Positions 1 to 34,234 of a stretch of DNA of 34,234 nucleotides are shown here, piece after piece. The position numbers and the translations under genes are program-made. This DNA is from a bacterium. GTDB lineage: Bacteria > UBA10199 > JADGCS01. Within the stretch, counting starts at the first letter, position 1, and each line of letters opens with the position of its first letter. Below the pieces are notes generated by a model, which worked only from the letters and a program-made list of their open reading frames with translations, had not been told where the DNA came from and ran no database searches. Location: NCBI GenBank assembly GCA_018812345.1, contig JAHJDR010000176.1:1-34234 (forward strand). The letters are read 5' to 3'.

Positions 1-43
1 GCCCTTCGACAAGCTCAGGGTCTAACGACGTCTAGCGTGTTGT
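1..43. repeat. Dispersed CCCTTCGAC...AGGG motif followed by heptad-like units
   Basis: The window opens with CCCTTCGACAAGCTCAGGG (positions 2-20), a motif I recognise as a common dispersed intergenic repeat of many bacterial genomes. It is followed by GTCTAAC (20-26) and GTCTAGC (30-36), which match the reverse complement of the GCTAGAC heptad family found at four other junctions in this window. The left neighbour gene is outside the window. Confidence 0.5.
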
Positions 44-53
44 TTGCTAGCCC

Positions 54-88
54 CCCCCTTAAGCCCTAAGCCTTTAGCCTTGCGCCCT
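54..88. repeat. Degenerate 7-bp tandem array (AAGCCTT family)
   Basis: Units AAGCCCT (61-67), AAGCCTT (68-74), TAGCCTT (75-81) and GCGCCCT (82-88) run head to tail with a 7-bp period, after a C-rich stretch. On the opposite strand they read AAGGCTT/AAGGCTA/AGGGCGC, the same family as the AAGGCGT array at 6412-6443. Confidence 0.65.
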
Positions 89-187
89 ATAACATCTCCC
101 CTCGAACCTGCGATCCTGAGTTCATAATAGACAAATCCCCCTAAGTATTGTATATCGTTAGTACATTTTTCCTAGCACTTGTTTTTT

Positions 188-2878
188 ATGATGAAATGTC
201 GACGATACATTTTTATCCTCGTTTTATTGTGTTTATGTCCCTATTTAGGGTACTCCCAAATTCATCTTACAGAGATTAATCTAAAATATGACGGTCCAGA
301 AGAATTTAGAAATAATCTCGATACAACGCTACAGTTTGCCCGTGAAAAACAAACATCACGAGAGAATCTTGTTTCAGAGCTTGATCGTCTTGGGCAATCA
401 GGTATTTTTAGTGTTTTTGAATATGATTTGATTCCAAAAGGTGCTGATAATTACCTGCTTGATTTGACGATTGTCAAACCAAAGCAAATTCGTAATCTTG
501 ATGTGAGTGGCAATTATCCCTTTTTATCAAAAAATATTACAAAATTAATCCCTCTCCAACCTGGATCTGGTTTTAACAAAGATCTCATTCAAGATTCTAT
601 AGATGCTATTGATAGCTATCTTGAAAAATATGGTTTCTATAAGTCTCAAATTACTATTGATGTGGAAGAGGTTCAAGAACACGATGTTGTTGATCTTCAC
701 ATTAGATTAAAGCGGGGAAGAACCTATCATATTGATAATATCTATATTGAGGGAAATGAAAATATTTCAGACAAACGCATTCGCAATAAAATATCTCAAG
801 GATCGCGATTTCGCATGAAGCGTTTTAAGAAGAATTTGAAAAGCATTCAAAGCCTGTATGCCAAAAAAGGTTTTATTAAAACACGTGTGAAAGCTCAGCG
901 ACTTGAATTTAATGATAATACTGGGAAAGTTGATATTTATTTAACTATTCGTGAGAACAAGCATTTTAAACTCGTTATCAAAGGTAATACCTATTTTGAT
1001 AAGCAGTATGTGAAAGCTGTGACAAGACTTAAGGAATCACGTGCTTATGATCGTTATGCCATTAGAAGAGCCAAGAAAAGACTTGAACGTTATTATGAAT
1101 TACGTGGTTTTCCTGATGCTCTGATTGAAACTGAAATTATCAAACCAGATAAAAAATCTGTGATAGCACAATTTACCATCACACCTGGTACGCGTGTCGA
1201 ATTGCAGCGTATCAAGTTTATTGGGAACAAAAATATTAGTGATAAAAAACTTAAGAAAGCTATGGATTCTAAAGAGTCCAGCCTTATGGAACGGGCTTAT
1301 TTTTCTGAAGATAGGCTGAAAAAAGATCGTGATTTATTGGCAGATGTTTATCATCGCAATGGTTTTTTCAATGTTCAAATCAGTTCACCTGATATTTATG
1401 TGAATGACTTTGGCGATCAGAAAAGAGCTACGTACACGATAACTGAAAGAGAAGAATATTATATCAGTAAGATTGAATTTAGCTCAGAAGATTTATTAGA
1501 TAAAGAAGCTCTTCTCAAGAAAAGTGAATTGAAAACAGGTAAGAAATTTAGAGCTGATAAAATCGATAAAGCTCAAACGAAAATTTATAATGAAATATTA
1601 AACCAAGGCTATGCTTATGCTCAGATGTCGGCTGACAAAAGAGTACATCCAGATGGTGTGGATATACAATTTAATATTGAAAAGGGTCCCAAAGTACATA
1701 TTCGATCTATCATTGTTGATGGCAACCTCATTACGAGAGAAAAAACCATTAGAAATAACTTGAAAATCAAGGCTGGAGATACTTTTGTCTATGACAAAAT
1801 GCTTGATGGTCAGCTAAACTTACGACGCTTAGCCTCTTTTTCATCTGTTCGCATAACGCCTCTTGGGTTTGAAGAAAAAAGTAGTGAAATAGATCTGGTT
1901 GTGAGTGTGACAGAACGCAAGACCGTTTCCATGAATATACAAGGTGGTTTTGATAGTCGTCACCTTGTTACCGGTGAATTTAATTTCACTAAGTATAATT
2001 TATTTGGCACTGGTCGCCAGCTCAATGGTCGTTTTATTGGGGGACCCAAATATGATCGTATGGAAATGACTTTTTTCTCGCCGCGTGTTTTTGGTGCTAG
2101 TTGGAATCTTTCTATTCAAGGTTTTGGTCAGTATGAAGACGAAGTGTTTTTTACAGCTTTTAGTTATGGTGCCTTTGCAAGCACATTGAAAAACTTTGGT
2201 GCTCATTGGACATTTGGTTTTAAGGAACAAGTCGCACAGACAGAAGTGTTCGAATCAAAATCTGATGTGGCACAGCTGGGTGACTCCTTATTTGATAACA
2301 CATTTAACGAATTTCAAATGTCATTACTCTTAGATTATCGCGATAATTTTTCTGATCCGCAAAGAGGCTTTTATGTGCTCGCACAAAACGAATTGAATAC
2401 AGATTTGCAAAGTGTGTCGAACAACTTTAATACCTTTAAGTTTAACATTAACCACTATTATGGTTTTCTCAGAAGATTTACTTTTGTGAATACGTTTCGC
2501 TATTGGCATACATTTGATATTAGTAGTAACCCTCGTATTCCTGTTAATAAACTTTTCTTTATGGGTGGGTCCGATACGGTACGCGGTTTTCCAGAAGATA
2601 GTATTGACCCCTCTGGTGGCACGATCATGATGATCTATAATGGTGAGTTGCAGTACCGCATAACGGATGCTGTTAAAGTAGCAGCCTTTTTTGATGCTGG
2701 TGTCATTGGAGATGATGTGAACATGTTAACCAGAAGTGATATTAGAGAATCTGCTGGCGTTGGTTTGCGCTATTTCACACCCATTGGACCCATTCGTCTC
2801 GACTGGGGCTTTATCCTCGATCGCCAGCCTGGCGAACCTAAACAACGTATCCATTTTTCATTTGGCTATTTTTTCTAG
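188..2878 (+). CDS. bamA: Omp85/BamA-family outer membrane protein assembly factor, seven POTRA-like domains
   Basis: This protein most likely inserts beta-barrel proteins into the outer membrane. A signal peptide is visible at the N-terminus (basic MKCRR, a hydrophobic core, then GYSQ). Seven consecutive POTRA-like units of about 78 residues follow, beginning near residues 27, 104, 182, 262, 340, 427 and 507. Several begin with the recurrent I-x-x-I/F-x-G-N pattern. The C-terminal barrel occupies about residues 585-899, contains the conserved VRGF motif (801-804, numbering from a TTG at 179) and ends in Phe, as barrel substrates do. Classical BamA has five POTRA domains, so this form is long. 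The frame is open from TTG 179; I chose ATG 188 (ATG 191 is equally possible) because it gives a normal signal peptide. No clear Shine-Dalgarno is seen. A TamA-like or other Omp85 paralogue is an alternative, since no bamA partner genes are adjacent. Confidence 0.88.
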   Translation: MMKCRRYIFILVLLCLCPYLGYSQIHLTEINLKYDGPEEFRNNLDTTLQFAREKQTSRENLVSELDRLGQSGIFSVFEYDLIPKGADNYLLDLTIVKPKQIRNLDVSGNYPFLSKNITKLIPLQPGSGFNKDLIQDSIDAIDSYLEKYGFYKSQITIDVEEVQEHDVVDLHIRLKRGRTYHIDNIYIEGNENISDKRIRNKISQGSRFRMKRFKKNLKSIQSLYAKKGFIKTRVKAQRLEFNDNTGKVDIYLTIRENKHFKLVIKGNTYFDKQYVKAVTRLKESRAYDRYAIRRAKKRLERYYELRGFPDALIETEIIKPDKKSVIAQFTITPGTRVELQRIKFIGNKNISDKKLKKAMDSKESSLMERAYFSEDRLKKDRDLLADVYHRNGFFNVQISSPDIYVNDFGDQKRATYTITEREEYYISKIEFSSEDLLDKEALLKKSELKTGKKFRADKIDKAQTKIYNEILNQGYAYAQMSADKRVHPDGVDIQFNIEKGPKVHIRSIIVDGNLITREKTIRNNLKIKAGDTFVYDKMLDGQLNLRRLASFSSVRITPLGFEEKSSEIDLVVSVTERKTVSMNIQGGFDSRHLVTGEFNFTKYNLFGTGRQLNGRFIGGPKYDRMEMTFFSPRVFGASWNLSIQGFGQYEDEVFFTAFSYGAFASTLKNFGAHWTFGFKEQVAQTEVFESKSDVAQLGDSLFDNTFNEFQMSLLLDYRDNFSDPQRGFYVLAQNELNTDLQSVSNNFNTFKFNINHYYGFLRRFTFVNTFRYWHTFDISSNPRIPVNKLFFMGGSDTVRGFPEDSIDPSGGTIMMIYNGELQYRITDAVKVAAFFDAGVIGDDVNMLTRSDIRESAGVGLRYFTPIGPIRLDWGFILDRQPGEPKQRIHFSFGYFF

Positions 2879-2910
2879 TGTCTCGATGTCACGATGTCTC
2901 GATGTCTCGA
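2879..2910. repeat. Octamer tandem array TGTCTCGA x4
   Basis: Four head-to-tail 8-bp units (TGTCTCGA, TGTCACGA, TGTCTCGA, TGTCTCGA) start right after the stop of the BamA-like gene. Period 8 sets it apart from the period-7 arrays elsewhere. The rest of 2911-3063 is non-coding, with only a short TGATAAC/AGATAAC pair near 3003. Confidence 0.7.
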
Positions 2911-3063
2911 AACAATCAAAATATCTTGTAATAACAACCGGTTAAGATGCTAAATTCCTGACATTAATCTTATTCCCATCACTTGACCCAAAGCAATCGC
3001 ACTGATAACAGATAACCACTTATTAATGATGTGTTTTTGATTTTTCCTAAATGGTTTTCTTAA

Positions 3064-3098
3064 CGGAAAACGGATAACGGAAAACGGAAACCGAATAC
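3064..3098. repeat. Period-7 tandem array (CGGAAAA family) upstream of the thiolase operon
   Basis: Units CGGAAAA, CGGATAA, CGGAAAA, CGGAAAC and CGAATAC run head to tail from 3064 to 3098. They end just before the AAGGAG ribosome-binding site (3099-3104) of the next gene. The same family, in both orientations, surrounds the dnaE/PfkB intergenic region. Confidence 0.75.
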
Positions 3099-3110
3099 AA
3101 GGAGAACAAT

Positions 3111-4199
3111 ATGAAGATATTTGTCATGGGTATTGGGTTATGCGGCACGTTTCCCGCTTCTGGCGGCCAATCGTATCGTGAACTCATAGCACGCGCAGCG
3201 AGTCAGGCATATTCAGATGCAGGCATTACAGCCGATCAACTCGATGGTGCCGTTAGTATCGAAGAAGATTTAATTTCTGGATACTCGATTTCTGATGAGT
3301 ATGTACCTGATCAATTAGGTGTGGTGAAGAAATCAGTGTATACCATTTGTGGTGATTTCCTCCATGGTTTGAATTCTGCTGTGATGACACTCAAAACAGG
3401 CCAATATAAAATGCTTGTTGTTGAAGGTTATTCAAAGGCCAGCAACTGTCTCACAAAAGATGAAACATTAACTTTTGCCTATGATCCCACATTCAATCGC
3501 CTCGGTGTATCACCTCACTATTTAGCAGGTATTGAAATGCAGCAACTTCTTGCTGACGGCAAATATACTAAAGAAGATGTCGCTAATGTGGTCGTGCAAA
3601 TGCGTAAGAATGCACTGGCTAATCCACAAGCTGCTTATGGCACAAACCTCACAATTGGTGATGTTCTGGGTGCGAGACCTGTGGCTGAACCTGTGACTGA
3701 AAATATGATTGCTCGTCATGCAGATGCTTCTATAGCCCTTGTTATTGGAACAGAAGAAGTGGTTAAGAGTGCTAAAAATCCTGTGTGCATCAGTGGTATG
3801 GGTTGGACAAGTGGTAACTCTATTATTGAACGACGTCCCCATAATATTTCTGAAGGCACAAAAGCGGCCGCACAAATGGCTTTTAGTGAAGCTAAGATTG
3901 CGAATGCTAAAGACTGTGAGGTGCTTTATGTTTCTGATCTCTATGCCCATCGTGCCCTCATGCACATGGATGCTTTAGGTCTTGAAAAAGATGCTATTGA
4001 GCGCATTAACCCTGATGGTGGTGTGCTTGGTATGGGCGATCTTTTTGAAGCTAACAGTGGTGCGCGTGTTTATGATGCTGTCCAACAATTACGTGGTCAT
4101 GCAGGTACGCGTCAGATTAACAATGCTAAAAAAGCCATGGTTCAAGGATGGCGTGGGCTTCCCACTGATTCCTGTGCTGTTACTGTTTTAGAAGCCTAA
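3111..4199 (+). CDS. Thiolase-fold protein (SCP2-thiolase/acetyl-CoA acetyltransferase-like)
   Basis: The thiolase fold is recognisable throughout: an N-terminal glycine-rich beta start (FVMGIGLCGTF), an ARAASQAYSDAGI helix, and Cys80 in TICGDFLHGLNSA at the usual nucleophile position. The C-terminal region carries NPDGGVLGMGD (300-310) where active thiolases have a GHP motif; here it is G-D-L, and the second Cys (CxG) motif near the C-terminus is absent. Family knowledge: such non-canonical thiolases work in pairs with DUF35 partners, as in BbsAB of benzylsuccinate degradation, archaeal HMG-CoA synthesis, or the Ltp2 aldolases. The next gene, 11 bp downstream, encodes a thiolase-DUF35 fusion, so the two probably form a complex acting on a CoA thioester. 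The substrate is unknown. AAGGAG at 3099-3104 supports the start. Confidence 0.82.
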   Translation: MKIFVMGIGLCGTFPASGGQSYRELIARAASQAYSDAGITADQLDGAVSIEEDLISGYSISDEYVPDQLGVVKKSVYTICGDFLHGLNSAVMTLKTGQYKMLVVEGYSKASNCLTKDETLTFAYDPTFNRLGVSPHYLAGIEMQQLLADGKYTKEDVANVVVQMRKNALANPQAAYGTNLTIGDVLGARPVAEPVTENMIARHADASIALVIGTEEVVKSAKNPVCISGMGWTSGNSIIERRPHNISEGTKAAAQMAFSEAKIANAKDCEVLYVSDLYAHRALMHMDALGLEKDAIERINPDGGVLGMGDLFEANSGARVYDAVQQLRGHAGTRQINNAKKAMVQGWRGLPTDSCAVTVLEA

Positions 4200-4210
4200 A
4201 GGAGATCAAC

Positions 4211-6406
4211 ATGACTAAAATGAATAAAAGAGTAGCTTGTATTGGAGCTGGTATGACGCGTTTTGTGCGCCGCGCACAAGAGTCAACTGGCGAACTCGCT
4301 TCTTTAGCTGTGGAAATGGCGTTGAAAGATGCGGGACTCACCATGAACGATATTGATTCCGTGTGTTTGGGAACAGCCCCTGATGCCTTTGATGGTATTC
4401 ATATGAAAGGGGAAAATCTTATCGCTGGTAGTGGTGGAGCAAATAAACCTTATATGCGTCACTTTGTTGGTGGCGGAACCGGTGTGTTTTCACCGATTCA
4501 CGGTTGGATGCATGTGGCTTCTGGTCAGTTTAAAACCTGTTTGGTTGTGACTGAAGAAAAAATGAGCCCCTGTAATCCTCATCCAGCAGGTGCGTTTAAA
4601 ACTATTTTTGATCACACAACAGAACAACCATTAGATCTTACGTTGATCCATATTTTCGCCATTGAAATGGCGCGCTTCATGCATAAGTATGGTTATAAAG
4701 AAGAAGAGTTGGCATTGATTTCGGTTCAAAATAAACTCAATGCCATGGACCATCCCGCAGCTCAAATTGCGCAACAAATTACTGTTGATGATGTGATGAA
4801 TTCCAAACTCCTCTCATGGCCTGTTAAACGTCTTGATATTAGCCCCACATCAGATGCGGCAGTAGCCATTGTGTTATCTAATGAAGATGTCGCTAGAGCG
4901 CAAACGAAGCACCCTGTCTTTATTGAAGGTGTTGGTTATCGTTTAGACACAGCTTATTGGTGTACACGTGACTTAGCTTATCCTGATTATGTTGAATTAG
5001 CTGCCCGTGATGCCTATAAAATGGCTGGTATTACATCACCAGAACAAGAAATAGACATTTTCGAGCCTTATGATCCTTTTGATTATAAAGCCTTACATCA
5101 CATGAATGGTTTATTACTCGATAAGAGTGGTAAAAAAGTTAAAGAACTTCTGTTCAGTGGTTCGTTCGCACGTGATGGTTCACATCCTCTCTGCCCATCT
5201 GGTGGTGCTTTGGGTGTTGGTAATCCTATTGCGGCAACAGGGCTGATGAAAATTGCTGAGCTCTACTTCCAACTTTCTGGTCAAGCTGGTAAACGCCAGG
5301 TTAAAAAAGATTGTCGTCGTGGTGTGGCACAAGCTTGGGGTGATCTCATGCAAGTGGGAACTGTTGTTGTCATGGGTAATGACGAAGCTGTTCGTGGTCG
5401 TAAAACATTCTGGAGCGAAGCCGTACCAGAGCAATTGCCTGGTACAGCAATTAAGAATCCTCAAGATGTTCCTCATATGTCTTATACACCCGATCTCAGA
5501 TATTCATGGGATAATGGTTACGCCTTAACAACATACTTAGATGGTTTTAAAAATGGCAAAATCCGTGGTAGCAAATGTTCTTCATGCGGTCGCATGATGA
5601 TACCTGCTCGTTCTTTCTGTGAACTGTGTAACCTGAAGGCTGTTGAAGACTATTATGATCTTCCTGATTCAGGAACCATCGAAACATTCACACTCTCTCA
5701 TGTTGACTGGGATAGTTCTATGTTACCCGATGGACAGATCAATATGTTTGCGGTTATTTCCATTGATGGCGCGGCTAAAAAAATGGGTCTTGTACACCGT
5801 TTAGGTGATGTTGATCCTAAAGATGTCAAAATTGGTATGCGTGTAAAAGCTGTTTGGAAACCTGAAAATGAACGTGAAGGCAATGTCCTTGATCTGAAAT
5901 ATTTCAGACCGCTCAAAGATGGTGAAGCCATTGGAGAGCCCAAACGCATTAAACCCGTTGAAATGGATAGTACAACAGCTAAAGCCTTCCCAGGCCAGAT
6001 CCCCATGAGTTATATTTATACAGCGGGTATTGCTGGAGCTAAGTTCTATAATGACTTTGCACAAGGTAGGGTTTCGGGAACATGGTGTGAACACTGTCAA
6101 AAGGTTCATCTTCCAACAGCCTCTTTTTGTGAGTACAGTTTGAAAAAACTTGATCCCACAAAAGATGCTCGTGAGATTGATGCCAAGAGTGGTGTCATTG
6201 CCTCATACACTGTGGTACATGATGATCGTTCCGGTCACCAAATGGATAAGCCTCAAGTGGTTGTACAAATCAGCTATCCAGAAGCTGTGGGAACAATCTT
6301 TGGTAAACTAGAAACAAGTGATGTCACAGCTGTTAAGGCTGGTATGAACGTTGAGCTTATTCCATCAAGAACTGTTGGAGAAGGGTTGATGTTTAAGACT
6401 TGTTAA
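4211..6406 (+). CDS. Thiolase-like domain fused to two DUF35 (zinc ribbon + OB-fold) domains
   Basis: Residues about 1-390 are thiolase-like. Residues 440-570 are a first DUF35 unit with zinc-ribbon cysteines C456, C459, C470 and C473 followed by an OB-fold. Residues 605-731 are a second DUF35 unit with C626, C629 and C640 but Ser643 where the fourth Cys would be. In the thiolase part the nucleophile position is glycine (VGGGTG, 86-91) and the GHP histidine is Asn338 (GVGNP), so it probably cannot catalyse a standard Claisen reaction. DUF35 proteins are known to bind or channel acyl-CoA for thiolase/HMG-CoA synthase-type partners. AAAGGAG (4198-4204) overlaps the stop of the preceding gene, which suggests translational coupling and a fixed ratio with the Cys80-bearing partner. 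The physiological substrate cannot be named from the sequence. Confidence 0.85.
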   Translation: MTKMNKRVACIGAGMTRFVRRAQESTGELASLAVEMALKDAGLTMNDIDSVCLGTAPDAFDGIHMKGENLIAGSGGANKPYMRHFVGGGTGVFSPIHGWMHVASGQFKTCLVVTEEKMSPCNPHPAGAFKTIFDHTTEQPLDLTLIHIFAIEMARFMHKYGYKEEELALISVQNKLNAMDHPAAQIAQQITVDDVMNSKLLSWPVKRLDISPTSDAAVAIVLSNEDVARAQTKHPVFIEGVGYRLDTAYWCTRDLAYPDYVELAARDAYKMAGITSPEQEIDIFEPYDPFDYKALHHMNGLLLDKSGKKVKELLFSGSFARDGSHPLCPSGGALGVGNPIAATGLMKIAELYFQLSGQAGKRQVKKDCRRGVAQAWGDLMQVGTVVVMGNDEAVRGRKTFWSEAVPEQLPGTAIKNPQDVPHMSYTPDLRYSWDNGYALTTYLDGFKNGKIRGSKCSSCGRMMIPARSFCELCNLKAVEDYYDLPDSGTIETFTLSHVDWDSSMLPDGQINMFAVISIDGAAKKMGLVHRLGDVDPKDVKIGMRVKAVWKPENEREGNVLDLKYFRPLKDGEAIGEPKRIKPVEMDSTTAKAFPGQIPMSYIYTAGIAGAKFYNDFAQGRVSGTWCEHCQKVHLPTASFCEYSLKKLDPTKDAREIDAKSGVIASYTVVHDDRSGHQMDKPQVVVQISYPEAVGTIFGKLETSDVTAVKAGMNVELIPSRTVGEGLMFKTC

Positions 6407-6411
6407 GACTT

Positions 6412-6443
6412 ATGGCTTAAGGCGCAAGGCGTAAGGCGTAAGG
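6412..6443. repeat. Period-7 tandem array (AAGGCGT family)
   Basis: Units ATGGCTT, AAGGCGC, AAGGCGT, AAGGCGT and AAGG follow each other from 6412, a few bases after the stop of the thiolase-DUF35 gene. The array at 54-88 is the same family in the opposite orientation. Confidence 0.72.
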
Positions 6444-6480
6444 TTTTGGGCCCTAGTCTCAGTCAATTTAATCTTTAGTG

Positions 6481-6513
6481 ATGCCCGGTCTACTTTTGTG
6501 GGCCGGGTATTTT
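6481..6513 (+). terminator. 13-bp hairpin with short U-run, between the thiolase operon and the thioesterase
   Basis: ATGCCCGGTCTAC (6481-6493) pairs with GTGGGCCGGGTAT (6498-6510) around a TTTT loop, including a few G-U pairs, and is followed by TTT. This has the form of an intrinsic terminator for the thiolase operon. It is odd in that the thioesterase start codon (6515) begins two bases after the T-run, leaving no room for a Shine-Dalgarno outside the stem. Confidence 0.65.
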
Positions 6514-6514
6514 A

Positions 6515-6979
6515 ATGATGGAAAAATCACTTCAAGAAACATTTGCCCCACATAATGCGTGTTTTGGTTGTGGGCCTTCTAATGCAAAAGGTTTGGGTTT
6601 AAAAAGTTATGTAAAAGATGGGTATACTTTTGCCACGTTTAAACCGGAAAAACACCATGAGGCTTTTGAGGGTGTTTTGTGTGGTGGTATTATTGGGACT
6701 CTCATGGATTGTCACTGCAATTGGGCTGCTGCTTATTATCTCATGAAAGATAAAGAATGTGATCATCCGCCATGCACGGTGACAGCTGATTATGCAATCA
6801 AACTATTGCGCCCAACCCCAACTGATGAGCCAGTACAGCTTAAAGCAAAATTAGTATCTATAAAAGGGGAGTGGGCAAAAATTGAGGGTGAGTTACTATA
6901 TAAAGAAAAAGTTTGTGCCACATGCCAGGGCACTTTTGTTGCCGTAAAACCAGGTCATCCTGCTTATCATAGGTGGTAG
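6515..6979 (+). CDS. PaaI-like hotdog-fold thioesterase
   Basis: A small single-domain protein of about 154 residues, normal for the hotdog acyl-CoA thioesterase superfamily. It begins with the family-typical NACFGCGP motif (14-21). The central segment EAFEGVLCGGIIGTLMDCH (49-67) corresponds to the hotdog helix region, with Asp65 as the likely catalytic acid. It then has the beta-strand region TADYAIKLLRPTP. It presumably hydrolyses acyl-CoA esters in the cytoplasm, and lying next to the thiolase/DUF35 genes it could act on their products, but that link is inference. Two tandem ATGs (6515 and 6518) are possible starts, and neither has a Shine-Dalgarno because a strong hairpin ends at 6510. 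Its last 15 codons (6935-6979) are echoed by a diverged copy at 8521-8565 beyond the toxin-antitoxin pair. Confidence 0.85.
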   Translation: MMEKSLQETFAPHNACFGCGPSNAKGLGLKSYVKDGYTFATFKPEKHHEAFEGVLCGGIIGTLMDCHCNWAAAYYLMKDKECDHPPCTVTADYAIKLLRPTPTDEPVQLKAKLVSIKGEWAKIEGELLYKEKVCATCQGTFVAVKPGHPAYHRW

Positions 6980-6985
6980 GGGCAT

Positions 6986-7831
6986 CTACTTAAAGCATAA
7001 TTCTTTATTTCGGAAATATTCATCAAGATAATTATCTAGATAAGGTTTAACAAAATCAGGGTTCATAATAAGAGGTTCGAGATCAGAACGAAAAGCATGA
7101 AATTGATTTTTTAGGTTTTTTACTTTTTTAGTTAGTCTATTATCAACCTCTTCAAGTGATACAGATTCATTTAGCATGTTAGACAATCTTTTGAGGTTTG
7201 GTTTTATGCCTTTTTTGATAAACCATAATAAATCAAAGTAATCACGACCTTTGATAGTTGCTGAATTATCTTTACCCTTAACAAAAGATCTTCTTAACAC
7301 AGCATGTATTTTCCCAGCCATGAGATCAGGCAAGCTATAGTGTTTTGCAATATAATTGAACCCGAATTGACTTTGTGTAGAGGTAATAACTTCATAGTTT
7401 TTAGAAGGAATTGGGGAAAGGTCTAGCTTTATGTATAAAAGATTGCTTTCACTAGGGGTAGCTAGATTAATCTTTTGAAGAACTGGAAATTTAAGCAAGA
7501 GCTGTTGTCCTTTTTGTTTAATGCTAATAGACATATCTTTGCACTGATATCTTTGTTTAAAGAATTTACTAAAACCATCCGCAAACATATCAATATCTAC
7601 TGATTTGATAAAATCAAAATCAATATCTTCTGACAATCGATCTAGTTCATAGAAGTGTCTAAGACAGGTGCCTCCAGTAAAGATGAGGTTTTTGTTGTAT
7701 GTAGGCGTTGTGTAAATATAGAAGAGGGCATAGACTTGAAGATATTCTTTGAGTATGTTTTTGATGTAATCTTTTCTTAATCCTTTTTGGATTTCTTGAA
7801 GCGCAATATTTTCCAGTTCCTTGTAAATCAT
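6986..7831 (-). CDS. AbiEii-type nucleotidyltransferase toxin
   Basis: This is a DUF1814/AbiEii family nucleotidyltransferase. The signature motif GGTCLRHFYELDRLSEDIDF covers residues 53-72, giving the G-G-T loop and the catalytic D69/D71 pair. A third acidic segment, KLDLSP (135-140), and a C-terminal GRDYFDLLWFIKKG (195-208) are also typical. In the known AbiE systems the protein transfers nucleotides to RNA targets and arrests growth unless countered by the partner encoded just upstream. The start overlaps the AbiEi-like stop by 4 bp (ATGA), so the two are co-translated. The gene is visibly more AT-rich than the thioesterase and pilT around it, which fits acquisition. Length 281 aa is normal, and all key motifs are present, so it looks intact. 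Confidence 0.88.
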   Translation of the reverse strand: MIYKELENIALQEIQKGLRKDYIKNILKEYLQVYALFYIYTTPTYNKNLIFTGGTCLRHFYELDRLSEDIDFDFIKSVDIDMFADGFSKFFKQRYQCKDMSISIKQKGQQLLLKFPVLQKINLATPSESNLLYIKLDLSPIPSKNYEVITSTQSQFGFNYIAKHYSLPDLMAGKIHAVLRRSFVKGKDNSATIKGRDYFDLLWFIKKGIKPNLKRLSNMLNESVSLEEVDNRLTKKVKNLKNQFHAFRSDLEPLIMNPDFVKPYLDNYLDEYFRNKELCFK

Positions 7832-8472
7832 AGAGTATCCTTTAAAATATTTGTAAGATTAAGGTATTTTTTAATATTAGTTCTTTGGCAATAGATACTA
7901 AACTCTTTAAAATCCTTATTTGAAAACTCGTCTAGATTTAGTCTGAATGATTCAATGAGTTCATTGTTAATGACAGGAGTACGATAAGTCTTGAGATAGA
8001 GATAATCAAAAAGGGCTTTTGCTTTGGTTGCTATTTTAATTTTGTATTTGCCTTTCTGGACTATGTTATATCCGTAGAATAAATCTGTTTTGACGTTTCT
8101 ATAAATATAGTAACCAAGTTTGTTTGAATAGTTTCGAGGTGTTTTTAAGGTAATGGATGTGATGCCATAGACAGCTTCTGTTAAGATATTATAATTTTGC
8201 AGGACATATTCTGTTGAGAGATAAGAGGGTTCTCGTAGTTTATTAGCAATAAAAGCTAGATAGTTATCTTTATCAAATTCTAGGTCAAAAAAAGACTTTG
8301 TAACGTAGAGACCCTTTTTGAGTTGAATGATTATGTCCTGTTTTAACCAACGATTAATGTTGGAATAGAGGCTGTTTTTTGATATCTCAACTATCTGTGA
8401 AAGGGTATTGAGATCAAAATAGCTAAAAGATTTAAGGTTTTCGATGTTTTTAAGTTGATTCACAATTAGCAT
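7828..8472 (-). CDS. AbiEi-like antitoxin/transcriptional regulator
   Basis: A 214-residue protein directly upstream of and overlapping the AbiEii gene. Residues about 15-60 look like a winged helix-turn-helix (FSYFDLNTLSQIVEISKNSLY, then KGLYV). This is followed by the EPSYLSTEYVLQNYNIL segment typical of AbiEi-type proteins and a C-terminal antitoxin domain. Family knowledge: AbiEi represses its own promoter by binding inverted repeats and neutralises AbiEii. A perfect inverted repeat covers the promoter and the start codon here. The ATG at 8472 lies only 2 nt after the -10 box, so the mRNA probably starts downstream of it. The GTG at codon 4 (8463-8461) could then be a near-leaderless start. 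I kept 8472 because no internal start has a ribosome-binding site. Confidence 0.82.
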   Translation of the reverse strand: MLIVNQLKNIENLKSFSYFDLNTLSQIVEISKNSLYSNINRWLKQDIIIQLKKGLYVTKSFFDLEFDKDNYLAFIANKLREPSYLSTEYVLQNYNILTEAVYGITSITLKTPRNYSNKLGYYIYRNVKTDLFYGYNIVQKGKYKIKIATKAKALFDYLYLKTYRTPVINNELIESFRLNLDEFSNKDFKEFSIYCQRTNIKKYLNLTNILKDTL

Positions 8473-8502
8473 GTATTATATACTAATTGTGGAATAAGTC
8501 AA
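8461..8502 (-). promoter_or_regulatory. Strong sigma70-type promoter with palindromic operator for the AbiE operon
   Basis: Reading the minus strand, TTGACT (8502-8497) is followed after 16 nt by a perfect TATAAT (8480-8475). A perfect 9-bp inverted repeat, CACAATTAG (8491-8483) and CTAATTGTG (8469-8461), is separated by 13 bp and brackets the -10 box. Autoregulation by the AbiEi-like protein binding here is the simplest reading. The arms are exact on sequence inspection; the function is inferred. Confidence 0.75.
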
Positions 8503-8520
8503 GCTGATAAATTCTATTGA

Positions 8521-8565
8521 ATTGTAGCTGTCAAACCCGGCCATCCTGCGTATTATAGGTGGTAG
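8521..8565 (+). pseudogene. Displaced, diverged copy of the thioesterase 3' end
   Basis: Fifteen codons including the stop translate to IVAVKPGHPAYYRW, against FVAVKPGHPAYHRW at the end of the thioesterase (6935-6979). About 37 of 45 bases match and most differences are at third codon positions. A TGA lies in frame immediately upstream, so nothing longer survives. It stops 1 bp before the pilT stop codon, which looks like the original thioesterase-pilT junction before the AbiE pair arrived. Confidence 0.8.
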
Positions 8566-8566
8566 A

Positions 8567-9661
8567 TTATTCACCCATATCTTTAGGCTCAAGTTTTACA
8601 TTGATTTCTTGAAACTTTTTAATCAAATCTTCTTTATCAACGCATTTAAAATAGGCATCTTTTGGTTCAACCACTTTATTTTTCACTAATTCTTGAAGGC
8701 TGGCATTGAGCAAAATACACCCATTAGCACGGTTCATCTGCATGAGAGATTCTAATTGATGCGTCTTACCATCACGAATGTTTGCGGCAATGGCATGGGT
8801 CATTATGAGCACTTCCAGAGCGGCCACACGCCCACCACCAATTTTCTTGAGTAGATTTTGGGCGATAACACCTTTTAGTGTTTCAGAGAGCATCATACGG
8901 ATTTGAGGTTGTTCTTCAACAGGAAACTGGTTGATTAAGCGGTCAACGGTTGTGGCTGCCGTAGTGGTGTGCAATGTTCCAAAAACTAAGTGGCCTGTTT
9001 CCGCTGTTTCAATGGCAATACGGGTTGTTTCTAAGTCACGCATTTCACCAACTAGAACAATATCTGGATCCTGACGGAGAGCCGCGCGCAGCGCTCTACT
9101 AAAACTTTCTGTGTGGTTATGTACTTCACGTTGATTGACCAAGCATTTGTAGTTGGGGTGCGTGAATTCAATGGGATCTTCAATTGTCAGAATATGATCA
9201 GAGCGCATTTTATTAATATGATCAACCATTGCGGCTAGAGTTGTTGATTTACCACTTCCTGTGGGACCTGTCACAAGAACCAAGCCTTTTGGAAGGGTAC
9301 AAAGTTTTAAAATATGTTCCGATAAACTAAGCTGTTCAGCTGTGATAATTTCTTCAGGAATGATACGAAAAACAGCACCAATACCTTTTCTATCAGCAAA
9401 AATATTCGCACGAAAACGGCCAACGCCTTCGAGTTCATAGGCAAAATCTGTGTCTGAACAGTCATTAAATTCTGTTAGATTTCTTTCAGGCATGATTTCT
9501 CGTAGCACTCTATCGAGAACATCATTTGTGAGCACCGCTTCCCCTTCAATCGGCTGCATTTCACCATCAATTCTTAGTACAGGAGGGCTAGACACACTCA
9601 TATGTATATCACTGGCTTTATTATCTTTCACAAGTCTAAAATATTTGTCCATTTCTGCCAT
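8567..9661 (-). CDS. pilT: Type IV pilus retraction ATPase PilT
   Basis: PilT powers pilus retraction (twitching motility) from the cytoplasmic side of the pilus machine. The N-terminal PAS-like part carries KASDIHMSVSSPPVLRIDG (15-33), typical for the family. Walker A is GPTGSGKST (132-140), the Asp box is around TIEDPIEF (159-166), Walker B is DPDIVLVGEMRD (198-209) and the His box is HLVFGTLHT (224-232). The C-terminal motif is AIAANIRDGKTHQL (290-303), the equivalent of the retraction motif AIRNLIRE. The length of 364 aa fits PilT/PilU. AAGGAG sits at a normal distance before the start. PilU is the close alternative. No other pilus genes are in the window. Confidence 0.93.
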   Translation of the reverse strand: MAEMDKYFRLVKDNKASDIHMSVSSPPVLRIDGEMQPIEGEAVLTNDVLDRVLREIMPERNLTEFNDCSDTDFAYELEGVGRFRANIFADRKGIGAVFRIIPEEIITAEQLSLSEHILKLCTLPKGLVLVTGPTGSGKSTTLAAMVDHINKMRSDHILTIEDPIEFTHPNYKCLVNQREVHNHTESFSRALRAALRQDPDIVLVGEMRDLETTRIAIETAETGHLVFGTLHTTTAATTVDRLINQFPVEEQPQIRMMLSETLKGVIAQNLLKKIGGGRVAALEVLIMTHAIAANIRDGKTHQLESLMQMNRANGCILLNASLQELVKNKVVEPKDAYFKCVDKEDLIKKFQEINVKLEPKDMGE

Positions 9662-9725
9662 GGAAACTCCTTGTAATTTAATAACTTATTACTATATTTT
9701 AGAGGTTTTTGATGAAATTGCAATG

Positions 9726-9758
9726 AAAAAAAAGAGCGCCAGCAAATGCTAGCGCTCT
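9726..9758 (-). terminator. Intrinsic terminator of the M30-like peptidase gene
   Basis: On the minus strand AGAGCGCTAGCA pairs with TGCTGGCGCTCT around a 2-nt loop (one U-G pair) and is followed by eight T residues (9733-9726). It sits about 50 bp downstream of the peptidase stop codon and before pilT, so pilT is probably transcribed separately. Confidence 0.85.
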
Positions 9759-9807
9759 CTAACCCTAAATACCCAAGGCTGTTTAACCGTACCCCAAAAA
9801 TTGAAAA

Positions 9808-11400
9808 TCAATCCCTTATTACGTAACCCCCCATAAGGCCGTCACTGCCTACTGTTATTGTGAGTGATCCCCCATTATCGTTGATGTCTTGACCAGAAAT
9901 GTTCAAGTACATCATGGAAAGTCCTGAAAGTGTGTCTGTAAAGTTTAAAGATGAAATGCTATGTTCGTTAGGACCTGAAAGAGTGGTGCTTCTATTGTCA
10001 TCTTGTGTGCTTCTTAAGTTAATGCCCTTGAAGTTATATTTGCTATTGGATGTTGTTCCCGTGTTAGAAAGATAAACAGCTAAACTAAATTGTCCCATCA
10101 CTTCTTGTAAGTCTTCTTCATCAGCTGAGTCGCCATAGAGGGCTGTAGCAACATTATCGAGACCTGTTTTATCTGTATCAAGTAAGAGATCAATGAGATC
10201 AGCGCCATCATGAACATTGCTTAAATTACCGATTTCAGCTTGTTCATAGATATAACGTAAGAAGAGGTAGGTGCCACCGCGTTGCGATAGTGAACTACCA
10301 CAAGAGAAACACGTATCTGCTACATTAGAAAGATAAGAGCTTACGCGTGAGGGATTTTCAATGCTTGTTTCAGTCATATAGCCTGTACTATCAATACTAG
10401 AGATATCTTCTGCAAGATGTGACAAACCTTCATTTAACCATGATTCTTCTGAACTACTACTATTGAGAAAATAGTGTTGGTTGAAGTTAATCATATGTTG
10501 AAATTCGTGGGGGAGTACTGTGGGGTAAATATTTGACATACAAAATGACTTGGTAAGAGCTGTACCATGGTCACCATCTTCATCAGGTACGAGGGTATAG
10601 AATACTTCCATTTCATTACTAACGCTGTATTGAGAGTCATCAAAGAGATCTACGGCATAGAAGAATCCTGTTACAATACCACCGGCACTGGCACCAAGTT
10701 CATTAACCGCTTGTGTAAAGAGAACGGCAAATTTACCATTACTATCTACATCAGACTCAGTTCCAAAGAGATTTTGCAATTGTGTGACTTCAAAATTATC
10801 TGCGAGCTCTTCAAGGTCATCGTCATTTATGGCATCCTCATTACGGGTATCTACATAAAATTCAAAATGGCTTGTGGTATAACGTAGTTCAGCAGTGATC
10901 GTGTCATAACTTGACGTAGAAGAGAGCGAGCTGAGTACTTTAAATGATTTTGTAGAGCCAACGCTTGTAGCATACTTTAAGAAAGAGCTTTTACCTTCTG
11001 ATGCGATGGCAGCATCATCAGAGATATTGCTTTCAAGAGATCTTATTTGTTGATGAAAGTCTTGAGTAATATCTTCTTCAAGATTGGCTTTTCCTAAGAA
11101 TTGAGAAGAAACATCTGGAGCTGACGTGCCAAGTTGAACGCCTGTAGCACTTGAGCTGGAATTATAACTATAAAGAACAAGCATGATGTCTTCATCATCT
11201 TCTACATCTGCTAAAGTAATCTCTGTTGAAGAGTTTTCTGAGAGGGTAAGGGCACTGATATTTCCAGCAACAACGCTGGTTGAGCTTGCAGAGGAATCTG
11301 AGGAGGATTCAAAAGAAGCGCTGCCACAATTTATAGAGATGAGCGCAACAATAATCATGATTCCTAAATGTGCTTGTTTATGTAATGCCCTTGTTGCCAT
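9808..11400 (-). CDS. Exported zinc metallopeptidase, M30 (hyicolysin)-like
   Basis: The N-terminus has a hydrophobic signal (IMIIVALISIN, 14-24) followed by Cys25 and then a Ser-rich linker (30-45). This may be a lipoprotein, although Asn precedes the Cys instead of the usual Gly/Ala. The zinc motif HEFQH (298-302) and the downstream WLNEGLSHLAED with Glu324 as probable third ligand match gluzincin/M30-type peptidases. Asp/Ser-rich composition fits a secreted protein. The product presumably degrades proteins at the cell surface or outside. No Shine-Dalgarno precedes ATG 11400; an internal ATG at 11358 has AGGA only 3 nt upstream and would also give a signal peptide. The gene stands alone, with a terminator after it. 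Confidence 0.75.
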   Translation of the reverse strand: MATRALHKQAHLGIMIIVALISINCGSASFESSSDSSASSTSVVAGNISALTLSENSSTEITLADVEDDEDIMLVLYSYNSSSSATGVQLGTSAPDVSSQFLGKANLEEDITQDFHQQIRSLESNISDDAAIASEGKSSFLKYATSVGSTKSFKVLSSLSSTSSYDTITAELRYTTSHFEFYVDTRNEDAINDDDLEELADNFEVTQLQNLFGTESDVDSNGKFAVLFTQAVNELGASAGGIVTGFFYAVDLFDDSQYSVSNEMEVFYTLVPDEDGDHGTALTKSFCMSNIYPTVLPHEFQHMINFNQHYFLNSSSSEESWLNEGLSHLAEDISSIDSTGYMTETSIENPSRVSSYLSNVADTCFSCGSSLSQRGGTYLFLRYIYEQAEIGNLSNVHDGADLIDLLLDTDKTGLDNVATALYGDSADEEDLQEVMGQFSLAVYLSNTGTTSNSKYNFKGINLRSTQDDNRSTTLSGPNEHSISSLNFTDTLSGLSMMYLNISGQDINDNGGSLTITVGSDGLMGGYVIRD

Positions 11401-11566
11401 ACTATTAATATAAGCAATTAAAGGGCCAAAGCTGAATTAAGCAACAAAAACAAGGAGGTAGCGCAATTTCCCTGTTCGCGCGTTACATTTTAAATATAAA
11501 AAGATATATATAAATTGAAAGATTTATATGTAGATTTGAAGAAAGTGCCTGACGTATTATATAAAA

Positions 11567-11627
11567 CGTACTGCGTATTGCGTACTGCGTTGTGCGTCGT
11601 GCGCTTGCCCCGTTTACGGGGTACTGC
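11567..11627. repeat. Period-7 array (CGTACTG family) with embedded CCCCGTTTACGGGG hairpin
   Basis: Units CGTACTG, CGTATTG, CGTACTG, CGTTGTG, CGTCGTG and CGCTTGC run from 11567 to 11608. They lead into CCCCGTTTACGGGG (11608-11621), a small perfect hairpin, and then another GTACTGCG. No long T-run follows, so it does not look like a terminator. Confidence 0.75.
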
Positions 11628-11670
11628 GTTTTTGAATAGAGAATAATCAATAACCAAGTCTTTTCTTTAC

Positions 11671-11705
11671 TTGGATATTGGATATTGATTATTGGATATT
11701 GTTTA
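11671..11705. repeat. Period-7 array (TTGGATA family)
   Basis: Units TTGGATA, TTGGATA, TTGATTA, TTGGATA and TTGTTTA run head to tail and end 14 bp before the dehydrogenase start codon. This array is in the same intergenic region as a different family (CGTACTG). Confidence 0.75.
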
Positions 11706-11719
11706 TTGAAGTTACTTAT

Positions 11720-13036
11720 ATGAAAGATATACTTGGAAAAACATTTACCTGCCCGGGTTGTGGGCAAGAGCATACAATTGATACGAAAGAACTCATTTAT
11801 GGGGGTGATCTGTTTAATTCTTTAATAGAGAAATTGCGTCTTGAAAAGGCTATTAAGAATATTACTTTGATTGCTGATATCAGAACAATGACTCTTTTGG
11901 GAAAAGATGTTGCTAGTCACTTAGTAAAAGCGGGCTTCAGCATGAATACAGTGATTGTTCCTGATGTGAATGGTCACTCACCTCAATGTGATGATACAAC
12001 AAGGCTAAAACTGATCACTCAGATTCCTGATTGTGATGCTTTATTGGCAGTCGGTAGTGGTGTGATAAATGATCTCACAAAATGGATTGCTCATGAACGC
12101 AGCCTTCCTTACTTTGTGGTAGCCACAGCAGCATCCATGAATGGTTATGCCTCTGCTAATGTTGCAGCATCACTTAATGGTGTGAAGGTTTTGATTAGTG
12201 CTACAGCACCACAATATGTTTTTGCTTCTCCTGAAATTATTGAGCAAGCCCCTGCAGAGCTTACCAGTGCTGGTTTGGGTGATGCTTTAGCAAAACCTGT
12301 GTCTACTGCTGATTGGAAGTTGAATAATATTTTATTCAATGAGTATTTTTGTCCTTTTGCTGTTGAGATTGTGGAGCAATTTGAATCCCTTTATTTTGAT
12401 TGTCCAGAAAAAATTAATAAAAAAGATTCTCAAACCATGAAAGCTCTTTTTAATGCCTTGTGTTACTCTGGAATCGCCATGACAATAGCGGGCACAAGTG
12501 CTCCGGCTTCTGGTGGTGAACACTTACTGTCACATACACTAGATATGTTAGCTTATCGTGATGGCAAAGAGCATGACTTGCATGGCCGGCAAGTGGGTTT
12601 GGGCACTGTATTGTCAGCAGCTCTTTATGAAGACGTTTTTAAACAAGAAAACATAACGTGGCAAAAACTCCCACGCGCTATTGATGAAAACTTTTGGGGT
12701 TCGCTATCAGAGGAAGTGGGCAAGCATTATCAGGATAAACTTGTGAAAGCAGATCAGGCCTATGAGCTTCTTAAAGAGCCTGGTAAATGGGATGAAATCA
12801 AAAAAGAAATTCAACCATATTTGCGTGATGCGCAGAAGATAAGAAACTGTCTAAAGGAAGCGGGCGCTGCCTATCGCATTGAAGATATTTGTGACTTAAG
12901 TGAAGAAGAGTTTACCAAAACATGGCTAAGATCCCATCAAATGAGAGCACGGTTTACGATATTGGATTTGGCTTTTATGGCTGGGGTGTTACCACACCAC
13001 ATCTTCAACTTGATTAAGCACATTCGCATACCGTGA
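11720..13036 (+). CDS. sn-glycerol-1-phosphate dehydrogenase (AraM/EgsA-like)
   Basis: This enzyme would reduce dihydroxyacetone phosphate to sn-glycerol 1-phosphate with NAD(P)H. That is the glycerol stereochemistry of archaeal lipids, and it is also used by some bacteria for minor ether lipids. The 438-aa protein has the family's CPGCGQEHTI start, a nucleotide-binding VGSGVINDLTK (111-121), ATAASMNGYASANVAA (135-150), and metal ligands D188 (GLGDALAKP), H268 (GGEHLLSH) and H288 (HGRQVG). All three ligands are present, so it should be active. The frame is open upstream from 11678, but those codons lie in heptad repeats; ATG 11720 gives the normal N-terminus. No geranylgeranylglyceryl-phosphate synthase-like gene is nearby. 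The 3' end overlaps the convergent adenosyltransferase gene by 48 bp. Confidence 0.87.
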   Translation: MKDILGKTFTCPGCGQEHTIDTKELIYGGDLFNSLIEKLRLEKAIKNITLIADIRTMTLLGKDVASHLVKAGFSMNTVIVPDVNGHSPQCDDTTRLKLITQIPDCDALLAVGSGVINDLTKWIAHERSLPYFVVATAASMNGYASANVAASLNGVKVLISATAPQYVFASPEIIEQAPAELTSAGLGDALAKPVSTADWKLNNILFNEYFCPFAVEIVEQFESLYFDCPEKINKKDSQTMKALFNALCYSGIAMTIAGTSAPASGGEHLLSHTLDMLAYRDGKEHDLHGRQVGLGTVLSAALYEDVFKQENITWQKLPRAIDENFWGSLSEEVGKHYQDKLVKADQAYELLKEPGKWDEIKKEIQPYLRDAQKIRNCLKEAGAAYRIEDICDLSEEEFTKTWLRSHQMRARFTILDLAFMAGVLPHHIFNLIKHIRIP

Positions 13037-13513
13037 GGCTACGAAGAGGTAGTCTGATAGGCGGTTCAAATACATTACACATAAAGGATCTACCACATCC
13101 TTTTTCGCCAATGTCACACATTTGCGTTCTGCGCGACGGCATGTGGTGCGCGCCATGTGGAGTATGCTCGCCAGTTTTGAGCCACCAGGGAGTATGAAAT
13201 TTTTAAGAGGTGGCAATTTTTCTTCATGTTGATCAATAAAAGTTTCTAAAGCCTGGATATGTTTTTCACTAAGATCGATTTTATCTTTTTGTCCTTTAGA
13301 GAGAAGAGAACCCAAAGACATAAGGTCTTTTTGAATAGTAACTAATTGTTCCTTAAGCGTCTTATCATCTGTATGGCTCGCAGCAAGTCCCAATGTGCTA
13401 TTGAGTTCATCAACATCACCATAAGAATCAACGCGTAAATGATCTTTTTCAACTCGAGACCCATCACAAAGACCAGTAGTCCCATCATCACCAGTTTTAG
13501 TATAGATTTTCAT
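12989..13513 (-). CDS. pduO: PduO-type cob(I)yrinic acid a,c-diamide/cob(I)alamin adenosyltransferase
   Basis: It transfers the adenosyl group of ATP to cob(I)alamin to make coenzyme B12. The N-terminus KIYTKTGDDGTTGLCDGSRV contains the ATP-binding loop characteristic of the PduO family. YGDVDELNSTLG (31-42) and MARTTCRRAERKC are conserved core helices, and the C-terminus carries MYLNRLSDYLFVASRYAN, all typical. At 174 aa it is a standalone single-domain enzyme. No B12-dependent mutase gene is visible in the window. Its start overlaps the upstream nucleotidyltransferase stop by 4 bp (ATGA), so it may be translated from the same mRNA. It converges on and overlaps the dehydrogenase gene. Confidence 0.9.
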   Translation of the reverse strand: MKIYTKTGDDGTTGLCDGSRVEKDHLRVDSYGDVDELNSTLGLAASHTDDKTLKEQLVTIQKDLMSLGSLLSKGQKDKIDLSEKHIQALETFIDQHEEKLPPLKNFILPGGSKLASILHMARTTCRRAERKCVTLAKKDVVDPLCVMYLNRLSDYLFVASRYANVLNQVEDVVW

Positions 13514-13989
13514 AATTCATTTTCCTTCTTAATGGCCTCTAGTTCTTCAACAATGACAAGATCTCTATGACGACCTAAAGTTTTTTTTGCTTTTATGAGA
13601 TCTTCTAGAGAGATAACAAAACAACGTCCCCCAAACAATTCTATTTCCTGAGAATTTTTGAGAATATCATAGTAATCACCAACACCTTCAACTTGAGTGA
13701 TAATATCAAGCACTCCTAGATCTGTTTCTAAATGTAAGTTATTAAATTTTTCAACATTTTGGTTATCTCGTTGAAATTGTGGTTTTTCTTTTTGTTTTCT
13801 ATGTCTTGGATTAATTGGTTCTAATGTTTTTTGTAGTAATATAATTTGTTCGTTAGATAATGTGAGGCAAATATCAATATCACGTGTTGTTTGATTGCAT
13901 CCGTGTATGACAGCAGCAAAACCTCCTACAATGACAAAGTCGATAGGGCTATGAATAAGAAATTTAAGAAGGTCTTGAAGATCTTGCAT
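13510..13989 (-). CDS. Nucleotidyltransferase-fold protein, probable toxin-antitoxin or accessory NTase
   Basis: A 159-aa minimal nucleotidyltransferase. VGGFAAVIHG (21-30) gives the G-G loop, TTRDIDICL (34-42) the catalytic D37/D39 pair, and LGVLDIIT a third acidic residue (D95). ISLEDLIKAKKTLGRHRD (126-143) matches the helix at the C-terminal end of DUF6036/AbiEii-like small NTases. Such proteins commonly occur beside very small partner ORFs, and one (63 aa) overlaps its 5' end here. The activity, AMP transfer to RNA or protein, is inferred from the fold. It lies between pduO and htpG in one minus-strand run, which suggests insertion of a small module or recruitment of the B12 enzyme to its transcript. 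Confidence 0.72.
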   Translation of the reverse strand: MQDLQDLLKFLIHSPIDFVIVGGFAAVIHGCNQTTRDIDICLTLSNEQIILLQKTLEPINPRHRKQKEKPQFQRDNQNVEKFNNLHLETDLGVLDIITQVEGVGDYYDILKNSQEIELFGGRCFVISLEDLIKAKKTLGRHRDLVIVEELEAIKKENEL

Positions 13990-14155
13990 TCTTTTGTCTA
14001 CCTTTGCCTTTTATAAGGTTGATACAATTGAGTGTTTTTTGGTGTTGAATAACTCGAGCTTCATAAGAAAGCTTAAGATTATCTCGAAGAAGCCAGATAT
14101 CAATTTCTGCATGTTCTTTGGATAGTATTGTATGATTCTTACTAGCTGATTTCAT
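13964..14155 (-). CDS. Small protein paired with the nucleotidyltransferase (possible antitoxin)
   Basis: A 63-residue protein containing EIDIWLLRDNLKLSYEARVI then HQKTLNCINLI (about residues 17-48). This is a helical pattern (leading acidic patch, LS-x-E-x-R-x-x-x-H) that I associate with small ORFs located just upstream of NTase genes. The C-terminus is basic. It overlaps the NTase start by 26 bp in a different frame, which implies translational coupling. I cannot assign a family with certainty; the context argues for a two-gene toxin-antitoxin-like pair. Confidence 0.55.
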   Translation of the reverse strand: MKSASKNHTILSKEHAEIDIWLLRDNLKLSYEARVIQHQKTLNCINLIKGKGRQKNARSSRPS

Positions 14156-14217
14156 TGATGATTATACTAGATTTTGCAGATAAAAAAAGCAACCATGAAA
14201 AGGCCTACCCATTTTTG

Positions 14218-16116
14218 TTAACTCTGCAAAGCAATGATCAGCTCATTGAGCTTTTTAACAAAACCTGCTGGGTCTTTGAGTTGACCACCGTCACTTAATA
14301 TGGCTTGATCATAGAGTACATCAGACCAGGCTTGAAATTGTTTTTCATCTTTTTCGTCAGCCAATTTCTTTAAAATCATATGATCAGGATTGATTTCTAG
14401 GATAGGTTTATCAGTATCCATTTTTTGACCAGCGGTTTCAAAGAGACGTTTTAAACTGGGATCTAAATCATTTTGATCCGAGACAATACACGCTGGAGAT
14501 GTTGTGAGTCTTTGTGATACTTTAACTTCTTTAACAGTATCTTTAAGGGCTGTGCTCAGTCTTTTTGTGAGCTCTTCGTGGGTTTTGTCTGCGATGCTGT
14601 CTTCTTTTTTGTCTTCGTTTTTGTTAGTGCCATCTTTATTTAATTCAATATCGCCCTTAGACACTGATTGCAGTTTTTTACCTTTGTATTCACTCAGATG
14701 TGTAACCATCCAATGGTCCACACGGTCAGACAGTAATAAAACTTCAATTTCTTTTTTTCTAAAAATTTCTAAAAGAGGTGAGTTTTTGCCTGACTCAAAA
14801 GTGTCTGCTGTGATGTAGTAAATTTTATCTTGGTTGGGTTTGAGGCGGAAGATATAATCATCTAAAGAGACTTCTTGAGTGTTTTTGTCATCAAAAGTTG
14901 AAGAGAAAAGAGAGAGCTTGGCAATGCGTTCTTTATTGGGAAAATCTTCAACAACACCTTCTTTGAAAATAGCACCAAACTCTTTCCAGAACTTCGCGTA
15001 GTTTTCCTTTTTGTTTTTGGCCATATCCTCAAGGTGATCGAGTGTCTTTTTGACGGCGGTATTTCTAATAGATGAGATGATTTGATTTTCCTGTAATATT
15101 TCTCTTGAGATATTAAGTGGTAGGTCATCAGAATCAATCACACCACGGATAAAACGCAAATAACGAGGCAGAAGTTTGTCTGATTCATCCATAATAAAAG
15201 TTCGTTTTACATAAAGTTTAACGCCAGTGGGATGCTCTTTTGTCCATAAATCAAAGGGAGCTTTTTCAGGGATGTAAAATAAAAATGAGTATTCCAAAGT
15301 GCCTTCCATGCGGGCATGGATGTGGGTAAGGGGATCACCAAAGTCATGTGCTACGGTTTTATAAAACTCTTTGTACTCTTCATTCTTAATACCTGCTTTT
15401 GGTCTTCTCCAAAGAGCGCTGGCTTTATTAACCGTTTCTTCTTTTGTTGTTTTTTGTTTGTTTTCATCTTCTTCTTCTACAGTCATTGTGATGGGAAGGG
15501 AGATGTGATCTGAGTATTTTCGAATGATTCCTTTTAAAGTCCAGGCATCGAGAAATTCATCTTCGCCTTCCCTGAGATGTAGGGTAACATCTGTTCCGCG
15601 ATCTTCTTTATCATTTTTTGCGATGGTGTAATCACCTTCACCAATTGATTCCCAAATAATTCCTTCAGCTTTGTCTTCGCCTGCCTTACGTGTTTTAAGA
15701 GTTACCTTGTCCGCAATAATAAACGAAGAATAAAAACCCACGCCAAATTGACCAATGAGGTTGGCATCTTTTTTGTTATCACCTGTCAAAGATTCAAAAA
15801 ACTCTTTTGTGCCAGATTTAGCAATCGTACCAATATTTTGTATAACCTCATCGTGAGTCATGCCAATACCATTATCAGAAATCGTGAGTGTACGGTTTTC
15901 TTTATCAAAACTTATGTGAATTTTGAGGTCACTTTTACCTTCATAGAGCTTTTCATCAGAAAGAGCTAAAAATCTGAGGCGATCACACGCATCTGATGCG
16001 TTTGAGATGAGTTCTCGTACAGAAATTTCTTTATTGCTGTAGAGAGAATTGATCATAAGTTTCAGTAATTGTTTAACTTCTGCTTGAAAGCCATGGGTTT
16101 GTTTATCTGTAGTCAT
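14218..16116 (-). CDS. htpG: Molecular chaperone HtpG (Hsp90)
   Basis: A complete bacterial Hsp90 of 632 residues. The GHKL ATP-binding site shows ELISNASDACDRLRF (E35, N39), DNGIGM (81-86), GTIAKSGT (96-103) and GQFGVGFYS (122-130). The middle domain carries the conserved catalytic-loop region (ISREILQEN), and the C-terminal dimerisation domain is intact with no MEEVD tail, as expected in bacteria. It folds client proteins in the cytoplasm, typically under stress. AAAGGAA precedes the start at good spacing, and a sigma70-like promoter is visible about 50 bp upstream. I see no convincing heat-shock (sigma32) promoter. Confidence 0.97.
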   Translation of the reverse strand: MTTDKQTHGFQAEVKQLLKLMINSLYSNKEISVRELISNASDACDRLRFLALSDEKLYEGKSDLKIHISFDKENRTLTISDNGIGMTHDEVIQNIGTIAKSGTKEFFESLTGDNKKDANLIGQFGVGFYSSFIIADKVTLKTRKAGEDKAEGIIWESIGEGDYTIAKNDKEDRGTDVTLHLREGEDEFLDAWTLKGIIRKYSDHISLPITMTVEEEDENKQKTTKEETVNKASALWRRPKAGIKNEEYKEFYKTVAHDFGDPLTHIHARMEGTLEYSFLFYIPEKAPFDLWTKEHPTGVKLYVKRTFIMDESDKLLPRYLRFIRGVIDSDDLPLNISREILQENQIISSIRNTAVKKTLDHLEDMAKNKKENYAKFWKEFGAIFKEGVVEDFPNKERIAKLSLFSSTFDDKNTQEVSLDDYIFRLKPNQDKIYYITADTFESGKNSPLLEIFRKKEIEVLLLSDRVDHWMVTHLSEYKGKKLQSVSKGDIELNKDGTNKNEDKKEDSIADKTHEELTKRLSTALKDTVKEVKVSQRLTTSPACIVSDQNDLDPSLKRLFETAGQKMDTDKPILEINPDHMILKKLADEKDEKQFQAWSDVLYDQAILSDGGQLKDPAGFVKKLNELIIALQS

Positions 16117-16164
16117 TTTTTGTTCCTTTAAGTACGTAAGAGGTTAAGTTTGTTAGTTTGTTCA

Positions 16165-16192
16165 TTAATAATATTGATTTAGTTATTGTCAA
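16165..16192 (-). promoter_or_regulatory. Candidate sigma70 promoter of htpG
   Basis: On the minus strand TTGACA (16192-16187) is followed after 16 nt by TATTAA (16170-16165), which would place the transcript start about 40 nt before the htpG ATG. The -35 is perfect and the -10 matches 4 of 6. Confidence 0.5.
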
Positions 16193-16210
16193 GGTTTTGA
16201 GTCACAATAC

Positions 16211-16238
16211 GCTAGACGCTAGACGCTAGACGCTAGAC
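16211..16238. repeat. Perfect 4x GCTAGAC heptad array
   Basis: Four identical 7-bp units are followed directly by the hflX stop codon (16240-16242, minus strand). It is the cleanest member of the GCTAGAC family seen at 17538, 24143 and 31291. Confidence 0.85.
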
Positions 16239-16239
16239 G

Positions 16240-17511
16240 TTAAGTTCTAGTAAGTGTTGAATATTCCGCGTATTTATTTTTCCATTTCTGGGGTAGGTTG
16301 ACCGTTACCAGGGTGCCTTCTTCTATGTTTTCACTCTCCATGACTGAGCCATGGGTGTAGATATCATTTAGAATTTTGCCTTTATCATGAGGGATAAGAA
16401 GGTTCATAACATTATAATAATGCTTATTAAGAGTTGTCTCAATTTTAGTCTGAAAATCATCAAGTCCTATTTCCTTAAGGCTAGATATCCTGGAAAGTAA
16501 TTCTTTGCTCTCATCAAAATGGCTTTTTTCTTGTTCTTTATCTATCAAGTCAATTTTATTCATGACTTTGATAATGGGTTTGTTGCTGAGTCCGAGTTCT
16601 TTAAGAATTTGTTCTACGGTTTGTATTTGTTGTGTGCGATCAGGATGACTGGCATCAATAACATGGACCAAAACATCTGAGTCAGCAACTTCTTCAAAAG
16701 TTGATTTGAAAGATTCAATGAGTTGGTGGGGCAGGTTGCGTATAAAGCCAACAGTATCTGAAATAAGTATGATTTGTCCTGAAGGTAATCGCAGTCTCTT
16801 TGTTTTGGGGTCGAGAGTTGCAAAAAGCTTATCCTCAGCGAGTTCATGAGCCTTGAGGAGGCTATTAAACAGTGTTGATTTGCCGGCATTTGTATAGCCA
16901 ATGAGCGAAACAGTTGGGATGGGTACAGCTTGTCTTTTGTTGCGATGAATTTCACGGGCGCGTGTGACTCGTTCTAGATTTTTTTTGAGCATGACAATGC
17001 GTTCACGAGCACGACGCCTATCAACTTCTAGTTGTGTTTCACCAGGGCCTCTAAAGCCAATACCACCTTGTGATTTCTTTAAATGTGTCCACGCACCGAT
17101 GAGTCTTGGCAGCAGATACTGGTATTGTGCAAGTTCAACTTGCAGTTTACCTTCTTTAGAACGAGCGCGTTGCGCAAAAATGTCAAGAATCAGGCCTGTA
17201 CGATCCACGACACGTATTTGCCACGTTTTTTCTAAGTTTCTGTTTTGAACAGGTGTTAGGTCTGTATCAATGATAATAAGATCAGGTTTAATAATAGCAA
17301 AGCGTTCTTTGAGTTCTTCTACTTTACCTTTGCCTAAAAACGTGGCTGTGTTAAATTGGCGTATTTCAACAAAGATATCTCCCATCAATACAGCGCCGGC
17401 TGTTTGGGTGAGATTTTTAGCTTCATCAAAACTTTCTAACGCATCATATTTATGAGTTTTACGATGATGATAAATGCCAATGACGTAGGCTTGTTCTGTT
17501 GTTTTATTCAA
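16240..17511 (-). CDS. hflX: GTPase HflX, ribosome-splitting/rescue factor
   Basis: HflX binds the 50S subunit and dissociates stalled ribosomes under stress. The N-terminal HflX domain ends in the family signature GGIGFRGPGETQLEVDRRR (149-167). The GTPase domain shows G1 GYTNAGKST (205-213), G3 DTVGF (252-256) and G4 NKID (318-321). The length of 423 aa is typical. It lies between dnaE upstream and htpG downstream on the same strand; heptad arrays occupy both junctions, and that on the dnaE side is self-complementary. Only a weak GGA precedes the start. Confidence 0.96.
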   Translation of the reverse strand: MNKTTEQAYVIGIYHHRKTHKYDALESFDEAKNLTQTAGAVLMGDIFVEIRQFNTATFLGKGKVEELKERFAIIKPDLIIIDTDLTPVQNRNLEKTWQIRVVDRTGLILDIFAQRARSKEGKLQVELAQYQYLLPRLIGAWTHLKKSQGGIGFRGPGETQLEVDRRRARERIVMLKKNLERVTRAREIHRNKRQAVPIPTVSLIGYTNAGKSTLFNSLLKAHELAEDKLFATLDPKTKRLRLPSGQIILISDTVGFIRNLPHQLIESFKSTFEEVADSDVLVHVIDASHPDRTQQIQTVEQILKELGLSNKPIIKVMNKIDLIDKEQEKSHFDESKELLSRISSLKEIGLDDFQTKIETTLNKHYYNVMNLLIPHDKGKILNDIYTHGSVMESENIEEGTLVTVNLPQKWKNKYAEYSTLTRT

Positions 17512-17537
17512 TTTGATTCCAATTTAAAATATATACT

Positions 17538-17590
17538 GTCTAGCGTCTATCGTCTATTGTCTATCGTTACGCTAGACGACAGACGATAGC
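17538..17590. repeat. Self-complementary heptad array (GTCTAGC then GCTAGAC) between dnaE and hflX
   Basis: GTCTAGC, GTCTATC, GTCTATT and GTCTATC (17538-17565) are followed by CGCTAGA, CGACAGA and CGATAGC (17570-17590). These are the same heptads in reverse orientation, so the region can fold into an imperfect hairpin. There is no T-run on either side, so I do not call it a terminator. Confidence 0.75.
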
Positions 17591-17599
17591 GCGCATTGA

Positions 17600-20500
17600 T
17601 TACATAAACCGAACAACCTTGTCATCAAATAACTGATTGATGTGATATTGCAAAGGTTCGCAGGCCATGGCCCTATATTGTGAGGGCAGTTCTACAATGG
17701 CGTCATAGTCATCTGTTTTGTTTGCGTGGATATAGATGCGACTTTGACCTTGGTATTGATGAAGTATTTCCATGGCTTTGGCAATGTTTTTAGATGTGAG
17801 TTGCTTAAGTGGGATGTGTAGATGAACACTGCGTGTTGTCTGTTTAAGTTTTTCACTTAAAAGAACAATGTTTTCCAAAAAAAGTTTTCCACCGGTCTCT
17901 GATCTTTCGACCCTACCAGAAATAACCAAAGGATGTTCCGATGTAATGAGGTCTTGGCATTTTTTTAAAGCTTTGGGGAAGACAATGACTTCAATGGGGC
18001 CTAGTAAATCTTCAAATTGCAAGAACGCCATTTTATCGTTCTTTTTCGTGAGGACGGAACGCATGCTTGTGATCACACCACCAATGGTAACTTCTGTCCC
18101 TGAGGGGAGTTGATGAATTTGTTTTGTGTTATGCGTGGTGAGCTTGTGTAAATTATCTTGGTAGACTTTTAAGGGATGGCCAGAAAAGTAAAATCCAAAG
18201 ACTTCTTTTTCAAAGGTCAGTTTCTCTTTTTCTGTCCAATCCATATCATTTTTGATTTCAAGTCCCACAGGTAATTGTTCATCTAAATCCAGTGATGCAA
18301 ATAAGTTGCTTTGTCCCAAAGCTTCATCGCGTTGTTTTTTTGCTGCGGCATTGACTGTTTGTTCTATGGCTGTAAATAAACCTTGGCGTGGCATTTTAAA
18401 ATCATCAAAAGCACCTGCTTTGATGAGAACATCAATAACCTTTTTTGTTACGCGCCTGAGATCAACTCTGGAACAAAAGTCATAAAAAGATTGAAAGGGA
18501 CCGTCTGTATTGCGTGTTTCAATAATGGATTCAATGGCCGCACCGCCAACGCCTTTTAAGGCAGCTAGTCCATAACGAATATGCTTTTCAGCGGCGACAG
18601 AAAACTCAGCTTCACTCTCATTAATATTAGGTGCCAACATTTTAATATCTGCTTTTTTGGCATCATCTATGAACAAGAGAATCTTATCTGTGTCTTCCAT
18701 TTCCGTCGACATTATTGCTGCAATGAATTCTGTTCTATGATGAGTTTTTAACCAGGAGGTTTGATAGGAGATGAGGGCATAGGCTGCTGAATGTGATTTG
18801 TTGAAACCATATTCGGCAAATTTGGCCATGAGATCAAAAATATCTTCTGCTATTTTGGGATCAATTTTATTTTTCTCCGCTCCAGATAAAAAACGTTTTT
18901 TCTGGGCTGCCATTTCTGAAATAATTTTCTTACCCATGGCGCGTCTTAACAGATCAGCTTCACCAAGAGTGTAGCTTGCCAAAATGGAAGCTATTTGCAT
19001 TACTTGTTCCTGGTAGACAATAACACCATAAGTGTCTTTGAGAATTTCATTTAAACTGGGATGCATGTAGGTGATGTCTTTTTTTCCTTTTTTTCGCTCA
19101 ATAAAGTCGTCTACCATGCCAGAGCCAAGAGGACCAGGGCGATACAAGGCAACAAGGGCAATAATATCTTCGAAACAGTTAGGTTGCAGGCGTTCCATAA
19201 GATCACGCATGCCTGCCGATTCGAGCTGGAACACACCAAAACCATCACCTTGTGATAAAGCATGAAAAACAGCTTCGTCATCCATGGGAATGGTCGTGAT
19301 GTCGATGATGAGATCTTTTGTTTTTTTAATATATTTTATGGCTTTATTAATGACGGTCAGTGTGCGTAGTCCCAAAAAGTCAAATTTAATGAGACCTATT
19401 TTTTCCGCACATTTCATATCGTATTGAACAACAACATCATTGTTAGAACCTTTGTACAAAGGTGCGTGCTCCCATAAAGGCTTATCTGTAATGATGACGC
19501 CAGCAGCATGTACAGAAGCATGTCTGTTAAGACCTTCTAGTCTCATGGAGACATCAAGAAGGCGATGATCTGTTTCATCGTTTTCATAACGTTTTTTAAG
19601 CTCTGGTTCTGTTGCAATAGCATCTTTAAGTTTTATGCCTAACGTGTTGGGAATGAGTTTTGCCAGTTTATCAACATAGTCATATTCTAAATCAAGAACA
19701 CGACCAACATCTCTGATAACAGCACGAGCTTTCATCTTACCAAAAGTAATGATTTGAGAGACATTGACATATTTCTCAGTGACATACTCAATCACAGCAG
19801 CACGACCTTCTTGGCAAAAATCAATATCAAAGTCAGGCATGCTAATACGTTCAGGATTCAAAAACCGTTCAAAAAGAAGATTGTAGGGGATGGGGTCTAT
19901 ATCTGTAATGCGTAATGAATAGGCGACCAGTGAACCGGCACCAGAACCACGTCCAGGACCAACAGGTATTTTCTGTTTTTTTGCCCAGTTAATGAAATCA
20001 GCAACAATAAGGAAGTAACCAGCAAACCCCATGGAGTTAATGACGCCAATTTCATGTTCTAAACGATTTTGATAAGCCTGCCAATCATCATCTGTCATGG
20101 AAGATAATTTTTGTATTTGATCCCAACGTTCTTTTAATCCAAGGCGTGCAAGGTCAGCAAGATAATCGTCGAGTGTTTTGTTTTCAGGTGTTTCATATTT
20201 TGGTAGATGATAAGTTCCGTATTCAAAATCAAAATTACATTTACTAGCAATATCGATTGTATTTTTTAGAGCTTCTTCACAGTGAGAGAAGTCTGCTTGC
20301 ATTTCATCTTGTGATTTAAAGTGATAGCGATCTGTTGAAAACTTGAGAGCGTCATAGGGTGAGGTGACAAAGGGTGCTATTTGAATAGAGCGTAAAATTT
20401 CAAAGGCTTCAGCATCATCAGGATTCATGTAGTGAATATTGTTTGAGGCGACGAGGGGCAGGCCTAAATCTTTCGCAAGCTGAATAAGAGTATCATTTGT

Positions 20501-21052
20501 TTCTGGTTGATTCGGCAGGCCATTGTTTTGCAATTCCAGGTAAAATCTTCCCGGAAAAAGTTGCGCGTAATTCTGTGCGGCTTTTTTGGCGTCATCATAA
20601 TTATCATTATAAATATGATGATTAATTTCTGAATTATAGCCAGATGATAGAGCTATCAAGCCATTTTGGTATTCACGCAGTAAGTTAAAATCAACACGGG
20701 GTTTATAATAAAAACCTTCGAAAAAAGATCGTGTGATGAGTCGTGATAGATTTTTGTAGCCGATTTCATTTTGAACCAGAAGAACCAGTTGCCAATAAAC
20801 ATCCTGACCGCGAACAAATTTTTTAATTGTATGATCATTGTAGGAAGGAATGTAGACTTCACAGCCCAAGATAGGCTTTATCCCTGATGCTGTGGCAGTA
20901 CTAAAAAACTCAACAGCGCCATAGAGATTGCCATAGTCTGTAATGGCAAGTGCAGGCATATTGTATTCTTTTGCTCTGCTAATAGCATCTTTTGTTCGAA
21001 CAGCACCATTGAGGAGGCTGTATTCTGTGTGTAGATGGAGATGGCAATACAT
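17600..21052 (-). CDS. dnaE: DNA polymerase III alpha subunit
   Basis: The replicative polymerase catalytic subunit, about 1150 residues, the DnaE1-type length. The PHP domain opens with MYCHLHLHTEYSLLNGA. The polymerase core has GPGRGSGAGS (375-384) and the catalytic PDFDIDF (416-422, numbering from an upstream ATG at 21082). Finger motifs are complete, and a C-terminal OB fold (GTEVTIGGVITSMRSV) follows. PHP metal ligands look partly lost: TDH reads ITDYG and the usual AHD reads AFEIL, so PHP proofreading is probably absent. I start at ATG 21052 because the ten codons before it (from 21082) are encoded by the CGGACAA-type heptad array and do not resemble DnaE. No clear Shine-Dalgarno is seen for either start. 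Confidence 0.95.
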   Translation of the reverse strand: MYCHLHLHTEYSLLNGAVRTKDAISRAKEYNMPALAITDYGNLYGAVEFFSTATASGIKPILGCEVYIPSYNDHTIKKFVRGQDVYWQLVLLVQNEIGYKNLSRLITRSFFEGFYYKPRVDFNLLREYQNGLIALSSGYNSEINHHIYNDNYDDAKKAAQNYAQLFPGRFYLELQNNGLPNQPETNDTLIQLAKDLGLPLVASNNIHYMNPDDAEAFEILRSIQIAPFVTSPYDALKFSTDRYHFKSQDEMQADFSHCEEALKNTIDIASKCNFDFEYGTYHLPKYETPENKTLDDYLADLARLGLKERWDQIQKLSSMTDDDWQAYQNRLEHEIGVINSMGFAGYFLIVADFINWAKKQKIPVGPGRGSGAGSLVAYSLRITDIDPIPYNLLFERFLNPERISMPDFDIDFCQEGRAAVIEYVTEKYVNVSQIITFGKMKARAVIRDVGRVLDLEYDYVDKLAKLIPNTLGIKLKDAIATEPELKKRYENDETDHRLLDVSMRLEGLNRHASVHAAGVIITDKPLWEHAPLYKGSNNDVVVQYDMKCAEKIGLIKFDFLGLRTLTVINKAIKYIKKTKDLIIDITTIPMDDEAVFHALSQGDGFGVFQLESAGMRDLMERLQPNCFEDIIALVALYRPGPLGSGMVDDFIERKKGKKDITYMHPSLNEILKDTYGVIVYQEQVMQIASILASYTLGEADLLRRAMGKKIISEMAAQKKRFLSGAEKNKIDPKIAEDIFDLMAKFAEYGFNKSHSAAYALISYQTSWLKTHHRTEFIAAIMSTEMEDTDKILLFIDDAKKADIKMLAPNINESEAEFSVAAEKHIRYGLAALKGVGGAAIESIIETRNTDGPFQSFYDFCSRVDLRRVTKKVIDVLIKAGAFDDFKMPRQGLFTAIEQTVNAAAKKQRDEALGQSNLFASLDLDEQLPVGLEIKNDMDWTEKEKLTFEKEVFGFYFSGHPLKVYQDNLHKLTTHNTKQIHQLPSGTEVTIGGVITSMRSVLTKKNDKMAFLQFEDLLGPIEVIVFPKALKKCQDLITSEHPLVISGRVERSETGGKLFLENIVLLSEKLKQTTRSVHLHIPLKQLTSKNIAKAMEILHQYQGQSRIYIHANKTDDYDAIVELPSQYRAMACEPLQYHINQLFDDKVVRFM

Positions 21053-21054
21053 TT

Positions 21055-21086
21055 TCGGTTTCCGTTGTCCGTTGTCCGTCATCCGT
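21055..21086. repeat. Period-7 array (TCCGTTG family) at the dnaE start
   Basis: Units TTTCCGT (21059-21065), TGTCCGT, TGTCCGT and CATCCGT (to 21086) abut the dnaE start codon. On the dnaE strand they read ACGGACA/ACGGAAA, the same family as the array at 3064-3098. Confidence 0.8.
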
Positions 21087-21113
21087 TATAATAACTCAGA
21101 TTTGCAAGGCAAT

Positions 21114-21142
21114 ATATTTGTCTTTCAAAGGGGTTGTGTCAA
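21114..21142 (-). promoter_or_regulatory. Candidate dnaE promoter
   Basis: On the minus strand a perfect TTGACA (21142-21137) is followed after 17 nt by AAATAT (21119-21114). The -35 is convincing and the -10 is weak (3 of 6). Placement between two heptad arrays fits a dnaE promoter. Confidence 0.35.
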
Positions 21143-21154
21143 CGGTTAATTCGG

Positions 21155-21182
21155 TTTCCGTTGACCGGTATCCGTAGTCCGT
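21155..21182. repeat. Second TCCGTTG-family heptad array in the dnaE-PfkB gap
   Basis: Units TTTCCGT, TGACCGG, TATCCGT and AGTCCGT (21155-21182) have a 7-bp period. Two TATAAT hexamers follow (21193-21198 and 21207-21212) that could serve the PfkB-mgtE-recO operon, but neither has a good -35. Confidence 0.7.
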
Positions 21183-21252
21183 TATATGACTGTATAATAA
21201 CTTGTGTATAATCAGATAAACTGTTAAGTGTCTAATTATATTAATCAATTAA

Positions 21253-21280
21253 CGATAACCGGAAAACGGTAACCTAAAAA
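21253..21280. repeat. CGGAAAA-family heptad array upstream of the PfkB kinase
   Basis: Units CGATAAC, CGGAAAA, CGGTAAC and CTAAAAA (21253-21280) lead straight into the GAGGGA ribosome-binding site. This mirrors the arrangement before the thiolase gene at 3064-3104. Confidence 0.7.
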
Positions 21281-21290
21281 CGAGGGAATT

Positions 21291-22208
21291 ATGAGTATTA
21301 CAGTTGTTGGCTCAGTGGCCTTAGATACAATTGAAACATTATTTGGAAAAATGGAACGTGGTTTAGGTGGTGCGGCAATGCATTTTTCTGTAGCTGCGAG
21401 TTTTTTCACAGATATTAACTTAATTGGCGTTGTAGGTGGTGATTTTCCTCAAGAACACATTGATTTCATGAAAAAGCGAAATATTGATCTCACTGGTTTG
21501 CAAGTAGAGATGGAAGGGAAAACGTTTCACTGGATTGGTCGCTATGATGAAGATGTGAATAGTGCGATAACACTCGAAACGCATCTCAATGTATTTGAGA
21601 CCTTTAAACCTGTTGTTCCCGATAAATACAAAAATCCTGATTTTTTGTTCTTAGCTAATATACATCCCGATCTACAATTGCATGTGATTGCTAATGCCGG
21701 AAAACCAAAAATGATAGCCATGGATACAATGAATCTGTGGATTGATATTACTAAAGATATACTCAAAAAAGTTATCCAAAAAGTAGATTTGGTTTGTATT
21801 AATGACCAAGAAGTAAAGATGCTGACAGGCAATAATAATCTTGTTTGTGGTGCCAGGGAAATTCAAAATATGGGGCCCAAAACCGTTATTGTGAAACGGG
21901 GTGAATATGGTGCTGTTCTATTTCATGAAGAAAAAATATTTGCCGCACCGGCATTGCCCATTGAAGAAGTGAAAGATCCTACAGGAGCTGGCGATACCTT
22001 TGCCGGTGGTATGATGGGTTATTTAGACCAATGTCCAGAAGTGACTTTTGACCATTTAAAGACAGCCATAATTTGTGGTTCTGTTATGGCGAGCTTTAAT
22101 GTTGAAGAGTTTGGTTGTAACCGTCTTAGAAAATTAACAAAGGATGATATCAGCAAGCGTTTTGCTGACTTTCAGGCCTTAGGCCAATTTGATAGTATGT
22201 CCTTATGA
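21291..22208 (+). CDS. PfkB/ribokinase-family sugar or nucleoside kinase
   Basis: It phosphorylates a small alcohol-bearing substrate with ATP. The fold starts with ITVVGSVALDTIET, and the di-glycine substrate lid motif GLGGAAMHFSVAA is at 24-37. The anion-hole/catalytic motif DPTGAGDTFAGG spans 229-240, with D235 as the base. The substrate cannot be deduced; the length of 305 aa is normal. GAGGGA precedes the start. Its TGA stop overlaps the mgtE ATG (ATGA), so the two are translationally coupled in an operon that continues to recO. TGA is used here as an ordinary stop, which matters for the interrupted gene at 29159. Confidence 0.88.
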   Translation: MSITVVGSVALDTIETLFGKMERGLGGAAMHFSVAASFFTDINLIGVVGGDFPQEHIDFMKKRNIDLTGLQVEMEGKTFHWIGRYDEDVNSAITLETHLNVFETFKPVVPDKYKNPDFLFLANIHPDLQLHVIANAGKPKMIAMDTMNLWIDITKDILKKVIQKVDLVCINDQEVKMLTGNNNLVCGAREIQNMGPKTVIVKRGEYGAVLFHEEKIFAAPALPIEEVKDPTGAGDTFAGGMMGYLDQCPEVTFDHLKTAIICGSVMASFNVEEFGCNRLRKLTKDDISKRFADFQALGQFDSMSL

Positions 22209-23554
22209 AAGTAAATCGTGCAGAAATGCTTTTACACAGTATCACGCGTTTGCTGAGTCGCAATGCGGATGCTAATATTCGCCGTATTTTGGCAAAATCT
22301 CATCCGTCAGAAATTGCTTCTGTTATTCGTCAGTTGCCTGATGATGATGGTGTTCACGTTATTAAGCAAATTCGAGATACGGTACGTGAACCTGAAACCT
22401 TTGTTGAGCTAGAAGGTAAATTTATTCAAACCTATTTAGATAATACAGACGATAAAAATCACATAGTAAAAGTCATGCAAGAGTTGCCTGATGATGAAGT
22501 GGCGAACCTTCTTGCCGAAGTTAATGGAGAAACAGCAGAAGAAATTTTATCGCTTATGAAGACATCCAAGCAAGAGGATGTGAGCGAGATTTTACAGTAT
22601 GGTGAAGATACTTGTGGCCGTATCATGGCCGTTAATATTCATAAATTTAACCAAAAACTGACTGCCAAAGAAGCGATTAGCATTATTCAAAACAGCAAGC
22701 ATGTGGAGAGTATTTATTATATTTATGTTGTTGATGATGATAATCATCTTGTGGGTGTGATTTCTTTGCGGCAATTGTTGCAGGTACAAGGCGATAGGGT
22801 TCTCAAAGACTTTATGGTGCGTGAATTGGTCAGTGTGAATGTTTATGAATCACAGGATAAAGCGGCCACATTTGTTGAAGACTATAATTTTGTCAGTTTG
22901 CCTGTCATCGATGATGATGGTGCTCTGATGGGCATGGTGACTGTTGATGATGTGATTGATTATATTCGTGAAGAAGCACAAGATGAAGTCTTACAAATGG
23001 CTGGTGTAGAAGCCGAAGCTATAGATGATTTTTCATATTTGCGCGCTTTTGGTTCACGTGTTTCATGGTATGGACTTCTTTTCATTGCAGGCGTTCTTTG
23101 TAGTGAAATTATTCTTTATTACTTTAAAGATGTTCCTCAGAAGCTTACTTATTTGTGTTTTGCTCCTTTAGTTTTGCGCTTATGTGGCAGTATGGCTACA
23201 CAAGGATTAACCTTTGTGACGCAAGGGTTGTTTGATGAAGATATTGAGCGCAGTCGCTCTATTAGAGCCTTTTGGGGGCAAATGTTAATCACATTGCTAG
23301 TGACTTTGCTTTTTGCTGGTGTGGTTTTTTGTTATGCTTTCTTTAGGTTTTTGGAACCAGCATGGACATCTTTTGGTATGAGCATTGGTATTTTAGTTGT
23401 TACGGTTATGTCAATATTTGTTGGTGTTATGTTACCCCTTATTTTTAACAAACTCAATATTGATCCTCAGATTGCCAGTTCGCGTGTTATTCACGTTCTC
23501 ATGGATGCCTTAAGCTTACTGATCTTTTTTGCCTTTTTATTTGGCTGGAGCTAA
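22205..23554 (+). CDS. mgtE: MgtE-family magnesium/divalent cation transporter
   Basis: Inner-membrane Mg2+ channel/transporter. The N-terminal superhelical MgtE_N domain covers about 10-130 (with repeated QLPDDD/ELPDDE segments). Two CBS domains lie near 138-195 and 203-255 (TVDDVIDYI at 246-254). Five transmembrane helices run from about 287 to the C-terminus. Asp434 in VLMDALSLL is at the position of the pore-lining aspartate of TM5. The TM2 signature is altered: GNAG-x-Q of typical MgtE reads GSMATQ (328-333). The length of 449 aa is standard. Mg2+ gating by the cytosolic domain is known for the family. No Mg riboswitch precedes it, because it overlaps the PfkB gene by 4 bp. Confidence 0.93.
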   Translation: MKVNRAEMLLHSITRLLSRNADANIRRILAKSHPSEIASVIRQLPDDDGVHVIKQIRDTVREPETFVELEGKFIQTYLDNTDDKNHIVKVMQELPDDEVANLLAEVNGETAEEILSLMKTSKQEDVSEILQYGEDTCGRIMAVNIHKFNQKLTAKEAISIIQNSKHVESIYYIYVVDDDNHLVGVISLRQLLQVQGDRVLKDFMVRELVSVNVYESQDKAATFVEDYNFVSLPVIDDDGALMGMVTVDDVIDYIREEAQDEVLQMAGVEAEAIDDFSYLRAFGSRVSWYGLLFIAGVLCSEIILYYFKDVPQKLTYLCFAPLVLRLCGSMATQGLTFVTQGLFDEDIERSRSIRAFWGQMLITLLVTLLFAGVVFCYAFFRFLEPAWTSFGMSIGILVVTVMSIFVGVMLPLIFNKLNIDPQIASSRVIHVLMDALSLLIFFAFLFGWS

Positions 23555-23555
23555 G

Positions 23556-24179
23556 ATGGAACAACATAGCGGCATTATCCTTAAAAAATTATCTTACAGC
23601 GAAGCTGATGAGATTATCACAGTATTGTTTAAAGGCATTGGTATCAAACGTCTTTTTGTTCGCGGATCCCGTAAGTCAAAGAAGCGTTTTGGCGGTTTGA
23701 TTGACCATTTTGCTCATTTAAAATTCTTTTTTTCCTCTCACAATAAGGGACTAAGTTCTCTTACAAGTGTTGAAGAATTTCATGAAAGCATGCAACGTGA
23801 TTTATGGACCCTTGGTCCCAATTTTGCTTATGCTTCACTATTATCTGAATTTATCTGTGAGTTTACACCTGAAGATGGTGATGATCATGGACTTTATGAT
23901 CTTTGGTTATCTCTTTATAATGAATTAAAACAAAAAGAACTAACTCCCGACATGGCGACAAATTATTTTATCATGTTTTTAAGACATGTGGGTTATGCAC
24001 CAGACTTTATAGAGCACTTTCAAGAAGGCCATTCTCAGGCTGTAGTAGATAATGAGTGGATGTCTTTATTAACTGATTTGGTTAGTTTTGCAGAAAAGAT
24101 TATGCAGAAACCCTCCCGAGCCGCCCCTTTTTTTCTCTCAACGCTAGACCCCGAAAACGGGGCAGGCGATAGACGATAG
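23556..24179 (+). CDS. recO: DNA repair protein RecO
   Basis: RecO loads RecA onto SSB-coated DNA with RecR. The N-terminal OB fold reads SGIILKKLSYSEADEIITVLF and then GIKRLFVRGSRKSKKRFGG, both typical; the helical C-terminal half follows. ATG 23556 lies 1 bp after the mgtE stop and has GGAG (23547-23550) at ideal spacing. An upstream in-frame start at 23529 is less likely. The last codons (STLDPENGAGDRR) run through a GCTAGAC-family heptad array with an inserted CCCCG/CGGGG hairpin, so the tail is repeat-derived and the protein (207 aa) is on the short side. Confidence 0.88.
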   Translation: MEQHSGIILKKLSYSEADEIITVLFKGIGIKRLFVRGSRKSKKRFGGLIDHFAHLKFFFSSHNKGLSSLTSVEEFHESMQRDLWTLGPNFAYASLLSEFICEFTPEDGDDHGLYDLWLSLYNELKQKELTPDMATNYFIMFLRHVGYAPDFIEHFQEGHSQAVVDNEWMSLLTDLVSFAEKIMQKPSRAAPFFLSTLDPENGAGDRR

Positions 24180-24181
24180 AC
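24143..24181. repeat. GCTAGAC-family heptads with CCCCGAAAACGGGG hairpin, inside the recO 3' end
   Basis: GCTAGAC (24143-24149) runs into CCCCGAAAACGGGG (24149-24162), a 5-bp stem with an AAAA loop. GATAGAC (24168-24174) and GATAGAC (24175-24181) follow. The recO stop falls inside the last unit. Confidence 0.75.
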
Positions 24182-24193
24182 GAAGCACGAGGA

Positions 24194-27100
24194 TCAATAC
24201 CAAATTCTCCCCACAGCAGGTACTTCGGCATCTAAACTTTCACTATAAATCCATCCTGTATAGAGGATGCGATCATCAGATAAGATGCTTATGTTATTGA
24301 CACCTTCATTAACTGTATCGCCTACCTCAAAAATAACCGTGCCATTAGTACCAAATTGATAATTCAGCTGACCATTTGCTTTGTATTGTTGGATAACACG
24401 ATAGGTCTTGATGCCACCATCATTGGTGATACTAAACCCAGCCACAATCATTTTTCCACTGGACATAAAATCTAAACTCACAGCTTCAGCATTGCCACCA
24501 GCAATAGGATCTTTAATGACAAAGCCATTTATTCCAAAGGTTGTATCAAGTGTTCCATTTGGTAAGTAACGTGCGATAAGAAATAGTTTTGTTCCTGCTG
24601 TTGTATGGGTAGCCGTGCCACAAATGTAGATTTTATTATCGTAGATTTCAATGTCATCAATGATAGCACTGTGATGAGGTACTCCTGTAATGACCTTGCC
24701 ATTGAGGCCAAAAGAAAAATCCAAATTACCATCCTCTGAGTAGCGTGCGAGTATCAAGCGTTTTCTGCCAGCTACAAAATCAAAGCCACCAACGACAATC
24801 TTTTTATCGGTTTGAATGGCAACAGCTCTGGCTTCTTCTAATGCGCCAGGTGTGAAATTAAGCACGCGCAGGCCATCATTTCCAAAGGTTGTATCAAGTA
24901 CACCTTCAGTGGAATACCTGCTTATTGTTAGTGCCTGATCAGCATCAAGTTGGATATAACCGACACCGACAATATTGTTGCCTTGTTGTGCCATTGCCAT
25001 AAGGCGATTATTTTTTAGACCGATATCGTGTGCGTAAACGCCTATACCTCTAAAGGTTTCATCCAATGTCCCATCTGCATTATAGCGTGCTAAAAAAGCA
25101 TCTTCAGTAATGTCGCCACCATTGTCAATCTCAGCCCAACCACTAATAATAGTTTGGCCTGTAGTAGGTAGGTAAATCATGCCTGTGAGTTGTCCATTGT
25201 CACCTATGGAAGTCGTTGTATATCCTGTTTCCTCACCAAAATTTCCCATGAGATTTCCCGAACTGTTAAATTTGCTGATAAAGAAATCATTAGTTAATGT
25301 TGTGCCAGCTATAATAAAGGAGCCTCCATTTACCATTTTACCTGCTTGCGCTTGTCCTTTTATATTTAAAAAGGCTGTTCCATTATTATTTTTGAAATCA
25401 GGATCTGGTTGGCCATGAGCGGCAACGTAGATTGTGCCATCAGCTGTGTTTTTTTCTTGATCAGTAACACTGACTATGGCTGTGCCTGGGCTCATAGGTG
25501 CTCGGTAACTACCCGTAAACTCATTTATGTGACCAATTCCAGATTTGAGTTGAAATTTATAGGGTGGTCGTCCATCAACCCCTCTGATAGCAGTATTTGA
25601 GCCTTGACCGACATATATCCCTGTTGGAAATACATTTAATACATCAGGATTTTTGATAAGATCATTAGAAAGATTAAGCACGCCCACTTGATTGGGTTCA
25701 TCAGGCGCCAGCCGGTAGCGATAGGCTACGATATCGAGATTGAAATTTGAGGGTAGAGGGGCATGTCCAATTGTTATAAAATAGGTTTCCTCATCTTCCA
25801 AATCAAACATGCCAATCACAGGAGCTAAGGATCCTTCAGCTTGATTTGTTGTTGTTTGAAACGCTATGTAAGATAACTCATCATTTGATAATAGAAAGAA
25901 CTGTGATAAATTCATGCCCACATCAATAAGAGTTCGCGAACTATCTGTGTTTATGTTGACTTCACAAATATTATTAATGCCTGTTTCTGCATCTTCACAA
26001 TGGTAGTATATTAATTCGTTTCGTGCAGTGGGATTGCCCATGTAAGTAATACTTCTATTGATTTCTTTCCAATCTGTAACATCAGAGTCATAGCCATCAA
26101 GGATCTCTTCAAGGTTAGCTCTGATGAGATGATAATCATTACTAGTGTCTTTTCCAACAAGAATTATAGTGTACTGATTCATCCAATCAAAATCTAGTAT
26201 GGCAAAATCTATATCTTGATCTTCAAGAATAACATCCATGTGTTCATCTTTATCCACAAAATATATAACAGGAATAATACTATTTTCACCTGTGTAGGGG
26301 TTCAATCGACTGGCATTGTAGAGAATGTATTCACCTGAAGGATGAATTTTAAATATGGGTCGCTTTAGTGTCGTCTGCAAATCAATTTCTGTGATATCAC
26401 CTAATCCATTAACCTGATAAAAAATTTGCTCAGCATCAAAGAAATGTAGCTCATAGGGAGAACTAATCATTGACTGGGATAAAACAGACGTATCAATAAA
26501 GGGTTCTGGATACCCGCCAATAGCAGGTAGTGACCACAAAGCAGTTTGACCATTATCTTCGATTACAGAAAAAACAACTTCACTTTTCGGCAGTTCCCCA
26601 TCATCTTTATCAATGTTTAAAAAGGCCATACCGCGATCTTGTATATCAACCATGGCGTGAACTGATTCGTCGGAAAAGGTGATGTTGCTTGCATTCCACA
26701 CGTCAGAATCAACACCTGTAATAAATACATTAAACGTGTAATGCGGGATCAATGGGTGAGGTGGATTAATTTTCAGGAAAATGGGTGCACTCGCTTGGAT
26801 ATCATCAACGATTTCTTCAGAATCAGTGGCGACAAGAGCGACAATTTCTCCAATAAGAGATTCCTTAAATTGCAGTGTGAAAAGGCAATCCTGTGACAGA
26901 TTTGGCGTGAGAATATCAGTGGTTTTGCCTTTGTTATTGATTACGAGAATTTTGCCACATTTATTGTCAACACGATGGAAGAAGAATGTACCCACAATGG
27001 CTTCACTAGTGGGATTACCTCCTTTGCCGAGATATTTTGGTGCGCTAAGTTGTGGTGTTAGGCTTGCCTCTTGAAAAGAAACACTGGTGGCATCAATACC

Positions 27101-27316
27101 ATCTGTATTTTTGGCTATGGTAACGGGGATACTAATTGAATCCATGCCATAGGCTTCTGCGTCTTCGTATGTGATGGTCGCACTTTGATCAACTCCATTT
27201 AATGGATTACATGACATGGCCCCACCCACAGCCGCATCAGGTCCCACACATTGAGTTGTGGCGTTGAGCATGGAAAAAAGGATAAATATGAGTAAAAGAG
27301 TGCGCCTGAGTCGCAT
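24194..27316 (-). CDS. Large exported protein with C-terminal delta-60 repeats
   Basis: A 1040-aa exported protein. The N-terminus MRLRRTLLLIFILFSMLNA is a signal peptide. Cys23 follows but without a good lipobox (TTQC), so lipidation is uncertain. Residues about 200-560 resemble a beta-propeller-like region of repeated short strands, and an immunoglobulin-like segment may lie near 565-635. From about 640 to 1035 there are six or more delta-60 repeats, each ending in a phrase like NGTLDTTFGINGF (clear at 749-760, 804-815, 861-873, 919-931 and 981-992). Delta-60 repeats are common in large surface or secreted proteins of deltaproteobacteria; the function is not established. Convergent with recO, 14 bp apart. 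A TATAAT box lies so close to the ATG that the mRNA may be leaderless. Confidence 0.8.
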   Translation of the reverse strand: MRLRRTLLLIFILFSMLNATTQCVGPDAAVGGAMSCNPLNGVDQSATITYEDAEAYGMDSISIPVTIAKNTDGIDATSVSFQEASLTPQLSAPKYLGKGGNPTSEAIVGTFFFHRVDNKCGKILVINNKGKTTDILTPNLSQDCLFTLQFKESLIGEIVALVATDSEEIVDDIQASAPIFLKINPPHPLIPHYTFNVFITGVDSDVWNASNITFSDESVHAMVDIQDRGMAFLNIDKDDGELPKSEVVFSVIEDNGQTALWSLPAIGGYPEPFIDTSVLSQSMISSPYELHFFDAEQIFYQVNGLGDITEIDLQTTLKRPIFKIHPSGEYILYNASRLNPYTGENSIIPVIYFVDKDEHMDVILEDQDIDFAILDFDWMNQYTIILVGKDTSNDYHLIRANLEEILDGYDSDVTDWKEINRSITYMGNPTARNELIYYHCEDAETGINNICEVNINTDSSRTLIDVGMNLSQFFLLSNDELSYIAFQTTTNQAEGSLAPVIGMFDLEDEETYFITIGHAPLPSNFNLDIVAYRYRLAPDEPNQVGVLNLSNDLIKNPDVLNVFPTGIYVGQGSNTAIRGVDGRPPYKFQLKSGIGHINEFTGSYRAPMSPGTAIVSVTDQEKNTADGTIYVAAHGQPDPDFKNNNGTAFLNIKGQAQAGKMVNGGSFIIAGTTLTNDFFISKFNSSGNLMGNFGEETGYTTTSIGDNGQLTGMIYLPTTGQTIISGWAEIDNGGDITEDAFLARYNADGTLDETFRGIGVYAHDIGLKNNRLMAMAQQGNNIVGVGYIQLDADQALTISRYSTEGVLDTTFGNDGLRVLNFTPGALEEARAVAIQTDKKIVVGGFDFVAGRKRLILARYSEDGNLDFSFGLNGKVITGVPHHSAIIDDIEIYDNKIYICGTATHTTAGTKLFLIARYLPNGTLDTTFGINGFVIKDPIAGGNAEAVSLDFMSSGKMIVAGFSITNDGGIKTYRVIQQYKANGQLNYQFGTNGTVIFEVGDTVNEGVNNISILSDDRILYTGWIYSESLDAEVPAVGRIWY

Positions 27317-27323
27317 GCCTTAT

Positions 27324-27352
27324 ATTATATGCAATTACCATTCCAGTTTAAA
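27324..27352 (-). promoter_or_regulatory. Candidate promoter immediately before the delta-60 protein gene
   Basis: On the minus strand TTTAAA (27352-27347) is followed after 17 nt by a perfect TATAAT (27329-27324). Its last base is only 7 nt from the ATG, so transcription would start at or next to the start codon. Confidence 0.5.
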
Positions 27353-27497
27353 CCGAAATATAACCCCGTAACCCTATGATATTATTAGCCCCCAATTTAC
27401 AATCTATGAACACTAGGCAACTTTTGCTTCTTTTCTATGAACATGTTCTCAAATTGGAAGAACATTCATTTTCATTTATGTATTTTTCAATTTTCAA

Positions 27498-27571
27498 TTC
27501 GCAGTCCCACAGGGACTGCGAAAGTCCCAGTCCCAGTCCCATCGAGACTTAAGAGACACGAAATGGGACTG
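27498..27571 (+). promoter_or_regulatory. Hairpin, AGTCCC repeats and start-codon-sequestering inverted repeat of the calpain gene
   Basis: TTCGCAGTCCC (27498-27508) and GGGACTGCGAA (27512-27522) form an 11-bp perfect hairpin with a 3-nt loop. Three tandem AGTCCC units follow (27523-27540). The last continues as CAGTCCCAT (27534-27542), which is perfectly complementary to ATGGGACTG (27563-27571) covering the start codon. All elements are exact on inspection; a role in translation control is inferred. Confidence 0.6.
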
Positions 27572-28792
27572 ATAAAAAAAAATAAGACAAGTAAAATCAA
27601 CAAGATAAAAAATACGCAAGTTGGCATGACTCATGCTTTAGGTATGAGTATGAAAAACTTAACATCAAATATAATAAATAAGGCCAGAGATCTTTCTTTT
27701 AATCAGACAACAAATTACATCCATTATGAAGAAGCCCAGATGATGCGGCTTATTAAAGATCTTGTTGATCATATTCTCCAAGAGCCTCCTAAACAAGAGG
27801 TGAGTCTTAAACCAGGTAAGCCGCGTTTTGTCGTTCCCTACAATATTAATGACAAAGCCGCACAATATAAACCTTTGCCCTTTAGAGATGGTTTGCGAAA
27901 GTTTGAAACAGGTGATTTATCTGATCCAGAAGTAAAAAGTGAGCACAGAAATCAAAGTGGTTTATCCTATGAGAAAAAAACAGGTTCTCTTTTTGTGGAT
28001 GGTATTGATGTGTCTGACATTAAACAAGGGAGTGTTGGTGATTGCTATTTTTTAGCAGCATTGACTTCTATTGCAAACATACAGCCAGATTTTATCACAC
28101 AAAACATTCGTCAAAATACAGATAATACTTATACAGTAGGCTTTCACAAAATTAGCATACCCAGCAAACGCGTTCTCTATGATGAGAAAGGCCCCTATTA
28201 CCAAGCCATTCGTGAAACAGCTAAATACTGTATCGATAATGAGCTTCCTCAATGGTATGGAAATAATCTGTATGCACGTGGTGAAAATAGTGGTGAGCTT
28301 TGGGCAGCGCTTTATGAAAAGGCTTACGCAGCTTATAAAGGCGGAAGTTATGATGATATTAATGGAGGAACTATTGCAACAGCATATTTTGATTTACTGG
28401 GTGTCACGTCCAAAACCCATAAGCACCAAGGTAGTATTGAAACAACATTGTATAATACAATTCAAACAGCTTTAGATAATAAGAATCCTGTTGCTGTGGG
28501 TATTGGACCGGATGAAAATGGTGCCCATTTAAGTGAAGAGGGTCTTGTGTATAATCATGCCTATTCTGTTTTAGATGTTTTTGAGCAAGAGGGAGTCAAA
28601 TACATTACCCTGAGAAATCCCTATGGGTATCAGGAATGGAATGGCGATGGCGCTGATACAAAAAATGATGGTATCTTTAGCATGCCTTTTTCCGCTTATA
28701 AAGATAATTTCTATGAAACAACAATTGCTGATTATACAAAATATGATGGCATATACGATCCATACGCCCATCCAAAGTATCGGTTGAATTAA
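27563..28792 (+). CDS. Calpain-like (C2 family) cysteine protease
   Basis: A bacterial calpain-type papain-fold protease of 409 aa from ATG 27563. The catalytic Cys161 lies in KQGSVGDCYFLAAL (the Q of the oxyanion hole and the GDC motif are both present). GELWAALYEKAYA matches the calpain EKA motif. His332 sits in NHAYSVLDV and Asn352 in LRNPYGYQEWNGD, completing the triad. There is no EF-hand and no signal peptide; the N-terminal 60 residues are Lys-rich. Substrates are unknown. The frame is open from 27437, but the codons before 27563 run through a hairpin and AGTCCC repeats, so I treat them as 5' leader. Only AAGAGA precedes the ATG. The neighbour downstream is the TGA-interrupted beta-rich protein; a functional link is possible but unproven. 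Confidence 0.85.
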   Translation: MGLIKKNKTSKINKIKNTQVGMTHALGMSMKNLTSNIINKARDLSFNQTTNYIHYEEAQMMRLIKDLVDHILQEPPKQEVSLKPGKPRFVVPYNINDKAAQYKPLPFRDGLRKFETGDLSDPEVKSEHRNQSGLSYEKKTGSLFVDGIDVSDIKQGSVGDCYFLAALTSIANIQPDFITQNIRQNTDNTYTVGFHKISIPSKRVLYDEKGPYYQAIRETAKYCIDNELPQWYGNNLYARGENSGELWAALYEKAYAAYKGGSYDDINGGTIATAYFDLLGVTSKTHKHQGSIETTLYNTIQTALDNKNPVAVGIGPDENGAHLSEEGLVYNHAYSVLDVFEQEGVKYITLRNPYGYQEWNGDGADTKNDGIFSMPFSAYKDNFYETTIADYTKYDGIYDPYAHPKYRLN

Positions 28793-28869
28793 TGACAATT
28801 GACAATAGGCAATAAGCGATTTGCGATTTAAATTGCCGATAGCCAATTGTCATTTGCTTATTGTCAATC
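28793..28869. repeat. Self-complementary heptad array (TGACAAT family)
   Basis: TGACAAT, TGACAAT, AGGCAAT, AAGCGAT and TTGCGAT (28793-28827) are followed by GCCGATA, GCCAATT, GTCATTT, GCTTATT and GTCAATC (28835-28869). The second half is the reverse complement family of the first. An imperfect long hairpin is expected; it may also act as a transcription barrier after the calpain gene. Confidence 0.75.
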
Positions 28870-28897
28870 ATGAACATTGTTATCATTCCTGTTATAG

Positions 28898-28943
28898 TGT
28901 TACCTATGTATCCGGTCTATTATGTAACCTATCTATCCGGTTC
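28898..28943. mobile_element. Possible insertion-sequence end remnant with two 20-bp direct repeats
   Basis: GTTACCTATGTATCCGGTC (28899-28917) and GTAACCTATCTATCCGGTTC (28924-28943) are near-identical direct repeats 25 bp apart. From memory this GTTACCTATGTATCCGG phrase is typical of transposase-binding repeats at ends of IS21/IS481-type elements. No transposase gene is present, so this would be a solo end. Confidence 0.45.
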
Positions 28944-29068
28944 GGACTCTTTGTAAGTGTCCAAATATTACACAGATTTGTTAAGTCTACTTTACAGGTT
29001 ATACAAAGCGTTTAATAAATTATTTCTATCCTATTGAAAAATAAGAGTAAAATAATTTTTCGCTTGTG

Positions 29069-29093
29069 GCATAGTCTATGCATCTTCTAGAAG
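29069..29093. promoter_or_regulatory. Two adjacent palindromes upstream of the beta-rich protein gene
   Basis: GCATAGTCTATGC (29069-29081) is palindromic around a single T, and CTTCTAGAAG (29084-29093) is a perfect palindrome. They lie about 65-90 bp before the start codon and could be operator sites. No clear -35/-10 pair was found. Confidence 0.35.
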
Positions 29094-29158
29094 ACGATCG
29101 GGTAAAATTGTTAGCAACATATCATGTTTAATTTCGATAATATGTAAGGAGTAAGGAT

Positions 29159-30310
29159 ATGTCACAAATAGTTCTACAGCCAAATCAGGCGCCACTAACA
29201 GGTCAGGAAATGGAATACCTGGGTTATGATGTCTCGCGAAATGACATCATTGGGGTTCCTGAGCTCAAAAAGTCAGGTCAACTCGATGAATTTGTTTCCC
29301 GTTATCTTTACACAGAAGATACAGGCATTGCTTTATTTTATGCCCAGAGATCTACAGTACAACTTGAAGGCAAGATTAAAAAACTCATCAAAGAAATACT
29401 TTCAGGTTGGGAACAAAATCCAGAGACGATAACTAAAACATGGGGTTTTGATGAAAGTGATATTAGCCGCTTTCAAAAATGGCTCGATAATGGATTGAGC
29501 AATGCTTTGGATACTGTAGAGAATGAAGATTTATTTTTGTCCAAAAGCGATTATGTGACTTATGCCAGTAGTGAGGACAAACCTATTCGTAAAAGTCGTC
29601 TCGAAACTATTGGTAAGCTTGATGAGTTTATTGGTTTATACATTCGCACTAAACGCTATGTCCCAGAAAGAACTGACAAGTACTATGATAGCAAGCTTGA
29701 TAATGGTTTGCGTTATCAAATCAGGGACTACCTTCTCATTCTCGTCGGTGAAGATGATTTTGCCAAACAGTCACTAACCCAACAGTTAGGTCTCAATCAA
29801 AGTGATGTACATAAGTATCTTTTTCAAGAATGGCTCTTAACAGATTTTAATCTTGATTCTATTTCTGTATATGGTGGCTTTAATTTTGATATGGGTCAAA
29901 GTCTTTCCTATGGTGATGAAATCGATGCTGACGGTGATCTTACCTATATTTACGATGTTGATGAGAACAATGCGAGCGCGGGCATTGAAGCTGAGATTCA
30001 TGGTCAAAAGACACTTGGAAAAGAGGGGTTTATTAGAGGAGAGCTTGGCGTTGAAGGAGAACCCATTGCTGTTGTTGAGCGCTATGAAACTGTGAGATCA
30101 TTGGGGGAAGGTGATGAAATAGAAGAACCAGAACTAGAAACTGTGCGTTCTGCTGGTGTAAATGTTGATGGCGAACTCCAAATTGGTCGCATAGATGGTA
30201 AAGTGGAATTTGAGGTTGGCGCTGGGGGTAACTTTGATTTTCATGACATGCCGAATGAAGATGTGCAAAGCTTTGATGTGGAAGCTGAATTTGATGCCAA
30301 TGATTTCTGA
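29159..30310 (+). CDS. Unknown protein, N-terminal part of a TGA-interrupted frame
   Basis: I do not recognise a family. The start is secure: AAGGAG lies just before ATG 29159. There is no signal peptide. Residues 34-115 and 147-230 are two copies of one helical domain; compare PELKKSGQLDEFVSRYLYT with SRLETIGKLDEFIGLYIRT, each followed by a G-(F/L)-x-x-SD(I/V) segment and WL. From about 235 the sequence turns into acidic, beta-strand-rich repeats (SVYGGFNFDMGQSLSYGDE and similar). The frame ends at TGA 30308-30310, but the same frame continues open, with the same composition, to 31252. It may be a disrupted gene, a gene with stop-codon readthrough, or a true short form. Confidence 0.6.
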   Translation: MSQIVLQPNQAPLTGQEMEYLGYDVSRNDIIGVPELKKSGQLDEFVSRYLYTEDTGIALFYAQRSTVQLEGKIKKLIKEILSGWEQNPETITKTWGFDESDISRFQKWLDNGLSNALDTVENEDLFLSKSDYVTYASSEDKPIRKSRLETIGKLDEFIGLYIRTKRYVPERTDKYYDSKLDNGLRYQIRDYLLILVGEDDFAKQSLTQQLGLNQSDVHKYLFQEWLLTDFNLDSISVYGGFNFDMGQSLSYGDEIDADGDLTYIYDVDENNASAGIEAEIHGQKTLGKEGFIRGELGVEGEPIAVVERYETVRSLGEGDEIEEPELETVRSAGVNVDGELQIGRIDGKVEFEVGAGGNFDFHDMPNEDVQSFDVEAEFDANDF

Positions 30311-30427
30311 ACCTCAGGCACTGCCTTTGGAGCTTCTTTTGAGCACGAACAAAACTTTTACAATCCTCCCGCGGAAGAGGATGTTGACGAATATTATCAA
30401 GCGCATTCGGAAGAAACTGCTGTTGAT

Positions 30428-31252
30428 GTGGATATGGAATATACAAATCCACAGGATGTGCGCATTACAGGATCCTATGACTTTGATCGTGATGAGAGTA
30501 AAAAATATTATCGTCAAGAGGAAGAACAAACCCATCGTGGTGCTGTGAGTTTGCACGTGCCGCTCACACAAGATGATGAAAAAAGAAATCATACGCTTGA
30601 TGTAACTGTCAGTGCTAAACACAGAACGCGTGATAAATATAGATCTGACTTAGAGGCTCGTTATCAACAAACGCGACATTCAGCGGCACTTTATACAGGA
30701 TTAAATTTGGATTTGCATGATGACTTTTCCATGACAATGGCTGCCTATGGACAAGTAATGAAATCGGAAGGAAGCCAAGAATATGTGATGCCCTACGTTG
30801 AAGGAACTTTATCATTAGATTACACACCTGGAAAATTTAGTTTGGGTTCTGAGGTTACGGTAGGTGGTGATTGGGGAAATGTTACTTACAATGATTTGAG
30901 TTATTCGGGCATTGATGATTCGTATTTAGCAGAGCTACCCACAAGAAGTGAGTATTTTAATGCCAATGCTTCTCTGCGGATGAGCTATGCTCCACGCGAT
31001 TTCTTGAGCTTCAGTCTCAGTGGTTGGGGTGGCTATGAAATGTCGCAGAGCTATCAAGATCATAATCATATGTGGGTGGGCGCCAGAACTTCTTATGGGA
31101 TGCGCCTAGCCCAGAAAAAGCATGCCGACTGGCTCTCCTGTTATGTTTCCTACAGCTACTATAATGGTGATTCGATCAATTATATTGATTTAATAGATAA
31201 TTGGCATGGACACTCAGTAAGCGGTGGTTTGAGTTATGAACGAAAATTTTAA
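30428..31252 (+). CDS. Beta-barrel-like C-terminal part of the TGA-interrupted frame
   Basis: This is in the same reading frame as the gene at 29159, and codons 30311-30427 between the TGA and this first ATG are also open and of the same acidic character. The protein is built of alternating amphipathic strands (RHSAALYTGLNLDLHDDFSM, NASLRMSYAPRDFLSFSLSG). It ends in YERKF, a C-terminal Phe as in outer-membrane barrels. ATG 30428 has no Shine-Dalgarno, so independent translation is doubtful; I regard this as the distal half of one protein of about 696 residues. No homologue is named. Confidence 0.55.
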   Translation: MDMEYTNPQDVRITGSYDFDRDESKKYYRQEEEQTHRGAVSLHVPLTQDDEKRNHTLDVTVSAKHRTRDKYRSDLEARYQQTRHSAALYTGLNLDLHDDFSMTMAAYGQVMKSEGSQEYVMPYVEGTLSLDYTPGKFSLGSEVTVGGDWGNVTYNDLSYSGIDDSYLAELPTRSEYFNANASLRMSYAPRDFLSFSLSGWGGYEMSQSYQDHNHMWVGARTSYGMRLAQKKHADWLSCYVSYSYYNGDSINYIDLIDNWHGHSVSGGLSYERKF

Positions 31253-31290
31253 CATTTGATTTATATTAAGCAATTTGCTTACCTTCTTAC

Positions 31291-31318
31291 GCTAGTCGCT
31301 AGTCGCTAGTCGCTAAAC
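31291..31318. repeat. GCTAGTC heptad array before the AbgT-family transporter
   Basis: GCTAGTC x3 then GCTAAAC run with a 7-bp period, ending 4 bp before the AGAGGTG ribosome-binding site region of the next gene. It is a variant of the GCTAGAC family. Confidence 0.8.
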
Positions 31319-31333
31319 GCAAAGAGGTGCCTT

Positions 31334-32812
31334 ATGTTAGAACGTTTTTTCCAATGGGTCGAACGCACAGGTAATCGCTTACCACATCCACTTTGGCTTT
31401 TTATTTACATTATTGTCGGTGTTCTTTTTATTTCCCTCTTAGCAGGGCTTTTCAAACTGAGCGCTATTAATCCCAAAAATGGTGAAGAAGTTGTTGCTGT
31501 GAATATTCTCTCAGCAGATGGTCTGCGTTATTTTGTCATGAACATGGTGAGCAACTTCTCGCATTTTGCACCCTTAGGTCTTGTTGTTGTTATGATCATG
31601 GGTGTTTCCATTGCTGAAAATACAGGGTTCTTAGAATCTCTGATTAAAACAGCCATACAAAAAGTTCCTAGCGGCCTGGTTATTCCTGTTATTATCATTG
31701 CAGGTGCATGTGGTAATGTTGGCTCTGATGCCGGCATTGTTGTGGTGCCGCCAATAGCAGCACTGATATTTAAACGTATGGGTAAACACCCTTTGGCTGG
31801 TCTTGTCTTAGGTTATGCCGCTGCGACAGCTGGCTTTACAGCAAACCTTTTGCCAGCAGGAACCGATGTTCTTCTGAGTGCGATTTCAACAGAAGCTTTG
31901 CAAAGCGTTAATCCTGGTGGTGCTGTTCCTGTTACGGCAAATTATTATTTCATGATTGTTTCTACTTTTATGTTGGCCATAGTAGGTACTTACGTTGTGA
32001 AGAAGTATACGCTTAAAGAAGTGGGACCCATGCCCCAAGATGATACTAATATTGGCACTGATCAAGTGAGCTCTAAAGAAAAGAAAGCTTTGAAGTGGGC
32101 GTGTATAGCAGGATTGATTTATGTACTTGTTTTACTCATGACGATTATCCCTGAAAATGGCATATTACGACACCCTGATCCTAACTTGTTTACACGGTCT
32201 CCTTTTTTTAGAGGTCTTATTCCCATTTTATTTTTCTGGTTTGCTATAATGGGTTATGTTTATGGTAAAATCTCAGGATCAATTTCCAAGAGTGCTGATT
32301 TAGCTAATGCCATGACAAAGGGTGTTGTGAGCATTGCCCCCTTTATTGTGCTGACCTTTGCCATTGCTGAGTTTATTGAACTCTTTCAGTATAGTCGTTT
32401 GGATCAAATCATCGCTATTTATGGTGCTATATTATTGTCCCATATGCATTTACCAACAACAATTCTTCTGACGTTATTTATTTTAATGAGTCTATTTGTG
32501 AATCTTTTTATTGGCAGTGGGTCTGCTAAATGGGCGATGTTTGCCCCTGTTTTCATTCCCATGTTTTATCACATAGGTATCTCTGCAGATCAAGCACAGC
32601 TCGCCTATCGTATTGGCGATTCCATTACCAATGGCGTGAGTCCGTGTTACACTATGTTTCCCCTTATTATTGGCTGGGTCATGCAGTACAAAAAAGATGC
32701 GGGTATTGGCACTGTATTTAGCCTGTTATTGCCTTACACGCTATTCTTTGGTGTGGCTTGGATTATCATGTACATTTTTTGGTCGCTTTTAGGGCTGCCT
32801 ATTGGATTATAG
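31334..32812 (+). CDS. abgT: AbgT-family transporter
   Basis: A polytopic inner-membrane protein of 492 aa. The N-terminus MLERFFQWVERTGNRLPHPLWLFIYII is a family hallmark. NVGSDAGIVVVPPIAALIFK (about 129-149) and AGFTANLLPAGTDVLLS (about 166-182) are the re-entrant hairpin/substrate regions. GDSITNGVSPCYTMFP near residue 435 mirrors the second one. Family members import p-aminobenzoyl-glutamate or act as proton-driven antimetabolite (sulfonamide) exporters, and the sequence does not decide which. AGAGGTG precedes the start. No abgA/abgB amidohydrolase genes are adjacent. Confidence 0.9.
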   Translation: MLERFFQWVERTGNRLPHPLWLFIYIIVGVLFISLLAGLFKLSAINPKNGEEVVAVNILSADGLRYFVMNMVSNFSHFAPLGLVVVMIMGVSIAENTGFLESLIKTAIQKVPSGLVIPVIIIAGACGNVGSDAGIVVVPPIAALIFKRMGKHPLAGLVLGYAAATAGFTANLLPAGTDVLLSAISTEALQSVNPGGAVPVTANYYFMIVSTFMLAIVGTYVVKKYTLKEVGPMPQDDTNIGTDQVSSKEKKALKWACIAGLIYVLVLLMTIIPENGILRHPDPNLFTRSPFFRGLIPILFFWFAIMGYVYGKISGSISKSADLANAMTKGVVSIAPFIVLTFAIAEFIELFQYSRLDQIIAIYGAILLSHMHLPTTILLTLFILMSLFVNLFIGSGSAKWAMFAPVFIPMFYHIGISADQAQLAYRIGDSITNGVSPCYTMFPLIIGWVMQYKKDAGIGTVFSLLLPYTLFFGVAWIIMYIFWSLLGLPIGL

Positions 32813-32814
32813 AT

Positions 32815-34014
32815 TTAAGCAAGCACCTTTTCCAAACTATCTAAAATCAAATCAACTTCTTCTTTTGTGATAATCAATGGTGGTGCAATGCGTATCACTT
32901 GTTCATGAGTTTCTTTGGCTAAAATGCCAAGCTTCAGAAGTTTTTCACAAAAAATTCTGGCTGGTCCTGATTCTTTTTTGATTTCTATGCCAATGAAAAG
33001 ACCTTTGCCTCGGATTTCTTTTACATGATCAGTCTTAATAGCAGCCAGTTTTTCAAACATGTAATTTCCTAAAGAGTAGGAATTTTCAGTGAGCTTTTCA
33101 TTTACAATCACATCAAGAGAGGCTTTGGCTACAGCAGCAGCCAAGGGATTGCCACCAAAAGTTGAACCATGAGAACCTGGTGTGAACACACCGAGAACAT
33201 CTTTTGACGCGGTCACAGCAGAAACGGGATATACACCGCCACCAAGGGCTTTGCCTAAAATAAGCATGTCAGGTGTGACACCATCTTCGTGTTGATAACA
33301 GAAAAGATTACCAGTACGTCCTAAACCTGTTTGAATTTCATCAAGCACAAAGAGAACATTGTTTTCTTTGCACAGTTCATAGGCTTGTTTCAAAAAACCA
33401 CGAGGAGGAACCATGATGCCAGCTTCGCCTTGAATTGGTTCTAGCATAAAGGCCACAGTGTTTTCTGTTATCGCATTTTTTAATTGCTCGATATTACCAT
33501 AATCAATGACTTTAAAACCAGGAGTGAAAGGGCCGTACCCATCTTTGTAAAGAGGTTCAGAAGAAAAGCCAACAATGGTTGTTGTACGTCCATGAAAATT
33601 GTCATGACACACAATGATTTCTGCTTTATCTGGGGCAACTTTCTTTTTATCATAACCCCATTTACGAGCGGCTTTAATAGCTGTTTCCACAGCTTCAGCA
33701 CCTGTATTCATGGGAAGAGACATTTCCATGCCTGTGAGTTCACAGAGTTGTTTGAGAAAACCAGTCATTTGATCATTGTGAAAAGCGCGTGATGTAAGAG
33801 TCATTTGATCAGCTTGTTTTTTGAGCGCGTTAATAATGATAGGGTGTCGATGACCTTGGTTAACGGCTGAATAGGCACTAAGACAATCCATGTATTTATT
33901 ACCATCAATATCCCAAACCCAAATGCCTTCGCCTTTGGAAAGAATAACTTCGAGTGGGTGATAATTATTCGCACTGTATTTATGATAATCATTTATATAA
34001 TCTTGTGTGTTCAT
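32815..34014 (-). CDS. rocD: Ornithine--oxo-acid aminotransferase
   Basis: This PLP enzyme converts ornithine and 2-oxoglutarate to glutamate semialdehyde and glutamate. It is a class III aminotransferase of 399 aa. The start [29 protein letters not shown] and [17 protein letters not shown] are diagnostic for ornithine aminotransferase rather than acetylornithine aminotransferase. PLP contacts include D225 (VLDEIQTG) with Q228, and the Schiff-base lysine K255 ([10 protein letters not shown]). [13 protein letters not shown] is also conserved. GGGAGAG precedes the start. It is convergent with the transporter, with only 2 bp between the stops. No other arginine/proline pathway gene is in view. 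Confidence 0.94.
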
Positions 34015-34234
34015 GACTCTCCCAATAATAGGTTAAAATTTGAATGATAACCCTATGCTAAACTTGGGAATTGTTGGCAATGGTTTTTGTTGATTTGGGA
34101 ATTGGTTCTCAGGGTCGCGGGGGCGCAGGGGAAATTGGTCGGCCCCGTCAGATAGGTCAGACATCTTGGAGGGCTGATGTGAATGAAACAGTAATAATTA
34201 CAATGAATTAGAAGCTTGAGCGAGCGCGAATAAA
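34015..34234. other. Non-coding end of the window with a G-rich patch
   Basis: Upstream of rocD. Contains TTGGGAATTG-type short repeats (34065-34105) and an unusually G-rich stretch (34110-34170). No gene or clear promoter is seen. Confidence 0.4.

Follow-up and report, generated by a model that had tools for sequence, protein, structure and literature searches.

The open reading frame at positions 29159-31252 of the forward strand is very probably a single gene interrupted by one nonsense TGA, which would have arisen either by a recent mutation or through an error in a consensus base. The window, that is, the whole stretch of 34,234 nucleotides that was analysed, contains the frame near its 3′ end, and the frame is open save for a single TGA (30308-30310), as a previous sequence-only reading of this DNA had described; the TGA separates 383 from 313 sense codons (696 in all). 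The features referred to below are listed here with their basis; L157 denotes a locus in another genome (G030) of the same class but of a different family.

29146-29151, + strand: ribosome-binding site AAGGAG, read directly from the sequence and a good site for the ATG at 29159
29159-30307, + strand: gene part before the TGA, 383 codons from the ATG at 29159 (frame reading, codon bias)
29189-29524, + strand: N-terminal helical domain, copy 1 (internal repeat, match to L157)
29525-29863, + strand: N-terminal helical domain, copy 2 (internal repeat, match to L157)
29864-30307, + strand: strand-rich region before the TGA (enrichment in amphipathic 10-mers)
30308-30310, + strand: interrupting in-frame TGA, next base A (sequence)
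30311-31249, + strand: gene part after the TGA, 313 codons, last residue Phe (codon bias, match to L157)
30428-30436, + strand: first in-frame GTG (30428) and first ATG (30434) downstream of the TGA (sequence)
31250-31252, + strand: TAA, the normal terminus of the long frame (sequence)

The coding signal runs across the TGA. The probability that the 313 codons downstream remain open by chance is ~3e-9 (calculated from a window stop-triplet frequency of 0.060 over all positions), and over the same stretch 19 stops interrupt one of the remaining forward frames and 34 the other. Besides the TGA, no second disabling change, whether stop or frameshift, is present across the 696 codons. In-frame codon bias is +0.37 over the 40 codons leading up to the TGA; the next 40 codons score +0.27, and the best alternative frame scores about -0.15 in both blocks. 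To place these values in context, 40-codon blocks were scored on either side of every stop that parts two open segments in one frame, each 60 codons or longer; the sample of 82 sequences and 670,344 bases comprises the window and 81 genome stretches (100 fetched, 19 all-N stretches dropped) and covers about 22% of the genome. The TGA at 30308-30310 ranks first among 144 such junctions, with a score of 0.43; the runner-up (0.24), where a start is possible within 4 codons, resembles an ordinary junction between genes. A smaller survey (442,518 bases, 90 junctions) returned the same ranking. Another junction, at L122, where the first start comes late, was rejected on its poor coding scores. Near a contig end, on the minus strand at position 11065 of L150 (G000:C241:31065), a TAA parts 127 codons from 250, and 49 codons pass before the first start; this is possibly a second in-frame interrupted gene of the same genome and, if real, would imply that TGA is not the only stop codon by which genes of this genome are interrupted.

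The same measurements bear on whether the locus encodes two proteins, the downstream part being started at the GTG at 30428 or the ATG at 30434. Possible starts are indeed present, the earliest lying 39 codons downstream of the TGA, but the 40 codons ahead of them already carry coding bias (+0.27 versus -0.16), at the usual spacing neither start is preceded by a convincing ribosome-binding site, and neither part of the protein has a signal peptide, which together make a split gene very unlikely. The sequence-only reading had named 30428 as the first ATG after the stop; that codon is in fact a GTG, and an in-frame ATG first occurs at 30434; the remark on the missing ribosome-binding site applies to both.

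The protein that the uninterrupted gene would encode appears to be lineage-restricted; in it, a tandem pair of helical domains precedes a strand-rich, barrel-like region, and the TGA falls within the latter. Residues 1-235 comprise a domain of ~100 residues in tandem duplicate (local alignment score 77; the best of 1000 shuffles scored 50), the two copies sharing 24% identity (alignment A1). AlphaFold predicts these N-terminal domains to be helical at low confidence; run without relatives, it gave unusable models both for the read-through protein (pLDDT 30) and for its N-terminal part (pLDDT 38). The sequence on both sides of the stop had been described as rich in β-strands; the fraction of amphipathic strand-like 10-mers is 0.424 versus 0.105 in shuffles for residues 231-383 and 0.207 versus 0.098 for residues 385-697, the enrichment in the last 157 residues taken alone being marginal (p 0.076).

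Outer-membrane barrels usually end in a C-terminal aromatic signature with an alternating register. At the end of the long form the alternate positions read V-G-L-Y-R-F, which is near that usual ending, whereas the short form ends in D-E-E-D-N-F and has no proper barrel end. The long form combines amphipathic strand-like segments with this C-terminal signature, and the outer-membrane-like terminal Phe of the sequence-only reading is real and in the usual register. No N-terminal Sec signal peptide is recognisable in the hydropathy of the first 40 residues, either in the read-through protein or in its relative L157: the highest 11-residue values are 0.34 and 1.01, respectively, versus 3.0-3.2 in three exported proteins of the window. 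From its sequence, the C-terminal strand-rich region can be described as barrel-like, with the outer membrane only a candidate location.

Database searches returned few relatives. No relative of either half was found in Pfam, NCBIfam, PHROGs or the PDB, and half-protein queries of 46 genomes of the phylum gave nothing convincing (three weak matches, E 0.004-0.06). One weak half-protein match outside the window's genome, L004, proved on full reading to be an OmpA-like protein. Nor did a convincing homologue emerge when a collection of genome contigs was searched with the post-TGA part, plasmids and viral contigs with the single halves, or phages with the pre-TGA part. A profile built from the two N-terminal copies (A1) retrieved from the 46 phylum genomes the gene itself and four weak matches outside its genome. 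Three of these were dropped by eye, L155 and L156 because their frames read like histidine kinases and L158 because its frame reads unlike the query protein. The fourth, L157 (E 0.028), lies within an uninterrupted frame of 535 aa (L157 184-1791).

The L157 protein resembles both sides of the interruption. Copy 1, together with an NQAPL-like start region, matches it with a score of 81 (shuffle maximum 56, 0/1000) and copy 2 with a score of 50 (shuffle maximum 47, 0/1000). Downstream of the TGA, homology takes the form of one local match, over residues 405-498 (score 71, shuffle maximum 64, 0/1000). The strand segment running from the helical domains up to the TGA gives no significant match (score 40, equalled by 240/1000 shuffles), and the strand region taken as a whole scores 71, reached by 1/1000 shuffles. 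Like the window protein, that of L157 has an N-terminal helical domain and a strand-rich C-terminal region ending in Phe, and lacks a signal peptide; read backwards at alternate positions its C terminus gives F-L-A-L-T-I, the same kind of end as in the long form. It differs in having a single copy of the N-terminal domain, where the window protein has two, and in having no interrupting stop. Since pieces from before and after the TGA both occur in one continuous L157 gene, the two halves are parts of a single gene, and the proposal of one coherent protein is borne out by this continuous relative as well as by the continuous codon bias. Judged by sequence, these proteins would form an undescribed family, in which a helical N-terminal domain, present in two copies here and in one in L157, is joined to a barrel-like C-terminal region.

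The genomes available for comparison number one in the genus, which is that of the window itself, two in the family and eight in the order; in the 7 order members other than this genome, synteny around AbgT yielded no neighbour. Comparison with homologues for a sense codon at the TGA, as had been recommended, succeeded in part: L157 is continuous and without a stop, but it is too distant to be aligned at that site, and no close homologue with a sense codon at the exact position was found among these genomes.

A second group of explanations assumes that UGA is decoded. The most general of them, that TGA is an amino-acid codon in this lineage, has nothing in its favour besides the TGA at 30308-30310 itself. 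TGA terminates 53 of the 262 long stop-ended frames in the sample and 6 of the 21 window genes (those taken as real among 43 listed open reading frames), in agreement with the earlier statement that it is an ordinary stop elsewhere in the window. A contig edge cuts off a protein of which 130 residues remain; this fragment is closest to release factor 2 (208 bits versus 126 for release factor 1), and its truncation keeps it below the full-length cut-off. In the sampled 22% of the genome no further TGA-interrupted gene stood out. None of the 27 tRNA matches, a plainly incomplete set, has a UCA anticodon. The tRNA-Trp carries a CCA anticodon on a stem with five pairs in its predicted fold and, by reading of the sequence, a G at the Hirsh suppressor position, and is thus neither the four-pair nor the Hirsh type of PMC13092985. 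Neither feature of a UGA-to-Trp code, namely a tRNA with a UCA anticodon or an altered tRNA-Trp, and a TGA unused as a stop, was found with this incomplete tRNA set, and recoding in the lineage can be practically discounted.

Selenocysteine insertion would call for both selB and tRNA-Sec. In this genome, which is 97% complete, no selB exceeds the cut-off (best 186 bits versus 242 required) and neither does any tRNA-Sec; the eight tRNA-Sec matches to which loci were assigned prove to be ordinary tRNA genes for Ser, Leu, Tyr, Trp and Lys.

Programmed or selected readthrough would yield a 383-residue form together with a low-level 697-residue form, probably by way of near-cognate tRNA-Trp. It would accord with the intact remainder of the frame, and continuous codon bias would be expected equally if the TGA were read through. 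PMC5289835 describes UGA followed by A as prone to misreading by tRNA-Trp in E. coli, and trace readthrough at this UGA-A is possible. Against this, TGAA is also the commonest tetranucleotide at ordinary TGA ends in this genome (21/53), the 100-base stretch that follows the TGA folds no more stably than shuffled versions of it (z 0.39), no Rfam family matches the TGA region, and selenocysteine machinery above cut-off is lacking. The TGA lies inside the strand-rich region, leaving the short form without a proper barrel end, and L157, distant and the sole relative found, has no such stop. The reading of UGA by tRNA-Trp, including the type with a four-pair anticodon stem (PMC13092985), offers a likeness in that an in-frame UGA is followed by coding frame; the differences from the UGA-by-tRNA-Trp systems covered there are that the tRNA-Trp of this genome has a five-pair stem and that TGA serves as a stop. 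We consider programmed readthrough improbable, and a version in which selection keeps a leaky UGA-A so that a barrel-like protein, from a family absent from the family libraries and lacking a signal peptide, is made in a soluble short form alongside a rare long one, very improbable. Among the three options of the sequence-only reading, a nonsense mutation and a sequence error both stand, and programmed readthrough is unsupported beyond the leaky UGA-A context.

A single gene carrying one nonsense TGA accordingly remains the preferred explanation. A premature stop with coding frame on either side and an uninterrupted homologue resembling both sides, although not alignable at the exact site, are what is expected of a nonsense pseudogene. 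The TGA would be a recent mutation in the population that was sequenced, or else the assembly, which is fragmented (435 contigs), would have a wrong consensus base there; the sequence fits both equally and cannot separate them, and we lean slightly towards a true nonsense mutation. The event is taken to be recent because no second disabling change has accumulated. As written, this copy would give only a 383-residue fragment ending inside the strand-rich region, which is presumably non-functional. A survey of bacterial pseudogenes lists ~7,000 candidates in 64 genomes (PMC522871). Pseudogenes with a single nonsense codon resemble the present case, in which one stop breaks a frame that is otherwise intact; here, the family is nameless and its loss is not tied to a known function. 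The finding of a stop codon is as such ordinary. A mildly useful by-product is the recognition, in this class, of an undescribed family that lacks a signal peptide and carries duplicated N-terminal helical domains ahead of a barrel-like region; if conservation of the TGA were shown, the gene would stand as a rare example of chromosomal readthrough in bacteria.

The surroundings of the gene show several further features. Seven-base units (ACGCTAG, CGCTAGT, GTCTATC, AACGGAA and others) form many short tandem arrays between genes, at 16209-16239 and 31290-31315 of the window and in ten other places, and repeats of seven bases also rank among the commonest 14-mers of the sampled contigs. Upstream, positions 27437-28792 hold a bacterial gene that matches the calpain cysteine protease family (Pfam PF00648, E 8e-35), and the minus strand at 24194-27316 encodes an exported 1040-aa protein with delta-60 repeats (TIGR02608, E 2.4e-42). 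The intergenic stretch at 28793-28870 resembles an inverted repeat, TGACAATTGACAATAGGC ... GCCAATTGTCATTTGCTTATTGTCAAT; its first 13 bases are found again in L070 and L073.
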